Origin: Bacillus pumilus
Lineage (GTDB): Bacteria; Bacillota; Bacilli; Bacillales; Bacillaceae
DNA length: 64,000 nt
Direction: 5' to 3'
Assembly (NCBI RefSeq): GCF_900186955.1
Contig: NZ_LT906438.1
Coordinates: 310,001-374,000 of the forward strand
Positions 1 to 64,000 of this stretch are shown here, in pieces. Every line of letters begins with the position of its first letter. Positions within the stretch are counted from its first letter, which is position 1. Under the pieces are notes generated by a model. It saw only the letters and a list, made by a program, of their open reading frames with translations, searched no databases and was not told the origin of the DNA. Made by a program: the position numbers and the translations under genes.

Positions 1-1
1 A

Positions 2-475
2 AATGTCAAACGCAGTGACTATGGCTTTAATTCGAAAATTGATAATTTGCAGGCAGCGATCGGACTCGAACGTATGAAGTATTTAGGATTACAAAACTTT
101 AAACGTTTCTACTTAGCAAAGCGATACATTGACCAGCTACAAACGCTTGAGGAAGAAGGATACTTGAAGCTTCCGAAGCTAACGGATGACCACGTCTGGC
201 ATCTGTTCCCGATTAGAGTGATGAAGGGAGAGCGAGATGAGCTTGCAGCAAAATTGCTGAAAATGGGCATAGAAACAGATGTTTATTACCCGATTCTATC
301 GCATCAGCATCAAACAAATCTTGTTTCTCAAAAGTATAAACAAACGACACTTCCACAAACGGAAAAAGCAGCACAGGAATTACTTCACTTGCCGCTGTAT
401 CCAGGCATGCCGCTGCAAGATCAGGAGAAGGTCATCGAGGGGGTTCATCATGTTATCAAGTCTTCCATTCAATAA
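2..475 (+). CDS. ntdA: NtdA-type PLP aminotransferase, C-terminal part (5' end outside window)
   Basis: The reading frame is open from the first bases and ends in TAA; about 157 C-terminal residues are present. The stretch YGFNSKIDNLQAAIG followed by an ER...RF.L..RY segment is the typical C-terminal half of DegT/DnrJ/EryC1/StrS sugar aminotransferases. The PLP-binding lysine lies upstream, outside the window. In B. subtilis NtdA aminates 3-oxo-glucose-6-phosphate in kanosamine synthesis. The specific call rests on the neighbours: an HAD phosphatase that overlaps its 3' end by 26 bp, then an NtdC-type dehydrogenase. Without that context it would only be a generic sugar aminotransferase. Confidence 0.85.
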   Translation, partial: NVKRSDYGFNSKIDNLQAAIGLERMKYLGLQNFKRFYLAKRYIDQLQTLEEEGYLKLPKLTDDHVWHLFPIRVMKGERDELAAKLLKMGIETDVYYPILSHQHQTNLVSQKYKQTTLPQTEKAAQELLHLPLYPGMPLQDQEKVIEGVHHVIKSSIQ

Positions 476-1316
476 AAAGCTGCTGAATCAGCCGGATAAT
501 CCGAAGTGGATCGTCTTCTGTGACTTTGATGAAACCTATTATTCTCACAAAATGACCGATGAGCAGAGAGAGGATGTCAAGCGGCTGGAAGCCTTTGTGG
601 CAGAAAAGAGTGAAGCAGGACAGCTCATGCTTGGCTGGGTCACGGGAAGTAGCCTCGATTCTGTCACAAGTAAAATGGAAACAGGCGGTTTTTATCAATT
701 CCCGCATTTTATTGCGTCGAACTTAGGGACTGAGATTGTGTATACATCGGATGCTCGTTTTGGACAGCCAGATGCGGAGTGGATGAAGCGGCTGGATGCA
801 CAGGGCTTCTCAGATGAAAAAATTGAAGACATCCTCGAAACCATACGTGAAAAGGGAATTCATCTCAGACCGCAAACGCAGCTGGGCAGCTCAGGGTATA
901 AGAAGAATTTCTATTATCAGGAGCAGGATGAACGGACAGATCTTCATCATCTATCATTCATCCAAACACTTGCCAAAGAGCGTGGGGTGGCGGTCAACAT
1001 CAACAAATGCAATCCGCTCGCAGGAGACCCTGCTGACTGCTATGATGTCGATTTTTTACCAGTCGGCACAGGGAAGGATGAAATTGTCCGCTTTATGCTG
1101 AACCAATATGATTTATCGAAAGATCAAGGCTTTGCCTTTGGAGATAGTGGGAACGATTTGCGGATGCTTCAATCCGTCACGCATGGTTTTCTCGTCCAAA
1201 ATGCGACGGCCGAAGCCAAGCGGCACCATCATCAAATTTGTCATCATGGGTATGCAAAAGGAATCTATGAAACACTGAAAACAGTGATGTATAAACATGA
1301 GGAGGCACATTCATGA
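450..1316 (+). CDS. ntdB: NtdB, kanosamine-6-phosphate phosphatase (HAD family)
   Basis: This 288-residue HAD hydrolase is close to the size I recall for B. subtilis NtdB. Motif I is DFDET at residues 25-29 (nucleophile Asp25, acid/base Asp27), and motif IV is GDSGND at about 231-236. The frame is open further upstream to 279, but that extension is basic nonsense lying over ntdA. The ATG at 450 follows a GAGGGGG ribosome site inside the ntdA 3' end, so the two are translationally coupled. The stop overlaps the ntdC start by 4 bp. Expected role, from the family: removal of phosphate from kanosamine-6-phosphate in the last step of kanosamine formation. Confidence 0.88.
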   Translation: MLSSLPFNKKLLNQPDNPKWIVFCDFDETYYSHKMTDEQREDVKRLEAFVAEKSEAGQLMLGWVTGSSLDSVTSKMETGGFYQFPHFIASNLGTEIVYTSDARFGQPDAEWMKRLDAQGFSDEKIEDILETIREKGIHLRPQTQLGSSGYKKNFYYQEQDERTDLHHLSFIQTLAKERGVAVNINKCNPLAGDPADCYDVDFLPVGTGKDEIVRFMLNQYDLSKDQGFAFGDSGNDLRMLQSVTHGFLVQNATAEAKRHHHQICHHGYAKGIYETLKTVMYKHEEAHS

Positions 1317-2359
1317 AGAAAATTGGAATTGTTGGAGCAGGGAATATTGCAAAAGCACATGCAAGAGCATTATCAACGATCAAAGGTGCAGAGTTATCCG
1401 GTGTCTATGATTTACATGAATCAGTTGCACAGGGATTCATTAAACAGTATGGCGGACGCGTGTATTCAAGTATCGAAACTTTAGCAGATGCATCTGATGG
1501 GTTGATCATTGCCTCCCCTAATTTTTGTCACAAAGACCATGCCCTTCAGGCACTAAGAGCAGGACAGCCCATTTTATGTGAAAAGCCGATGGCTGTGTCG
1601 CTGAAGGAAGCGGAGGAAATGGTGGAGACAGCCAAACAGTTCCAGGTTCAAGCCAGTATGGGCTTTAACTATCGTTACTTATCCTTTGTGAATATTTTGA
1701 AGAACTTGATTGCCAATGGTGAATTAGGCCGCATTTTGACTGTCAGGACTCATTTTAAGAAAAACAGTGCCCTCAGAAGAAAGACATTTTCATGGAGAGA
1801 CAGCGGTGAGAGTCTGCGCACGAGCGGCGCATTAGGAGATCTTGGTATTCATTTAATTGATATGCTGTGGTACTTATTTGGCAGTGACATGAAGAAAGAA
1901 TCACTTAATACGAAGATGCTGACACATGTAAAGGAAAAAGAAGAGAAAAAGGTGCAGGTGGATGATCATACCGAAATTTTCGGTCAGATGGAGAATCAAG
2001 TGTTCTTTCACTTGGTCACATCCAAAAGCACGCAGCCTGAGGAATGCGGATTTAGTGTTGAAGTCGTTGGTCATGACAAGGTATTCAAATACCATACGAA
2101 CATGAAAAACGAATACGAGATCAGTGATGGCTTGTGTGTGGAGCGTCATCAAATGCCGCAAACCTTGCTGACAGATCCGCCAAACGAATTTTACGGATGG
2201 TCTGATACGTTCCGTGATCAGCTGATGCACTGGGTGAATACAAATCCATATCCATCTCATATGAAAGTCGCTGATTTTGTAGACGGGTATCGCGCGCAAG
2301 CTGCGCTTAATACGTGCTTCGAGAGGGAAGAGGCTGTCGAGTCTGCCCAGGCATATTAA
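1313..2359 (+). CDS. ntdC: NtdC, glucose-6-phosphate 3-dehydrogenase (Gfo/Idh/MocA family)
   Basis: A 348-residue NAD-dependent oxidoreductase. It begins with the Rossmann glycine motif VGAGNIAKAHA (residues 7-17) and carries the family CEKP motif at 89-92 (Lys91). A GDLGIHLIDML segment supplies the usual catalytic histidine. NtdC oxidises C3 of glucose-6-phosphate, giving the unstable 3-oxo sugar that NtdA aminates. Start and stop overlaps (ATGA with ntdB) show one operon. A strong terminator follows seven bases after the stop. Confidence 0.88.
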   Translation: MKKIGIVGAGNIAKAHARALSTIKGAELSGVYDLHESVAQGFIKQYGGRVYSSIETLADASDGLIIASPNFCHKDHALQALRAGQPILCEKPMAVSLKEAEEMVETAKQFQVQASMGFNYRYLSFVNILKNLIANGELGRILTVRTHFKKNSALRRKTFSWRDSGESLRTSGALGDLGIHLIDMLWYLFGSDMKKESLNTKMLTHVKEKEEKKVQVDDHTEIFGQMENQVFFHLVTSKSTQPEECGFSVEVVGHDKVFKYHTNMKNEYEISDGLCVERHQMPQTLLTDPPNEFYGWSDTFRDQLMHWVNTNPYPSHMKVADFVDGYRAQAALNTCFEREEAVESAQAY

Positions 2360-2365
2360 AGAGGT

Positions 2366-2398
2366 GGAGCGGAGGATGTTAAAACTCCGCTCCTTTTT
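2366..2398 (+). terminator. Intrinsic terminator after ntdC
   Basis: Perfect 9-bp stem GGAGCGGAG / CTCCGCTCC with a 10-nt loop, followed by TTTTT. It separates the ntd genes from the permease gene, which starts 16 bp further on, so the permease depends on read-through or on a promoter within the hairpin region. Confidence 0.88.
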
Positions 2399-2413
2399 AG
2401 AGGAAGTGAAAAG

Positions 2414-3601
2414 ATGAAAAAAGTATTTTATTTTGGCTGTGTCTTTTATTTTTTTATTGGGACCATTCATGTGTTTTTTGGCAGCTTAACTCCTTATTTA
2501 CTGTCTAGTTACGATAAGGGTCCTGGGGAATTATCTTCTTTAATCTTTTTTCAGTTTATTGGTTTTTTGACAGGGGTTCTGTTATCCCCCATCCTTGTGA
2601 GGAAAAAAGGCTACGGCGCTGTTCTGACCATGGGTCTTTTGCTGATGATCGGGTCACTTCTGCTTGGGCTTTTGGTTCCTGGCTGGTCAACACTTGTGCT
2701 GGCAGGTTTTTTTCTTGGGAGCGGGGCAGGCAGTCTTGAGACAACAGCCGGAGCGTATGTGATTTCGATGGCAAACAGTGCGAAGCGAATCAGCATCATG
2801 GAGGTCTTCTTTGGGTTAGGAGCACTGTTATTTCCACTTGTGATTTTACTAACTGTCAATGAACAGACGTGGCACTATGTGTTTTTATTTCAAGTCGGTG
2901 CACTGACATTCTTCCTTATGCTCTGGCTTACCTTCATGAACAAATTGCCTAGTGGACAGATGACTGCTCCTTCCAATGGGGTAAGAAAACCGTCCTTACT
3001 TGTTGATCGAAACAATCGAATCATTGTGGTGATCATGATTTGCTTTGCCTTTTTCTACGCAGGGATTGAAACGAACTTTGCGAACTTTTTGCCGTCGATC
3101 ATGCTGGAGAAGGGAGGAGACAATTGGGGTCTCTTTGCAGTCTCTACCTTTTGGACAGCGATCGTCATTGGCAGAACTGTCATTGCGAGAAAAGCTGATA
3201 AGTTGCACCCGCTGCGTTTTTTAAAGCTAAGCGCAGCACTCATGATTCTGCTGCTCGTTGTATTTGCCCTGACAACCCACATCGCCGCGCAGCTGCTTCT
3301 CATCTTTTTCATCGGTCTGTGTGCAGCTGGTATGTTCCCAATCGCACTGACTGCATCTGCATTAATGATTGAAAATGCGATCGACGAGGCGACGAGTTAC
3401 TTTATTGCAGCCGCAAGTTTAGGCGGAGCCTGCTTGTCCTTCTTGATCGGCTTTAGTCTTGAATGGGCAGGAGCAGCAAGTGCCGTCTTTGTTTTCGCCT
3501 TCTTAGCTGTTCTTCTGTTTGCAGCTGCGATTCAAATGAAACGTGCTACGAAAAAGGAAACGGTCCTGCCGCAACAATCGGCGCTGAAAGCCGATCGATA
3601 A
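2414..3601 (+). CDS. glcP: MFS sugar permease, GlcP-like
   Basis: A 395-residue, highly hydrophobic protein with about 12 predicted membrane segments, an internal basic loop around residue 190-200 and a short polar tail. In B. subtilis the gene after ntdC is glcP (yhjI), a glucose/mannose:H+ symporter of the FHS branch of the MFS, and size and position fit. Here it could import glucose for, or respond to, kanosamine production. ATG 2414 follows AGAGGAAGTG. The substrate is not visible in sequence, so the symbol rests on synteny. Confidence 0.72.
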   Translation: MKKVFYFGCVFYFFIGTIHVFFGSLTPYLLSSYDKGPGELSSLIFFQFIGFLTGVLLSPILVRKKGYGAVLTMGLLLMIGSLLLGLLVPGWSTLVLAGFFLGSGAGSLETTAGAYVISMANSAKRISIMEVFFGLGALLFPLVILLTVNEQTWHYVFLFQVGALTFFLMLWLTFMNKLPSGQMTAPSNGVRKPSLLVDRNNRIIVVIMICFAFFYAGIETNFANFLPSIMLEKGGDNWGLFAVSTFWTAIVIGRTVIARKADKLHPLRFLKLSAALMILLLVVFALTTHIAAQLLLIFFIGLCAAGMFPIALTASALMIENAIDEATSYFIAAASLGGACLSFLIGFSLEWAGAASAVFVFAFLAVLLFAAAIQMKRATKKETVLPQQSALKADR

Positions 3602-3621
3602 GCAATACCCGATGCTCCCTT

Positions 3622-3690
3622 GAGTCCGCCTGAAAAGATGACAACGGACTTGTACTAAACCATAGAACGTTTGAATAATATGTACAAGTC
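3622..3690 (+). promoter_or_regulatory. Leader with two overlapping inverted repeats before the LysE-type exporter
   Basis: AGTCCG near 3623 can pair with CGGACT near 3645. The overlapping segment GACTTGTAC (3647-3655) can instead pair perfectly with GTACAAGTC (3682-3690). The two stems share bases and cannot form together, and the ribosome site AAAGGAGG follows about 10 bp later. This is the shape of a leader switch, or the 9-bp arms could be a protein operator. I do not recognise a known riboswitch. Confidence 0.4.
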
Positions 3691-3713
3691 AGCATCAAAA
3701 GGAGGACGTCTAT

Positions 3714-4343
3714 GTGGCGGTGTTTTTTGGTTATATCTTTTTAGGGTTGTCACTTTCAGCGCCTGTTGGGCCAGTCAATGCAGCTCAAATCGACAGAGGG
3801 ATTAAAAGTGGATTTTGGCACGCGTGGATTTTTGGTGTGGGGGCAATGGCTGCGGATATTGTCTATATGCTCCTCATCTATTTTGGTGTCGCCCAGCTTT
3901 TGACCGCACCTCTTGTGAAAACTTTTTTGTGGCTATTCGGCTTTTTTGTTTTGACCTATACCGGCATTGAGAGCCTACGTAAAATCAATTTGCAGGAGAG
4001 CCCGAAAAAGGATGTTGGAAACACTTCGATGGGTCAGTCATTTATGACGGGGTTTTTCATTTCTCTTTCCAATCCGCTCAGTATTTTATTTTGGCTTGGT
4101 ATCTACGGCAGTATTTTGGCCAATACGATCGAAAAGTATGGGGCATCTCAAATGCTGATGTACAGCTTGGCTATTTTTATCGGCATGTTGATCTGGGATT
4201 TCAGCATGGCGCTGCTTGCTAGTTCGTTTAGGCGCTATTTAAGTGAACGTGTCTTACATGGCTTATCCGTGCTTGCAGGCTTATCTTTACTTGGTTTCGG
4301 CGCTTATTTCGGGTATCAAGGGATCATGGCGTTGATTGGGTAG
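3714..4343 (+). CDS. ycgF: LysE-family amino-acid exporter (YcgF-like)
   Basis: A 209-residue protein with six predicted membrane segments. It starts with the LysE/RhtB signature LSLSAPVGPVNAAQIDRGIKSG and a second conserved element, FFISLSNPLSILFWLGI, sits at about 111-127. The family exports basic or other amino acids from the cytoplasm. The start is GTG 3714 after AAAGGAGGACG; the ATG two bases earlier is out of frame. B. subtilis ycgF is a LysE-family gene just before ycgG, which matches this order. Confidence 0.85.
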   Translation: MAVFFGYIFLGLSLSAPVGPVNAAQIDRGIKSGFWHAWIFGVGAMAADIVYMLLIYFGVAQLLTAPLVKTFLWLFGFFVLTYTGIESLRKINLQESPKKDVGNTSMGQSFMTGFFISLSNPLSILFWLGIYGSILANTIEKYGASQMLMYSLAIFIGMLIWDFSMALLASSFRRYLSERVLHGLSVLAGLSLLGFGAYFGYQGIMALIG

Positions 4344-4374
4344 AAAAGCAGACTCATGTTAGTCTGCTTTTTTT
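4344..4374 (+). terminator. Intrinsic terminator after ycgF
   Basis: AAAAGCAGACT pairs with AGTCTGCTTTT across a 6-nt loop, followed by a T run. Confidence 0.9.
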
Positions 4375-4444
4375 GTAAGGATTTACAGACATAACACATT
4401 CTTGAATAATGGTGAGATATAAAATGGATTCAAGGAGCTTTGCC

Positions 4445-4828
4445 ATGCGTATTTTTCTTCCAGTATTCAACTATTTGTGCATGCTGATCTTATCAGTCAT
4501 CACAGCAACATTCGTATATACCATGCTATTTATCCCGACTGAATCAGGCTTTGGTTATGTGGAGATGACAAGTCTGCTGATTTTAATCGCTTATGTAGTG
4601 TTTGCTGCACCGATTCAGCTTGTTTTACACAGGCATCCTAGAAGGTTTCGAGGCCGTGACTTACTTGTATATTTTCTTGCGGCGTGGGTGATTTGCTCTG
4701 CGTTAGCGTTATGGATTGATTATGGACTGGTTGTGTTCATTAGCTACAAAGTCTATCTGTTTAGCTTTTGCTCAGCCCTCATTTATTGGGTGCTCGATTC
4801 TGTCTTTTTGATGAAGAACCGATCATAG
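4445..4828 (+). CDS. Small four-helix membrane protein of unknown function
   Basis: About 127 residues, almost all hydrophobic, with four predicted membrane spans (around residues 4-30, 40-62, 72-92 and 98-122) and short basic loops such as HRHPRRFRGRD. The frame opens earlier, but CAAGGAG at 4431-4437 places the start at ATG 4445 (MRIFLPVFNY). It resembles the short UPF0715-type proteins of B. subtilis in size and layout, but I am not certain of the family. No function can be assigned. It stands alone between the ycgF terminator and ycgG. Confidence 0.6.
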   Translation: MRIFLPVFNYLCMLILSVITATFVYTMLFIPTESGFGYVEMTSLLILIAYVVFAAPIQLVLHRHPRRFRGRDLLVYFLAAWVICSALALWIDYGLVVFISYKVYLFSFCSALIYWVLDSVFLMKNRS

Positions 4829-5007
4829 GGAAGATACAAAAGCGCTCTATTAAAAGAAGCAGCATGGAGTGAAAGACTCACATACATGCTGAATTTGAAT
4901 GAGAACATCCACCTCTGGAATGCGCAAGGAAAGTCGCTTAGGGACAGTCACCACAGCCTTTTTTTCTCATAGGCTATGGAGAAGACGCTAAAACGAGGTG
5001 GAAGGAA
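4829..5007 (+). other. Intergenic leader with a nested hairpin upstream of ycgG
   Basis: CAGCATG (4860-4866) pairs with CATGCTG (4885-4891), and inside it GAGT (4867-4870) pairs with ACTC (4876-4879). A second pyrimidine run, CCTTTTTTTCTC, lies near 4960-4975. The layout could be a leader structure or the end of the preceding transcript. No known RNA family was recognised. Confidence 0.3.
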
Positions 5008-5766
5008 ATGGCCCAGTTGTATGCAAAAAGTTGCCTTGATCAAAATCTACGATCACTAGAAGAATGGAAGCAGGATGCTTTTACGCTATTTGGAGAGATG
5101 GTAGGAGATGAGGCAGATACATTCCCTTGTGTCCCAGGAAGACAGGGATTTTTTCTCGATCATTTACGCTATGGGTTTGTGGGTGATCCGAGAAAAGAGG
5201 AAGCTGTTGAGGAATTAGCGCAGCTGCTGAGAGAATATCAAAGCTGTGCGAAAGAAACGGGTCAATATGCTTCATTTATATGCTTTTTTGAAACACCGCA
5301 GGATTTAAAGGAAAGTTCGCTTGAAGAGCTTGAGCAGCAGTTTTGGTCATTGCTTCAACGACTGCACCAGAAAGATGAAGTGCCATGGCCTGAGGATATT
5401 CCGCTAGATGCTCATCATCATGAGTGGGAGTATTGCTTTCACGGGGAAGCGTATTTTATTTTATGCTCCACACCGGCTCATAAGCTCAGAAAAAGCCGCC
5501 ACTTTCCTTATGTCTTAATGGCATTTCAGCCTAGATGGGTGTTTGAGAAATTGAATGGATCGACTAAGTTTGGTCAAAAAATGAGCCAGCTCGTTCGCAA
5601 GCGGCTCAAAGCGTATGATGAGGTCGGCGTTCATCCATCATTAAAATGGTACGGTGATCCGACCAATCATGAATGGAAGCAATACTTTCTCCCAGATGAA
5701 GAGGCGGAGAAACCAGCCTCCGCCAAATGTCCTTTTACTGCATTAAGAAACATGATGAAATTATGA
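5008..5766 (+). CDS. ycgG: YqcI/YcgG-family protein
   Basis: A 252-residue soluble protein of the YqcI/YcgG family. Visible features are an FPCVPGRQGF segment near residue 32, PWPEDIPLDAHHHEWEYCFHGEAYFILCSTPAHKLRKSRHFPYVLMAFQPRW in the middle, and a CPF near the C-terminus. The His- and Cys-containing core suggests metal or haem binding, but the family has no firm function that I know. ATG 5008 follows GAGGTGGAAGGAA. The stop overlaps the converging ycgH stop by 6 bp. Confidence 0.8.
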   Translation: MAQLYAKSCLDQNLRSLEEWKQDAFTLFGEMVGDEADTFPCVPGRQGFFLDHLRYGFVGDPRKEEAVEELAQLLREYQSCAKETGQYASFICFFETPQDLKESSLEELEQQFWSLLQRLHQKDEVPWPEDIPLDAHHHEWEYCFHGEAYFILCSTPAHKLRKSRHFPYVLMAFQPRWVFEKLNGSTKFGQKMSQLVRKRLKAYDEVGVHPSLKWYGDPTNHEWKQYFLPDEEAEKPASAKCPFTALRNMMKL

Positions 5767-7113
5767 TGCGGTCTGATCCTGCTGCTTCCACTTTTTCCTC
5801 ATAAATAGCACCATGATGGCAATCACTGCAATGATCCCAAGGCTGATAAAAAAGCCAGGTCGTCCGCTTGCCTCTGTTAAAGTGCCTGAAATGGCGGCTC
5901 CAATCAGGAGAAGTGCAAGAAACATTTCGCACGTTTGGCGAGTGGATGGCTTTGATAGCTTTTTACTTGAGAACAGAATGAAGACCCACGTGTACAGAAG
6001 GGTAAGGCCGGCTGCTGTTGTGAGGTGCTCGTAGATGTGTTTGGACAAAAAGAGCGCAAGCAAAATCGAGACAATTAATCCAGCAGCAGTTAAGATAATC
6101 GAAGACCATCTGACATGAGATGGGTCTTTTTGTTTAAAACAAGCAGGTGCATCTTGATGCTCTGACATCGTGCCAAGCAGCGTCGTGACTGCATAGAGAG
6201 AGGCAACCAATGTCGAAAAGCCGGCAATAATGAAAATGCCATTAAAGATATGAAGAAAGATCGATAAATGAAATGGCTCTAATGATGTAATAAAGGGACT
6301 GCTGTTCTCATTAAAGGCTGTCACTGGGACAAGCAAGAGAGCAAGTCCAATTGAGACGATATAGATGACCGCTAGAATGATCAGCATGACGCGTCCAGAC
6401 TTTGCTGCATCCTTCGGGTCCTTTAAATGAACCGCCATCAGCCCCATGACTTCAATTCCCCCAAATGCATAAAACGCGTAAATCAATCCATTCCAAAGAC
6501 CAAGCGGACCGAGCGGCATCCATTCGTGATCTTTGTTTGGGAGGTGAAGGGTTGGTTTATGATCTGTCAGAATCCCGAATAACACAAGCACAGCAAGGAT
6601 CATAAATAGAAAAATCGCCGCTGTCTTCAGTACCGCAAGGACATTTTCTGTCTTTTGAAAAGAAGAGAGCCCTATGATAATCACGAGCAGGGCAAGAGCG
6701 GAATAAATTGCAGAAAACACCCAGAGCGGCACAGATGGAAACCAGTGGCGGGTAAAAAGAGAAATCGCTGTTAACTGACTTCCTGTAATCAGCATTTCTG
6801 CGAACCAATACACCCAGCCATTGCTAAACCCTGCCCAGCGTCCATATGCTTTACGAGCATAGGAACAAAATGACCCTTTATCAGGATTATCGGCTGTCAT
6901 CGCAGCCAAATGTTTAAAGACGAGATAGGTTCCAACCGCAGCAAGTAAAAAAGAAATGCAGACGGAAAAACCGGACTTTGTAATGGCAATGCTGGAACCA
7001 AGGAAGAAACCAGTGCCAATCGTACAGCCGACTCCGATGAGAGAAAGCTGCCACCAAGATAAAGTTTGTTCTTCTTTCAATGCATGCGCAACACCTTTCT
7101 GTTTCAATGACAT
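5761..7113 (-). CDS. ycgH: Amino-acid permease, APC superfamily (YcgH-like)
   Basis: A 450-residue protein with about 12 membrane segments. The N-terminal LSLIGVGCTIGTGFFLGSSIAI is the GxGxGxG helix-1 signature of APC amino-acid transporters, and a second conserved stretch, GLIYAFYAFGGIEVMGLMAVHLKDP, is in the middle. Expected role: proton-coupled uptake of an amino acid. It is transcribed divergently from ycgI, with only about 80 bp between the start codons, and converges with ycgG, as in B. subtilis. Confidence 0.85.
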   Translation of the reverse strand: MSLKQKGVAHALKEEQTLSWWQLSLIGVGCTIGTGFFLGSSIAITKSGFSVCISFLLAAVGTYLVFKHLAAMTADNPDKGSFCSYARKAYGRWAGFSNGWVYWFAEMLITGSQLTAISLFTRHWFPSVPLWVFSAIYSALALLVIIIGLSSFQKTENVLAVLKTAAIFLFMILAVLVLFGILTDHKPTLHLPNKDHEWMPLGPLGLWNGLIYAFYAFGGIEVMGLMAVHLKDPKDAAKSGRVMLIILAVIYIVSIGLALLLVPVTAFNENSSPFITSLEPFHLSIFLHIFNGIFIIAGFSTLVASLYAVTTLLGTMSEHQDAPACFKQKDPSHVRWSSIILTAAGLIVSILLALFLSKHIYEHLTTAAGLTLLYTWVFILFSSKKLSKPSTRQTCEMFLALLLIGAAISGTLTEASGRPGFFISLGIIAVIAIMVLFMRKKWKQQDQTAS

Positions 7114-7192
7114 TAGCTTGTGACCGCCTCTTTTTTTTATACATGATCAAGAGGACGTTTTGGGCATACTGTCAAGGAAAGGAGTGTATGTG

Positions 7193-7789
7193 ATGAACGG
7201 AGAATATGTCATTTTACCAAAGGGCAGACTGGGCTTTCGTTTAGGAAAAGGCCAATGTATGCGGGTGGTTGATGTTGAAGGCCAGCAAGTAGCAGATGTC
7301 ATGGCCTATCACGAAAAGGATTTTTATGAAAAATTTGACCAAGGCGCGACAATGGACAGCCTATTTTCGTCCAAAGTGAAAAAAGGCGATAAGCTCTATT
7401 CTAATTTATACAAACCGATGTTTACGGTCATTGAAGATACAGTCGAGTGCCATGATTTATATATGCCCGCCTGCCGGCAAGAAATGTACCAGCTTTTATA
7501 CGGACGGACGCATTTAGAGGTCATGCATACATGCTACGATAATTTAAGGACTGCCTTTGAACCATTTGGGATTCCGAAGGAGGATATGTACTATCCTTTT
7601 AATGCCTTTATGAATACAGTCATTGATGAAAAAGGAAAGCTGTCTGTGGAGCTGCCAAAATCTCTTCCCGGTGATTACATTCGTCTGCGAGCTGAAATGG
7701 ATCTCATTGTGGCCGTATCCGCATGCCCTGCTGATATTGGGAAGTGTAATGGCGCAAGCTGTACATCTATACGGGTAGAAATTGATTGA
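7193..7789 (+). CDS. ycgI: DUF1989 / urea-carboxylase-associated family protein (YcgI)
   Basis: About 198 residues. The start ATG 7193 (GTG 7190 is also possible) is set by AAAGGAG at 7178-7184. Conserved features include VEGQQVADVMAYHEKDFYEKFDQGAT near the N-terminus, a CHDLYMPACRQEMY segment, and the C-terminal AVSACPADIGKCNGASCTSIRVEI. The several Cys and His residues suggest metal binding. Family members sit beside urea or amino-acid utilisation genes. Here the partner is the divergent permease gene ycgH, which hints at a shared nitrogen-compound role. Confidence 0.78.
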   Translation: MNGEYVILPKGRLGFRLGKGQCMRVVDVEGQQVADVMAYHEKDFYEKFDQGATMDSLFSSKVKKGDKLYSNLYKPMFTVIEDTVECHDLYMPACRQEMYQLLYGRTHLEVMHTCYDNLRTAFEPFGIPKEDMYYPFNAFMNTVIDEKGKLSVELPKSLPGDYIRLRAEMDLIVAVSACPADIGKCNGASCTSIRVEID

Positions 7790-7790
7790 A

Positions 7791-7823
7791 AAAAAGGCCA
7801 GTCCTTATAGACAGGGTCTTTTT
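7791..7823 (+). terminator. Terminator after ycgI
   Basis: AAAAAGGCC pairs with GGGTCTTTTT (with wobble), loop of about 14 nt, T run. Confidence 0.6.
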
Positions 7824-7983
7824 CATTTGTGAATGTTTGATCATTGATGAAATAGGGGAACGTCTTACAAAATGTTCTTCTTGAAAACATGGTATAATGA
7901 AGATTCAAAAAACGTTGTCAAATCAATGAATTCAGAGTAAAACCTGTTCTCTTCATGTAGAGGATGCTTAGGAGGAAAAGTGT

Positions 7984-8805
7984 ATGAGTTTGCAAAAAAA
8001 GATCAGCCAAGAGTTGCATGTGCAGCCCTCAATTGACCCGAAGCAGGAGATTGAAAAACGGGTTGGATTTTTAAAGGACTACTTGAAAAAAACCGGCGCG
8101 AAAGGATTCGTTCTCGGCATTAGCGGCGGACAGGATTCAACGCTCGCTGGCCGTCTTGCACAGCTCGCTGCATCTGAACTGCGTCAAGAAGGAAAGGAAG
8201 AGGTAGTCTTTATTGCGGTGCGTCTCCCGCATGGCGTGCAGCAGGATGAAGATGATGCCCAGCTCGCTTTATCATTTATTCAGCCGGACAAGTCGTGGAA
8301 ATATGATATTGCGCCTGCCGTGACGGCATTCAGTGAACAATATCAAAAAGACACAGGCGGACCGTTGTCTGATTTTAATAAAGGGAATGTCAAAGCACGC
8401 ATGCGAATGATCGCGCAATATGCTGTTGGAGGAGAAGAAGGATTACTTGTCATTGGTACAGATCATGCAGCCGAAGCAGTCACTGGGTTTTTCACGAAAT
8501 ATGGTGACGGCGGTGCAGACGTTCTCCCGCTCACAGGTCTGACGAAACGCCAAGGCCGGACACTGCTAGAAGCGCTGCAAGCACCAGAGCGCCTATACTT
8601 AAAGAAACCGACAGCTGATTTGCTTGATGACAAACCTCAGCAAACGGATGAAACAGAACTAGGCATTACGTACAATGAAATTGATGATTACTTAGAAGGT
8701 AAGTCCGTGTCAGAACAAGCAGCAGAAGCAATTGAAAAGCGCTATGTTCAATCAGAGCATAAACGCCAAGTACCCGCTTCCATGTTTGATGACTGGTGGA
8801 AATAA
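7984..8805 (+). CDS. nadE: NH3-dependent NAD+ synthetase
   Basis: A 273-residue protein, close to the length of B. subtilis NadE. The ATP-pyrophosphatase loop SGGQDS is at residues 47-52, and the later conserved [28 protein letters not shown] segment forms the substrate and ATP site. It amidates nicotinic acid adenine dinucleotide with ammonia to make NAD. ATG 7984 follows AGGAGGAAAAG. It ends the conserved ycg block; in B. subtilis tmrB and aroK follow, while here 15 kb of other DNA intervenes. Confidence 0.97.
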
Positions 8806-8813
8806 GAAAGAGG

Positions 8814-8873
8814 CCTCTCCAGTGAAGGGGAGGTTTCAGGCTGTCGAGAAAATCTCGACAGCTTTATTTTTTT
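8814..8873 (+). terminator. Two consecutive terminator-like hairpins after nadE
   Basis: CCTCTCC/GGGGAGG (8814-8833) is followed by a TTT. GCTGTCGAGA/TCTCGACAGC (8840-8862, perfect 10-bp stem, 3-nt loop) is followed by TTTATTTTTTT. The second directly precedes the transposase remnant and may belong to the left end of the IS element rather than to nadE. Confidence 0.75.
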
Positions 8874-8939
8874 CCTTAAAGTTTCCATCTCCAAATTTTA
8901 TAATAGAGATAAGTCCACTAAAGGAGGTGTTTTTTCTTA

Positions 8940-9740
8940 TGTTCCACACTAGAAATTCTTCTCAGCACGAAGCCGAATTTGTATTACTAGATCAACTGGT
9001 CGAAGAGGATCACCTGCTTCGTAAAATTGATCAGTACATTGATTTTTCATTTATCATAGACAAAGTCAAACCTTATTATAGTGAGAATAAAGGTCGTCCT
9101 TCTCTTGATCAACTTATTTTGTTTAAAATGATATTTATCGCATACCTGTAAGGTATCCGTTCCGTATCTTGATCGATTGGATCACCAAATCACCCGATTT
9201 GATTTTCAAGTAGAAGCGGTTGCCATTGATTCTGGTTATTTGACAACATCAATCTGTAAAGGATTTATCCGATCGCCGCATTTTTGGTGTCATCGCACAT
9301 AGATGCTTTCATCGAACAAGAGGAAATTCCAGTATCATTTTGAACATGATCATTACATATGCCCAAATGGTGAAAAGCTATCATATACGACAACTGACCG
9401 AAAAGGTTATAGGTACTATAAATCAGACCCTAAAAAATGCGTTTCTTGTCCTTTCCTTGAAAGCTGTACAAGATCGAAAAATCATCAAAAAGTGATCTCA
9501 AGACATGTATGGGAGGAACAAAAAGAAAAGATTAGACAAAATCGTCTGTCTATATCTGGAAAAAAGTTATATAAAAAGAGAAAAGAAAAAATAGAGCGAA
9601 GCTTTGCAGATTCAAAACAACTGCATGGGCTTCGCTACTGTTGGTTGAGGGGAAAACAGAATGTGAGTGTGCAAGTTCTTCTCACAGCTGCGTGCCAGAA
9701 CATGAAAAAGATTGCCACAGACCTAGCCAAGCTAGGCTAA
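8940..9740 (+). pseudogene. Decayed IS1182-family transposase
   Basis: Starting at ATG 8940 after AAAGGAGGTG, the first 70 residues (SSQHEAEFVLLDQLVEEDHLLRKIDQYIDF...GRPSLDQLILFKMIF) are the N-terminal DUF772 part of IS1182 transposases. The frame then breaks at 9149. A middle piece, DRLDHQITRFDFQVEAVAIDSGYLTTSICK, is readable in another frame. From 9303 to 9740 the C-terminal part is intact, with the Cys-rich CPNGEKLSY...KKCVSCPFLESC and SFADSKQLHGLRYCWLRG. A large part of the catalytic core is missing, so the element cannot move itself. I could not delimit the inverted repeats with confidence. Confidence 0.85.
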
Positions 9741-9748
9741 GTCTGTGG
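9715..9748 (+). repeat. Long inverted repeat at the 3' end of the transposase remnant
   Basis: CCACAGACCTAGCC and GGCTAAGTCTGTGG pair across the 4-nt loop with one mismatch and overlap the transposase stop codon. This is a terminator or IS-end structure. Confidence 0.55.
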
Positions 9749-9794
9749 GAGGCCTTTTTCATTAAATTTCATCCATCATAATTACGTTGAAAAT

Positions 9795-9828
9795 AAAAAA
9801 GCAGGCTCCAGTAAGAGCCTGCTTTTTT
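9795..9828. terminator. Bidirectional terminator
   Basis: Perfect 14-bp stem AAAAAAGCAGGCTC / GAGCCTGCTTTTTT with a 6-nt loop. It serves the converging transposase remnant and the secreted-protein gene. Confidence 0.92.
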
Positions 9829-9853
9829 ATTTATTGTTGCTTAACAGTAATTT

Positions 9854-10432
9854 TTAAGGTATTTTTACAGTATATGCTAAATCAACAAACATAATATTTA
9901 CGCCTACATCAACTTTCTTATATTTGTTTTTAACTGCCCATGCAACAGCACCAGAAGTTCCAGCAGTAATAGCCGCAGCGGCTCCAGCACCCCATGGTCC
10001 AGCAGCAGCAATTCGACTTGTGTACCAACCGATATATCCGGCTGCAAATCCACCTGCTACTATGGCATTCATGCTTCTAACTTTCGGTCCTAATTTGAGG
10101 TGTAAACCTACAAAACCTAATGTCTGCATGTCACCTTTTTTCTCATTCTCTTCAAAGCTAAATTCTTCTGATTTCATTGAAGTCATTAGTAGACTGTCGT
10201 GTTCTGAAATTCCCATTTCCATAAGGGTTTCTTTATCAGCTGTAAAATGAATATTTCCATCCTTATCTAATTCGAAGTAATTAGATAGTTTCTCTGCTAA
10301 TTCCAATTGTTTTTTATCTACACTGACTGGGGGGGTCTCATTATTACCTTGACTGGCATGACTAATCATTGGAGAAGAGAAACCAAATGTAATAGTAAGC
10401 ACACATAACACTACTAGAAATTTTTTAAACAT
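9854..10432 (-). CDS. Secreted protein with Gly/Ala-rich hydrophobic C-terminus, unknown
   Basis: 192 residues from ATG 10432, which is preceded by AGGAGTGG at the right distance; the ORF could extend 12 codons further but has no ribosome site there. A clear Sec signal peptide (MFKKFLVVLCVLTITFGFSSPMISHA) has a likely cut after SHA. It is followed by an acidic middle (residues 30-105) and a strongly hydrophobic Gly/Ala-rich segment (about 115-165) reading GGFAAGYIGWYTSRIAAAGPWGAGAAAA. The shape recalls pre-pro bacteriocins or holin-like antimicrobial proteins, but I recognise no family. A divergent small membrane protein gene begins 93 bp away and could encode protection. Confidence 0.7.
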   Translation of the reverse strand: MFKKFLVVLCVLTITFGFSSPMISHASQGNNETPPVSVDKKQLELAEKLSNYFELDKDGNIHFTADKETLMEMGISEHDSLLMTSMKSEEFSFEENEKKGDMQTLGFVGLHLKLGPKVRSMNAIVAGGFAAGYIGWYTSRIAAAGPWGAGAAAAITAGTSGAVAWAVKNKYKKVDVGVNIMFVDLAYTVKIP

Positions 10433-10524
10433 ACGTACCACTCCTATTTGTTTTTTGGGGTAACGCATACATGATATTTCCTTCTATTGGGGTGGAATAC
10501 TTAGAGGTTAAGGAGAGTAATAAA

Positions 10525-10890
10525 ATGTATTTATTCTTATTCACTTTGATTTATTGTGTAATCACACAGATGTTGAGTTTTTCCTTTGAGATGTCTTTTG
10601 GTGTGTACTTGATAGGTTTAGCTTTAATCAAAGGACTTTCCAGTGGGGAAATTAAAGACATCTTTAATTTCAAAAAGACAAGGGACGTGTTCAAAGAAAA
10701 CAGATTTATAGATTCTTTGATGGAATTGTTTTCTTTGGTAATAGTGTTTATTAATGCATACATAATTGATTATGAACCATTCTCTCCCTTTGAGTTTGTT
10801 TATACTTTTTTCTTGCTTGTAGTTCTGTACAGGTTCCTATTTTGGGGGATCATAAGAGAGTCTAAAAAATGGTTGCATAAAGAGTCATAA
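10525..10890 (+). CDS. Small membrane protein divergent from the secreted protein, possible immunity partner
   Basis: 121 residues, starting at ATG 10525 nine bases after AAGGAG. About four hydrophobic segments: MYLFLFTLIYCVITQ, the following FGVYLIGLALIKGL, LFSLVIVFINAYI and FVYTFFLLVVLYRFLFWGI. The tail is basic (RESKKWLHKES). Size and layout are like immunity proteins that sit beside bacteriocin genes, but no sequence family was recognised. The base composition is A+T-rich compared with nadE, in keeping with acquired DNA. Confidence 0.6.
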   Translation: MYLFLFTLIYCVITQMLSFSFEMSFGVYLIGLALIKGLSSGEIKDIFNFKKTRDVFKENRFIDSLMELFSLVIVFINAYIIDYEPFSPFEFVYTFFLLVVLYRFLFWGIIRESKKWLHKES

Positions 10891-11075
10891 GAGACATGGG
10901 CTTATAAAAATCACTCACTTTCTTTGATATATTCCAATGCTACCATTTATTTCTTTATAATTGGTAATATGGTGGGAATTTTATTTTTCAGTTGCGGTAT
11001 CCGCAATTAAGGTTCTTTTAATTGGGAGGAGAAATTTCGAATAGAGAAGAATTAGATTGTCAATTATCGCTAATG

Positions 11076-11101
11076 AACAGGCTGGAGAGCCTGTTTTTTT
11101 G
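11076..11101 (+). terminator. Terminator in the hairpin-rich region
   Basis: AACAGGCT / AGCCTGTT, 4-nt loop GGAG, seven T. Confidence 0.85.
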
Positions 11102-11139
11102 TTTCTTAATATTATGTTTTTGTTGAAAAATTCCATTTT

Positions 11140-11167
11140 GCTTGCGGTGTCCGCAAGCATTTTTTTT
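11140..11167 (+). terminator. Terminator built on the TTGCGG palindrome
   Basis: GCTTGCGG / CCGCAAGC with the 3-nt loop TGT, followed by A and a T run. Confidence 0.8.
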
Positions 11168-11237
11168 ATTTTTCAGTGCTTCATTTTGACGGATTTTTTT
11201 GTGATAAAATCCAGTCACTGCGGAGGTGAATCATGTG

Positions 11238-11348
11238 ATGGTAGAAGTAGGAATAAACCTGTTTGAGATAGGATTACTCATTCTAGGTGTTTCAGTTTTG
11301 TTTTTAATCACAGCTAATGAGGAACGAAAACGAAAAAGAAAGAGCTAG
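11238..11348 (+). CDS. Possible toxin-like small membrane peptide (36 aa)
   Basis: The peptide is MVEVGINLFEIGLLILGVSV, then LFLITANEERKRKRKS: one hydrophobic helix of about 22 residues and a strongly basic tail. GGAGGTGA (11222-11229) precedes it; GTG 11235 is an alternative start, and the ATG at 11233 is followed at once by a stop. The size and build match small type I toxins such as TxpA/BsrG of B. subtilis, although the sequence is not a clear family match. No antisense antitoxin could be shown. A hairpin with T run lies near 11430-11460. Confidence 0.45.
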   Translation: MVEVGINLFEIGLLILGVSVLFLITANEERKRKRKS

Positions 11349-11429
11349 GCTGCTTCTTGAAAGGCGCTTGACGGAAATCAAGAGATTTTAACACTCACAT
11401 AGAGGTTTACTTAAAAATTTCAGTTGAGA

Positions 11430-11462
11430 TCGCTCAGATTTGATTCTGATCGCTTTTTTTGT
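11430..11462 (+). terminator. Imperfect hairpin and T run downstream of the small peptide
   Basis: GCTCAGA and TCTGA-TC-GC can pair with a 2-nt bulge, followed by TTTTTTTG. The motif GATCGC occurs on both sides of the stem. It is probably the end of the small-peptide transcript. Confidence 0.45.
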
Positions 11463-11559
11463 TTAGGTATTAAAAGTAGGGGTGGTGTGTCAAAAACGCT
11501 TATAAGGGCTTTAAATGTGTTTTTTCGTTTTGGCTACTGAAATCAGTTTGAAAATCTGT

Positions 11560-11575
11560 TTGCGAGATACCGAAA
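11560..11575 (+). promoter_or_regulatory. ComA box upstream of rap
   Basis: TTGCGA-GATA-CCGAAA matches the ComA consensus TTGCGG-N4-CCGCAA at 10 of 12 positions. It lies about 90 bp upstream of the rap start codon, a distance used by ComA-activated rap genes in B. subtilis. Confidence 0.6.
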
Positions 11576-11665
11576 ATTTTAAAAATTGGAACTAAAATGG
11601 GTTTTGGACGTATTTCATGTGCTAGGATTTAACATAAAACGGCAAAAATTGAGGGGGATGAATAA

Positions 11666-12778
11666 ATGGCAGCTGTATCTTCAGCGAAAATCGGTCAGAA
11701 GATTAATGAATGGTATCAGAATATCAAGAGGCTGAATGTAACAGATGCGGAAATGCTTCGGAGTGAGATCAGAAGGGATTTAGACATCATGGAGGAAGAT
11801 GAGCAAGCTGTTCTTTATTTTCAGCTTATGGAATTCCGCCACGAACAAATGCTTGAATACATGAATCTAGGAGCTCGGAAATTAAACAAAGCGGAGTACC
11901 TGCGATCAGTTGAAGGGCAAGGGCGGAAGCTTACTGGAATCCTGGAATACTATTTTAATTTTTTCAAAGGGATGTATGAGTTTTCGCAAGGTGATTACAT
12001 TACTGCGATTACTTTTTATCGACAGGCAGAAAAACGGTTGGATCGAGTGGCGGATGAAGTTGAAAGAGCAGAGTTTTACTTCAAGATGGCAGAGATTTTC
12101 TATCACATGAAGCAAACTCAAATGTCTATGTATTACATCATGCTAGCCCTTGATACATATAAGGCGCACCCGACTTATCTTGTCCGAGAAATTCAGTCTC
12201 GTTTTGTTGTTTCAGGAAATTATATTGATCTTAACAGTTCTGAAAAGTCTCTCCCGCATTTAGACAAAGCATTAGAAAAATCACATGCGATTAAGGATGA
12301 ATTAATGATTGGTATAAGTTTGATGAACTTGGGTCACTGTTATTCTAGTTTGGAAAAATATCAGTTGGCATTAGATCATTTGGAGGAAGCTGAAATTTAT
12401 TTGAAACGTCATTCTCACATACGAGCAATCCTTTATCAGCAGGCTCTGATCCATTTTAAATTGGGTAACGATGAATTGGCCAAGGAATATTTGCAGCGTG
12501 GCATAGATTATCTAAAATCAAACCCTGATCAATTATTCGAATCTTTGTACGATTTTCTTGTAAACCTATATATAAAGCCACTTAATCTTGATGATCTCAA
12601 GGATATTTTGAAACGATTTGATAACATTAGGGGTTATCCATATGTAGAAGAACTGGCATTAGAGTCCGCAGAATTTTATACTAAATGTGAGCGTATGGAG
12701 GAATCTGTATATTTGTATCAGCAAATGGTGTACGCTCAAAAACAAATTCGAAGGGGCGACTGTTTGTATGAACATTAG
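11666..12778 (+). CDS. Rap-family response regulator aspartate phosphatase / regulator
   Basis: 370 residues, the usual Rap length. The N-terminal helical bundle (SSAKIGQKINEWYQNIKRLNVTDAEML, residues 5-31) is followed by tetratricopeptide repeats from about residue 100 to the end, for example GISLMNLGHCYSSLEKYQLALDHLEEAEIYL and the LYQQALIHFKLGNDELAKEYLQRGIDYL repeat. Rap proteins either dephosphorylate Spo0F~P or bind response regulators such as ComA, and are switched off by a Phr pentapeptide that binds the repeats. A phr gene overlaps the 3' end. The upstream ComA box suggests feedback on ComA. ATG 11666 follows GAGGGGGATG. The target cannot be read from sequence. Confidence 0.92.
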   Translation: MAAVSSAKIGQKINEWYQNIKRLNVTDAEMLRSEIRRDLDIMEEDEQAVLYFQLMEFRHEQMLEYMNLGARKLNKAEYLRSVEGQGRKLTGILEYYFNFFKGMYEFSQGDYITAITFYRQAEKRLDRVADEVERAEFYFKMAEIFYHMKQTQMSMYYIMLALDTYKAHPTYLVREIQSRFVVSGNYIDLNSSEKSLPHLDKALEKSHAIKDELMIGISLMNLGHCYSSLEKYQLALDHLEEAEIYLKRHSHIRAILYQQALIHFKLGNDELAKEYLQRGIDYLKSNPDQLFESLYDFLVNLYIKPLNLDDLKDILKRFDNIRGYPYVEELALESAEFYTKCERMEESVYLYQQMVYAQKQIRRGDCLYEH

Positions 12779-12884
12779 AAAAAGCTTTGTTTTAGCTGGT
12801 CTTGCGATCATGATGTTGGTTGGTGGTTCATATCTGAATCATACCGAGACTGCTATGGAGTTGGCTATTCGATTAGGTACATGA
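12768..12884 (+). CDS. Phr signalling peptide precursor
   Basis: A 38-residue peptide starting at ATG 12768 inside the last codons of rap (11-bp overlap, as in other rap-phr pairs). It has a basic start, MNIRKS, a hydrophobic export signal FVLAGLAIMMLVGGSYL, and a polar end finishing in AIRLGT. Phr pheromones are usually the last five residues, often of the pattern xRxxT (ARNQT, ERGMT, SRNVT). IRLGT fits this well and is the likely mature signal for the adjoining Rap protein. Confidence 0.85.
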   Translation: MNIRKSFVLAGLAIMMLVGGSYLNHTETAMELAIRLGT

Positions 12885-12959
12885 AGAATGGCAGACCTTT
12901 TGGGTCTGTCTATTTGGAAATTCTTCTGGAACAACACCAATGTACTAACAGACACTCAG

Positions 12960-12992
12960 AAAAAATCCCTTCCAATTGGATAGGGATTTTTT
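12960..12992 (+). terminator. Terminator after rap-phr
   Basis: AAATCCCT / AGGGATTT stem around TCCAATTGGAT, followed by a T run. Confidence 0.85.
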
Positions 12993-13027
12993 GAATAAGC
13001 TGCGATCTAATTCAAAGTTGCATAACC

Positions 13028-13350
13028 CTAATCAACAACAAACAGTACGGCCGTTCCATCTTCGTATTCATTTAGTTGATGGGACACCCAAGATCCCGCA
13101 CCTCGATTGTCTGAAGGAGATATTTATTCTATATCGGCTCCTGCACCGCCTTCTTCACACATAGCCATAGGGAATTCATCTCGATCATATCCCCTTTTTG
13201 TTGGTATGTTTTTCAATGATTCTTCTCTATTTTTATCGGCACCTTCTTTATCAATCGTGCAGACGGCAGAAGCGCCCTTTTTTATAGCATTTTTTATGTC
13301 TCGTGCTGTTTCTGAATACTTATCAGTCGGAAACTTCAATTTCACATCAT
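13028..13350 (-). pseudogene. nucA-like DNA-entry nuclease remnant
   Basis: On the minus strand the frame reads [20 protein letters not shown], the catalytic region [27 protein letters not shown], then a stop codon, then in the same frame [28 protein letters not shown] and a final stop. The match to the intact nucA at 45818 shows that a Tyr codon became TAA. The N-terminal signal/membrane segment is missing, cut by a terminator hairpin at 13358-13386. It is therefore a doubly broken second copy of the competence nuclease, without a nin partner next to it. Confidence 0.85.
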
Positions 13351-13357
13351 ACTGAGA

Positions 13358-13386
13358 CCTCTCCAGAAGATGGAGAGGTTTTTTTA
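13358..13386 (+). terminator. Terminator hairpin at the edge of the nucA remnant
   Basis: ACCTCTCC / GGAGAGGT with loop AGAAGA and a T run. It occupies the place where the nuclease N-terminus should be. Confidence 0.8.
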
Positions 13387-13557
13387 TGTCGAATTTCAAG
13401 TGAGTTTGACAAAATAACCAAAAAATCATTAAATTAGTAGAACGATATACTTAAGTACATTTAACTAAATGAAGATTTTTTTGATCAAAAAAAGCAAGCA
13501 TAATTAGTTCGATTCACTTAATTTCAATACTATTTACAGTATTTTCAGAAAAAATGA

Positions 13558-13586
13558 TTGACGAAGAAAAAGAATGCGCTTACAAT
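13558..13586 (+). promoter_or_regulatory. SigA promoter of the catabolic operon
   Basis: TTGACG (13558-13563), 17-bp spacer, TACAAT (13581-13586). Two palindromic operators follow immediately downstream, over the expected transcription start. Confidence 0.8.
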
Positions 13587-13594
13587 GAAACCAC

Positions 13595-13631
13595 ATTCCG
13601 AAAAGTGAAATTAGATTCCACTGAATGGAAT
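13595..13631 (+). promoter_or_regulatory. Tandem operators ATTCC-N7-GGAAT (candidate IclR sites), operon promoter
   Basis: A perfect palindrome ATTCC-ACTGAAT-GGAAT is at 13615-13631, and a near copy ATTCC-GAAAAGT-GAAAT at 13595-13611. Their starts are 20 bp apart, two helical turns. The same arrangement is found upstream of the IclR gene at 23067-23103. Confidence 0.7.
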
Positions 13632-13680
13632 AAAGGGGTGGTTCACCTCCAAATAAGAAGCTAAAGGAATGATTGACACA

Positions 13681-14526
13681 ATGAAAAATCGAAGTGCACT
13701 GGAAATCTACAAAGAGGGAGGCGCTTGGTGGGAAACTGAGATTAGTCATATTCAAAAAAATTCAATTGAACTTCGAGGTTATCCGATTGAAGAACTAATT
13801 GGCGAACTGTCGTATCCACAAATGCTTTATTTACTGCTTGTTGGTGAATTATTGGATGATTCAAAAGCAGCTCTTTTTGAAAGTGTTCTTGTCGCAGGTG
13901 CGGACCATGGACCAAGAGCGCCATCTATTGCAGCAGCCAGAATGGCGGTGACTTGCGGCATTTCGTTTAATTCCTCTGTTGCAACAGGGGTGAATTTATT
14001 AGGTGATATTCATGGCGGAGCCGGAGAGAAGGCCATGCGTATGTTATACGAAGCCAAAGCGATCTACGATGATCAAAAGGATATACAGTTTGCGGCCAAG
14101 CAAGTATGTCACACATGGTTAACTCGCAAGGAAAAAATCCCGGGGATCGGCCATCAGCTTCATGATGATGATCCGAGGGTTAGACGTCTATATGAGCTAA
14201 GTCACACATATGTCCAGCAAGGTCTTATCAGTGGGATATATTTACGGTTAGCCGAAGCGATTAGACATGAGCTTGAACACCTGAAAGGGAAGAAAATCAC
14301 GATGAATATAGACGGTGTATCTGCTGCAATCCAATGTGAATTAAACATTCCAGCAGAAGCAGCAAAAGGCATTTTTTCCTTATCCAGAGGAATGGGCATC
14401 GTGGCGCATGCATATGAGGAGCTGACAAAGGGAGCCCTCGTGAAGGGACCTTGTCCAAACGAAGAAAGATTGGTTCGTTATGCAGGACATGGAACGCGGC
14501 ACTTGAAGGAGGGAGAGAAAATTTGA
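13681..14526 (+). CDS. Citrate-synthase-like / citryl-CoA-lyase-type enzyme
   Basis: About 281 residues, much shorter than housekeeping citrate synthase. It has the family catalytic elements: first His in LGDIHGGAGEKAM, second His in IPGIGHQLHDDDPRVRRL, and the Asp in NIDGVSAAIQCELNIP. Such short homologues often cleave or form 3-hydroxyacyl-CoA compounds such as citryl-CoA. ATG 13681 is chosen because the earlier ATG 13669 lies almost on the AAAGGA ribosome site. It is the first gene of a seven-gene operon behind a strong promoter with IclR-type operators. The natural substrate is unknown. Confidence 0.8.
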   Translation: MKNRSALEIYKEGGAWWETEISHIQKNSIELRGYPIEELIGELSYPQMLYLLLVGELLDDSKAALFESVLVAGADHGPRAPSIAAARMAVTCGISFNSSVATGVNLLGDIHGGAGEKAMRMLYEAKAIYDDQKDIQFAAKQVCHTWLTRKEKIPGIGHQLHDDDPRVRRLYELSHTYVQQGLISGIYLRLAEAIRHELEHLKGKKITMNIDGVSAAIQCELNIPAEAAKGIFSLSRGMGIVAHAYEELTKGALVKGPCPNEERLVRYAGHGTRHLKEGEKI

Positions 14527-15956
14527 GCAGTTTGAAAGCGTTATCATATATAAACGGCGAGTGGATGGATACCGATCGTGTGAAAACAGATATCATCAAT
14601 CCTTACTCAGGAGAAAGGATCGGTACATCATATCTCGCCTCATCACAAGACATAGAACAGGCACTTTCTATTGCGCAGCATGCTAAAAAACAAATAGCGG
14701 GAATATCGGCAATCGAACGCTCAAAGCTTCTAACGAAAGCAGCCACCTTGCTTGAAGAACAAAAAGACCATTTCGCAAAACTGATTTCGTTAGAATTAGG
14801 CAAACCGCTTAAAAATACAAGAGATGAAGTCTCACGATCAATCGAGACGCTAGCGCAGTCGGCGGAAGAAGCGAATCGATTAGTAGGTGAGACCATTCCA
14901 GGCAATGTATCATCGCGTGGGCAGGGAGCAATGGCCATGACATTTAAAATACCAGTCGGAGTTGTGCTGGCGATTACTCCTTTTAATGCACCGCTCAACT
15001 TAATTTGTCACAAAGTTGGTCCAGCTTTTGCGGGAGGGAATGTCATTATTTTGAAGCCTGCACCGCAAACATCAGCTGTTGCTACAGCGTTTGTCAAACT
15101 CCTTCTCGAAGCAGGGTTCCCTGAGGCAAGTTTGCAGCTTGTGATTGGCGGGGTCGAGGCTGGGAAACAGTTAGTCACTGATGAAAGAACGAATCTCATC
15201 TCTTTTACCGGTGGGGCTGCCGGAGGAGAGCATATTACAACCTCTGCGGGATTAAAAAAAGTATTGCTCGAACTCGGAGGGAATGGCGCGACGATTGTTC
15301 ATCACGATGCTGATATTGAACAAGCCGCATCCCTTTGTGCCAAGACAGGCTTTAGTAATTCTGGTCAAAGCTGTATTTCTGTTCAAAGAATTTATGTCCA
15401 CCAGGAAATAATGCCGTCGTTTACTGAGGTATTAAAACAAAAAGTAGAGCAGCTTGTCGTTGGAGATCCGCTGTCCAGTGAGAGTGATATCGGCTGTATG
15501 GTCGATGCACAGGCCGCGCAGCGTGTTGAGACATGGATACAAGAGGCAGAGAGTATGGGGGCACAGCTTTTATGTGGGGGAAAAAGAAATGGGGCGAGCA
15601 TCACACCGGCTATTTTGCTGAACCCTCCGAAACAGGCCAAGGTCGTCTGTGAGGAAGTATTCGGCCCAGTTGTCAGCATTCTCCCTTATGCGGAGCTGGA
15701 GAAGGCAATTAAAGAAGCAAATGATAGTCGATATGGTTTGCAGGCAGGGATCTTTACGAATCAGCTGGATGTTGCGTTACACGCAGCAAAAGAGCTTGAA
15801 ACTGGCGGTGTTGTCATCAATGGGACATCAAATTTTAGACTGGATCATTGGCCTTATGGAGGAATTAAGCGAAGTGGTCTTGGAAGAGAAGGTCCGCGTT
15901 TCGCTATTGAGGAGATGACCGAAACCAAAATGATCGTGCTTCCACAGGGTCTGTGA
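14523..15956 (+). CDS. NAD(P)-dependent aldehyde dehydrogenase
   Basis: 477 residues from TTG 14523, whose last two bases form part of the upstream TGA stop; GGAGGGAG sits seven bases before it. The active-site Cys284 is in FSNSGQSCISVQR, the general base Glu250 in LLELGGNGATIV, and the cofactor loop FTGGAAGG precedes it. EEVFGPVVSILPY and the C-terminal PYGGIKRSGLGREGPRFAIEEMTE are typical. It oxidises an aldehyde to an acid. In this operon the likely source of aldehyde is the ThDP enzyme two genes on. The upstream frame extension to 14451 overlaps the previous gene and is unlikely to be used. Confidence 0.9.
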   Translation: MSSLKALSYINGEWMDTDRVKTDIINPYSGERIGTSYLASSQDIEQALSIAQHAKKQIAGISAIERSKLLTKAATLLEEQKDHFAKLISLELGKPLKNTRDEVSRSIETLAQSAEEANRLVGETIPGNVSSRGQGAMAMTFKIPVGVVLAITPFNAPLNLICHKVGPAFAGGNVIILKPAPQTSAVATAFVKLLLEAGFPEASLQLVIGGVEAGKQLVTDERTNLISFTGGAAGGEHITTSAGLKKVLLELGGNGATIVHHDADIEQAASLCAKTGFSNSGQSCISVQRIYVHQEIMPSFTEVLKQKVEQLVVGDPLSSESDIGCMVDAQAAQRVETWIQEAESMGAQLLCGGKRNGASITPAILLNPPKQAKVVCEEVFGPVVSILPYAELEKAIKEANDSRYGLQAGIFTNQLDVALHAAKELETGGVVINGTSNFRLDHWPYGGIKRSGLGREGPRFAIEEMTETKMIVLPQGL

Positions 15957-15965
15957 AAGGGGCGT

Positions 15966-16742
15966 TTGGATGTGAATGCATTTCAGCAAAAGGTAAAAAG
16001 TGTGCAGACAGGCGGTCAGCCAATGATTTGTACGCCGCTCATCGGGCAAACAAAGGAAGAATTGTTTCATGAGGTCGAGGTATTAACTGAGAAGAAGCCT
16101 GATGTGATAGAGTGGCGGGCGGATTTTTTTCATCACCTTCATGACAAGGAACAAGTCATAGAAACCCTTAAGGGAATGGTAGAAAAGGCAAAGGGCATAC
16201 CATTTTTATTCACCATCCGCTCTGAAAAGGAGGGCGGCGAAAGTATATCACTCTCAGAAAATGAGAAGGTTTCTCTGCTTGTCGAGCTTTGTTCCACACA
16301 GCTTGTGGACGCCGTTGATTATGAATTGATGCATGATGTGACACATTTACAGCAAGTCAGTCAGGCGGCTAAAAGTAATGGGGTCACCTTAATTGTGTCG
16401 TATCACGATTTCCAGCGTACCCCTGAGTTGGATCGTCTCGTGCAGCTCTTCGTCAATGCAGAATCAGTCGGCGCCGACATCGCAAAGATTGCAGTGATGC
16501 CGCATTCCTATGAGGATGCATTAACACTGCTCTTTGCGACCAGCCATGCGAACAAGCAGCTGTCGATTCCCGTTATTTCGATGGCAATGGGAGAATATGG
16601 GGCTTTTACAAGAATGGTTGGTGGACTTTTTGGATCTGTCATGACCTTTGCTGTAGGGAAAGAAAGCTCAGCTCCCGGGCAAGTGGCAATACAGGATTTG
16701 AACAGCGTTCTATCTATTGTTTTTAAAAGAATAAGTGAGTAG
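15966..16742 (+). CDS. aroD: Type I 3-dehydroquinate dehydratase
   Basis: 258 residues. The Schiff-base lysine Lys174 is in ADIAKIAVMP and its partner His147 in VSYHDF, the same 27-residue gap as in the Salmonella enzyme (His143/Lys170). Substrate-binding EWRADFF and IRSEKEGG are present. It converts 3-dehydroquinate to 3-dehydroshikimate. TTG 15966 (or GTG 15972) follows AAAGGGG. It lies inside a catabolic operon between an aldehyde dehydrogenase and a ThDP enzyme, so it may serve degradation of a quinate-like compound rather than, or as well as, the shikimate pathway. Confidence 0.93.
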   Translation: MDVNAFQQKVKSVQTGGQPMICTPLIGQTKEELFHEVEVLTEKKPDVIEWRADFFHHLHDKEQVIETLKGMVEKAKGIPFLFTIRSEKEGGESISLSENEKVSLLVELCSTQLVDAVDYELMHDVTHLQQVSQAAKSNGVTLIVSYHDFQRTPELDRLVQLFVNAESVGADIAKIAVMPHSYEDALTLLFATSHANKQLSIPVISMAMGEYGAFTRMVGGLFGSVMTFAVGKESSAPGQVAIQDLNSVLSIVFKRISE

Positions 16743-16776
16743 CAGATTCATAGCTGCACCGTGAGAGGAGAGAAAC

Positions 16777-18537
16777 ATGAAGAAGAATATTTCTACACAG
16801 GTTATTCAGTATTTAGAGAATCGGGGAGTCGAGCATATTTTTGGTCTCTGCGGTCATACGAATATTGCTTTTTTATCAGCGCTTGAAAAAAGCTCGATTC
16901 AATTTGTAAATGTCAGACATGAACAGATAGCGGCACATGCAGCAGATGGTTATGCGCGAGCAAAGAAACAGACAGCTGTTGTTCTCAGTCATCTAGGTCC
17001 TGGACTCACCAATGCGGCAACAGGGGTAGCGAATGCAGCACTTGATTCCATTCCAATGGTTGTCATTGCAGGAGATGTCCCGAGTCATTACTACGGAAAG
17101 CACCCACATCAAGAGATCAATCTTCATTCCGATGCCTCTCAATACGAAATTTACCGGCCGTTTGTGAAAAGAGCATGGCGAGTCGATATTCCAGAATTAT
17201 TTCCAGAGATTTTATCAAAAGCATTTCAGTTAGCTGAAAGCGGCCGTCCTGGCCCAGTGCTGATATCTGTTCCAATGGATGTGTTCTCAAAAGACCTAGA
17301 TGTGTCCTTGTTTGAACAAATCAACCATCATACACAGACCATTGAAAAGCCTTCAATTGATGATCAAACGGCCAATCGGATATTAGATCGATTGCTGCAG
17401 GCAGAAAGGCCGCTTTTATATGTAGGGGGAGGCATTTTACTAGCTGACGCAGCTGAAGAATTAAAGGCATTCTCTGATCATCTAAGTATCCCTGTCGCCC
17501 ATTCTTTGATGGGGAAAGGAGCCATGCCAGATGATCACCCAATGACCCTTGGAATGACAGGATTTTGGGGGACAAAATTTATCAATGATCAGTGCAAAGC
17601 GGCGGACTATATATTGGCTTTAGGCACCCGTTTTGCTGAAGCTGATGCGAGTTCGTGGGAATCAGAATATACGTTCCGTTTCCCATCAACCAAGCTCATT
17701 CATATTGACATTGATCCGAATGAAATTGGACGTAACTATCCTGTTGACATTGGAGCAGTAGCTGATCTGAAGCAGGCCTTGACTGTACTCAATCGAGTGG
17801 CGAGAGAAAGACTGCCAGAAGGGCTGAATCGACCTGAATTGAAAAAGGAAATTGCGGCATATCGTAAGGAGTTTCAGGCGAGCAACCTGACGAACATTCA
17901 AGATGAATCCTTCCCAATGAAGCCGCAGCGTATTTTGCAGGAAGTGCGAGAAGTATTACCGCCAGATGCCTTTATTACAACGGATGTTGGCTGGAATAAA
18001 AATGGGGTCGGACAGCAATTTCCTGTGCTCACGCCAGGGACCATTCTAACACCAGGCGGCTTTGCAACGATGGGATTTGGAGCACCTGCCGCACTTGGGG
18101 CAAAGATTGCCCAGCCTGACCGTGTCGTTGTGTCACTCGTTGGGGACGGCGGATTCGGTCAAAATCCATCCGTTCTCGCAACAGCCGTTGAAGAGAACAT
18201 TCCTGTTGTGTGGATTGTGATGAATAACAGTGCGTTTGGAACAATAGCTGGCTTGCAAATGGCGCACTATGAAACGACGTACGGTACTGTTTTCAGAAAA
18301 GGTGGAGAAAGCTATTCTCCGGATTTTGCTGCCATTGCAAGAGGTTATGGGATGAAGGGGATTAAAATCACCTCTGCTTCTGAATTCAAAGAAGCTTTAG
18401 CTGAAGCAATTGCATCTCAAGAGCCTTGCGTCATCGATGTAGCAATGAAAAATGATCCTGTCCCTACGGATGGACATTGGAATATTAATGATATTTATTC
18501 ACCAAATTCAAAGCGCTCACATGTCAGCGTGAATTAA
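16777..18537 (+). CDS. ThDP-dependent enzyme of the acetolactate synthase / decarboxylase family
   Basis: 586 residues with the three ThDP domains. The N-terminal PYR domain has the catalytic Glu49 in VRHEQIAAHAADGYA. The central domain carries LYVGGG...ALGTRFAEADASSW. The C-terminal PP domain has the ThDP/Mg motif GDGGFGQNPSVLATAVEENI (from residue 456), ending in NN. The family contains acetolactate synthase, oxalyl-CoA decarboxylase, benzoylformate decarboxylase and similar 2-oxo-acid enzymes. The sequence alone does not choose between them. The neighbouring CoA-transferase and aldehyde dehydrogenase make a 2-oxo-acid decarboxylase attractive. ATG follows GAGAGGAGAGAAAC. Confidence 0.85.
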   Translation: MKKNISTQVIQYLENRGVEHIFGLCGHTNIAFLSALEKSSIQFVNVRHEQIAAHAADGYARAKKQTAVVLSHLGPGLTNAATGVANAALDSIPMVVIAGDVPSHYYGKHPHQEINLHSDASQYEIYRPFVKRAWRVDIPELFPEILSKAFQLAESGRPGPVLISVPMDVFSKDLDVSLFEQINHHTQTIEKPSIDDQTANRILDRLLQAERPLLYVGGGILLADAAEELKAFSDHLSIPVAHSLMGKGAMPDDHPMTLGMTGFWGTKFINDQCKAADYILALGTRFAEADASSWESEYTFRFPSTKLIHIDIDPNEIGRNYPVDIGAVADLKQALTVLNRVARERLPEGLNRPELKKEIAAYRKEFQASNLTNIQDESFPMKPQRILQEVREVLPPDAFITTDVGWNKNGVGQQFPVLTPGTILTPGGFATMGFGAPAALGAKIAQPDRVVVSLVGDGGFGQNPSVLATAVEENIPVVWIVMNNSAFGTIAGLQMAHYETTYGTVFRKGGESYSPDFAAIARGYGMKGIKITSASEFKEALAEAIASQEPCVIDVAMKNDPVPTDGHWNINDIYSPNSKRSHVSVN

Positions 18538-18559
18538 ACATAACGAGGAGGAAGTAACA

Positions 18560-18940
18560 ATGAAAATTAAAGTATTGAATCCGTTTCAAGATGGGAACCC
18601 ATTATGGTTAGGTTTAGATCATCCAGAGGAGCAAATGATTCGAAAGGTATTTCAAACCATTACACCAGATACTGTTGGGTCCGAGCATATGATGGCAGGT
18701 CTCACCATTTTTGAACCGGGAGAAGCAAGTTCAGTGCACAATCACCCAGGTTCAGAGGAATTTGATTATGTGATTAAAGGATCTGGCGAAGTCATTTGTG
18801 ATGGAGAAAGGCAGTCCTTTAAACAAAATGATTTCATGTTCATTCCAGACGGTGTCTCGCACCAGCATGTAAATACAGGAGATGAACCTTTATGGCTGAT
18901 TTGGCTTTACACACCGCAAGGGCAGCTTCCGAAGGATTAA
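18560..18940 (+). CDS. Small cupin-domain protein
   Basis: 126 residues, one conserved beta-barrel cupin. Motif 1 is HNHPGSEEFDYVIKGSGEV (metal ligands His, His, Glu) and motif 2 is DFMFIPDGVSHQHVN (His). This fits a metal-binding isomerase, lyase or dioxygenase acting on a small carboxylic acid. ATG follows GAGGAGGAAG 23 bases after the ThDP gene, so it is co-transcribed. Its exact role is open. Confidence 0.85.
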   Translation: MKIKVLNPFQDGNPLWLGLDHPEEQMIRKVFQTITPDTVGSEHMMAGLTIFEPGEASSVHNHPGSEEFDYVIKGSGEVICDGERQSFKQNDFMFIPDGVSHQHVNTGDEPLWLIWLYTPQGQLPKD

Positions 18941-19005
18941 CAAACTGCTCCGGTAAGCCCTCCTTTTGAATCATCAGGGTCTTCCGGGTCAATCAGAAAG
19001 ATGAC

Positions 19006-19036
19006 AAGGGCTAAAATAGAAAGTTATTTAGCCCTT
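19006..19036 (+). terminator. Strong stem-loop between cupin and CoA-transferase genes
   Basis: AAGGGCTAAA and TTTAGCCCTT form a perfect 10-bp stem with an 11-nt loop but no T run. It is better read as an attenuator or an mRNA-processing barrier that sets the ratio of upstream to downstream genes. Confidence 0.55.
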
Positions 19037-19064
19037 CATCACTTGAATGAAAGGGAGTCAAGCA

Positions 19065-20267
19065 ATGAATATGAATACACCGCTCGAAGGAATGAAAATA
19101 TTAGACGTCTCTACGATGATCGCTGCCCCCTATGGCGCGGTGCTTCTAGGGGATTTTGGTGCAGAGGTCATCAAAGTCGAGATTCCTGGTAAAGGCGATA
19201 CGCTGCGGCATGTTGGCCCTTTTGCAGAAGGTGAACCACTTAGATGGTCAGGTCTCTCACGGAATAAGAAATCTCTAACACTGGATCTCCACAAAGACGA
19301 AGCAAAAGACATTTTTAAAAAGCTTGCAGGTCAGGTCGATGTGTTGATTGAAAATTTTCGCCCTGGAACTCTCGAAAAATGGGGCGTGGGGTACGACGTA
19401 TTAAAAGAAATCAACCCTCAATTAATTATGATTCGTGTATCGGGTTATGGACAAACGGGTCCGTTTAAGGACAAGGCCGGATTTGGAACACCTGCGACGG
19501 CGTTTAGCGGATTTACATATATTCAAGGGTTTCCAGACCGGCATCCAGTCAGTCCTTCCTTTTCTTTAACAGATTATATTGCAGGCATATATGTGGCGTT
19601 TGCTACTGTGACAGCGATGTATTACAGAGATACACATTCAGAAGGAACTGGGCAAATGGTGGATTTGGCCCTCTATGAATCTGTGTTTCGTATGTTAGAA
19701 TTTTTGGTTGCAGAATATGACAAGCTTGGGAAGGTGCGTGAGCGTTCACCGGGGTTAAGCGGTCATTCAAGCCCTGCCGGCACCTATGTGACAAAGGATG
19801 GGCATTATTTGGTTCTTGTGACGAGTACGGATTCGACCTTCAATCGATTGGCAGAGGCGATGAATCGCTTAGATTTATTAGAGAATGAAAAATTCGCGGT
19901 CAATGCATCTAGGCTGAAGCATAACAAAGAGATGGATGCGATCGTCTCTCAATGGATCGCGTCGAAAACAAGGGATGACGTATTAGAAATTCTAGATACT
20001 CATGGCGTTCCTGTGAGCCCAATTTTAAGTATTCAGGATATTTTTGAGCATCCGCAATTTAAAGCACGAGAGAATATCGTCGAGGTACATCACCCCCGTC
20101 TTGGAAAAGTAAAGGTGCCCGGGATCATTCCGAAATTTGAAAAAACACCCGGAAGTATCCGGCACATTGCACCTGATTTAGGCGAACATAATTATGAGAT
20201 TTTAACAAATATGCTTGGTTTAACAGAAGAAGAGTGTAAACAATTGGAAGAAAAAGGGGTTATTTAA
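19065..20267 (+). CDS. CaiB/BaiF-type (class III) CoA-transferase
   Basis: 400 residues. N-terminal LEGMKILDVSTMIAAPYGAVLLGDFGAEVIKVE and SRNKKSLTLDL are hallmarks of class III CoA-transferases, and Asp170 in SLTDYIAGIYVA corresponds to the catalytic Asp169 of formyl-CoA transferase. The enzyme moves CoA from one acyl-CoA to a free carboxylic acid. In this operon it is the natural activation step. ATG 19065 is chosen from AAGGGAG seven bases before; the longer frame from 19047 has no ribosome site. Confidence 0.9.
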   Translation: MNMNTPLEGMKILDVSTMIAAPYGAVLLGDFGAEVIKVEIPGKGDTLRHVGPFAEGEPLRWSGLSRNKKSLTLDLHKDEAKDIFKKLAGQVDVLIENFRPGTLEKWGVGYDVLKEINPQLIMIRVSGYGQTGPFKDKAGFGTPATAFSGFTYIQGFPDRHPVSPSFSLTDYIAGIYVAFATVTAMYYRDTHSEGTGQMVDLALYESVFRMLEFLVAEYDKLGKVRERSPGLSGHSSPAGTYVTKDGHYLVLVTSTDSTFNRLAEAMNRLDLLENEKFAVNASRLKHNKEMDAIVSQWIASKTRDDVLEILDTHGVPVSPILSIQDIFEHPQFKARENIVEVHHPRLGKVKVPGIIPKFEKTPGSIRHIAPDLGEHNYEILTNMLGLTEEECKQLEEKGVI

Positions 20268-20312
20268 GACGCTCAACCGAATCGCACGCTGCGGAAACAA
20301 AGGAGGATGGTT

Positions 20313-21629
20313 ATGAAAGTGCATTCAGAACTGAAGGGGAATGAATTGCGGCCCGCTTATATGAAGCCAACGAAAGCCCGTTTTGGCATATTGATTCTGT
20401 TGTTTTTTATTACCGCCATTAATTATATTGATCGAGCCAGTGTATCCATTGTTGCACCTGCTATTCAATCTTCATTGCAATTAAATCCTGCCTTATTAGG
20501 CCTCATTTTTTCAGCATTTAGCTGGACATATACAGCGATGCAAATACCAGGCGGTTTTATTCTCGATAAATTTGGCTCAAAGGTAACGTATGGGATATCA
20601 CTCATTACCTGGTCTATTTTCACAGGCCTGCAGGCGTTTGCGAACAGCTTTGCTTTTTTATTCGGCTGTCGTTTGTTTATTGGAATTACAGAATCTCCCG
20701 CATTTCCTGCGAATAACCGCATTGTCACCACATGGTTTCCAAGACGGGAACGGGCTTTTGCGACAGGTGTTTATACTGCTGGAGAGTATGTGGGTCTTGC
20801 ATTTGCGACACCTCTTCTTTTTTGGATCATGACGACTTTCGATTGGAGAACCGTCTTTATTACGGCAGGTGCGCTCGGTATCATATTTGCTTTCTTTTGG
20901 TACAAGTATTATCACGAACCGAAAGAGCATCCGAAGATGAATGAAGAGGAGTTAGAATTGATTCGGCAAGGCGATGGACTGACAGTAGCATCACAGGGGA
21001 AGCTGAAATGGGCAGACTTTGCCGCCCTTCTAAAATACCGTAAATTGATTGGGCTCTATATTGGCCAATTCTCTGTAGCATCTACACTTTTTTTCTTTTT
21101 AACATGGTTTCCGACCTATTTAGCAGAGGCGAAAAATATGGCATTTCTTAAGGTGGGTTTTGCGGCTTCTCTTCCTTATATTGCTGCATTCTTTGGGGTA
21201 TTGTTTGGAGGTTATGTGTCTGATTGGCTGCTTAAAAAGGGCGTATCCGTTAATGTAGCGAGGAAGCTGCCGGTAGTAGTTGGCTTGCTTCTGACGAGTA
21301 CGATTGTTTTAGCGAACTTTACAACGAATATTCCGCTTGTGCTGACCATTTTATCCATCGCTTCATTTGCACAAGGACTGTCTAATATCTCTTGGACGTT
21401 GCTGTCTGAAGTGGCACCAAGGGAAATGGTTGGGCTGGCTGGCGGTGTATTTAACTTTTTTGCTAATTTAGCTGGGATCATCACTCCGCTTATTATCGGA
21501 TTCATCGTGTCGGCGACAGGTTCTTACAACGGAGGGATTTTATTCGTCAGTTTAGTCGCATTAGGCGGGGCATTGTCGTACATTTTTATCGTAGGGAAAA
21601 TTGAACGTATTCAATTAAAACCAGAGTGA
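20313..21629 (+). CDS. MFS organic-acid porter (anion:cation symporter type)
   Basis: 438 residues and 12 predicted membrane spans. ITAINYIDRASVSIVAPAIQSSLQLNPALLGLIFSAFSWTYTAMQIPGG is the signature of the anion:cation symporter branch (hexuronate, phthalate, tartrate transporters). A basic loop WFPRRERAFATGVYTAGEY follows. ATG 20313 has AAAGGAGG six bases upstream. It is the last gene of the operon and the probable importer of the operon's substrate acid. Confidence 0.88.
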   Translation: MKVHSELKGNELRPAYMKPTKARFGILILLFFITAINYIDRASVSIVAPAIQSSLQLNPALLGLIFSAFSWTYTAMQIPGGFILDKFGSKVTYGISLITWSIFTGLQAFANSFAFLFGCRLFIGITESPAFPANNRIVTTWFPRRERAFATGVYTAGEYVGLAFATPLLFWIMTTFDWRTVFITAGALGIIFAFFWYKYYHEPKEHPKMNEEELELIRQGDGLTVASQGKLKWADFAALLKYRKLIGLYIGQFSVASTLFFFLTWFPTYLAEAKNMAFLKVGFAASLPYIAAFFGVLFGGYVSDWLLKKGVSVNVARKLPVVVGLLLTSTIVLANFTTNIPLVLTILSIASFAQGLSNISWTLLSEVAPREMVGLAGGVFNFFANLAGIITPLIIGFIVSATGSYNGGILFVSLVALGGALSYIFIVGKIERIQLKPE

Positions 21630-21635
21630 GAAAGC

Positions 21636-21672
21636 AAAAGAGAACTCAAACCAAGTTGAGTTCTCTTTTTTA
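21636..21672. terminator. Bidirectional terminator between MFS gene and convergent permease
   Basis: AAAAGAGAACTCAA / TTGAGTTCTCTTTT, a 14-bp perfect stem with loop ACCAAG and T run on either strand. Confidence 0.92.
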
Positions 21673-23028
21673 TGAATAAAAGATAATAGTGATGATCGTT
21701 GCACATGCGATACCCATGCTGATATAAAAGCTAGCAAACCATATATTCCAGCGAGTGATACGGTAAGGGTTGACCTTCATCAAATCAGCTAACAGGGAGA
21801 CAGAAACATTAAAAGGACTAAACATGACAGTTGATGTTCCAGCAACGATAAGCATGATGGCAATGGGAAGAGCAGGAAGTTCTTGGATGACAGGTGCCAT
21901 CATGCTGACTAACAAAGCAAGCGAGACGAGCGGGTGAAAACCGCAAAGAGCGGTGATCAGAAAATATAACCCAATGACACAATAAACCAAAATGGCATCG
22001 TCTGATATACTGACAATAAATGCTTGAATCGGCTGCATACTGTTGGTGGCAAGCAGCATATCGACAAAGAAGCCAGCACTTAAAAATAGACACATATAGT
22101 TAGAGAGCTGACGGGTTTTTTCTTTCCAATGAGGGACAGAGACGGCTATATATTGTTTTCTTTTTTTGATGACAGAAGAGAATAATAGAGCAAATGGAAT
22201 AATGGTTAGCACAACAGCGAATAAATAGCCTTTCCCAATCCATGCATCGACAAGTGAGACGGCTGTCATAAAACTCAGCAGCATGAAAGCAAGCTGAAGG
22301 GTTTTTCGCTTAATTCGACGAGGATTGGAGTTTGTTTCTGTGGACTGAATGATGTTTGGGTGTCGTTTGCTTTGACGAGAAAAGAGCATCCAATCTGTCG
22401 CCAGCACGATGACCATTAAACCAAAAGTAACGGGTGCGATTTGATAATATTTGAGTTCGGTTGCATCAATGGTGACGCTTACGAGCACTTCAACAGGACT
22501 CCAGCTTAAACATAATGCATATGACCTTAAAAGGTTGCGTGTATAAAGATGTTGTTTCACTTGTTCTTTTAGAGAATCCAGCGACGGTTTGAGCGATGTA
22601 TATAGTAAGGGGATCGTTGCGATATTTAAAAACATGCCAAGAATATGAGTGACAAATGAACTCTTGCGATAAAGCTGGTTTGTGCTCGTTGTATGCAGTG
22701 TGAGCAGTTTATTTAATTGTGTATCGAAATGTCCAACATGTATGAGAGAATGAATAAAAGGCAGCATGAAAAATAGAGAAAGCAAGCCTAGCATGGAATG
22801 AAAGTGAAGAAAAAAAGTGTGCAATGGCTCGTCGGATAAGAAGAATAAGAACAAGCCAATCATGAGAAACATACCACCTGTTTTCAAATAAAGGCCACTT
22901 GCTTTCTTAAAAGAAATGATGAGCGAAGTAGCGGCCAGCAGACCAACAAAATAGGAGAGTATGGGAGCGGGAAATAGTTGATGAACAATATATAGGCTAA
23001 TAAGAAGTGTAAAAACGAGCAAGTACAT
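21670..23028 (-). CDS. Polytopic membrane permease of the ion-transporter type, substrate unknown
   Basis: 452 residues with around 12 hydrophobic spans and two short basic loops (SRQSKRHPN, IKKRKQYIA). A GTSTVMFSPFNVSVSLLADLMKVNPY stretch near the C-terminus resembles the re-entrant loop of ArsB/DASS/GntP-like carriers, but I cannot name the family. The start ATG 23028 follows GGAGGAGAT. It is divergent from the IclR gene and shares its operator region, so it is probably a second transporter of the same regulon. Confidence 0.65.
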   Translation of the reverse strand: MYLLVFTLLISLYIVHQLFPAPILSYFVGLLAATSLIISFKKASGLYLKTGGMFLMIGLFLFFLSDEPLHTFFLHFHSMLGLLSLFFMLPFIHSLIHVGHFDTQLNKLLTLHTTSTNQLYRKSSFVTHILGMFLNIATIPLLYTSLKPSLDSLKEQVKQHLYTRNLLRSYALCLSWSPVEVLVSVTIDATELKYYQIAPVTFGLMVIVLATDWMLFSRQSKRHPNIIQSTETNSNPRRIKRKTLQLAFMLLSFMTAVSLVDAWIGKGYLFAVVLTIIPFALLFSSVIKKRKQYIAVSVPHWKEKTRQLSNYMCLFLSAGFFVDMLLATNSMQPIQAFIVSISDDAILVYCVIGLYFLITALCGFHPLVSLALLVSMMAPVIQELPALPIAIMLIVAGTSTVMFSPFNVSVSLLADLMKVNPYRITRWNIWFASFYISMGIACATIITIIFYS

Positions 23029-23066
23029 TCAAATATCTCCTCCATCAAACCTCTCCAATCGTTTTT

Positions 23067-23103
23067 ATTCCGACTGGTGGAATTTGTTTTCTTTTAGTGG
23101 AAC
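23067..23103. promoter_or_regulatory. Tandem operators ATTCC-N7-GGAAT in the iclR/permease divergent promoter
   Basis: A perfect palindrome ATTCC-GACTGGT-GGAAT at 23067-23083 and a weaker copy TTTTC-TTTTAGT-GGAAC at 23087-23103, again 20 bp apart. It matches the pair at 13595-13631 in front of the catabolic operon. Confidence 0.65.
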
Positions 23104-23176
23104 GTTTAAAATGGATTATAGCAAAATCGATCGTTTATGTCGATAAGAAATCAAAGGGGAAAAGGAGAAACTGAAC

Positions 23177-23950
23177 ATGGCTGATAAGAAGTCAAAAGAA
23201 GAATCAGGACTGCGCACAGTTCAGCGCGCTTTGGATATTCTTTATTGTTTTAGTGAAGAACGTCAAGAGCTGACGCTAACGGATATTTCAAAAGAGATGA
23301 ATTTAGCAATGTCTACTACAACGAGACTGCTCAAGGCACTTGAAATGAATCATTTTGTGGAAAAGAATCAAGACACAATGAAATACCGATTGGGTCAAAG
23401 ACTTTATCTCCTTGGATACATTGCAGGAAAGTCCATTAAATTGAGAGAACTGGCTAAACCACTCATGTACGCACTTCGTGATGAAACAAAAGAAACCGTC
23501 AACCTGTATGTACTGGATGCAACAAGCAGGGTTTGTATTGAACAGGCGGAAGGGCTGCAATCGATTCGACATCTTGTCAAGGTTGGTGAGAAGCTGCCGT
23601 TATACGCAGGTGCAGGCGGAAAGGTATTATTGGCATTTCAAAGTGAAGAATTTCAACAAAAAGTATTAGCGTCTGAGGCTGATCATGTGATGAGAGATGA
23701 CTGGCAAAAGGAATGTAAACATATTCTTGACACGTATACTTCTTGCAGCATCGATGAACGAGAGGTAGGATCTGCGGCAGTAGCGGCACCAGTCTTTAAC
23801 ATTCATGGGGAAGTGAAGGCTTGTTTATCCATATCTGGTCCAACCCAACGGTTTACTGAAGAAGTCATTCCCCAGCTGCAGCAAAAAGTGAAAGAACAGG
23901 CACAGAGGCTTTCTGAACAGCTCGGCTACGTCGTCAAACACAATTTTTAA
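23177..23950 (+). CDS. IclR-family transcriptional regulator
   Basis: 257 residues. An N-terminal winged helix-turn-helix (TVQRALDILYCFSEERQELTLTDISKEMNLAMSTTTRLLKAL, about residues 13-53) is followed by the IclR effector domain with GEKLPLYAGAGGKVLLAF and the conserved SIDEREVGSAAVAAPVFN. IclR proteins bind small acids and control their catabolic genes. The matching operators at 13.6 kb and immediately upstream make it the candidate regulator of both the operon and itself. Confidence 0.92.
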   Translation: MADKKSKEESGLRTVQRALDILYCFSEERQELTLTDISKEMNLAMSTTTRLLKALEMNHFVEKNQDTMKYRLGQRLYLLGYIAGKSIKLRELAKPLMYALRDETKETVNLYVLDATSRVCIEQAEGLQSIRHLVKVGEKLPLYAGAGGKVLLAFQSEEFQQKVLASEADHVMRDDWQKECKHILDTYTSCSIDEREVGSAAVAAPVFNIHGEVKACLSISGPTQRFTEEVIPQLQQKVKEQAQRLSEQLGYVVKHNF

Positions 23951-24035
23951 GATTGCCTATCTTTTCGCGCTCCATTTATCATATAATAGAAACATTATGT
24001 AGCATTCCTTGTCGTAAGGAGGACGTGTCACGATC

Positions 24036-24593
24036 ATGAAAATCAATAGAGAAATCCCTGTAAGACAGCGGAATATTGTTCTCATTGGCTTTATGGGTGT
24101 TGGGAAAACAACCATTGGTCAGCTAGTTGCCAAAAAGCTATATCGAGATTTTATTGATGTCGATCAGGAGATTGAGAAAAAATACAACATGACGATTCCA
24201 GAGATGTTTCAGCAAAAAGGAGAAGCATTCTTCAGACAGGCTGAAAAGGATTATATCGTCGATTTATGCGAACATACACAACTCAAGATCGTCTCACTTG
24301 GAGGCGGTGCATTCAAACAGGAAGAAATCAAACGTGCCTGCTTGAAGCATTGTACGGTTCTTTTCCTTGACCTATCTTGGGAGAATTGGAAGCAGCGGCT
24401 TGATATTTTAATTGAAAACCGCCCTGTTCTTCACAACCGGACGCTTGATGAAATGAAAGAGTTGTTTGAAGAACGCCGGGAGATTTATTCTCTTCATAAC
24501 TCCAGGGTGGAAACAGATCATTTAGAGGCTGAGGAAGTCGCCAATTATATTGTGGACACACTCAAGCTTGGCTGGGATTTATATTCGAAATAA
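24036..24593 (+). CDS. aroK: Shikimate kinase
   Basis: 185 residues. The P-loop GFMGVGKT (18-25), the shikimate-binding DVDQEIEKKYNMTIPEMFQQKGEAFFRQAE, the GGGAF turn and the RPVLHNR lid are all present. It phosphorylates shikimate in aromatic amino-acid synthesis. ATG 24036 follows AAGGAGGACGTGTCACG. B. subtilis aroK lies in the same place before ycgJ. Here a remnant of a second aroK copy sits 4.5 kb downstream (28555-28725), on the far side of an inserted module. Confidence 0.95.
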   Translation: MKINREIPVRQRNIVLIGFMGVGKTTIGQLVAKKLYRDFIDVDQEIEKKYNMTIPEMFQQKGEAFFRQAEKDYIVDLCEHTQLKIVSLGGGAFKQEEIKRACLKHCTVLFLDLSWENWKQRLDILIENRPVLHNRTLDEMKELFEERREIYSLHNSRVETDHLEAEEVANYIVDTLKLGWDLYSK

Positions 24594-24595
24594 AA

Positions 24596-24670
24596 AAAGT
24601 CTACCGTTTAGGGTAGACTCAGATTGTTGACAAAGGGCTAAAATGATCTTTATTTTAGCCCTTTGTCTTC
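24596..24670 (+). terminator. aroK terminator stem (T run lost) and a second strong terminator
   Basis: AAAAAGTCTACC/GGTAGACT (24594-24617) no longer has its T run, which is still present in the second copy at 28694-28723. CAAAGGGCTAAAAT/ATTTTAGCCCTTTG (24631-24665) is a perfect 14-bp stem followed by a pyrimidine run. Confidence 0.75.
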
Positions 24671-24869
24671 TTTCTTTTCAGCGTGATAGAAAACCTTTTG
24701 ATGTTTTGACCATAAAAATTTATTTATCCTTTTTTTGGTATGTTGCCGTTTGGAAAAAGAGGTATATGGTAAACAAAATATATCCCTTATTTTCTTTTTT
24801 GCAAAAATAAAATAGTATCTAAAATTCAACAATAGTTTTTTGAATTATTATAATTTTAAAAAAATAATG
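24671..24869. other. A+T-rich intergenic stretch before the dapA-like module
   Basis: About 200 bp very rich in A and T with poly-A/T runs. No gene is supported; the short minus-strand frame here is low-complexity and has no good ribosome site. It probably marks the left edge of the inserted module. Confidence 0.5.
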
Positions 24870-24899
24870 TTGACACCTCCGGCAATATCATTCTATGAT
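24870..24899 (+). promoter_or_regulatory. SigA promoter of the dapA-like gene
   Basis: TTGACA (24870-24875), 18-bp spacer, TATGAT (24894-24899). Confidence 0.8.
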
Positions 24900-24900
24900 A

Positions 24901-24931
24901 GTTTACGTAAACGCTTACCGTAAACGTTTAC
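24901..24931 (+). promoter_or_regulatory. Two LacI-type palindromic operators
   Basis: GTTTACGTAAAC (24901-24912) and GTAAACGTTTAC (24920-24931) are perfect 12-bp palindromes of the LacI/CcpA type, placed right after the -10 box where a bound repressor blocks the start. The LacI-family gene two cistrons on is the obvious ligand. Confidence 0.8.
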
Positions 24932-24957
24932 TATAACGAATGGGGAGGAATTTGTTT

Positions 24958-25905
24958 ATGAAAAATAAAGAAAAATGGAGCGGTGTATTCCCGGCTGTCT
25001 TAATTCCTTTTAAAGATGACTATTCAATTGATGAACCTGCTTTTCGTAAGCTTGTCCGTTGGGTGGCGGATCACAAAGGGATTAACGGGATCGTTGTCAA
25101 TGGACATACTGGCGAGATTATGACTTTACTGCCACATGAACGAGCTGAAGCAGTGCGCATTGCAGCCGACGAATTAAAAGGGGAAGTACCTGTCATTTCT
25201 GGGGTTTCTGCAGAAGGGACAATTGAAGCGATCCAGCATGCAAAAGCCGTTGAAGAAGCTGGTGGTGAAGGTATACTTCTCATGCCGCCACATTCATGGC
25301 TAAGATTCGGTATGCAGCCTGAATCACCTGTCCAATTCTTTAAAGATGTTGCAGAAGCGATTGATATTTCAATCATTGTCCATCAATATCCAACATGGAC
25401 AAAAACCTCATATACAACCAGTCAATTACTAGAAATGTCGGAAATTGAGAATGTTGTTTCGTTTAAAATTGGTCAAAGAGACATGGCACAATACGAGGTC
25501 GATGTACGGGCATTGAAAAAACATGCACCAGATGTATCGTTACTCACATGTCATGATGAATATTTATTGCCAACATTGGTTCAAGGCATTGATGGAGCAC
25601 TTGTAGGTTTCGGCTGTTTCGTGCCAGATTTGATCGCTGAACTTGTGAAATGTGTGGAAGAAAAAGACCTTGTAGCGGCTAATAAAGTTTACGATAGAAT
25701 CTTTGAATTAAAGCATGCTGTGTATAAAATGGATGAACCTTCATCTACTTCTCATCTGCGCATGAAGGAAGCGATGTATCAGCGAGGTTTGATCAGTAGC
25801 TCGCTTGCTAGGAAGCCGGTATTACCTTTAACTGATGAGGAAAAAGAAGAAATTCGCCAGGGCCTTCAAAGTGTTGGTTTGCTTAAGGAAAACGTCGGTA
25901 GATAA
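24958..25905 (+). CDS. Dihydrodipicolinate-synthase-family aldolase/dehydratase
   Basis: 315 residues with the (beta/alpha)8 DapA-family pattern. GINGIVVNGHTGEIMTLLPHER gives the substrate loop, the Tyr144 is in VHQYPTW and the Schiff-base Lys170 in VVSFKIGQRD. GGEGILLMPP is conserved. Family members include 2-keto-3-deoxy-sugar-acid aldolases and dehydratases as well as true DapA. Control by a LacI protein and the neighbouring MFS porter suggest a catabolic sugar-acid or keto-acid role. ATG 24958 follows GGGGAGGA; the longer frame has no ribosome site. Confidence 0.85.
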   Translation: MKNKEKWSGVFPAVLIPFKDDYSIDEPAFRKLVRWVADHKGINGIVVNGHTGEIMTLLPHERAEAVRIAADELKGEVPVISGVSAEGTIEAIQHAKAVEEAGGEGILLMPPHSWLRFGMQPESPVQFFKDVAEAIDISIIVHQYPTWTKTSYTTSQLLEMSEIENVVSFKIGQRDMAQYEVDVRALKKHAPDVSLLTCHDEYLLPTLVQGIDGALVGFGCFVPDLIAELVKCVEEKDLVAANKVYDRIFELKHAVYKMDEPSSTSHLRMKEAMYQRGLISSSLARKPVLPLTDEEKEEIRQGLQSVGLLKENVGR

Positions 25906-25982
25906 CAGACCATTGATTTCATGATGAAGGTGAGTCAGGTTATAATAGTGTATAAAACAACAGACTCCCGGAGGTATGAAAT

Positions 25983-26990
25983 GTGTCAGTAAGTATTAAA
26001 GATGTCGCATTGAAAGCTGGAGTGTCTATCGCCTCTGTTTCCAGAGTATTAAGTGGTAAACCAGGAGTAGGTGCTCAAACGGCTGAAAGAATCAAACAAG
26101 TGATTGATGAGTTAGGCTATCGCCCTAATTTAGGAGCTAGAGGGCTCGTTAAAAGAAAGACTGGCAATATAGCTGTCGTGGTTCCGCGTGGTTCATATAT
26201 TTTGAATAATCCATTTTTTTCGACGATTTTAGATGGTATTGCGAAGGAATTAGATGAAACTGAATTCAATATGTTGATGTCATTTACATCTATACAGCAG
26301 CAGCGATTACTTGAAACACAGGCTGTAGATGGTGCCATTTTATTTTCTCCAAGAAATGAAGAATTGAGTATGGATTGGTTAAAAAGTTTAGCTATTCCCA
26401 TTATTGTTGTTGGAAGTTACTTAGAGGATTCTCCTTTCCCATGTGTCAGGCCAGATGATGAAGAAGGTGTGTGTCAATCCGTAACGGCCTTATTTGAGAA
26501 AGGTCATCGAACCATTGGGCTGGTCAATGGTCCAATGAGTTCGATGCATAGTGTGAGGTACTACAAGGGATATGAGCGCACACTTAAAAATTTAGGGTTA
26601 ACAATGAACAAAGAACTTGTGTTTGAGTTAGATGAATTTGATGGGGGAAAAGTAGTAGAAGTGGTTTCTCAATTTCTCCAAGGAAACCAGCACATGACTG
26701 GAGTTGTTTGCTCTTCAGATTTTTTGGCGATGGGGGTCATGAAAGCTGCAGATCACGCAAATGTGTCCATACCTCATGACTTGTCAGTCGTTGGTGCCGA
26801 TGATGTGCCCATTGCAAGTTTTCTAACCCCTTCTTTATCTTCAGTTCATGTAGATTTAGTTGGAATGGGGAGAAAAGCTGTTTCTTTATTAACACAGGTA
26901 TTAGAAGGAGAACAGTTAGAGGCGATGGAACATATCTTCCCTATGTACTACATAGATCGGGGCACCACGGGAACGCCAAAAAAGAAATGA
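25983..26990 (+). CDS. LacI-family transcriptional repressor
   Basis: 335 residues. The N-terminal HTH reads SIKDVALKAGVSIASVSRVLSGKPGV with hinge RPNLGARGL. The periplasmic-binding-protein-like effector domain includes FEKGHRTIGLVNGP and SVVGADDVPIASFLTPSLSSVHVD. GTG 25983 is used (the ATG two bases earlier hits a stop after three codons); GGAGG precedes it. It probably represses the adjoining aldolase gene through the tandem palindromes at 24901-24931. Confidence 0.93.
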   Translation: MSVSIKDVALKAGVSIASVSRVLSGKPGVGAQTAERIKQVIDELGYRPNLGARGLVKRKTGNIAVVVPRGSYILNNPFFSTILDGIAKELDETEFNMLMSFTSIQQQRLLETQAVDGAILFSPRNEELSMDWLKSLAIPIIVVGSYLEDSPFPCVRPDDEEGVCQSVTALFEKGHRTIGLVNGPMSSMHSVRYYKGYERTLKNLGLTMNKELVFELDEFDGGKVVEVVSQFLQGNQHMTGVVCSSDFLAMGVMKAADHANVSIPHDLSVVGADDVPIASFLTPSLSSVHVDLVGMGRKAVSLLTQVLEGEQLEAMEHIFPMYYIDRGTTGTPKKK

Positions 26991-27039
26991 TAGATGCTGA
27001 AAACTCGTATGAACGCTCTAGAATGTCTCTTGATTTAAA

Positions 27040-27054
27040 ATGTAAGCGACTTCT
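27040..27054 (+). promoter_or_regulatory. Candidate cre site (CcpA) upstream of MFS gene
   Basis: ATGTAAGCGACTTCT agrees with WTGNAANCGNWNNCW at every position but one (C for W). It lies about 60 bp before the MFS start. Confidence 0.4.
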
Positions 27055-27110
27055 TTAGCGCTCTTCGGCATGTACTTTTGCATCATTTCCTCTAATAAGG
27101 AGGAGATATC

Positions 27111-28484
27111 ATGACGTTAGAAGTCAGCGGAAATTCAAATTCTCATGATGGGCAAGTTGTTGATAGAGCTTCACAACTATTGACGAGAATGGAAAGTGTA
27201 CCTTTTTCTAGATGGCATTTAAAGCCTCGTATCATTATGGGATCTGCCACCTTTTTTGATGCTTTTGATGCTCTGTCTTTAGCGTTTGTTCTCCCAGTTC
27301 TAATCGGCATGTGGAGTTTATCACCTGCTCAAATTGGTCTTCTTATTGGGTCTGGTTATATAGGACAAGCGATTGGTGCCATTTTCTTTGGATGGTTAGC
27401 AGAAAGGCGTGGCCGTGTTTTTAGTGCAAAGTGGACTATACTCCTCATGTCCGTCATGAGTATTGCATGTGTGTTTTCAGGTAATTTTATGGCACTGTTT
27501 ATTTTTCGTTTTATACAAGGAATTGGGGTAGGAGGAGAGGTGCCGGTAGCAGCCTCATATATCAATGAGCTATCCCGGGCTCAAGGGAGAGGCAGATTTT
27601 TTATGCTTTATGAGATGATTTTTCCTTTAGGGTTAATGATCTCAGCTCAAATCGGCGCATTTGTTGTACCTAGCTTTGGGTGGAAGTGGATGTTTTTAAT
27701 TGGAGGCATTGGAGGTCTAATCGTCTTTGTATTCTTTTTTATGTTACGTGAATCTCCGAGATGGCTTATTTCGAAAGGCAGATTAGATGAGGCCGAAAGA
27801 ATTATTGAAGAAATTGAAGCTAGTACTGACAAACGAATGCCTGTAAAACAAGTATATAATAGTACTGAAAAGGGCGATTGGAAAGAGCTTTTTTCAACTT
27901 TTTACCGTAAAAGAACCTTGATCGTATGGGGACTATGGTTTTCTGCCTACTTTGTATCGAATGGTTTAAATAACTGGTTACCAAGTCTTTATAATACGGT
28001 TTACAATTTGCCAGTTGGAGATTCATTAAGGGCAGCCTCTCTCACAAATATTTTACAGACCATAGGGGTATTCGCTTGTGCATTTTTAATTGATAAAGTA
28101 GGACGAAAGCGCTGGGCAACCATTGCATTTATCGTAACAGGTGCTTTATTAACGGCTTTATGGATCAGCGGAGCGAGTTCTCCAGAAAGTGTGATCTATT
28201 TAGGGTCCGCTGCTTACGGAATGATGGGGACAATTACAGTTCTTCTCTATTTATATACACCTGAAATTTATCCAACACGTATGAGGGTGATTGGAACGGC
28301 ATTTGCTACTGCTTGGCTTAGGCTGGCCTCAGCGATTGCTCCTATTATGATAGGCTTTATTTTAGAGGTGAGCGGTGTTTCAACTATTTTTATTCTTTTC
28401 GCAAGTGTGACTGTAGTGGGAGCAATTCTTGCTTTTAAAATGATCGAAACGCGTGAGAAAGTATTAGAGGATATTGCACCGTGA
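27111..28484 (+). CDS. MFS porter, sugar/organic-acid family
   Basis: 457 residues, 12 spans. FDAFDALSLAFVLPVLIGMWSLSPAQIGLLIGSGYIGQAIGAIFFGWLAERRGRV is the N-terminal sugar-porter signature, and the FRFIQGIGVGGEVPVAASYINELS and LRESPRWLISKGRLDEAERIIEEIE motifs follow. C-terminal PEIYPTRMRVIGTAFA is typical of the sugar and aromatic-acid branch. ATG follows AAGGAGGAGATATC. It is the presumed importer for the dapA-like enzyme's substrate. Confidence 0.88.
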   Translation: MTLEVSGNSNSHDGQVVDRASQLLTRMESVPFSRWHLKPRIIMGSATFFDAFDALSLAFVLPVLIGMWSLSPAQIGLLIGSGYIGQAIGAIFFGWLAERRGRVFSAKWTILLMSVMSIACVFSGNFMALFIFRFIQGIGVGGEVPVAASYINELSRAQGRGRFFMLYEMIFPLGLMISAQIGAFVVPSFGWKWMFLIGGIGGLIVFVFFFMLRESPRWLISKGRLDEAERIIEEIEASTDKRMPVKQVYNSTEKGDWKELFSTFYRKRTLIVWGLWFSAYFVSNGLNNWLPSLYNTVYNLPVGDSLRAASLTNILQTIGVFACAFLIDKVGRKRWATIAFIVTGALLTALWISGASSPESVIYLGSAAYGMMGTITVLLYLYTPEIYPTRMRVIGTAFATAWLRLASAIAPIMIGFILEVSGVSTIFILFASVTVVGAILAFKMIETREKVLEDIAP

Positions 28485-28499
28485 TTGACGCACGCAGTG

Positions 28500-28533
28500 A
28501 AGAACTTATTCCAAAGAGGGTAGGTTCTTTTTT
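28500..28533 (+). terminator. Terminator after MFS gene
   Basis: AAGAACTTA / TAGGTTCTT (two G-T pairs), 12-nt loop and T run. Confidence 0.7.
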
Positions 28534-28554
28534 TATTCAGAGGATCTACGTACA

Positions 28555-28725
28555 ATTTTTAAAATGCCTAACCTATCTCCGTTCTTTTATCTTATAATAG
28601 AAACACGATGTAGCACTCCTTGTTGTGAGGAGGGACGTGTCACGAACATGAAAAGCAATACCTGTGAGACAGTGAAGATGTATATTCGAAATAAAAAAGT
28701 CTACCGACGAAGGTAGACTTTTTCT
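28555..28725 (+). pseudogene. aroK remnant (5' leader and start joined to 3' end and terminator)
   Basis: This stretch repeats the aroK leader at 23944-24035, including TATAATAGAAACA, TGTAGCA.TCCTTGT.GT, the AGGA ribosome site and GACGTGTCACGA.CATGAAAA. It continues through CCTGT.AGACAG and then jumps directly to the aroK end, TATATTCGAAATAAAAAA, with the terminator AAAAAGTCTACC/GGTAGACTTTTT. About 500 bp of the coding region is gone. Only a 25-codon frame remains. It is adjacent to ycgJ, where the native aroK should be. Confidence 0.88.
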
Positions 28726-28731
28726 ATCAGT

Positions 28732-29504
28732 TTAATTCTTGATTCCTTGAATGAGTGCAGCTTTTAAGCAGAAGGAAATAGGCTGCTGCTGTGCATCGAA
28801 TTGAAGCTGAAATAGCTGCTTTGTATCAGGGTCTGCGGCTTGAAGATGGGAAACGATCTCCTGTTGGACATTTTCTGGTGTGCGTCCACGTGTGATCCAG
28901 TCCTGATAATCAATTTGCAGATCCCAGTAACGAACCTCTTTTTGAGTCAGTTTGTTGGCAGCGAAAAGCTCTTCCCATTCTGATAATGAGCTTTCTCGCA
29001 CATGAGAAGGATCTCTAAGTCTATTTAAGTGATTAATGAATGAATCCTGTGCCGCATTCTCAGGTGCATAATGGTCGACGAGTAGAAATGCGCCGCCTTT
29101 TTTAAGACCCGGCTGATTTCGGACATGGCTGCGGGAAGGTTTGGAAAGTGGTGAGCGGCAAACCGGCACGTCACGATATCAAATGATTCATCAGCGAATG
29201 GCAATGCTTCTGCGGCTGCCCGTTCAAAAGTAATATGTTCCAGCTGGCGTTCTTTTGCAAGTGCTGCTGCAACCTCGATCATTTTTTGCGTGACATCAAT
29301 GCCGATCCCTTTAGAAATAATGTCTGAAAAGGAAAAAACGGTATGCCCTGCTCCGCAGCCGATATCAAGTAAATGCTCATGACCCTTCGCATTTGCTGTC
29401 GCTTTCATCCATTCCAGCTCTTCTCCGGCTGAAAATATAGGTGAATCTCGATAGTTCTCGGCATTTTGTGAGAATTGGTTTTCAGCTTTAGCATATGGAT
29501 TCAT
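28732..29504 (-). pseudogene. ycgJ: YcgJ-like SAM-dependent methyltransferase, frameshifted
   Basis: Two overlapping frames together make one 258-residue methyltransferase. The first (from 29504) has the SAM motif HLLDIGCGAGHTVFSFS, then FERAAAEALPFADESFDIVTCRFAAHHFPNLPAAMSEISRVLK. The second frame picks up at KGGAFLLVDHYAPENAAQDSFINHLNRLRDPSHVRESS and runs to the end. The break is in a run of six A (minus strand; 29098-29103); seven would restore the frame. It may be a real loss, a slippage-controlled gene, or a base-calling error. ATG 29504 follows a GGGGGAGAAG site. Confidence 0.85.
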
Positions 29505-29554
29505 TTCTTCTCCCCCTTTTGTTGTCTCTTTATCGTAAAATTCCTTTTGTTATT

Positions 29555-29565
29555 TGTCTAAGACA
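29555..29565. promoter_or_regulatory. Palindrome in the ycgJ/ycgK divergent promoter
   Basis: TGTCT-A-AGACA in an A+T-rich context, flanked by TTAT and TAAA. This is a plausible LysR-type autoregulatory site. Confidence 0.4.
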
Positions 29566-29609
29566 TAAAAGATATGACATGAATAGTTAAAACCTATGAG
29601 GTGATGTAA

Positions 29610-30527
29610 GTGGATATACGAATGATGGAATATGTCATGGAAGTGTACCGGCAGAAAAGTTTTACAAAAGCAGCGGACCAGCTTCACATTGCACAGCCTT
29701 CTTTAAGCCAACAAATAAAGAAACTGGAAGAGGAATTAGACACCCCCCTATTTATTCGAAAGTATGGACAAGTCACACCCACCCCTCAAGGGAGTCGGTT
29801 CATTAAAAGGGCTGAGAACATTTTGAAGGAAAGAGATGATTTGCTGCGTGAAATGGGAGAAGCAGCTTATGAGGTGGGGAAAGAGCTGAACATTGGAGCG
29901 CCAGCTGTCACAGGGGGATATGTCTTGCCTGGTTTATTAAAAACCTTTTGTCAAACGTATCCCCATGTTCACGTTCAACTAATAGAAGAATCACCTCGTG
30001 AGCTAGAAAAACTTCTATTGGCTGGTCAGCTGGATTTGGCTATTTTATCTATGCCGGTCGAGCATGAATCATTGAAAACGAAACACATGCTGACAGAGCC
30101 GCTTCTTCTTGCAGTACCGCCATCTGCTCAACCTTGGTTACAGGCGGAATTGAACGATATCATCAATCAAGCAAATCAGAAAGGGGCTGTTCCGTTTCGC
30201 CTTCTGGAAGACGCAGCATTCATTATGCTGAAAGAGGGATACGGCTTTCGGCAAGTGGTCACGGAACTATGTCTTCAACATGGTTTTCAGCCGAAAATTA
30301 CCTTTGAAACAAGTCATATTCAAACAGCGCAGGCATTGGTCAAAAATGGACTAGGTGTGACAGTTGTGCCGAAAATGGTGGCACAAGAGGACAGGAACGA
30401 AGTCACTTATTTGAAAATTGATTCATGCCCAAACCGCACTCTTGTGTTTGCATATGTGGAAGAAAGGTATTTAACGAAAGCCGCTCAAGCCCTAATGGAC
30501 CTTTACCAGAATCAAGGGAAAGCTTAA
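29610..30527 (+). CDS. ycgK: LysR-family transcriptional regulator (YcgK)
   Basis: 305 residues, the usual LysR length. The N-terminal HTH (YRQKSFTKAADQLHIAQPSLSQQIKKLEEELDTPLFIR) is followed by a LysR substrate-binding domain with VQLIEESPRELEKLLLAGQLDLAIL. The start is GTG 29610 after GAGGTGATGTAA. As in B. subtilis it is divergent from ycgJ, so it probably regulates it. Confidence 0.9.
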   Translation: MDIRMMEYVMEVYRQKSFTKAADQLHIAQPSLSQQIKKLEEELDTPLFIRKYGQVTPTPQGSRFIKRAENILKERDDLLREMGEAAYEVGKELNIGAPAVTGGYVLPGLLKTFCQTYPHVHVQLIEESPRELEKLLLAGQLDLAILSMPVEHESLKTKHMLTEPLLLAVPPSAQPWLQAELNDIINQANQKGAVPFRLLEDAAFIMLKEGYGFRQVVTELCLQHGFQPKITFETSHIQTAQALVKNGLGVTVVPKMVAQEDRNEVTYLKIDSCPNRTLVFAYVEERYLTKAAQALMDLYQNQGKA

Positions 30528-30549
30528 ACAAACGTTTAATTAAATGAAA

Positions 30550-30572
30550 AAAGCAGGGGAGCACCCTGCTTT
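30550..30572. terminator. Bidirectional terminator between ycgK and amidase gene
   Basis: AAAGCAGGG / CCCTGCTTT with a 5-nt loop. Confidence 0.8.
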
Positions 30573-31358
30573 CTAATAGATGTCCAGACGCTGATCTGTC
30601 ATCACAGGAATCTGCTGTCTCACTTCATCCACTAGCTGAAGGTCAATTTCCGCATAATAAATGTCTTCCTCATGACTTGTTTCAAGCAGAATACGGCCAA
30701 GTGGATCAATCACCATGGAGTGTCCAGGGAATTCAGTGTCTCTGCTTGTGCCTGTTCTGTTAACAGCAATCATAAATGACTGATTTTCAATCGCTCTTGC
30801 GATAAGCAAGCTGCGCCAATGATCTACTCTTGCTGACGGCCATTGCGCCGTATTGATAAGCACCTTCGCCCCTTTATTGACAAGCGTTCTGGAAAGCTGC
30901 GGGAAGCGGAGGTCATAGCAGATCATCGCGCCGATCTTCACATCCTCATCATAGTCAAATAAACCAAGCTGATCACCAGCAGTTAAATAGTTGTGCTCAT
31001 CCATTAAGCGGAACAAATGAATTTTGTCATAATCGACTAAAAGCTCACCTTGGCGGTTAAATCCATACATCGTGTTGGTGATCCTCTCATCTTCTGTGCG
31101 CTTGTTCAATACACTTCCTGCAATGAGAACGACTTGGTGCTTACGGGCAAAGGAAGAGAAAAGCTGTTTTGTTCGTTCACCGTTTACATCTGCCAGCTGA
31201 TCGGCTTTTTCAAGAGCGTAACCAGTATTCCACATTTCGGGTAAAATGATCAGATCAGGCTGCTCGCGGATCGCTTCTTCTAAAAATGCTTCTGCTTTTT
31301 GAAAGTTCACATCAGGTTCTCCAATTTGTACGTCCATCTGGACAAGGGCGATTTTCAT
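30573..31358 (-). CDS. Carbon-nitrogen (nitrilase-superfamily) hydrolase, omega-amidase-like
   Basis: 261 residues. The catalytic triad is clear: Glu41 in ILPEMWNTGY, Lys112 in DYDKIHLF and Cys147 in ICYDLRFPQLSR. Length and sequence style resemble B. subtilis MtnU, an amidase acting on 2-oxo-acid amides in methionine salvage, but the gene is not beside mtn genes here, so the substrate is uncertain. ATG 31358 follows AAAGGAGGAACC. Confidence 0.88.
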   Translation of the reverse strand: MKIALVQMDVQIGEPDVNFQKAEAFLEEAIREQPDLIILPEMWNTGYALEKADQLADVNGERTKQLFSSFARKHQVVLIAGSVLNKRTEDERITNTMYGFNRQGELLVDYDKIHLFRLMDEHNYLTAGDQLGLFDYDEDVKIGAMICYDLRFPQLSRTLVNKGAKVLINTAQWPSARVDHWRSLLIARAIENQSFMIAVNRTGTSRDTEFPGHSMVIDPLGRILLETSHEEDIYYAEIDLQLVDEVRQQIPVMTDQRLDIY

Positions 31359-31594
31359 ACAGGTTCCTCCTTTATTCGATGATTACGAATGTGAAATCCA
31401 TGAATGGATTTGTTGATTTGTTTTGTCTAAGAATCTCTAGTTTTCAAGCCAGTTTCTTTATCATAAAGGTTTCAATCTTCTTTGCCAATAGAAATGTCAG
31501 AAGGTTTTGTCTTTTGTAGTGAAAATGTCTTTCTTCGTCAAGAAAACAGTGATATGATACACACAACTAATAAAACAAAGGGGGATAGTAGGAT

Positions 31595-32552
31595 ATGCAA
31601 TTGTTTGATTTACCGTTAGATGAGCTAAAAAAGTATAAACCGAAGAAAACAGCACGTCCTGATTTCTCAGACTTTTGGAAGGCGTCGCTTGAAGAACTGA
31701 ACCAAGTGGAGGCAGAGCCAGCACTTGAACCTTATGATTATCCAGTAAAGGGCGTTAAGGTGTACCGCCTGACGTTTCAAAGCTTTGGTCAATCTCAAAT
31801 TGAAGGCTGGTATGCGGTACCAGATCAAACAGGTCCGCATCCAGCACTCGTTCGTTTTCATGGCTATAATGCAAGCTATGACGGCGACATTCATGACATC
31901 GTCAATTGGGCACTGCATGGCTATGCGACATTTGGTATGCTCGTCCGCGGTCAAGGCGGCAGTGAAGATAAGACAGTGACACCAGGCGCGCAGGCTTTGG
32001 GGTGGATGACAAAAGGTATTTTATCGAAAGAGACCTACTATTATCGGGGTGTTTATTTAGATGCGGTTCGAGCGCTCGACGTGATTCAGTCCTTCCCAGA
32101 AGTGGATGAACACCGAATCGGCGTGGTGGGCGGCAGCCAGGGTGGTGCACTAGCGGTTGCAGCTGCAGCACTTTCAGACATTCCGAAGGTCGTCGTGGCA
32201 GATTATCCGTACTTATCAAATTTCGAGCGTGCAGTGGATATGGCATTGGAACATCCTTATTTAGAAATCAATTCATACTTTCGCAGAAACAGTGATCCAG
32301 AAGCGGAAGAAAAGGTATTTGAGACGTTAAGCTATTTTGATTTGATCAATTTAGCCGGATGGGTGAAACAGCCCACGTTGATGGCAATCGGTTTGATCGA
32401 CCAAATCACCCCCCCCATCTACTGTGTTTGCGGTATACAACCATTTAGAAACAGATAAAGATTTAAAGGTGTACCGCTATTTTGGACACGAGTACATCCC
32501 GGCTTTTCAAACAGAGAAGCTTGCCTTCTTACAAAAGCATTTAACGAATTAA
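31595..32552 (+). pseudogene. cah: Cephalosporin-C deacetylase / acetyl xylan esterase, frameshifted near the C-terminus
   Basis: The protein starts MQLFDLPLDELKKYKPKKTARPDFSDFWKASLEEL. The nucleophile Ser is in GVVGGSQGGALAVAAAAL, and RFHGYNASYDGDIHDIVNWALHGYATFGMLVRGQGGSED is typical of CE7 deacetylases. At 32409-32416 there is a run of eight C; with seven C the frame would continue TPPSTVFAVYNHLETDKDLKVYRYFGHEYIPAFQTEKLAFLQKHLTN to the TAA at 32550, giving a normal length of about 318. As given, the catalytic His (GHE) is lost and the frame stops at 32458. It is located as in B. subtilis, between ycgK and ycgL. Confidence 0.88.
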
Positions 32553-32555
32553 AAG

Positions 32556-32589
32556 AAAAGAGGCCACTCTCTAGGAGGGCCTCTTTTTT
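32556..32589. terminator. Bidirectional terminator after cah
   Basis: AAAAGAGGCC / GGCCTCTTTT with a 12-nt loop and T runs. Confidence 0.85.
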
Positions 32590-32902
32590 AATAGCTCGTA
32601 TTCTGTCTCGTTTTTTCATCAGGCACTAACGCGGTGATAATGAGGGCAAGGGCAGTGATGATATGAAGAATGAATCCGAGAATCGGAATCCAGGCAAGAC
32701 AGGATGTGACAATTCCGATGATGCTTCCAATCATTGGTCCCTGGTCTCGCTTCGATAAGACGAGTGTGATAATATGCAGAATAAGCATGACCATGAGCGG
32801 TGTATAGCCATTACTGATAACGAATAGACCTCCGATCACAGGGATGGCAAGGCAGGCTTCAAAAATCCCAGTGATCCATTTCATAATGCGAGATATAGAC
32901 AT
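32588..32902 (-). CDS. Small membrane protein, unknown
   Basis: 104 residues from ATG 32902 (MSISRIMKWITGI); AAAAAGGAG lies nine bases upstream, so the longer start at 32923 is unlikely. About four hydrophobic segments (FEACLAIPVIGGLFVI, TPLMVMLILHIITLVL, MIGSIIGIVTSCLAWI, LGFILHIITALALIITAL) are followed by a short charged tail. The layout resembles DUF4870-like proteins. No function can be given. It is divergent from ycgL. Confidence 0.65.
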   Translation of the reverse strand: MSISRIMKWITGIFEACLAIPVIGGLFVISNGYTPLMVMLILHIITLVLSKRDQGPMIGSIIGIVTSCLAWIPILGFILHIITALALIITALVPDEKTRQNTSY

Positions 32903-32962
32903 TAGATCCAACTCCTTTTTCATATATGTCTTATTCGTATTTTCCCAAAACGTGAAGAAGTC

Positions 32963-33766
32963 ATGCAGAATTCTATAGAAAGAGTTGATGGACGCTTGAG
33001 AGAGAGAATTAAGGAAGAGCTGAAAATCATTGAAAAAACGTATGACGTAAAGATTTGCCTTGCCGTCGAATCAGGCAGCAGGGCATGGGGATTTCCCTCG
33101 ACTGATAGTGATTATGATGTTCGTTTTTTATATGTTCCCCGGAAAGAATGGTATTGGGCAATGGAAGAGCATCGTGATGTCATTGAACGACCGATTGATG
33201 ACATGCTTGACATCAGCGGCTGGGAGCTTAGAAAGGCACTTCGCTTATTCAATAAATCAAATCCGTCCATTATGGAATGGCTGTCTTCTGATATCATTTA
33301 TGCTGAATCTTTCTCTTTGGCAAAGCAGCTAAGAGAATTAAAAGATCGAGCGTTTTACCCTGCGGCTTTGATGTATCATTACCTCAATATGGCAAAGCGG
33401 AATGAGAGTCGGCATTTACGAGGAGAGCAGGTGCGAATCAAGAAGTATTTCTATGTGCTTCGTCCGCTGCTTGCCTGTCAGTGGATTGAGCGTTACCGGA
33501 CAGTTCCACCAATGGACTTTCATGAATTGCTCAAAGAGCTAGTGGAGGAAGGCCCGCTTTTAGCAGAAATTCACGAACTGCTCAAACGTAAAATGGACGG
33601 AGAAGAAATGGATGTAGAGAACCGTCTCGCTCATGTCCATCCATTTATTGATCAAGAGCTGGCGCGTTTTGATGAATTGGTGAAAAGCTACAATCAACCG
33701 AAAGACAATCTGATGCAAGAATTAAATGAGCTGCTGCAGTCTACCCTTGATGAGGTGTGGGTGTAG
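32963..33766 (+). CDS. ycgL: Predicted nucleotidyltransferase (YcgL, RlaP-type)
   Basis: 267 residues. ESGSRAWGFPSTDSDYDVRFLYVP (residues 25-48) is the GSRxxG...DSDYD signature of minimal nucleotidyltransferases, with Asp38/40 as the metal ligands. SNPSIMEWLSSDIIY and NESRHLRGEQVRIKKYFYVLRPLLACQWI are conserved in the family. The substrate is unknown. The ribosome site is weak (GTGAAGAAG). Confidence 0.82.
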   Translation: MQNSIERVDGRLRERIKEELKIIEKTYDVKICLAVESGSRAWGFPSTDSDYDVRFLYVPRKEWYWAMEEHRDVIERPIDDMLDISGWELRKALRLFNKSNPSIMEWLSSDIIYAESFSLAKQLRELKDRAFYPAALMYHYLNMAKRNESRHLRGEQVRIKKYFYVLRPLLACQWIERYRTVPPMDFHELLKELVEEGPLLAEIHELLKRKMDGEEMDVENRLAHVHPFIDQELARFDELVKSYNQPKDNLMQELNELLQSTLDEVWV

Positions 33767-33771
33767 GAGGG

Positions 33772-33804
33772 AAGAGCCAGCCGGATAGCGGCAGGCTCTT
33801 TTTT
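33772..33804 (+). terminator. Terminator after ycgL
   Basis: AAGAGCC / GGCTCTT with inner pairing and T run. Confidence 0.8.
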
Positions 33805-33926
33805 ATCTCTTATTGTGATAAAACCACAAAAAAAGTCAGAATTTTTGTCATCTTCAAATATTGTAGCGGACAGCTTATGAGCCTTACAATAAAGACATAG
33901 CTTACAAAGAGTGGGAGGTGCCCTTT

Positions 33927-34844
33927 ATGGAGTCGGTCACAAGAAATTTCTTCTTGTTTTTGTCAAAAAGCAGTCTCTTGAACCATATTGCTCGTAATTG
34001 GGGAAGTGCTGTTGCATCTAAGAAAATCATCGGTGGGAAAGATTTTGAGAGCGCTATCTCTGTCATTAAACGATTAAATGATCAAGGAATGGCTGTAACA
34101 GTCGATCACCTTGGTGAGTTTGTCACAAAGGCAGAGATTGCAAATGAGCGGACGGATGAGTGTATTCAAACCATTCAGCGGATTGCTGAGGCGGGACTCA
34201 ATTCCCACGTGTCACTCAAAATGACATCACTCGGCCTGGATATTGACGATGACCTTGTGTATCGCAATATGAAACGTATTTTAGATACGGCAGAAAAACA
34301 CCGTATCATGGTGACAATCGATATGGAGGATGAACAGCGCTGTCAAAAAACGCTGGACATTTTTAAAGAGATGAAATCTCAATATGAGTATGTTAGTACG
34401 GTCCTGCAGGCGTATTTGTACAGAACAGAAAAGGATCTTGATGACCTCAATGAGCTGCAACCATTTTTACGACTTGTAAAGGGTGCCTATAAGGAATCCG
34501 CCGAAGTGGCGTATCCGAACAAAAAAGACGTTGATCAGAATTACAAGAAACTGATCGAAAAGCAATTACTTACAGGGAACTATACAGCCATTGCGACACA
34601 TGACGATCAAATGATCGAGTTCACGAAAAATATTGTAAAAAAACACAATATACCGACAAGTCAGTTCGAATTTCAAATGCTGTATGGCATGAGATCAGAA
34701 ACGCAGCAGGCACTTGTGAAGGAAGGCTATCAAATGAGGGTCTATACCCCGTATGGACGAGAGTGGTATGGCTACTACATGAGACGTCTTGCAGAACGGC
34801 CGGCAAACATTGCCTTTGCTTTAAAAGGAATGACGAAAAAATAA
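33927..34844 (+). CDS. putB: Proline dehydrogenase
   Basis: 305 residues, monofunctional PRODH of the Gram-positive type. Conserved elements are VTVDHLGEFV (beta-1), VTIDMEDEQ, TVLQAYLYRTEKDL, LVKGAYKES and the C-terminal YGREWYGYYMRRLAERPANI, which holds the proline-binding arginines. It oxidises proline to pyrroline-5-carboxylate with FAD. ATG 33927 follows GGGAGGTG; the GTG at 33918 is part of that ribosome site. putC follows 23 bp later. Confidence 0.95.
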   Translation: MESVTRNFFLFLSKSSLLNHIARNWGSAVASKKIIGGKDFESAISVIKRLNDQGMAVTVDHLGEFVTKAEIANERTDECIQTIQRIAEAGLNSHVSLKMTSLGLDIDDDLVYRNMKRILDTAEKHRIMVTIDMEDEQRCQKTLDIFKEMKSQYEYVSTVLQAYLYRTEKDLDDLNELQPFLRLVKGAYKESAEVAYPNKKDVDQNYKKLIEKQLLTGNYTAIATHDDQMIEFTKNIVKKHNIPTSQFEFQMLYGMRSETQQALVKEGYQMRVYTPYGREWYGYYMRRLAERPANIAFALKGMTKK

Positions 34845-34867
34845 TTTGAAACGGGAGCGTGACAAAG

Positions 34868-36415
34868 ATGACAACACCTTACAAACATGAACCATTCACG
34901 GATTTTAGCCAGGAAGAAAACCGTAAAGCGTTTGAACAAGCATTAGCAAAGGTAACAGAATCACTGGGTCAAACCTATCCGCTCGTGATTAATGGCGAAA
35001 GAATCGAAACGAAAGACCAAATTGTCTCGATCAATCCAGCGAAAAAGGATGAAGTTGTTGGAACCGTATCAAAGGCCGGGAAAGAAGAGGCAGAACAAGC
35101 GGTTCAGGCTGCGGCCAAAGCATTTGAAACTTGGCGCTATACGTCTCCAGAAGAAAGAGCCAGCGTCATATTCCGTGCTGCGGCAAGCATTCGCCGTAAA
35201 AAGCATGAGTATTCAGCCCTTCTTGTCAAAGAAGCAGGTAAGCCTTGGAACGAGGCGGACGCAGATACAGCAGAAGCGATCGACTTCCTTGAATATTATG
35301 CTCGTCAAATGCTGGAGCTGGCGAAAGGCAAACCAGTGAACAGCCGCGAAGGGGAACACAATCAATACGTATACACACCAACTGGCGTGACGCTCGTCAT
35401 TCCGCCGTGGAACTTCTTGTTTGCCATTATGGCAGGAACAACAGTAGCACCAATCGTTACAGGGAACACAGTTGTCTTAAAACCTGCAAGTGCAACTCCT
35501 GTCATTGCCGCACGTTTTGTGGAAGAGCTTGAGCAAGCAGGTCTTCCAAAGGGTGTGGTGAACTTTGTACCAGGAAGCGGAGCTGAAGTTGGAGATTACT
35601 TAGTCGATCACCCGAAAACAAGCCTGATTACATTCACTGGCTCAAGAGAAGTAGGGACACGTATCTTTGAACGTGCGGCAAAAGTACAGCCAGGTCAGCA
35701 GCATTTAAAGCGTGTCATTGCTGAAATGGGCGGTAAAGATACAGTGGTTGTAGATGAGGATGCAGACGTCGAATTAGCGGCTAATGCCATTTTCACATCA
35801 GCCTTCGGTTTTTCAGGTCAGAAATGTTCAGCTGGATCTCGGGCAGTCGTCCACGAGAAGCTGTATGACCAAGTGATCGAGCGAGTGAAGGAAATCACAG
35901 AAACGAAAACAACAGCGAACCCTCTTTCTGCGGATGTCTACATGGGGCCTGTCATTGATCAAGCGTCCTTTGACAAGATCACGGATTATATCGAGGTTGG
36001 CAAACAGGAAGGCCGCTTAGTCACTGGCGGAACGAGTGATAATTCGGAAGGATATTTCATTCATCCAACCATTTTTGCGGATCTTGAGCCAACATCTCGC
36101 TTGATGCAAGAAGAAATCTTTGGACCTGTCTTGGCCTTCTCGAAAGTGTCTAGCTTTGATGAGGCACTTGAAGTAGCCAACAACACGGAATATGGTTTGA
36201 CAGGTGCTGTCATTACCAATAATCGTGATCACATCAACCGTGCGAAGCAGGAGTTCCACGTAGGAAACCTCTACTTTAACCGTAACTGCACAGGAGCCAT
36301 CGTGGGATACCACCCATTCGGCGGATTCAAAATGTCAGGAACCGATTCAAAAGCAGGTGGTCCAGATTACCTAGCTCTACACATGCAGGCAAAAACGATT
36401 AGTGAAATGTTTTAA
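34868..36415 (+). CDS. putC: 1-pyrroline-5-carboxylate dehydrogenase
   Basis: 515 residues, the same length as I recall for B. subtilis PutC. Active-site Cys320 is in [16 protein letters not shown], the Glu in [13 protein letters not shown], and PPWNFLFAI and FTGSREVG line the cofactor pocket. It oxidises glutamate semialdehyde to glutamate with NAD. ATG 34868 follows CGGGAGCG; GTG 34859 is an alternative. In B. subtilis the proline permease gene putP comes next; here a terminator and putR follow directly. Confidence 0.95.
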
Positions 36416-36424
36416 GTTGGAAAA

Positions 36425-36459
36425 GCATGAACCTGTACACACGGGTTCATGCTTTTTTT
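36425..36459 (+). terminator. Terminator after putC
   Basis: GCATGAACC / GGGTTCATGC, 9-nt loop, seven T. It lies inside the apparent 5' extension of the putR frame and so argues for the later putR start. Confidence 0.92.
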
Positions 36460-36540
36460 GCTTGTCTACGACTTGTTTCTATGCAAATCTGTCCGGAAAG
36501 AAGTATGATAAATGTATTACTTAATCAGGGAGCAATCGGG

Positions 36541-37773
36541 ATGGAAGAGATATTAGAAAAGCTTCATACATTTTTTGATGTCGATAAGTTAATTGCATTT
36601 ATTAGCGGGTATTTAAAAAAACCAGTCATTTTAGAAAGCACAGAGTGTCAGCTCCTTGCTTATAATTCTTACAGCATTCAGCAGTTTGACCCAGTCAATC
36701 AGCAAACGATTTTCTCAAAGGAATGTCCGGGGTCTGTAGTCGATTGGTTAAAGAAAACAGGGGTCATCGAGCGGCTTCACAAGGAGTCAAAGCCTTTTTA
36801 TGTGAGCGGTCATGACGAGCTCGGGTTTAATCGGCGGGTGGCTGTGAGCGCCAAGCACAAACAAGAGGTTGTAGGCTTTATTTGGGTGCAGGACATTGAG
36901 GATTCTCTCACGCAGGAGGAGCTGCAATTTTTGCATGAAGCTTCCTTTCAAGTGGGAAAAGTGATTTATAAGAATAAGAAACAGCTGGAGAAAAAGGAAG
37001 GCAAGATTGAAGAATTTTTCAAAAAGGTCATGGATGATCATTTTTATACAGAAGAAGAACTGAAGTGGGAGGCTGAGAATTTAAGCATCCCGCTGCCAGC
37101 GGTATTTACTGTCATGGTCGTACACGCTGCCGATAACAAAAGTGAGACGGCAGAAGATGTAAAGGACGTCATTCGGACGTATTTGCAGCTAGAAGACAAG
37201 GTGAATCACGTATACTCCGTTCAAGCCGACATTGTCGTGATATTGGGCAGCTTGTCAGACCGGCACTCACCGAAAGCGACTGCGGCTGACGTCATCGCTC
37301 ACCTGCAATCGAAAGCGCATGCCCATCCTTCTCCATTGTATATTGGAATGGGAAGAGAATATCGAGATGTCATGAAAATGAGCACAAGTCGATTTGAAGC
37401 GATAGAGGTCGTGAAGGCTGTGAAAATTGTGGGGGGACAAGAGCTGATTCCATATGATTACGAGAATCTGGGGGTTTTCCGGTTCTTAGACTCAATTTAC
37501 AGTCATCAAAAAAAGAAAAATGACTTCAATCCAGATTTATTACGTTTGAAAGAAAAAGACCGTGACAGCCAAACCTCATTTTTAAAAACGCTTGAAGTCT
37601 ACTTATTGAATAACTGCAAGCTAAAGCCAGCCGCGGAGCAGTTGTTTATTCATCAAAATACATTAAATTATCGAATGAAACAAATCTTTGATATGACCTC
37701 AATCGATTTAAGTCACTTCAGCCAGCGATGTGAGTTATTTATTGAATTAATGCTGATGAAAAAAGATCAATAG
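36541..37773 (+). CDS. putR: PutR-type PucR-family transcriptional activator
   Basis: 410 residues from ATG 36541 (MEEILEKLHTFFDVDKL), set by AGGGAG at 36527-36532. The N-terminal sensory part is followed by a GGDEF-like CdaR middle and the C-terminal HTH_30 domain LKTLEVYLLNNCKLKPAAEQLFIHQNTLNYRMKQIFDMTSIDL. In B. subtilis PutR activates putBCP in response to proline. The gene directly follows putBC, consistent with this. Confidence 0.9.
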   Translation: MEEILEKLHTFFDVDKLIAFISGYLKKPVILESTECQLLAYNSYSIQQFDPVNQQTIFSKECPGSVVDWLKKTGVIERLHKESKPFYVSGHDELGFNRRVAVSAKHKQEVVGFIWVQDIEDSLTQEELQFLHEASFQVGKVIYKNKKQLEKKEGKIEEFFKKVMDDHFYTEEELKWEAENLSIPLPAVFTVMVVHAADNKSETAEDVKDVIRTYLQLEDKVNHVYSVQADIVVILGSLSDRHSPKATAADVIAHLQSKAHAHPSPLYIGMGREYRDVMKMSTSRFEAIEVVKAVKIVGGQELIPYDYENLGVFRFLDSIYSHQKKKNDFNPDLLRLKEKDRDSQTSFLKTLEVYLLNNCKLKPAAEQLFIHQNTLNYRMKQIFDMTSIDLSHFSQRCELFIELMLMKKDQ

Positions 37774-37782
37774 TCATCGAAT

Positions 37783-37813
37783 CCGCAGGTGCCCGGGATC
37801 ACCTGCGGGTTTT
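37783..37813 (+). terminator. Terminator after putR
   Basis: CCGCAGGTG / CACCTGCGG, 8-nt loop, short T run. Confidence 0.85.
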
Positions 37814-37886
37814 CATGTGAAAATGGCATACAACGGCCGTGTTTCGTTGTATGATAGATAAGGATTTTATGAAAGGGGGGCCACCT

Positions 37887-39185
37887 TTGGGAGCAGTCAC
37901 CTTGGCCATTTTGATTTTCATCCTGACCCTCGTCCTTGTCATTTGGCAGCCAGGACGTTTAACCATTGGATGGTCAGCATGTGGAGGCGCCATTCTTGCA
38001 CTTGCCTTTGGTGTCGTTCATCTGGGCGATGTGTGGGAAGTGACGCAAATAGTATGGAACGCAACATTTGCGTTTATTGGCATCATTATTATTTCGTTAA
38101 TTTTAGATGAAATCGGCTTTTTCGAATGGGCTGCACTGCATATGGCAAAAGCCGCAAAAGGGAACGGTGTCCGCATGTTTATTTATTTAACATTGCTCGG
38201 CGCTGTCGTGGCTGCTTTTTTTGCGAACGATGGAGCGGCACTGATTTTGACCCCGATCGTCTTGTCTGTAGTGAGAGCGTTAAAGCTGGATGAGCGGATG
38301 ATCCTGCCTTTTGTGATGGCGAGCGGCTTTATTGCAGATACAACATCCTTGCCATTTGTCATTAGTAACTTGGTCAATATCGTATCAGCCGACTATTTTC
38401 ATATTGGGTTTCTAGAATATACAGCAAACATGTTCGTGCCAAACCTTGTGTCACTTGGAGCAAGCATGTTAGTGCTTTATGTGTTTTACCGAAAGCTTAT
38501 CCCAAAAACATACGATGTATCACAGGCGAAGGAACCGGCATCAGTGATCCGGGATATCCGCATGTTCCGCTTGTCTTGGTATGTGCTTGGCTGTCTGCTT
38601 GTCGGTTATTTTGCAGGGGAACTCATTGGGGTTCCGGTCTCCATCATTGTGGGCGGTATTGCCCTTGTCTTCTTGTGGCTGGCAAGAAGAAGTCCGCAAG
38701 TGGCGACAAAACGTGTCGTAAAAGAAGCACCGTGGTCCATTGTCTTTTTCTCAATCGGCATGTATGTCGTCGTATATGGACTGAAGAATGTCGGTCTCAC
38801 AGAAATATTGGCGGCATGGATCGAACAAGGAGCATCGCATGGCTTGCTTGCGGGAACGATGTTTATGGGCGTGCTTGCCGCAGTGCTGTCCTCTGTCATG
38901 AACAATCTGCCTACCGTATTGATTGATGCGATAGCAATCGGTCATACAGATACAGCAGGCGTCATGAGAGACGGATTGATTTATGCCAATGTCATCGGCT
39001 CCAACCTTGGTCCGAAAATGACCCCCATCGGCTCATTGGCGACATTACTGTGGCTTCATGTTCTTAAGAAAAAAGGCGTCCATATCTCTTGGGGTGCATA
39101 CATGAAAGCCGGAATCATCCTGACCATCCCAACCTTGATCCTTACTTTATTGGGGTTATATGCGTGGTTATGGCTCATACATTAA
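37887..39185 (+). CDS. ArsB/NhaD-superfamily transporter (arsenite efflux type)
   Basis: About 432 residues, 10-12 membrane spans. [19 protein letters not shown] and [18 protein letters not shown] are the duplicated ArsB re-entrant motifs, and [22 protein letters not shown] is strongly ArsB-like. It would export arsenite or antimonite. TTG 37887 follows AAAGGGGGG at a good distance; ATG 37869 is an alternative. No arsR or arsC is adjacent. Confidence 0.85.
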
Positions 39186-39195
39186 AGCTGAATCT

Positions 39196-39232
39196 AAAAA
39201 AGAGCAGGTCGATTGGATCTGCTCTTTTTTGT
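39196..39232. terminator. Bidirectional terminator
   Basis: AAAAAGAGCAGGTC and GGATCTGCTCTTTTTT pair with T runs on both strands, between the ArsB-like gene and yckA. Confidence 0.9.
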
Positions 39233-39909
39233 TACAGATATTTTGCATAGTGTTTTTCTAAAAAGTCCTGAAGCAATGAGACTACGCTGCAAATGCCCCA
39301 GTAAATGAGGGCGACCAAAATATACATGGTCATATAATCGAATTCGCGCCCACCTACGATCTTTGCTTGCTGGAAAAGCTCGGGTACAGTAATCATCGCA
39401 GCCAGTGAGGAGGCTTTGATTAAATCGAGCATGACATTGGTCAATGGCGGCAGTGCGATGCGGACGGATTGAGGCAAAATGACACCGCGCATCGTTTGCC
39501 AATAGCTGAGACCTAGTGATTTGGCAGCTTCCACCTGTCCACTTGGAACAGATGAGAGGGCCGCCCGATTGATTTCTGCAATATAGGCAGCGCTATTGAA
39601 GCTGAATCCAATAATGGCAGCAGTGACCGCTGTAAACTCAATGCCGATATAAGGAAATCCAAAATAAAGAATAAACAAAATTACCAGAATGGGCACGCCA
39701 CGCATGAATGAGATATACAGCCGTGCAGGCAGCCAAAGCATCCACGTATTCGCCATTCTGGCAAGCGCAATAAAAAAGCCGAGAATGGTGCCAAAAAACA
39801 TGCTCACAAAGGAAATGAGCAGCGTCAGCCAGATGCCTTTCATGACAAATGGAAATGACGCCTTTGCCAGTGCAGGATTAAATATATATTCTAAATGAAT
39901 ATCTCCCAC
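39232..39909 (-). CDS. yckA: Amino-acid ABC transporter permease (YckA)
   Basis: 225 residues with five spans and the HisMQ-type conserved EINRAALSSVPSGQVEAAKSLGLSYWQTMRGVILPQSVRIALPPL (EAA loop). Start GTG 39909. It would form the membrane channel for polar amino acid uptake with the binding protein just upstream. No ATPase gene is next to it, so an ATPase from another locus must be shared, as in B. subtilis yckAB. Confidence 0.88.
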   Translation of the reverse strand: MGDIHLEYIFNPALAKASFPFVMKGIWLTLLISFVSMFFGTILGFFIALARMANTWMLWLPARLYISFMRGVPILVILFILYFGFPYIGIEFTAVTAAIIGFSFNSAAYIAEINRAALSSVPSGQVEAAKSLGLSYWQTMRGVILPQSVRIALPPLTNVMLDLIKASSLAAMITVPELFQQAKIVGGREFDYMTMYILVALIYWGICSVVSLLQDFLEKHYAKYL

Positions 39910-39921
39910 GCTTGCGGCTCC

Positions 39922-40794
39922 TTATTTAGAAATGTCGACATCTTCGACATCAGCATCTATTTTCTTTGAGACGTCTGCATGATTAAAGAATTTTTCGGAA
40001 ATCTTTTTCATGGTTCCGTCTTTTTTCATTTCTTTTAAGACACGATTTAATTCTTTTTGAAGCTCTGTGTTGTCTTTCTTCATCACAAAACCTTGTTCGT
40101 TTGGCATGTATTTTAAGTCAGGGTGAATCGTAATATTTAATTTCGGGAATGCAGCTAGAGCTAGTGTCTGCAAGTAATAATCATTTAGAATGACATCTGT
40201 ACGACCGTTAGCGACATCCTTTAAGTATTGCTCGTTTGTCGCATTATCATAAATGACTTCCTTCGCACCGTACTTGCGAGCGACATCCATGTAAATCGTT
40301 GTGGCAGCACCAGCTGCTTTCTTTCCTTTTAAATCTTTTAACGTTTTAATGCCAGACAAATCATCTTTTCTTACGATCGCAGTGCCATAAGAATATTTAT
40401 AAGGAGTTGAAAAGGCGAACTTATCTTTTCTGTCATCTGTGATGTCAATGTCATTTGCAGCGGCATCCACTTGACCAGAATTAATGGCGCTCAGCATGCC
40501 ATCATAGCCCATTTCTTTAAATTCTACTTTCACATCAAGGCGTTTAAATGCTTCTTTGACCACTTCCACTTCATAACCAGTCAATTGATCCTTGCCATTA
40601 GCTGTATCATGATATGACGTTGGATAAAGGGTGCCTGAAGTAGCAACCACGATTTTCCCTTTCTTTTGAATCTCATCCCACTTTGAATCTCCAGACTGAG
40701 AAGAGCCTGATTGACTGCAAGCAGACAAGACAAGTATGAAAGCAGACACAACAAGCATTACCCAGATCGATTTTCTATGATAAAAACGACTCAT
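39922..40794 (-). CDS. yckB: Amino-acid ABC transporter substrate-binding lipoprotein (YckB)
   Basis: 290 residues. A lipoprotein signal peptide ends in the lipobox LSAC (Cys about residue 26) and is followed by the family-3 solute-binding fold: GKIVVATSGTLYPTSYHD, LTGYEVEVVKEAFKRLDVKVEF, GQVDAAANDIDITDDRKDKFAFSTPY. Cystine- or other polar amino-acid binding is likely. AGGAGGATTC lies upstream of ATG 40794. The next gene, yckA, is 12 bp away. Confidence 0.9.
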   Translation of the reverse strand: MSRFYHRKSIWVMLVVSAFILVLSACSQSGSSQSGDSKWDEIQKKGKIVVATSGTLYPTSYHDTANGKDQLTGYEVEVVKEAFKRLDVKVEFKEMGYDGMLSAINSGQVDAAANDIDITDDRKDKFAFSTPYKYSYGTAIVRKDDLSGIKTLKDLKGKKAAGAATTIYMDVARKYGAKEVIYDNATNEQYLKDVANGRTDVILNDYYLQTLALAAFPKLNITIHPDLKYMPNEQGFVMKKDNTELQKELNRVLKEMKKDGTMKKISEKFFNHADVSKKIDADVEDVDISK

Positions 40795-40970
40795 TTAAGA
40801 ATCCTCCTCTATTTTTTATACAAAACAAAACATAGCACGCTTTTTCTGTTAGGACAACGTTTTCAGAAGAAAAGCGAAAAAGTAAGAATATTATGTGCAA
40901 TTTGTGTGATGAAATATGTATAAAAAAGGAAAGTGCGCACAAAATAAATGCGAATAAAGGAGGGAAGAAA

Positions 40971-41303
40971 ATGATGAAAAGAATAAGTGGCTTGATCATA
41001 TTATCGGTGATGCTGTTGTCTGGTTTTTATATGGAAACAGCTCATGGAGAAACACCCCAAATGGAAAAGCGGCCAGTAACGCATCAAGTAAAACTAACGA
41101 CAGAACAACAAAAACAAATTGAAACGCTTGAGCAGCAAATTCTTTCTAAACGAAAAGAAGTGATTGAGAAGTACGTCCAATATGGTGTGTTAACAAAGGA
41201 ACAAGGTACACATATTACGAAACGGATGGATGAGCATTACAATCATTTGAAAAACAACGGATTTGTGCCATTGCTGAAAAAACCACAGCACCATCGACCA
41301 TAA
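40971..41303 (+). CDS. yckD: Small secreted protein, YckD-like (DUF2680)
   Basis: 110 residues from ATG 40971, seven bases after AAGGAGG. The signal peptide MMKRISGLIILSVMLLSGFYMETAHG is followed by a helical, charged region with TTEQQKQIETLEQQILSKRKEVIEKYVQYGVLTKEQGTHITKRMDEHYNHLKNNGFVP. This matches the DUF2680 pattern. The function is unknown. It is placed after yckAB as in B. subtilis. Confidence 0.8.
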   Translation: MMKRISGLIILSVMLLSGFYMETAHGETPQMEKRPVTHQVKLTTEQQKQIETLEQQILSKRKEVIEKYVQYGVLTKEQGTHITKRMDEHYNHLKNNGFVPLLKKPQHHRP

Positions 41304-41309
41304 GGATGA

Positions 41310-41336
41310 AACCGGCAGCGAGGTGCCGGTTTTTTA
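41310..41336 (+). terminator. Terminator after yckD
   Basis: AACCGGCA / TGCCGGTT, 6-nt loop, T run. Confidence 0.9.
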
Positions 41337-41352
41337 TTGTTTATCAATCTAT

Positions 41353-42117
41353 TCAGAAGGAGAGACTTTCACCATCGTTAGGGACAAAAATGGCTTGTGC
41401 TGCTTGATGCTCCTGAATGTAAGCTTGTAAAGAGGCTCTTGTTAGTAAGCAATGATTCACTGCCTCAAGGTGAGTAGCGACAATTTGTGCAGTTGGGTGA
41501 GAACGGTGAACGTCTAAAATGTCTTCCTTCGTCATCGTAATCGGATCGCCTTCTAAAAATTGAGCAGCTCCGCTATTGACCACAATGACATCTGGCTTGC
41601 AAGTATTGATAACCTCCTTCGGCTCATCACACCAAATGGTATCACCTGCAATGTAAAGGGTAGGTTCATCAGGGTGAGAGAAAACAAAACCGCTGACCTG
41701 TCCCATCCGCTTTGCAATTTCTCCTGTCCCATGCTGTCCACCTGTCCGCTGAATATGAACACCATAAATGTCTATTTCATCTTCAATGCATGTGACATGC
41801 TGGAAACCAGCCTCTTCAACTTCTTTTTTGTCATTATCCGATTGCGTATAAATGGGTTGGTCTTGGTCTAATTTTTGTTTCGCCTCGTCATCAAAGTGAT
41901 CCACGTGCAAATGAGTGAGTAAGACAGCATCTGGGTGTAGCATGTTGTCTATGTCAATGTTTACAGGCAAATCAACAATAGGATTGTTCAAATGTTGATT
42001 GGCTGTATGAGGAAACGGTGGATATGTTCCTTTTGCTGCTAAAAAGGGATCAATGAAGAAAGTTGCCTGACCATATTCAAGGTAGAAAGTAGCATTCCGA
42101 ATGAGTGTGATTTTCAT
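41353..42117 (-). CDS. MBL-fold metallo-hydrolase
   Basis: 254 residues of the UlaG-like branch of the metallo-beta-lactamase fold. The metal motif THLHVDHFD is at about 68-76. IQRTGGQHGTGEIAKRMGQVSGFVF supplies a second His, LYIAGDTIW the metal-bridging Asp, and VATHLEAVNHC the last His. The substrate is unknown. ATG 42117 follows AAAGGAGGCC. It is divergent from the AsnC-type regulator, which may control it. Confidence 0.85.
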   Translation of the reverse strand: MKITLIRNATFYLEYGQATFFIDPFLAAKGTYPPFPHTANQHLNNPIVDLPVNIDIDNMLHPDAVLLTHLHVDHFDDEAKQKLDQDQPIYTQSDNDKKEVEEAGFQHVTCIEDEIDIYGVHIQRTGGQHGTGEIAKRMGQVSGFVFSHPDEPTLYIAGDTIWCDEPKEVINTCKPDVIVVNSGAAQFLEGDPITMTKEDILDVHRSHPTAQIVATHLEAVNHCLLTRASLQAYIQEHQAAQAIFVPNDGESLSF

Positions 42118-42232
42118 GAAAAGGCCTCCTTTTTTTCTGCTTAAGTTTACAGTATATTAAAAGAGTTCCATGTGACAGAGGGTAATGAAAGTCTTTCATC
42201 AGAAGGACTTGATTTTTGAAAGAGGTGAGCCA

Positions 42233-42649
42233 ATGTTAGACCAAACCGATTTGGATATATTAAAAGAGCTCTCAAAAAACAGCCGATTAACTATGAAAGC
42301 GCTAGGTGAAAAAGTTCATTTAACGGGTCAAGCTGTTGCAAATCGTGTGTTAAAGCTTGAAGAAGAGGGTGTGATTGAAGCATATACCATTTCGATTGAC
42401 TGGCGGACGCAAAAGACCATTCAAACATTTATGCAGCTCTATACCCGCAGTCATCATCACGAACCGCTTCTGTCCTTTCTCGACCGACAGGAAGAGATCA
42501 AGAATTTATTTAAAATAAGTGGTGAGGGCTGTTATATGGCTGAAGGTCATTTCTCCAGTCATGATGAACTGGATCTGTTTTTAACGGAGCTGACAAATTA
42601 CGCAAATTATAAACTGTCTATTGCGGTTAAGCGTCTCATTCAGCAGTAA
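42233..42649 (+). CDS. Lrp/AsnC-family transcriptional regulator
   Basis: 138 residues from ATG 42233, preceded by AGAGGTGAG. The HTH is TDLDILKELSKNSRLTMKALGEKVHLTGQAVANRVLKLEEEGVI, followed by a RAM-type ligand domain with FKISGEGCYMAEGHFSSHDELDLFLTEL. The acetyltransferase gene begins 30 bp later and is probably co-transcribed. Confidence 0.9.
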   Translation: MLDQTDLDILKELSKNSRLTMKALGEKVHLTGQAVANRVLKLEEEGVIEAYTISIDWRTQKTIQTFMQLYTRSHHHEPLLSFLDRQEEIKNLFKISGEGCYMAEGHFSSHDELDLFLTELTNYANYKLSIAVKRLIQQ

Positions 42650-42678
42650 GAAAAGAGACGCAGGAGGATAAGGAAACG

Positions 42679-43485
42679 ATGAAAAAATTAATCCAAAATC
42701 AAGCTGAACCGGTGACAAAGGAAAAAATCAAAGCAGACTTGGTTCAACTTGGTGTGAAAAAAGGCATGATTTTATGTGTTCACTCATCTTTATCATCTAT
42801 TGGATGGGTAAACGGAGGCGCTGTCGCCCTCATACAAGCATTGATGGAAACCTTAACAGAAGAGGGGACACTAATCATGCCGGCACAAACGTTAGAGCTT
42901 TCTGAGCCCGCTGATTGGATCGATCCGCCTGTTCCTTTTTCATGGTGGAAATCAATCAAAGACACGATGCCTGCATTTGATCCAGCTTACTCGATGCCAA
43001 CAGCAATGGGAAAGGTAGCGGAAACGTTTTGGAAATACCCGGGCGTGGCGAGAAGCAATCATCCTCATTTTTCATTCACGGCCTGGGGGAAAAAGAAACA
43101 TGAGCTTCTGAAACACCACGCACTTTCTTTTGGATTAGGAGAACATTCGCCTCTAGCCCGCATGTATGATGTTCAGGCTCAGGTGCTGCTGATTGGTACG
43201 TCTTTTGAAAGTCTGACAGCTTTCCATCTGGCTGAATATCGCATCCCTCAGCAAGACCTCATGACAAGAGGAGCTCCCATCTTAGAAAATGGATGGAGGG
43301 TATGGAAAGAATACCAAGATATTATCACAAGAGAAGAACTATTTGAGCAGATCGGCCGTGACTTTCTTCTATCGGGAGGCACTCATCATCACGGTCAAAT
43401 CGGGCTTGCCAGTTCATATTTATTACCGGTGAGAGAATCGGTAGACTTTGCGGAAAAGTGGCTTGATTTGTACGATCAGTCGTGA
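42679..43485 (+). CDS. AAC(3)-family (antibiotic N-acetyltransferase-like) protein
   Basis: 268 residues. CVHSSLSSIGWVNGGAVALIQALMETLTEEGTLIMPAQT is the acetyl-CoA-binding N-terminal motif and RSNHPHFSFTAWGKKKHELL follows. It is a chromosomal YokD-type member; such proteins often do not confer clear aminoglycoside resistance, so the substrate is left open. ATG follows AGGAGGATAAGG. Confidence 0.87.
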   Translation: MKKLIQNQAEPVTKEKIKADLVQLGVKKGMILCVHSSLSSIGWVNGGAVALIQALMETLTEEGTLIMPAQTLELSEPADWIDPPVPFSWWKSIKDTMPAFDPAYSMPTAMGKVAETFWKYPGVARSNHPHFSFTAWGKKKHELLKHHALSFGLGEHSPLARMYDVQAQVLLIGTSFESLTAFHLAEYRIPQQDLMTRGAPILENGWRVWKEYQDIITREELFEQIGRDFLLSGGTHHHGQIGLASSYLLPVRESVDFAEKWLDLYDQS

Positions 43486-43486
43486 C

Positions 43487-43873
43487 CTACACCGTTTGGA
43501 AATTCATATGATAAAGGTCTTGATCAGCCTGCTGTGAAGTATAGCATGTGAGCTGATAGTCTCCCTTTGGAATAGGGAAAGACAGCACCTGAGCCATGAC
43601 GCTTGTGATATAAACTTGATCGCTTGCATGCGTAAAAGGCACTGTGACCGTTCTATCAGCCGAAGCTGGGGGCATATTGCTATTTAAAGTTACGGTAACA
43701 GATGCTTTTCCGTTGTTGACCCCTTCAAAGGATACACCGTGATCTCCTATGGCGAAACCTTGAAGAATGTCATCATCTGACCAGTCAATCACAGGTGGTG
43801 TTTTGCTTCCGGTGTATACGGTGATTTGGTGATAGGAGATAGATAGGGAATAGGCTTGGTTTAAGTTATTCAT
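43487..43873 (-). CDS. nin: Nin (ComJ), inhibitor of the competence nuclease
   Basis: 128 residues. LSISYHQITVYTGSKTPPVIDWSDDDILQGFAIGDHGVSFE and the FPIPKGDYQLTCYT segment match the B. subtilis Nin pattern (LSISYHQFTV..., LPKGDYQLTCW). Nin binds and inhibits NucA. In B. subtilis nin lies next to nucA; here tlpC separates them. ATG 43873 has an AAGGAG site upstream. Confidence 0.88.
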   Translation of the reverse strand: MNNLNQAYSLSISYHQITVYTGSKTPPVIDWSDDDILQGFAIGDHGVSFEGVNNGKASVTVTLNSNMPPASADRTVTVPFTHASDQVYITSVMAQVLSFPIPKGDYQLTCYTSQQADQDLYHMNFQTV

Positions 43874-43993
43874 TTAAAAAACTCCTTTATACATAGATTT
43901 TCGTTGGAATGTGAATGGTTGAAAGAGTGATTCTTGAAGAGAATGTTAGGCAGCAAGACGATTGTCGCCGTCTTGCGCTTCTATATGAGGAAT

Positions 43994-45691
43994 CTAGATG
44001 TGAAATTGTGAAACCATTGCTTTTAAATCTCCTGCTAAATGGGCAAGAGCTTCTGATGAAGCAGTTACTTCTTCCATTGCGGCAAATTGTTCTTCTGTTA
44101 AACCGGCTACTTGTTGTGAATGTTCACTTGTTAGTTTAACCCCTTCTGTAATAGTGGCAAAGGATCGTTTCGCATCGTTTGTATAAGCTACGATTTTTTG
44201 TGATGCACTAGATAAATGCTTGATACCATCTGCCATTTCTCTCATTGACTGCTGAATATCAATAAATGATTCTTCTGTATGAGAAATAAGTACAGTCCCT
44301 TGAGCCGCTTCCTCTCTTACTCGTTTAATCGCATTAGTTGAATGAGTCATCTCTTTTTGGATTTCAGAAATGAGATGGGAAATCATATTTGATGATGATT
44401 GAGATTCTTCAGCGAGCTTTCTTACTTCGTCTGCGACAACTGCAAATCCTTTCCCATGCTCGCCTGCTCGTGCTGCTTCAATTGCTGCGTTAAGAGCAAG
44501 CAGGTTGGTCTGGTTAGCGATGTCTGTAATAACATGGGAAATATGATCAATTTCAGCCGAACGTGTTTCTAATGCTTGAATGGCTGTCCCATTTTCCTCT
44601 ATTGATTTTGCAATAGATGTCATTTGTGAGTTTACTTCCCCAATATTCTGTACACCTTTTAGGGCGATTTCTTGTGCAAATTGACTTCTTGAAGCCATTT
44701 GCCCCGCATTTTCCGTGATGTTTGCCAACTCGTTAGATACTTGAATCATCGTGTGCTCACTTGTTGTCATTTGAGCTGACTGTTCTTCTGATGATTGAGC
44801 AACTTCTTGAATACTATGGGTGATTTTTTCGGATGCTGCACTTGTTTCTTCTGCACTAGCTGACAGCTGTTCAGATGAAGTTGCCACTAATTCAGACGTG
44901 TTCATCACATTAAGAATGGTGTGATTTAGTTTTTCCCGCATTTTATTGAAATGATCAGCCAGATCAGACAGTTCGTCGCCTGCTGTATCTGTCACATTGA
45001 TGGTTAAATTTCCTTCACCTGCACTTTTAATGGCAGAAGCCATACGCTTGAGACGGGTTTGAATCCGCTTTGTGAAAATAGAAATAATGATCACAGCAAC
45101 GATTAGGCTTAACAACAGAACTATGAAAAATTGAATGTAGAATGACTGAAGCATTTGTGAAATCATGCTTTGGTTGGCGCCAGTATAAAAAATACCGATC
45201 GTTTCGCCTGCATCATTTTTGATCGGCATATAAGCCGTTTGGTAGTCTTTCCCTGCAACATTTGCTGTGCCGTAATAGTTTTCACCTTTATCTAATACAG
45301 TGGCCTTCACTTCTGGTGAAACTTGTGTACCGACAGCTCGTTTTCCGTTTAACATGACATTTGTTGCGACACGGGTATTTCCTTGGAAAATTGTGACGGT
45401 ATCATCGGTGTATTCTGCTAAATGGTCGACCAATGTATCATGATCATTGATTTGGGTATTCCCTTTGTAAAGCTTTCCATCTTTTATCTGCCACGAGCCT
45501 GCTACTTTTTCATCTAGGTAGGCATAGCCTAGCTTTAAATCACCTTTTGCTTTTTCAGTGGCCATGTGCTTGATGTTTTCTGTCATTTCCCGATTCACCA
45601 CATAACCAACAATTGCTGAAAAGATGATGATGACACTTAAAAAGATCAGCAAAATTTTGGCACCAAGCCTCAGTTTTCCCTTTTTCTTCAT
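43994..45691 (-). CDS. tlpC: Methyl-accepting chemotaxis protein (TlpC)
   Basis: 565 residues from ATG 45691, which has AAAGGAG nine bases upstream. TM1 is at about 8-30, then a single-Cache extracellular domain ([34 protein letters not shown]), TM2 at about 185-210, HAMP to about 260, and the signalling hairpin with [43 protein letters not shown]. It senses an unknown chemical and signals to CheA. tlpC neighbours nin and nucA in B. subtilis also. Confidence 0.93.
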
Positions 45692-45817
45692 GCTTTTTGA
45701 CTCCTTTAGGTATAAGGTAGGATAAACCTCCTTAAGGATTATCGGCATGAAAAAAATGTTTGAAATACCTGAATGCAGTTACGAGGAAATTTTTTTAGAT
45801 AGAAAAGGGAAATGGCG

Positions 45818-46246
45818 TTAATCGATGATAAATTGTATTCTTGTGCCGTCAGGATCATCCGATAATTGATGACCGACCCATGAGCCGGCTCCTCTATTAT
45901 CTGAAGGACTAATATATTTGACTGAAGCTCCTGTTCCTCCTTCCTTACACATCGCCATCGGCCATTCGTCCCGATCATACCCGCGCTTTGTTGGGATGCC
46001 ATGAAGTGATTGTTCTCTTTGTTCATCGCTATGTTTACGGTCAATCGTGCATACGGATGAATGCCCTTCATCAATTGCCTCTTCTATGTGCTTCGCGGTT
46101 TCAGGGTAACGTTCTGATGGGAAGTGAATGGTCTTGTCATAAGATGAATTCGTCGTCTCTTGTTTACTTTGCTCCAGCTGAATATAGCCTGTTGCTACAC
46201 CAACGACGATCAGTAAAAGCAAGAGAATGATTTTAAGAAGTTTCAT
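45818..46246 (-). CDS. nucA: NucA, DNA-entry (competence) nuclease
   Basis: 142 residues. The N-terminal membrane anchor [20 protein letters not shown] is followed by the nuclease core [45 protein letters not shown]. It cleaves DNA at the cell surface during transformation. It is intact, unlike the broken copy at 13028-13350. Its inhibitor gene nin is two genes downstream. Confidence 0.94.
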
Positions 46247-46613
46247 AGATGCTAGCTCTCTTTCTTGTTTGCGTATTTTGTAAACAGAAGTATAGCAGAA
46301 TTACTTACCAATTTCTCCTGGTTTTGAAAAAACGCCTTTTAAAGTTCGAAAAACGGTTTTTATCCGTTTTCTTGCTTTTCACATTTGTAAAAATTCATAA
46401 AAATTTTAATTTTTCAGTTCATAAAAAGATTATGCTTTATCAAAATGGCTTTATCACTGCTTTTTGGGCTAATTTCAAGAATTTAACACACAGAAATTTT
46501 AAAAAAATAAAATTGACTAGACCGATATGCTTTAATAATATGGAGTCAAATATCAAAAAATGTCGTAATTTATCAAAATATCGTTCTATTTACATTGTAG
46601 GAGGGAAGTACAA
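46247..46613 (+). promoter_or_regulatory. A+T-rich intergenic region with a hairpin and the hyu operon promoter
   Basis: A stem AAAACGG/CCGTTTT (46350-46370) lies in the middle. A promoter TTGACT (46513-46518), 17-bp spacer, TAATAT (46536-46541) precedes hyuA by about 75 bp. The 131-codon open frame across this stretch is low-complexity, overlaps the promoter and has no ribosome site, so I do not call it a gene. Confidence 0.6.
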
Positions 46614-48683
46614 ATGGCGGATGTCTCTTATCGGCTTGGCATAGACATAGGCGGAACATTTACTGACTTATCGCTGATGAATGAAGCAACAGGGGCGCTA
46701 ACTGAACTCAAAACACCCACAGTGACTGACGACCCAGCTCAGGGAATTATCAATGGGCTAAAACTTCTAAAAGACAGAGGTGTTGATTTAGCTAAAATCC
46801 AATATCTCGTACATGGCATGACAATCGGTCTTAATACATTATTGCAGAGAAAAGGAGCAGATTTGGCCCTTTTTGTGACGGAAGGCTTTCAAGACATATT
46901 GTCACTACAGCGTTTACGATTACCCATTCCTTATGACTTCAATTCTCGTTTGCCAGAACCATTGATACCACGAAAGCATGTATATCCAATCTCTGAAAGG
47001 TTGATACACGATGGTACGATCAAAAAACCTCTCCATCTGCAGCAATTAGATCAGGCTGTCCAGCAGGTCATGTCTAAAGGGCTAGCAGGTATTGTCATTT
47101 CTTTTTTACATAGCTATCAAAATCCAGTTCATGAATTACAGGCAAAAGCCTATATCAAACACCATTATCCGCAATTAGAAGTCCTTACTTCATCTGAATT
47201 ATGGCCCCAAATGAGAGAATACGAGCGTACTGTGATGTCTGTTGTCAATTTGTATATCCAACCAAAGGTGAAACAGTATTTACAAACATTGAAAAGCCGT
47301 TTGAAAGAAGAAGGTGTACCAATTTCTCCATACATTACACAATCAAATGGTGGTTTAATGGATGCAGAAAGTGCAGCAACTTCACCTGTTAAAACACTTT
47401 TTTCTGGTCCGGCAGCTGGTGTCATTGGTGCGGCAAGAATTGCAGCCGCTGCAAACGAATCCAATCTGATCACGTTTGATGTGGGGGGGACGAGTGCAGA
47501 TATCTCCATTATTCAAAATGGACAGCCTACGATGGCTCAGTCAAATCAGCTTTCAGGTTTTCCGATCATTCTTCCATCTGTTGCGATGTATTCAATAGGG
47601 GCAGGCGGGGGTTCTGTTGCATGGATTGATCAGGGCGGGCTTCTCAAAGCAGGACCAGAATCAGTTGGCTCACAGCCGGGACCAGCTTCGTATGGAAAGG
47701 GAATGAAAGCCGCCTTAACTGACGCGTTCCTCATATGTGGTTATCTCAATCAAGAGCGTTTTGCCGGAGGACATTTACAACTACAGCTGTCCGCGGCGGA
47801 AAAGGCCTTTCAGCCAATTGCTGACCAGCTCAACAAAACGGTAGAAGAAGCGGCTGACCAGCTGATTCAAGTAGCTGTCGCCAATATGTACACAGAATTA
47901 AGCAATGTCATGGAGCAGCAAGGGTTTGACCCAAGAGATTTTAGTTTACTAGCGTTTGGCGGAGCAGGACCGGTTGTAGCGAATTTCCTTGCGCGAGAAA
48001 TTCATGCGAAAAACGTGGTCGTTCCTCCAAGTCCAGGAACATTATGTGCATTAGGTGCCCTGAACGCTGACTTTATTCATGATGCGGTACTGTCGAAGAA
48101 AATATGTTTAAAAGACTACTCGATAGATCAACTAAAAAAAGATTATGAGATGCTTTCTCGAAAAGCGACTGATTGGTTCAGCCAGCAGAACATTCAGCAT
48201 ATTAAACAGACATCCATACTATTATTGGCAGATGCACGTTATCAAGGACAAGCCTTTGAGATTGAATTACCATTATCAGCTGAATGGCTGAAGCAAGAAC
48301 AAGATATCCATCAACTCATTGAAGCCTTTCACAAACTACATCAGCGTCAATATGGTCATAGAGATGATCAGGCGAACATCGAGTTTACTCATTTACGAGT
48401 TCGAGTCATAGGCGAGACGCCGCCGCTGCCTTTCACAACTGTTCATGAAAGCAGCGGACAATCTTTGAAGCCACATGAATTTAGGCGAATCTTTATGGAA
48501 GAAAAAGAATATGAAGCAGCTATTTATTACAGAGATACTTTGTCAGTAGGCTCTGTCATTAATGGACCTGCCATCATTGAGCAGGATGATACGACAACAT
48601 TGATTCTGCCAAATTGGGCAGGCAGCATTGATCAATCAGGGAACTTGGTGATTTCAAGGGAGGCGGCTTTACATGAGAACTGA
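46614..48683 (+). CDS. hyuA: Hydantoinase/oxoprolinase subunit A
   Basis: 689 residues. YRLGIDIGGTFTDLSLM is the actin-like ATPase phosphate-1 motif and the later ITFDVGGTSADISII is phosphate-2. VHGMTIGLNTLLQRKG and LAFGGAGPVVANFLAREI are typical of HyuA/5-oxoprolinase/acetone carboxylase beta. It hydrolyses a cyclic amide with ATP, together with subunit B. ATG 46614 follows GTAGGAGGGAAG. The first gene of a six-gene operon. Confidence 0.92.
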   Translation: MADVSYRLGIDIGGTFTDLSLMNEATGALTELKTPTVTDDPAQGIINGLKLLKDRGVDLAKIQYLVHGMTIGLNTLLQRKGADLALFVTEGFQDILSLQRLRLPIPYDFNSRLPEPLIPRKHVYPISERLIHDGTIKKPLHLQQLDQAVQQVMSKGLAGIVISFLHSYQNPVHELQAKAYIKHHYPQLEVLTSSELWPQMREYERTVMSVVNLYIQPKVKQYLQTLKSRLKEEGVPISPYITQSNGGLMDAESAATSPVKTLFSGPAAGVIGAARIAAAANESNLITFDVGGTSADISIIQNGQPTMAQSNQLSGFPIILPSVAMYSIGAGGGSVAWIDQGGLLKAGPESVGSQPGPASYGKGMKAALTDAFLICGYLNQERFAGGHLQLQLSAAEKAFQPIADQLNKTVEEAADQLIQVAVANMYTELSNVMEQQGFDPRDFSLLAFGGAGPVVANFLAREIHAKNVVVPPSPGTLCALGALNADFIHDAVLSKKICLKDYSIDQLKKDYEMLSRKATDWFSQQNIQHIKQTSILLLADARYQGQAFEIELPLSAEWLKQEQDIHQLIEAFHKLHQRQYGHRDDQANIEFTHLRVRVIGETPPLPFTTVHESSGQSLKPHEFRRIFMEEKEYEAAIYYRDTLSVGSVINGPAIIEQDDTTTLILPNWAGSIDQSGNLVISREAALHEN

Positions 48684-50658
48684 TCCAGCAAAGCTTGAGA
48701 TGATGCGTAGTTATTTTAATGCAATTGCATCTGGCATGGGACATGTCATTGAGCGGACGTCTTTTACGACTTTCGTCAAAGAATCAGCTGACTTTGCGAC
48801 AGCGTTAGCCACGCCTTCTGGAGATTTCTTTGTTTATCCGAAGACAGTGGGTGTCACGATCTTTTTAGGGCTGAGTCTTAAAAAAGCGATTGAAGAGAGC
48901 GGACCGATGCAGCCAGGAGATATTATCATCACAAATGACCCTTATACGACAGATGGTTTAGCAACTCACCTGCCAGATGTCCATATCATTAAGCCGATTT
49001 TCGTAGATGGTGAAATTGTCAGCTTTGCTTGGTCTTTTGTTCATGTAAGTGATGTGGGCGGACTTGTGCCCTCAAGTATTTCACCGACAGCGACAGATGT
49101 TCATCAAGAAGGATTAAGAATACCGCCAGTGAAAATTTATGAAGGCGGAAAAGAGAATCAGGTCGTTCGTACTTTTTTAAGAGCCAACAGCCGAGCCAGT
49201 CATTTAAATGATGGGGATATCAATGCAATGATTGCTGCAGTAAATACAGCAGAAATTCGGTTAAAAGAAATGATCGGGAAATTTGGAATAAATGAAGTGA
49301 AACAAGGAATGATGGACCTCCTGAAACAATCTGAGGTTCGTGCAGGAAAGGTCATTGAAGCCATTCCGGACGGAACGAGTGAATTCGCTGATTATTTAGA
49401 TGATGATATGATCTCGGATGTGCCGATCCGGTTGAAAATCAAGTTAACGGTGAAAGGAAAGCGGCTGACACTTGATTTTTCTGAGTGTGACCCACAAGTG
49501 AAAACAGCTTTTAACCTTGTCACCAATGGTCAGAAGCATTCCTTCCTATATCAAGGATTGATTAATTACATTATTAGTAAAGATCCCTTTATACCGATTA
49601 ATGGCGGAATCACATATCCGATTGAAGTGATTTCACCTAAAGGGACGTTAGTGCATCCAGAATACCCGGCTTCTGTTGGTATTCGGCATTCAATTACGAT
49701 GAGGCTGTACAATGTCGTACTAGGCGCCATTGGTAAGCTGTTACCTGAAGCGGTGCCGGCAGCAGGTGCAGGTCAATCTGCAATTGTTGTTCTCTCCGTT
49801 CCTGATAATCAAACAGGTGGCAGGAAAATGTCTGTTGTTGAACCATTAGGCGGAGGCGGCGGTGCTCAAAATGGAACGGATGGAGTAGATGGTATTGATC
49901 ATTCGTCTGGCTTTTTGAAAAATACACCCATTGAGAGTTTAGAACAGCATATTGATATTCATGTTCACCGATATGAGCTTTTGCCAAACACAGGCGGAGC
50001 AGGAGAAAACAGAGGCGGACATGCGATTGGTTTGGAATTTGAAATGATCAAGCCTGAATCCATGGTGACCGCACGAGGGATGGAACGGATGAAGTTTCAG
50101 CCTTGGGGGCTAATGGGCGGCCGCGCGGGAGCTATCGGTGAGGTCAAGCTAGTCACAGCAAAAGGTGAAAAACAAGACCAGCCGAAAATAGATGTTCTAC
50201 GTCTTGAAAAAGGCGAAATTGTGCAATTGATATCACCAAGTGGAGGCGGCTGGGGAAATCCATTTGCAAGAGAGAAAGAAAAAGTCCTTCATGAAGTGGA
50301 AGCAGGTTTATTAAGTGAAGAAAGAGCGCTGCAGCAATATGGCGTTAAAGTGTATGTAGACCAAAATGAATGGAAGATTGATGAGGAGCAAACGAATCAG
50401 CTTCGTGAAAAGGGCAATCATCCTGCTAATACCATGTGGGATGTCGGAGAACACAGAGAAGCTTATGAGAGAGTATGGACGGATGAAGCTAGCAGCGAGC
50501 TTGCTGTGCGGCTGCGTTCCTACCCAGCCAATGAACGTACACATTATAAACATGCAGTTCATCAATATTTCAGTCATAGAAATGAGCCGTTAACAAAGAA
50601 AGATATTATTCAAGCACTTCGTCATATGGATGGACAAAAAGGGGGAAATGAATCATGA
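48673..50658 (+). CDS. hyuB: Hydantoinase/oxoprolinase subunit B
   Basis: 661 residues. MMRSYFNAIASGMGHVIERTSFTTFVKESADFATAL and IITNDPYTTDGLATHLPDVHIIKPIF are HyuB signatures, with the GGGGGAQNGTDGVDG and SPSGGGWGNPFAR loops near the end. It overlaps hyuA by 11 bp, so the pair is translationally coupled and forms one enzyme. Substrates of close relatives are N-methylhydantoin, 5-oxoproline or substituted hydantoins. Confidence 0.92.
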   Translation: MRTDPAKLEMMRSYFNAIASGMGHVIERTSFTTFVKESADFATALATPSGDFFVYPKTVGVTIFLGLSLKKAIEESGPMQPGDIIITNDPYTTDGLATHLPDVHIIKPIFVDGEIVSFAWSFVHVSDVGGLVPSSISPTATDVHQEGLRIPPVKIYEGGKENQVVRTFLRANSRASHLNDGDINAMIAAVNTAEIRLKEMIGKFGINEVKQGMMDLLKQSEVRAGKVIEAIPDGTSEFADYLDDDMISDVPIRLKIKLTVKGKRLTLDFSECDPQVKTAFNLVTNGQKHSFLYQGLINYIISKDPFIPINGGITYPIEVISPKGTLVHPEYPASVGIRHSITMRLYNVVLGAIGKLLPEAVPAAGAGQSAIVVLSVPDNQTGGRKMSVVEPLGGGGGAQNGTDGVDGIDHSSGFLKNTPIESLEQHIDIHVHRYELLPNTGGAGENRGGHAIGLEFEMIKPESMVTARGMERMKFQPWGLMGGRAGAIGEVKLVTAKGEKQDQPKIDVLRLEKGEIVQLISPSGGGWGNPFAREKEKVLHEVEAGLLSEERALQQYGVKVYVDQNEWKIDEEQTNQLREKGNHPANTMWDVGEHREAYERVWTDEASSELAVRLRSYPANERTHYKHAVHQYFSHRNEPLTKKDIIQALRHMDGQKGGNES

Positions 50659-51740
50659 AAAGAAGATTAATCACTATTTTTGCAGGTGTTTTATCAATGA
50701 TTCTACTGCTGACAGCTTGCGGTGGGAATGGACAGGATCAAGGTAAACAGCAGCAGACTGTAATCGTTGGCGTATACGGAGGCGATTGGGAAAAGAATAT
50801 CAAACCGATCCTCGAAAAGTTTGAAAAAGATACGGGAATTAAAGTCCAAACCGTCTCTGGTGCGGATTCTGAATGGTTTACAAAATTAAAAGCGTCAAAT
50901 GGTAAAAATCCACCGTATGACCTGCTTATTTTACAGCCTGATACGATTCAAAGAGGCATTGCAGCAAACGTTCTTGCGCCTATCGATGAAGATCAAGCAC
51001 CGAATGTCAAAAAACTTTACCGTTCTGTTCAAAAGAAGCTCACTGTTGATGGAAAACAATATGCAGCAGGCTTTAGTATGGGTCAGCTTGGAATTGCTTA
51101 TCGAAAAGACCTCGTAAAGCAGGAACCAAACAGCTGGACAGACCTATGGAGCAGTCAGCTAAAAGGGAAGGTAGCGATTTCATCCCCGACTTATTCAGCC
51201 GGGCTGCAATTTTTCTCTGCGCTTGTTCATGCTCAAGGGGGGACAGAATCAAATCCTAAGGATATTGATAAAGCCTTTAAAAGCCTTTCGCAATTAAAAG
51301 GGCATGTAGCTGCTTTTCCAGACAATCCAGGGTCTATTCAAACCTTGTTAGAACGTGGTGACGTCGCAGCAGTTCCATATTGGGATGGACGAGCATTTGC
51401 ACTTGAAGAAGAAGGAATGAATATTGGTTTCTCATATCCGAAAGAAGGCGCTGTTGCAGCAGTTGCGAGCTGGGCTTTAACGAAGGGAAGTCAGCATGAA
51501 GAAGCGGCTTACAAACTATTAAACTATTTAAGTGGAAAAGAAGCTCAAGAGGCTTTCTCGGCAGTATCTTATTATGGCATGTCGAATTCTGATGTGAAAT
51601 ACGGTGACAAGATTAAGGGGAAGGTCAAGGTTGGAGAGAATTATTATAGCAAGCTGACTTGGGTAGATTACGAAACAGCAACTTCGGAGCTGGGCAATTG
51701 GACAAATCGATGGAACGAAGTATTAGGCGGAGGAAAATAG
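50655..51740 (+). CDS. ABC transporter substrate-binding lipoprotein (PotD-like)
   Basis: 361 residues. The lipobox is LLTAC (Cys about residue 22). VIVGVYGGDWEKNIKPILEKFEKDTGIKVQTVSGADSEWFTKL is typical of family-1/PotD-type spermidine/putrescine-like binding proteins. It overlaps hyuB by 4 bp (ATGA), which ties transport to hydrolysis. The ligand is probably the hyu substrate, a cyclic amide or a related nitrogen compound, rather than a polyamine. Confidence 0.85.
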   Translation: MKRRLITIFAGVLSMILLLTACGGNGQDQGKQQQTVIVGVYGGDWEKNIKPILEKFEKDTGIKVQTVSGADSEWFTKLKASNGKNPPYDLLILQPDTIQRGIAANVLAPIDEDQAPNVKKLYRSVQKKLTVDGKQYAAGFSMGQLGIAYRKDLVKQEPNSWTDLWSSQLKGKVAISSPTYSAGLQFFSALVHAQGGTESNPKDIDKAFKSLSQLKGHVAAFPDNPGSIQTLLERGDVAAVPYWDGRAFALEEEGMNIGFSYPKEGAVAAVASWALTKGSQHEEAAYKLLNYLSGKEAQEAFSAVSYYGMSNSDVKYGDKIKGKVKVGENYYSKLTWVDYETATSELGNWTNRWNEVLGGGK

Positions 51741-51748
51741 GTGATCGT

Positions 51749-52840
51749 ATGAGTGGAATCCATTTAGAACATATTAGCCAGCATTTCGGCGAGCAGATTG
51801 CTCTTAACGATGTCAGTCTTACGGTGAATGAGGGGGAGTTTTTCTCCCTTCTTGGTCCTAGTGGCTGCGGGAAATCAACGTTATTAAACATCATTGGCGG
51901 TTTTTTAGAGCCAACAAAAGGTGTCGTCTATATTGGTGATCAGAATGTGACGAATTTACCGCCTTATCAAAGAAAAACGGGTATGGTTTTTCAAAGCTAT
52001 GCACTCTTTCCGCATCTGACCGTATTTGATAATGTGGCGTATGGGTTAAAGGTTCAAAAGAAAAAGAAGGCAGAAATTAAAGAGAAGGTAATGGAGAGTT
52101 TGTCTCTTGTGCAATTAGAAGCGTTTGCGAAACGTATGCCGCATCAATTAAGTGGTGGACAGCAGCAGCGGGTAGCGATTGCAAGGGCGCTTGCGATTCA
52201 GCCATCTGTTCTTCTTCTTGATGAACCGCTCAGCAACCTAGATGCAAAACTAAGAAAAAATATGCAGACAGAGCTTCGAAATATTCAAAGGAATGTCGGA
52301 ATTACCACCATTCTCGTGACCCATGATCAAGAGGAAGCATTAAGTCTTTCTGATCGGGTTGGGATTTTAGGAGAGGGGAAAATCCAGCAGATTGGGACGC
52401 CTTTAGAGGTGTACCGCCAGCCGAACAATCGATTTGTTGCTGAATTTATCGGACAAGTGAACCTATTTGAGGCGGTCTATGATGAAGCGAAAGCTGCATT
52501 TATCGTTCCTCATTTAATCCAGTCAAACGGGCAGGAAGTTCAATTAAAGGCAGCGGCACACCAAGAGAAGAAGGAGAAGCATTTACTCATGCTCCGTCCG
52601 GAAAGAATCAACATATCTTCTGAGCGGGAAGACATTCAGTCCAACCATGTATCAGGTGTGCTGACTGATGTCAGTTATATTGGTCACTCATTACGTTTGG
52701 TGGTGGGGCTCGATAGCGGTGAAATGATTGTTCATGCTTCTGATGCAGCATTTCCAGAGCTACCGAAAGCTGGAGAAGCTATTCATATCAATTGGCAGCC
52801 TGAAGATATCGTTTTCCTAGATTCGAAGGTGCATACGTGA
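51749..52840 (+). CDS. ABC transporter ATP-binding protein (PotA-like)
   Basis: 363 residues from ATG 51749. Walker A is GPSGCGKST, the signature LSGGQQQR, Walker B VLLLDEPLSNLD and the H-loop THDQEEAL; a C-terminal TOBE regulatory domain follows. It powers the two permeases downstream. The frame opens at 51659 but the extension lies within the binding-protein gene. Confidence 0.93.
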   Translation: MSGIHLEHISQHFGEQIALNDVSLTVNEGEFFSLLGPSGCGKSTLLNIIGGFLEPTKGVVYIGDQNVTNLPPYQRKTGMVFQSYALFPHLTVFDNVAYGLKVQKKKKAEIKEKVMESLSLVQLEAFAKRMPHQLSGGQQQRVAIARALAIQPSVLLLDEPLSNLDAKLRKNMQTELRNIQRNVGITTILVTHDQEEALSLSDRVGILGEGKIQQIGTPLEVYRQPNNRFVAEFIGQVNLFEAVYDEAKAAFIVPHLIQSNGQEVQLKAAAHQEKKEKHLLMLRPERINISSEREDIQSNHVSGVLTDVSYIGHSLRLVVGLDSGEMIVHASDAAFPELPKAGEAIHINWQPEDIVFLDSKVHT

Positions 52841-53709
52841 TGCGTATCAAGAAAAAGAATCAGCGATTTCATTGGTTCATGCTGCTGCCGGCGTGTTTGT
52901 TTCTTGTTGTATTTCTTCTAGCGCCGCTTGTGATGATGTTCGTGCTCAGTTTTCGTGATGTGGATTCAATGATGAACACATTACAAACGTATAGCTTTTC
53001 TCAATATATTCATGTGTTCACGACAGATGCGTATGTGAAGGCGATTGGAAGTACAGTGTGGGTAGCCTTACAGACAACGGTGATTTGTTTATTGATGGCA
53101 TACCCTGCGGCATACGTGCTCGTCAAGGCACCTCATCCGCGTCTGCGGGCATTTTTCTATATCTTACTTGTCTCGCCGCTTTTGACAAGCGTTGTGATTC
53201 GGACATTTGCATGGATTGTCCTTCTTTCACAAAATGGTCTGATCAATGGCATGTTATTAGATTTACATGTGATTGAGAAGCCGCTCTCTATGCTGTGGAA
53301 TATGAATGCGGTGATTATTGCTTATGTCCAGGTCATGCTGCCTTTTGCAGTGCTGCCTATTGCGACGAGCTTAACTGATATGGATCGTCATTTACGATCG
53401 GCTTCTATGAGTCTAGGAGCTGGACGAATTCGAACCTTCTTTCATGTGACCTTTCCATTGACCATTCCAGGGATGGTGACTGGGGCTATTATTGTCTTTT
53501 CGCTGGCGGCTGGGAGCTATATCACTCCGCTCTTAGTCGGCGGAAGAATGCAGCCGCTGCTACCGCTGTCTATTTATCAGCAGGTCATGCAGGTGTATAA
53601 CTTGCCTCTTGCTGCAGCGATGTCCTTTACGTTATTGGTTTGTGTGCTTGTGGTGGTCAGTTTATTAAGCTATCTATTGAAGCGCTGGGAGGCGAGGATG
53701 CATGCGTAA
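52840..53709 (+). CDS. ABC transporter permease 1 (PotB-like)
   Basis: 289 residues, about six spans, with the EAA-type loop SLTDMDRHLRSASMSLGAGRIRTFFHVTFPLTIPGMVTGAI. The ATG overlaps the TGA of the ATPase gene (TGATG); GTG 52837 is also possible. It forms the channel with permease 2. Confidence 0.9.
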   Translation: MRIKKKNQRFHWFMLLPACLFLVVFLLAPLVMMFVLSFRDVDSMMNTLQTYSFSQYIHVFTTDAYVKAIGSTVWVALQTTVICLLMAYPAAYVLVKAPHPRLRAFFYILLVSPLLTSVVIRTFAWIVLLSQNGLINGMLLDLHVIEKPLSMLWNMNAVIIAYVQVMLPFAVLPIATSLTDMDRHLRSASMSLGAGRIRTFFHVTFPLTIPGMVTGAIIVFSLAAGSYITPLLVGGRMQPLLPLSIYQQVMQVYNLPLAAAMSFTLLVCVLVVVSLLSYLLKRWEARMHA

Positions 53710-54505
53710 AAAATCATTAGGTGATCGCTTGCTTTCCATCCTGATTTGGACTGCTGGGTCATTGGTTTATCTCTTTTTGACCATACCTGTTCTTGTCATT
53801 GTCCTATCTGCTTTTAGTCCAAATGCCTTTCCTGAATTTCCGCCGACTTCGTTCTCTGTTCGTTGGTTTCAAGAGGTCGTGTCGAATCCAGAATGGATGG
53901 AGTCTCTGCGTATCAGTGTGATTTTGCTATTCATCGTAACGCCTCTCACGGTTCTTTTAGGCACGATGGCTTCGTATGCTTTAGCAAGGCTTTCCTTTAA
54001 GGGAAAAGAGGCGATTCAAGCCTTCATTTTGTCACCTCTTATGATTCCTCAAGTAGTGTTAGGGATTGCCATGCTCTATTTGTTTACGGCTATGGGGTTT
54101 ACGGGATCTTTGTGGGCGCTTGTCATAGGTCATGTCATCATTGGCTTTCCCTATGTGGTTCGAACAGTAGGTGTCAGTGTCTCGAATTTGGATCCGCGGC
54201 TTGAGCTAGCTTCAATGAATCTTGGCGCAGGACCCATTCGCACATTCTTTCGAGTGACGCTGCCTTTGATAAAGCCAGGAATTATTGCAGGTGGGGTATT
54301 TTCTGCCGTGACGTCATTTGGGGAAATATCGATCAGTTTGTTCGTTTCCTCTCCCCAAACGATTACGATTCCCGTCAGGACGTTTAATTACATTGAGCAA
54401 ACCTTTGATCCGAGTGTCAATGCGATATCTGTCATATTTATTATCATTTCTATCATTGCGTTGCTCATTATTGAAAAAACAATTGGCCTGTCTAAGGTGA
54501 TGTAA
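53702..54505 (+). CDS. ABC transporter permease 2 (PotC-like)
   Basis: 267 residues, about six spans, EAA loop SNLDPRLELASMNLGAGPIRTFFRVTLPLIKPGIIAG. It overlaps permease 1 by 8 bp. It is the last gene of the hyu operon. Confidence 0.9.
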   Translation: MRKKSLGDRLLSILIWTAGSLVYLFLTIPVLVIVLSAFSPNAFPEFPPTSFSVRWFQEVVSNPEWMESLRISVILLFIVTPLTVLLGTMASYALARLSFKGKEAIQAFILSPLMIPQVVLGIAMLYLFTAMGFTGSLWALVIGHVIIGFPYVVRTVGVSVSNLDPRLELASMNLGAGPIRTFFRVTLPLIKPGIIAGGVFSAVTSFGEISISLFVSSPQTITIPVRTFNYIEQTFDPSVNAISVIFIIISIIALLIIEKTIGLSKVM

Positions 54506-54523
54506 ATATAATGAAGAAACAAG

Positions 54524-54555
54524 GGAGCTGTCATTTGAAATGGCAGCTCTTTTTG
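54524..54555 (+). terminator. Terminator of the hyu operon
   Basis: GAGCTGTCATTT / AAATGGCAGCTC (one G-T pair) with short loop, followed by TTTTTGTG. Confidence 0.92.
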
Positions 54556-54651
54556 TGTTGTTTTTACGGTAAATATTTTCAATTTTTTAGGGAATATAGT
54601 TCTTAAGATTTAAGAAATTGTGGAGGGTGGAAGGAGACCTCTATCCTACAT

Positions 54652-54816
54652 TTTCGGTCATATTTGCAAAATTTAAGGGAAAACATGAAATTTTTGCGGT
54701 ATTTAGTCGATTCTTTTCGGTTGAACGCAACTATTATTAGTTATTTTCGGTAAATATCGTAAATTATTATGTGATTCATTCGGCATAACGCATGAATCTT
54801 TACACCCATTTTTCGG
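54652..54816 (+). promoter_or_regulatory. Array of ComA-type half-sites upstream of srfAA
   Basis: TTTCGG, TTGCGG or ATTCGG half-sites start at 54652, 54694, 54715, 54745, 54778 and 54811. Two form full boxes against the ComA consensus TTGCGG-N4-CCGCAA: TTTCGG-TTGA-ACGCAA (54715-54730, 10 of 12) and ATTCGG-CATA-ACGCAT (54778-54793, 8 of 12). Their centres are 63 bp apart, six helical turns. ComA~P activates srfA in B. subtilis in the same way. Confidence 0.65.
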
Positions 54817-54849
54817 TGAAAAAAACAATAATTTCATATAAAGTGGACG

Positions 54850-54855
54850 TAATAT
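54850..54855 (+). promoter_or_regulatory. Likely -10 box of the srfAA promoter
   Basis: TAATAT between the ComA array and the riboswitch. No good -35 hexamer stands 17 bp upstream, which is usual for activator-dependent promoters. The start site would be near 54862. Confidence 0.4.
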
Positions 54856-54884
54856 AGAAAATATTTAAAAAGAAAAGAAGAAAA

Positions 54885-54970
54885 AGGCAAATCTATGGAA
54901 ACGTAGAGACGCAAAGCCATGTCCTAAGGTAAATGTTGCTTTTTTACTAAGGTCGCCAGGTTACCGAATC
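54885..54970 (+). ncRNA. c-di-GMP-I (GEMM-I) riboswitch aptamer in the srfAA leader
   Basis: The order of elements is that of the GEMM-I aptamer: GGCAAA, then a perfect stem TCTATG-GAAA-CGTAGA capped by a GAAA tetraloop, then GACGCAAAGCC. A CCTAAGG segment corresponds to the tetraloop receptor, and a second arm pairs GGTAAA.. with ..TTTACT before the closing GTCGCCAGGTTACCGA. The match is to the remembered Vc2-type consensus (GCAAA..GACGCAAAGCC..GGTTACCG). It lies 145 bp upstream of the srfAA start codon and within its transcript. Confidence 0.88.
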
Positions 54971-54978
54971 AAAATGGG

Positions 54979-55012
54979 AGTCCCTCCGTTTTATTCGGGG
55001 TGGGCTTCTTTC
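54979..55012 (+). terminator. Terminator-like hairpin, riboswitch expression platform
   Basis: AGTCCCTCCG pairs with CGGGGTGGGCT (one mismatch, one bulge, wobble pairs), loop TTTTATT, followed by TCTTTCC. It directly follows the aptamer, as expected for a transcription-terminating switch. Confidence 0.55.
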
Positions 55013-55114
55013 CGTATTCTGTCTATTTTAATGAAATAGACTTGGTTCTTTTGATATAGAGGGTGCAGGGTTGTCACATTGGTGGAGAAAACATAGAAGA
55101 GGCGGAGGATGAAA

Positions 55115-58100
55115 ATGAATACAGTTTATTACCCCTTAACACATGCGCAAAAGCGAGTATTCTACACGGAAAGATTTTATCCAGGTACAAGTATTTCTAA
55201 TTTGGGTGGATTCGCCAGATTGAGATCGGTATCAGGTTTAGATCCATCTTTGGTCGTTGACGTGCTTCAAGCGTACATTCGCCAAACTGACTCCCTTCGG
55301 TTGAGGCTGGTGTATCGACATGAGCAGGAGGAGCCTGTTCAATATATCAAGCCTTATGAAGACAAGCCGATTCGCATGGAGAAGGGCTGGAGTGAAGAAG
55401 AAGTGAGGGCTTGGGCGAATGAACAAATCCGTGAGCCGATGCCGTTGATTGACAGCGCCTTGATTGAATTTACGGTCTTTCAAATCAGTGATCAAGAGTG
55501 CTGGCTGTTTTGTAAAGCACATCATATTGTGGCGGATGGTATCTCCATTATCTTAATGGGAAATCGCATCATCGACTTATACCAGGACATGTTGCAGGGG
55601 GTAGACATCTCACCGGTTGAGGAGATTTCCTTCGTTGACCACATCATGAGTGAGCAAAGCTATGAAACTTCTAAACGATTTCAAAAAGACCAAACTTTTT
55701 GGAATGAGCAATTTGCCAATATTCCAGATTTCGCTTCTTTAAAACCGCATAAGGGATACGAGATGAGTTTACATGCGGAGCGATTTTCAGGGGATATTCC
55801 AGATTCTTTGAAGGAGAAACTTCGTGCGTTTTGTGAGGAGCAGAAAGTCAGTATGCTCTCGATGTTTATGTCCACTGTTTATGTATATTTACATCGTTTT
55901 AGCGGTATGGAGGATGTTGTCCTTGGAACCTTTATGGGCAACCGAACGAATGCCAAAGAAAAAAAGATGATTGGTATGTTTGTTTCCACCATTCCGATGC
56001 GTGCATCTGTTCAGGGGTCGCAAACATTTCTTGATTTCGTCAAACAGGTCATGGCGGATCAAATGAAGATCTTGCGTCACCAAAAGTACCCTTACAATCT
56101 TCTCATGAATGATTTGCGAGAAAGAGAAGGGTTTACAGGACGCCTTTTTGATATTTCTTTAGAATACCAGGTCATGCAGTGGCAGAAAAAAGAGAATCTG
56201 TCTTTCATTACTGAACCGATCTTTAGCGGGAGCGGAATGAATGATATTTCCATTCATGTAAAGGACCGCTGGGATACTGATACATTGACCATTGATTTGG
56301 ACTACCGTACAGATGTATTCACCGAAGAAGAAATCAGTAAGATGTTTGATCGATTCTTAATCATACTAGAAGCGGCAGTCTCCCAGCCTGACCAGCTGAT
56401 CGGGAAACTCCCTTTACTTCCACCAGATGAACAAAAGGAACTGCTTCAATTATCTGAGAGAAAACCTTTTGAAAAGCCAGCTGAAAAGCCGGTTCACCAT
56501 CTGTTTGATGAGACAGCCAATAAGTATGCAAAGCGAACAGCTGTTGTAACAGAAAATGGAGCATTTACTTATGGAGAACTGTTTCAAAAGGCAGAAAAGC
56601 TGGCGCGTTTTTTACAAATGAAAGGTGTCTCGCGTGATGTGCCTGTTGCTGTCTTAATGGATCGGAAGGCAGAGGCTATGGTGTCGATCTTCGGCATATT
56701 AAAGGCTGGCGGGGCGTATGTACCGATTGATCCGGCATTACCTGAGGAGCGTATTCAATATATTGTGGAGGATTCTGGTGCTTCCATTGTGTTAACAGAG
56801 GAATCGTTCGTTTCAACATACCGTGCCCTCTCGGAAAAAATGGTCGTGCAGCAGCAAATCGCATTAGATGATGAACTGCTGCCTCAGCTTGTAGATCAGT
56901 CGGTACCAGAGGATTTGGCTTATATGATTTATACATCGGGGACGACTGGAAAGCCGAAGGGCGTCATGATTGAGCATCTTCAGCTGCATCATTTGGTCCA
57001 TGCCTTGCATCATGAGATTTATGAAGAGGCGAGTGAGCTTCAAATGGCGCTTCTTGCACCATTCCATTTTGATGCATCGGTGAAACAAATCTTTGCTGCG
57101 CTATTATTTGGGCATACGCTTCATATCATCCCGCGAGAAACAACGAGAAATGGTGTTCAATTAGCGGCTTATTATAAAAAACATCAAATTGAGGCAGCGG
57201 ACGGAACACCGGCGCATGTGCAGCTTTTACTTGCAACGGAATTAGATGGGCTGTCCTTGAGGCATATGTTAGTTGGGGGAGAAGCATTGCCTGCGAAAGC
57301 AGCATATTCTCTTATCGAAGCGGTTCGGATGAGTGAGCCTGATTTTACTTTGTGGAATGTGTATGGTCCGACTGAGACGTGTGTCGATGCGGCGGTTCAT
57401 CGCCTAGAACTAAGTGAGCTGCGCGAATCCTCTGAACAGCAGCGTTATGTGTCAATCGGAAAGCCGCTCGGTCATCACCGTCTTTACATTTTAAATGACC
57501 ATGATCAATTACAGGTACAGGGGGCTGCTGGAGAACTGTACGTTGCAGGGATAGGTGTTGGACGAGGCTATGTGAATCAGCCTGAATTGACGGAGAAAGT
57601 ATTTACGGCAGATCCATTTTCTCCAGATGAGCGGATGTATCGAACAGGGGATCTAGTCAGATGGCTTCCTGATGGCACAATTGATTATCTTGGCAGAATG
57701 GATGATCAAGTGAAAATAAGGGGTTACCGCATAGAAACAGGCGAAATTGAAGCAGTGATGGAGCAGGTAGATGGAGTGGATCAAGCTGTCGTACTTGTTG
57801 TCGAAGAAGCGGACGGGGAAAAGGCGTTAAGTGCTTACTATCAAGCTCGTCATGAAAATGTGTCAGTTGACATACTTCAAGCCGCTATCAAACATCAGCT
57901 ACCAGCTTACATGATGCCGCTCTATTTCAAAGAGCTCGATGCATTTCCACTCACAGTCAGTGGCAAAGTCGATCGTCGTGCACTTGCTGCCCTAAAAGGA
58001 GATAAAGCCGTTCAAGCTGTTTATGCTGCGCCTAGAAACAGTCTCGAAACGAAGCTTGTGCGTTTGTGGGAAGAAATTCTTGGTCAAGAGAAGATTGGTA

Positions 58101-61100
58101 TATATGATTCCTTCTTCGAACGAGGGGGGCATTCGCTGAAAGCAATGACTGTACTCACACATGTGCAGCGAGATTTTCAGGTGGAGGTGCCGCTGTCCGT
58201 TTTATTTGAACAGCAGACCATTGCCGCTTTGGCTGACTACATTGAGCAAGCGGAAACATCTTCTGAAACGGTGATACCTAAAGCACCTGCTTTAGACCAT
58301 TATCCATTGTCACCTCCACAGCAGCGCGTTTATATGGTGAGTCAATTAGAGCAAAGCACTGCATACCATATGCCAGCTGTTGTGAGGTTAAAAGGAACAC
58401 TGCAGCAAGAGAAGCTGACGGAAGCCTTTGAAAAACTCATCATACGTCATGATATGCTGCGTACGTCTTTTCATACGTTGAAAGGTGTTCCGCGTCAACG
58501 GGTAGCTCCATCCGTGCCTTTTCAAATAGAGCAGCTAACAGGTGGTACGATGGAAGAAAATATGCAGCAATTTGTCAGACCTTTTGACCTTGGGTGTGCA
58601 CCACTTCTTCGCATTGGCTTGAAGTCATTACATGATCAGGAGCACTTGCTCTTTTTCGATATGCATCACCTGATTTCAGATGGTCTTTCGATTGATTTGA
58701 TGCTGCGTGAGCTGTCAGATGCTTACGAGGGATCGGTCAAAGACCCATTGAAGCTTCAATATCAGGACTATGCTGTTTGGCAAGAACAACAAGATTTTCA
58801 AAAAGAAGAAGCATTCTGGCTGCAGGAATTTTCGGGTGATCTTCCTGCTTTACAGCTGCTGACCGATTATCAGCGCCCAGCGGTCCAGTCGTTTGCAGGG
58901 GATCGTGTGATCAAAGAAATCAATGAAACGTTAAAGCGGCAATTACAGGAGCTAGCGGCAAAACACCATACGACACTGTATACGGTTCTGCTTTCTGCTT
59001 ACTATACATTGCTTGCGAAGTACACGGGTCAAAAGGAATTCGTGGTTGGAACACCGGCGGCGGGGCGAGTGCATGCAGACTTGGATGACATGATCGGCAT
59101 GTTTGTCCAGACACTTGCTTTGCGGTCCGAGGTTGATCCGAATGGAACCATGTCGCAGTTGATCGAGCAAGTGAAGGAAAAGACGATGCATGCATTTGAG
59201 CATCAGCAATATCCATTTGAACGACTGCTTGAAAAACTGAATGTGCCAAGGGATTTTAGCCGTCATCCATTATTCGATACCGTTTTTACACTCATGCCAG
59301 ATCATGAATCAGCCCAGCATATAGGAGAAATGCAAGTTGAAATCGAAGAAACCAATTTCCATATTGCAAAGTTCGATTTAACGCTGCAAGCGATGGAGTC
59401 AGATCAAGGGTTATCCTTTGTCCTCGATTACAGTACGGCGCTATTTAAACGAAGTACAGCCGAGCAGATGCTTCATCATTATATGTATTTGCTGAAGCAG
59501 ATGGTTCAAGCGCCGGAGGAGGCAATTCGATCTTATCGATTACTGTCTGAACAAGAAGCAGAAGCTCAACTGAATCTGTGGAATCCGTTACCGACGCCTT
59601 ATCCGTCAGAAGAAACCATTGTGACGCAGTTTGAAGCACAGGTGCAGGCGCACGGTCATAAGTCTGCCCTCCAATGTGAAGGTGTGATTCTTTCTTACCA
59701 AGAACTAAATGACCGTGTGAATCAGCTGGCTCATTATTTACGTGAACATGGGTTTGAAAGAGGGATGAAAGCAGCCTTATTCTTTGAACGGTCTAATGAG
59801 ATGGTACTCTCTGTTCTAGCTGTACTTAAGGCGGGCGGCGTCTATGTACCAATTGATCCTGATTTCCCTGATGAACGCGTGAAGCACTTTTTAACAGACA
59901 GCGGTGCGCAATTCTTACTGACACATCAAGTGCTGCGCCATCGTTCGGTGCTTGCTTCTTTCGAGGGAACCATCATCGAAACAGAAGATCGTGGAATTGT
60001 TCAGCAATCAGACAGCAATATAGACATTCGGGTATTGCCAGAGGATTTGGCGAATTTGACCTATACATCTGGTACAACTGGAAAACCTAAAGGAAATATG
60101 GTGACACACCGGAACATTTTGAGAACAGTGAAGCAATCAAATTATCTTGCCATTCATCATGAAGACACGGTGATGAGCCTATCAAACTATGTATTTGATG
60201 CTTTTATGTTCGATGTGTTTGGTGCTTTATTAAACGGTGCGAAACTGATTGTTCTGCCAAAGGATCATATCTTAAACATGAATGAGCTTTCTGGAGCGAT
60301 TGAGAAGGAGAAAGTCAGTATTTTAATGATCACGACAGCTCTTTTTCACTTACTTATCGATATGAAAAAAGACAGCCTAAAGAACGTCAGAAAAGTTCTA
60401 TTTGGCGGAGAACGTGCTTCCGTACCTCATGTCATGACTGCACTTGAAACGGTAGGGGAAGGCAAGCTTGTTCATATGTACGGTCCTTCTGAAAGTACGA
60501 TTTTCACTACGTATTATCCAGTGAATCACATTGAGGAGCAGGCGTTATCCATTCCAATCGGAAAGCCAGTGAGTCAAACGGCTGTTTATATTGTAGATGA
60601 ATTTGGACAGCTGCAACCGCCAGGTGTAGCAGGAGAGCTATGTGTCGCTGGTGATGGACTGGTAAAAGGATATTATGGGCAGCCAAAACTCACAAGTGAA
60701 AAATTCGTGGAAAATCCTTTCCGCCCTGGTGAGGTCATGTATAAAACGGGTGATCTTGCCCGCTGGCTGTCAAATGGAGAGATTGAATTCATTGGACGAA
60801 TCGATCATCAAGTGAAGATTCGTGGTCAGCGTATTGAACTTGGAGAAATTGAGCATCAGCTGCTGCGCCATCCGCAATTAAAGGAAGCCGTCGTCATTGC
60901 AGCCCCAAATGACACATTATGTGCATATTTTACAGCCGAAGGATCCGTCTCATTAACTGATTTGCGCGAGCAAGCAGGACGTGAACTGCCTGTGTATATG
61001 ATGCCGTCATTCTTCATGCAATTAGACGAGCTTCCGTTGACGAATAACGGCAAGGTAGATAGGCGAGCGTTGCCGGTGCCTGACCTAAGTGAGCAGGGGA

Positions 61101-64000
61101 TAAATGAGTATTTCCCTCCTCAAACCGAAACAGAGCATCACGTAGCGCGCATTTGGGAGGAAGTTCTTGAAGTGCCGCGAATCGGCAGGAACGATCATTT
61201 CTTTGAATGCGGCGGCCATTCGCTACGCGGCATGAAAATGCTGAACAAGCTGTATGAAGAGATGCATGTGGAGCTCACTTTGAAGTCTTTATTTGAATCA
61301 CCAACATTAGAGGCGTTTGCCTTGGCGGTTGATCAAGCGGATCAAACGGAGATCAAGCGAGTGGAGATCGCAGAAGAAGCGGCCTATTATCCAGTGACAT
61401 CTGCTCAGAAAAGACTGTTTGTATTGGAGAAAATGACCGATGCGGAGCAAAGCTATCATATGCCGGCTGCTTTAAAGCTAGAAGGTGCTTTTGATGAAAA
61501 ACGATTTAAAAAAGCGATTGAACAGCTTGTCCATCGTCATGAAGCATTCCGAACGAGCTTTGATTTTGTTCAGAATGAACCTGTTCAACGGATTGAACCA
61601 AACATCTCCGTAGACATTGAGACAATCGAAGGGAACGGAAGAGACATACAGGAATTGATGAATGACTTTATCCGTCCATTTAATATAGAAAAGGCGCCTC
61701 TACTCAGAGTAGGTCTAGTTTCTGCTTCCGTAAATGTCCATTATTTGCTGATTGATATGCATCATATCATTTCAGATGGTGCATCTGTAGGCATTTTAAT
61801 TGAGGAGCTTTCAGCCTTGTATCGAGGAGACAAACTAGAGGAATTACCTGTTCAATATAAGGATTATGCGGTTTGGTCAAAAAGCGAGACGTTTGCTGCA
61901 CAAATAGAAGCTGAAGAGGCGTTTTGGCTGGAGCAATTAGAAGGAGAACTGCCTGTACTGGCACTCCCAGAAGATTTGCCAAGACCAAAAGTGCAAACAT
62001 TCGCAGGAGATCGTGTCTCATTTACAATCAATGGGCCGCTTAAAGCGAAATTGGATGAGCTGGTCAGAGCACTCAACAGTACGACGTATACAGTCCTGCT
62101 CACTTGCTACAGTACCCTTTTAAGCAAGCTATCAAGACAAGAAGATATCATCATCGGTTCGCCGATTGTGGGCAGAACTCATCCGGATATTCAATCTGTC
62201 ATTGGTATGTTTGTGAACACGCTGGCACTTAGAACAAAGCCAGCAGGACATCTGACAGCCGCAGAATTTGCGTCAAATGTTCATCAGCTTGTGTTAGAGG
62301 CAAATGAGCATCAGTTGTACCCATTTGAAGAATTGGTAGACCGAGTACAAGCGGTTCGAGACACTAGCCGTCATCCAATCTTTGATGTGGTGTTCTCGAT
62401 GGAAAATGCGGATATCCGTGATTTAACGATGGATGGACTTCATATTGTTCCGGAGCCATTCGAAGAGAATATCGCCAAATTTGATTTGACCTTAACTGGA
62501 AACGAATCGGCTGATCACATTGAGCTTGTGTTCGATTTTAATACTTCTATCTTTCAACAGTCGTCGATTGAAAAGTGGAAGGAGTTTTTCCTTCATTTAT
62601 TGGAACAAATGGTATCAGCGCCAGATCAATCGCTAGATCAAATGCAGCTATTATCACCGAAGCAGCAGCAAAAAATGCTCAACGAATGGTCAGGTCCTGT
62701 CCTAGACGTTCCGTCAGATCAAACGGTTCATGCACTGATTGAGGCTAAGGCATACCAGACACCTCATCAAAAAGCGGCGACCTTCTGCGGAACGAGCTGG
62801 ACGTATGAAGAGCTGAACAATCGGGCAAATAGAGTCGCTTTAAGACTCAGATCAAACGGCATAAAACGAGGAGATCGCGTCGGTATTCTCACCCGTCCGT
62901 CCCTTGACATGACGGCAGCCGTCTTTGGCGTTCTCAAGGCAGGTGCGGCATTCGTTCCAATTGATGCGGATTATCCGGATCAGCGTATTGCCTACATGCT
63001 GGAAGACTGCGGGGCAGAGGTGCTTCTCATGCAAAAAGGACTGACTGCACCATCTTCATTCACAGGTCATGTTCTGCATATAGAAGATGCCGTAGAAGGC
63101 GAAGCACAAGAAATTCAGGTTCATGTCAAACCAACAGATCTCGCCTATATGATTTACACGTCTGGAACGACAGGACAGCCGAAAGGTGTCATGGTCGAGC
63201 ACCATTCTCTTGTGAATCTTGCGTTCTGGCACAATGATGCCTTCCAAGTGACAAACGCGGACCGAACCGCCAAATATGCCGGCTTTGGCTTTGACGCCTC
63301 TATTTGGGAAATGTTCCCGACATGGATCGCCGGCGCAGAGCTGCACATCATTGATGAAGCGATTCGTCTCGATATGATCAAGCTCAATGCGTATGTCAAT
63401 GACGAAAATATCACCATTGCGTTCCTGCCGACCCAGCTATGCGAGCAGTTTATGTCTATGGAGAACCATTCTCTGCGTTACTTATTGACAGGCGGCGACA
63501 AGCTGAAACAGGTGAAGCCTGTTCCGTATAAACTCGTGAATAACTACGGTCCGACAGAAAACACCGTCGTGGCGACAAGCGGGATCATCGATCCAGATCA
63601 AGGCACGCTTCCGATCGGAACAGCGATTGCCAATACCCGTTTTTACATTATGGGTTCGTTATATGACCTCTCGCCGCCAGGCGTACCGGGTGAGCTTGTG
63701 ATCGCAGGAAAAGGACTGGCAAGAGGGTACTGGAATCTTCCAGAGGAAACCAACAAACGATTTGTCCCAGATCCATTTTATTTAGGTGAGCGCATGTACC
63801 TGACAGGCGATTTAGTGAAATGGACAGAGGATGGCGAGCTGATTTATCTCGGCAGAAAAGATCATCAGGTCAACATCCGCGGCTTCCGAATTGAGCTGTC
63901 AGAAATTGAGGCGCAGCTCCTTGCGCTGGCAGAAGTCAAAGAAGCAGTTGTGACAACGGTCAAAGATGCCAGTGAACAGGATGCCCTTGCCGCTTACGTC
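55115..64000 (+). CDS. srfAA: Surfactin/pumilacidin-type synthetase subunit 1 (SrfAA), 3' end outside window
   Basis: An open frame of 2962 codons without stop runs to the window end. ATG 55115 is chosen because GGAGG at 55104-55108 is six bases upstream; ATG 55109 abuts it. Domains: starter condensation C1 (HHIVADG at residues 136-142), A1 (about 460-960), PCP1 (GGHSL, Ser1007), C2 (HHLISDG from 1184), A2 (about 1500-1985), PCP2 (GGHSL, Ser2036), C3 (HHIISDG from 2216), A3 (from about 2520, cut at the end). Specificity codes I read: A1 DAKDLGVVDK (Glu), A2 DAFMFGMIFK (Leu-like), A3 DAWFLGNVVK (Leu). This is the order of surfactin and pumilacidin modules 1-3; the third-module epimerase lies beyond the window. 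Confidence 0.95.
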   Translation, partial: MNTVYYPLTHAQKRVFYTERFYPGTSISNLGGFARLRSVSGLDPSLVVDVLQAYIRQTDSLRLRLVYRHEQEEPVQYIKPYEDKPIRMEKGWSEEEVRAWANEQIREPMPLIDSALIEFTVFQISDQECWLFCKAHHIVADGISIILMGNRIIDLYQDMLQGVDISPVEEISFVDHIMSEQSYETSKRFQKDQTFWNEQFANIPDFASLKPHKGYEMSLHAERFSGDIPDSLKEKLRAFCEEQKVSMLSMFMSTVYVYLHRFSGMEDVVLGTFMGNRTNAKEKKMIGMFVSTIPMRASVQGSQTFLDFVKQVMADQMKILRHQKYPYNLLMNDLREREGFTGRLFDISLEYQVMQWQKKENLSFITEPIFSGSGMNDISIHVKDRWDTDTLTIDLDYRTDVFTEEEISKMFDRFLIILEAAVSQPDQLIGKLPLLPPDEQKELLQLSERKPFEKPAEKPVHHLFDETANKYAKRTAVVTENGAFTYGELFQKAEKLARFLQMKGVSRDVPVAVLMDRKAEAMVSIFGILKAGGAYVPIDPALPEERIQYIVEDSGASIVLTEESFVSTYRALSEKMVVQQQIALDDELLPQLVDQSVPEDLAYMIYTSGTTGKPKGVMIEHLQLHHLVHALHHEIYEEASELQMALLAPFHFDASVKQIFAALLFGHTLHIIPRETTRNGVQLAAYYKKHQIEAADGTPAHVQLLLATELDGLSLRHMLVGGEALPAKAAYSLIEAVRMSEPDFTLWNVYGPTETCVDAAVHRLELSELRESSEQQRYVSIGKPLGHHRLYILNDHDQLQVQGAAGELYVAGIGVGRGYVNQPELTEKVFTADPFSPDERMYRTGDLVRWLPDGTIDYLGRMDDQVKIRGYRIETGEIEAVMEQVDGVDQAVVLVVEEADGEKALSAYYQARHENVSVDILQAAIKHQLPAYMMPLYFKELDAFPLTVSGKVDRRALAALKGDKAVQAVYAAPRNSLETKLVRLWEEILGQEKIGIYDSFFERGGHSLKAMTVLTHVQRDFQVEVPLSVLFEQQTIAALADYIEQAETSSETVIPKAPALDHYPLSPPQQRVYMVSQLEQSTAYHMPAVVRLKGTLQQEKLTEAFEKLIIRHDMLRTSFHTLKGVPRQRVAPSVPFQIEQLTGGTMEENMQQFVRPFDLGCAPLLRIGLKSLHDQEHLLFFDMHHLISDGLSIDLMLRELSDAYEGSVKDPLKLQYQDYAVWQEQQDFQKEEAFWLQEFSGDLPALQLLTDYQRPAVQSFAGDRVIKEINETLKRQLQELAAKHHTTLYTVLLSAYYTLLAKYTGQKEFVVGTPAAGRVHADLDDMIGMFVQTLALRSEVDPNGTMSQLIEQVKEKTMHAFEHQQYPFERLLEKLNVPRDFSRHPLFDTVFTLMPDHESAQHIGEMQVEIEETNFHIAKFDLTLQAMESDQGLSFVLDYSTALFKRSTAEQMLHHYMYLLKQMVQAPEEAIRSYRLLSEQEAEAQLNLWNPLPTPYPSEETIVTQFEAQVQAHGHKSALQCEGVILSYQELNDRVNQLAHYLREHGFERGMKAALFFERSNEMVLSVLAVLKAGGVYVPIDPDFPDERVKHFLTDSGAQFLLTHQVLRHRSVLASFEGTIIETEDRGIVQQSDSNIDIRVLPEDLANLTYTSGTTGKPKGNMVTHRNILRTVKQSNYLAIHHEDTVMSLSNYVFDAFMFDVFGALLNGAKLIVLPKDHILNMNELSGAIEKEKVSILMITTALFHLLIDMKKDSLKNVRKVLFGGERASVPHVMTALETVGEGKLVHMYGPSESTIFTTYYPVNHIEEQALSIPIGKPVSQTAVYIVDEFGQLQPPGVAGELCVAGDGLVKGYYGQPKLTSEKFVENPFRPGEVMYKTGDLARWLSNGEIEFIGRIDHQVKIRGQRIELGEIEHQLLRHPQLKEAVVIAAPNDTLCAYFTAEGSVSLTDLREQAGRELPVYMMPSFFMQLDELPLTNNGKVDRRALPVPDLSEQGINEYFPPQTETEHHVARIWEEVLEVPRIGRNDHFFECGGHSLRGMKMLNKLYEEMHVELTLKSLFESPTLEAFALAVDQADQTEIKRVEIAEEAAYYPVTSAQKRLFVLEKMTDAEQSYHMPAALKLEGAFDEKRFKKAIEQLVHRHEAFRTSFDFVQNEPVQRIEPNISVDIETIEGNGRDIQELMNDFIRPFNIEKAPLLRVGLVSASVNVHYLLIDMHHIISDGASVGILIEELSALYRGDKLEELPVQYKDYAVWSKSETFAAQIEAEEAFWLEQLEGELPVLALPEDLPRPKVQTFAGDRVSFTINGPLKAKLDELVRALNSTTYTVLLTCYSTLLSKLSRQEDIIIGSPIVGRTHPDIQSVIGMFVNTLALRTKPAGHLTAAEFASNVHQLVLEANEHQLYPFEELVDRVQAVRDTSRHPIFDVVFSMENADIRDLTMDGLHIVPEPFEENIAKFDLTLTGNESADHIELVFDFNTSIFQQSSIEKWKEFFLHLLEQMVSAPDQSLDQMQLLSPKQQQKMLNEWSGPVLDVPSDQTVHALIEAKAYQTPHQKAATFCGTSWTYEELNNRANRVALRLRSNGIKRGDRVGILTRPSLDMTAAVFGVLKAGAAFVPIDADYPDQRIAYMLEDCGAEVLLMQKGLTAPSSFTGHVLHIEDAVEGEAQEIQVHVKPTDLAYMIYTSGTTGQPKGVMVEHHSLVNLAFWHNDAFQVTNADRTAKYAGFGFDASIWEMFPTWIAGAELHIIDEAIRLDMIKLNAYVNDENITIAFLPTQLCEQFMSMENHSLRYLLTGGDKLKQVKPVPYKLVNNYGPTENTVVATSGIIDPDQGTLPIGTAIANTRFYIMGSLYDLSPPGVPGELVIAGKGLARGYWNLPEETNKRFVPDPFYLGERMYLTGDLVKWTEDGELIYLGRKDHQVNIRGFRIELSEIEAQLLALAEVKEAVVTTVKDASEQDALAAYV

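Follow-up and report, generated by a model that had tools for sequence, protein, structure and literature searches.

A close known counterpart of the element considered here is Cd1, an OFF switch of the flagellar operon of Clostridioides difficile that belongs to the same aptamer family, RF01051. Its aptamer and terminator coexist, and both are in competition with an antiterminator that includes the 3' strand of the aptamer (PMC9262584, in its accessible part). Class-I switches are described as terminating transcription in C. difficile, and Bc2 of B. thuringiensis is an ON switch (PMC6366702, accessible part). Bc1 and Bc2 of the B. cereus group likewise share the aptamer family and have leader terminators, but the genes behind them encode a chemotaxis receptor and a collagen adhesin rather than a lipopeptide synthetase, Bc1 has two terminators, and Bc2 works in the ON sense (PMC11218506 and PMC6366702, each as far as its text is open).

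The layout found in the leader of srfAA, the lipopeptide synthetase gene of Bacillus pumilus, resembles that of the OFF switch Cd1 and not that of the ON switch pilM (as the accessible portion of PMC9262584 presents them). It differs from Cd1 in its target, an operon for lipopeptide synthesis whose promoter has ComA-box-like repeats, and in having a platform sequence of its own. I propose that this riboswitch attenuates transcription of the srfAA operon and is most likely an OFF switch, a reading to which I give about three chances in four. The aptamer class is known; a srfAA or lchAA target was not found reported, and the OFF mechanism is predicted here. A search of the open literature (subscription papers, supplements and the GEMM discovery tables lay outside its scope) found no report of a c-di-GMP riboswitch at the surfactin, lichenysin or pumilacidin operon. 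Papers that mention surfactin or lichenysin together with c-di-GMP or a riboswitch make no link between them in their accessible text (PMC9943018, PMC9800504, PMC12029170, PMC11720072, PMC12096827, PMC10535407). Neither di-GMP nor riboswitch occurs in the available portion of a 2024 review on how surfactin is regulated (PMC10988940), the main text of a B. licheniformis RNA-seq paper, so far as it is open, has no lchAA, lichenysin or di-GMP (PMC3871023), and the main text of a survey of RNA-motif regulons, to the same extent, lists GEMM without surfactin, lichenysin or pumilus (PMC3766115).

The DNA analysed, called the window below, is the whole stretch of 64,000 nucleotides from B. pumilus (NZ_LT906438.1, positions 310,001 to 374,000), and coordinates are counted from its first letter. 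When it was compared by cmscan with 4227 Rfam families, c-di-GMP-I was the sole family to exceed its cut-off: on the + strand, 54876-54968 matches RF01051 with 71.7 bits against a cut-off of 35 (E 4.2e-12) and spans the full model, positions 1-87 of 87. Across the genome (3,855,667 bases, with 150 of 284 first-look candidates scored) this is the sole RF01051 match found. The original prediction of a GEMM-I aptamer in the srfAA leader is therefore borne out, down to the details it named: P1b is capped by a GAAA tetraloop (54898-54901), the other arm has the CCTAAGG receptor, and both the GACGCAAAGCC core and the GGTTACCG end are found in the sequence. The predicted span, 54885..55012, holds the element, but its start does not stand, since the aptamer begins 9 nt further upstream. 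The pocket has CC at 54964-54965, invariant in 23/23 leaders, and these two C residues are presumably ligand contacts, judging from the structure of Vc2.

That the pairing of the aptamer is conserved, with compensatory changes, across two clades can be read from an alignment of the 23 leaders that bear a riboswitch (A1), on which all the pair counts of the aptamer are based. Standard pairs fill 96.3% of its 483 aptamer pair cells and two-sided changes occur in 27 of them, levels reached by 0/500 shuffles in either case, and when partners are slid by 1-3 columns only 28-40% of pairs are standard. Two-sided changes touch 4 aptamer pairs, which 16/500 shuffles match, and further pair types show no excess in the 23 leaders (9, against 10.7 in shuffles). 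One aptamer pair, as mapped, is open in 16/23 leaders. The element in the srfAA leader, judged by its sequence, is a c-di-GMP-I riboswitch of the known class, real and conserved, and should sense c-di-GMP.

The last upstream gene ends at 54505 and is followed by a terminator-like hairpin at 54521-54553 (terminator scan); the region 46614-54505 holds hydantoinase/oxoprolinase A and B genes and then the genes of an ABC transporter (binding protein, ATPase, two permeases). On the other side of the leader lies the srfAA orthologue, with its ATG at 55115 on the + strand, 146 nt past the 3' end of the aptamer. It is preceded by a Shine-Dalgarno-like GGAGG (55104-55108) and translates openly to 64000, where it runs off the window; in the whole genome the frame is 3574 aa long, and its first 1000 residues contain condensation and AMP-binding domains (Pfam).

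Upstream of the aptamer, the promoter region can be aligned with its srfAA counterparts in the B. subtilis group and the B. licheniformis group. The aligned parts are a ComA-box-like repeat close to the promoter (TTCGGCATAACGCATGAA, 54779..54796, + strand), a TTTTTCGGTGA stretch, and a promoter core, CATATAAAGTG (54835..54845, + strand), which was found by pattern match, is a putative -10 region by alignment, and serves as the anchor for measuring leaders. The core pattern CAT[AT]TA[AG]A[GC]TG is present in 40/40 leaders, and the CATATAAAGTG core is absent from a generic sigma-70 scan listing of the window. From the core to the start codon it is 263-286 nt in the B. pumilus group as against 273-339 in the B. 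subtilis group. A further copy of the repeat, TTTTCGGTTGAACGCAA, at 54714..54730 on the + strand, is predicted from its position and from a likeness to ComA boxes. Both repeats are named after ComA-box motifs and the alignment, and the promoter claimed earlier to be quorum-controlled is here a promoter region with putative ComA boxes. Downstream, on the + strand between the terminator described below and the start codon, are a second AU-rich hairpin (55021-55041) and a conserved box, TTGGTTCTTTTGATATAGAGGG (55042-55063). The hairpin is partly deleted in one leader, L017, and the GGTTCTTTTG box occurs in 16/16 leaders of the B. pumilus group, 5/17 of the B. subtilis group and 0/7 of the B. licheniformis group.

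The hairpin that had been suspected just past the aptamer is there. On the + strand, 54976-55009 folds into a stem-loop of 13 bp with one bulged U, a putative terminator. The run of U after it is weak, being poor in the window strain. The stem is conserved in all 23 leaders. With the one bulged base of the B. pumilus-group rows skipped, 273/276 cells (12 pairs in 23 leaders) keep their pairs, against at most 171/253 in slid versions. The fifth pair varies by species, being C-G, G-C, A-U or G-U, and is unpaired in two leaders; the eighth is U-G, U-A or C-G. Stem energies range from -16.3 to -23.2 kcal/mol. A generic terminator scan misses this hairpin in the window, where it lists only 54521-54553, and misses the homologous one in L010, but it does list the homologue in the B. 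licheniformis-group leader L009.

The aptamer ends at 54968, the terminator starts at 54976, and they have no base in common. It is because of this that the layout is like that of an OFF switch of the Cd1 type. What connects the two is an alternative pairing, the antiterminator, that uses 54964-54969 at the 3' end of the aptamer. These six bases, CCGAAU, are complementary to AUUCGG at 54993-54998, half of which lies in the loop of the terminator and half in its 3' arm, and both sequences are kept in 23/23 leaders. The loop's AUU is identical in all 23 even though the terminator has no need of it. In the window the helix is extended by AAAA-UUUU past one bulged base, giving strands of 54964..54974 (CCGAAU, a C bulge, AAAA) and 54989..54998 (UUUU, AUUCGG), both on the + strand; 5/7 B. 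licheniformis-group leaders extend it by AAA-UUU. By chance, 1.3-4.5% of the shuffles of any one leader would contain AUUCGG exactly (five leaders). The energy of the duplex between aptamer tail and platform is no better than that of shuffles in the four leaders compared (288 to 1037 of 2000 as good), nor is the fold of the whole leader unusually stable against shuffles (z -0.55).

The antiterminator hairpin has an energy of -11.7 to -14.2 kcal/mol. When transcripts of increasing length are folded, the antiterminator is ahead, before the 3' arm of the terminator completes, by up to 8.1 kcal/mol in L001, 8.2 in L010 and 6.9 in L009. Its lead lasts for 11 lengths in a row in L010 and for 10 in L009, and ends there when that arm is nearly complete. 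Once the arm is complete, the terminator is ahead by about 4-7 kcal/mol in L010 and L009, and in the window strain the antiterminator still leads, by only 0.1-1.5 kcal/mol. Since the two structures are nearly equal in the finished leader of the window and the terminator wins in the other two, control must be kinetic. A decision made during transcription, with c-di-GMP holding CCGAAU within the aptamer, is a plausible model of it.

The scheme would run as follows, with ligand binding, sign, quorum input and physiological role all being what I infer from the leader. A transcript would start at the promoter with ComA-box-like sites, and the aptamer would be the first part to fold. If c-di-GMP is low, then CCGAAU would be available to AUUCGG once the latter has been transcribed, the antiterminator would keep the terminator open, and srfAA would be read. 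If c-di-GMP is high, the ligand would retain CCGAAU in the aptamer, the terminator at 54976-55009 would form, and transcription would stop. The operon would then be an AND gate, requiring both a quorum signal and low c-di-GMP, and for that reason lipopeptide would come from motile or dispersing cells rather than from sessile ones. As for the messenger, the genome has 4 GGDEF and 3 EAL domain matches, with GG[DE]EF kept in 3/4 of the GGDEF domains. A link through a Spo0A box to the phosphodiesterase gene at L045, whose product I take to resemble YkuI, was considered and dropped: there is no TGTCGAA-type box, and no feedback loop is claimed.

The same parts might be read with the opposite sign, the ligand favouring read-through, so that lipopeptide would be made in sessile cells with high c-di-GMP. 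An ON switch of class I does exist among Bacillus relatives, namely Bc2 (PMC6366702, in the part accessible), and the antiterminator of the finished window leader is no less stable than the terminator, so energies alone leave the sign unfixed. The architecture speaks otherwise. Nothing keeps aptamer (to 54968) and terminator (from 54976) from forming at the same time, and the pairing that blocks the terminator also takes up the ligand-pocket end of the aptamer. I regard the ON reading as unlikely.

Still less probable are two readings that deny the aptamer its ligand. One might suppose a plain attenuator, with expression held at a constant level by the terminator whatever the amount of c-di-GMP, the aptamer having decayed and become blind. 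Decay is possible among these leaders, as the B. subtilis group retains only a short relic-like stretch, but in the 23 leaders the core columns are invariant, the stems have compensatory changes, and the scores are 69.0-84.4 bits, far above the cut-off of 35; I would be greatly surprised if this were the answer. Least credible to me is an aptamer that senses another cyclic dinucleotide, for example 3',3'-cGAMP, as the GEMM-Ib type does. The position that I take to separate the two types is G20 in Vc2 numbering and corresponds, by my assignment, to window 54886, which is G and not A when mapped from the Rfam alignment, as it is in 23/23 leaders. What can be said for cGAMP is that the two types have a common structure (PMC9262584, accessible part).

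Then there is the distribution of the proposed OFF switch. With Infernal and stricter filters, RF01051 is found in 23/44 genomes of the genus, in 25 matches, 23 of which lie directly upstream of srfAA or lchAA orthologues. SrfAA orthologues occur in 16 genomes of the B. pumilus group, 7 of the B. licheniformis group and 17 of the B. subtilis group, and the element stands before the gene in 16/16, 7/7 and 0/17 of them. The counts agree with two points of the original prediction, the presence of GEMM elements before lichenysin genes (put forward tentatively at the time) and the lack of such an element at srfAA of B. subtilis. Conservation of the leader in the B. pumilus group, which it had named as a check, is seen in all the srfAA-bearing genomes of that group. 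As to the lack of the element, Rfam searched at a permissive setting with all 17 srfAA loci of the B. subtilis group, leaders included, gave no c-di-GMP-I match up to E 5, nor did five named loci in a like search. Four genomes (G006, G008, G029 and G034) have no SrfAA orthologue, the best identity being 28-33%, and the element is in 0/4 of these. G034 is without gene and element despite its position inside the B. pumilus clade in the rpoB tree.

The srfAA leader of B. subtilis and its relatives has the aligned promoter and ComA-box-like region and a similar length, and in place of a c-di-GMP-I match it has a relic-like stretch of 15 nt. The core of the B. pumilus group used for comparison has 15 bases, GAAGAAAAAGGCAAA. 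Its best match in each of the 17 B. subtilis-group leaders falls 37-45 bases from where the promoter core begins, and in the 23 leaders with a riboswitch the core itself lies at 35-46. The match is 14/15 in one leader (L084), 13 in five, 12 in eight and 11 in three. When the 110-base stretch is shuffled, 0-33 of 1000 are as good in fourteen leaders and 57, 75 and 151 in the other three, and as the leaders are related these tests are not independent. Scored against the corresponding core of the B. licheniformis group, the relic is weaker, with 9-12/15, a result equalled by 2-813 of 1000 shuffles. Beyond this stretch of the 5' core, nothing else of an aptamer is recognisable in the B. subtilis-group leaders. 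The relic-like stretch suggests that the aptamer was lost there. The best-kept copy, that of L084, is in a genome (G009) whose srfAA orthologue is interrupted near its start, showing as two tblastn pieces and a stop.

Transfer of srfAA between the two groups that bear the riboswitch is disfavoured by the SrfAA tree, which was built from N-termini (23 + 16 sequences, midpoint root, the interrupted copy of G009 left out). Each group is monophyletic, and the B. licheniformis group pairs with the B. subtilis group, leaving the B. pumilus group outside; mean identity is 57.2% between the paired groups and 51.6-52.3% from either to the B. pumilus group. In the search for orthologues, identity over the N-terminal 510 residues was 81-100% for the B. 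pumilus group and about 48-50% for the other two. The rpoB tree, for which G008 was taken as root and which carries no support values, groups B. pumilus with B. subtilis instead. Under either tree, the evidence favours one ancestral element that was lost in the B. subtilis group, rather than transfer or two gains, because element, terminator and alternative pairing are the same in both riboswitch-bearing groups, and because of the relic. I lean, then, towards the view that c-di-GMP control by riboswitch was ancestral for the surfactin/lichenysin/pumilacidin operon, a two-input gate of quorum signal and low c-di-GMP, which the B. pumilus and B. licheniformis groups would have kept and the B. 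subtilis/B. amyloliquefaciens branch would have lost, with a relic left behind.

The branch that would have lost the element is the one in which regulation of the surfactin operon was worked out. If the proposal is true, then the model organism B. subtilis is the exception, because it lost the element, and the synthetase transcript of two entire species groups is a direct target of the messenger behind the sessile/motile switch. For lichenysin and pumilacidin, both useful surfactants, ideas of regulation are mostly carried over from B. subtilis, and the proposal predicts that lowering c-di-GMP or removing the leader element should raise lipopeptide production. B. subtilis, which gave no RF01051 match, offers a clean host for studies of the leader.

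Two matches within the genus have other neighbours. A second element in G041 (L002, 84.6 bits) precedes a gene for GTP cyclohydrolase I, and a second one in G027 (L006, 78.1 bits) precedes a gene for a DUF5667 protein. At the level of the family, RF01051 is found in 59/80 genomes. Among 28 loci (L002, L006 and L115-L140, best match per genome), the 24 with an ORF of at least 80 aa have no SrfAA-like next gene; other synthetase targets are possible among the remaining family matches. A putative c-di-GMP riboswitch before sinI has already been reported in B. methanolicus (PMC4342826, in its accessible text). At seven of the loci a c-di-GMP-I element lies 5' of a SinR-like gene, which follows about 260-280 nt past the aptamer: L126, L128, L130, L131, L137 and L140 in genus g2, and L138 in genus g3. 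With four of these loci read, Pfam confirms SinR-type domains at L126 and identifies the 43-aa ORF between aptamer and sinR as SinI.
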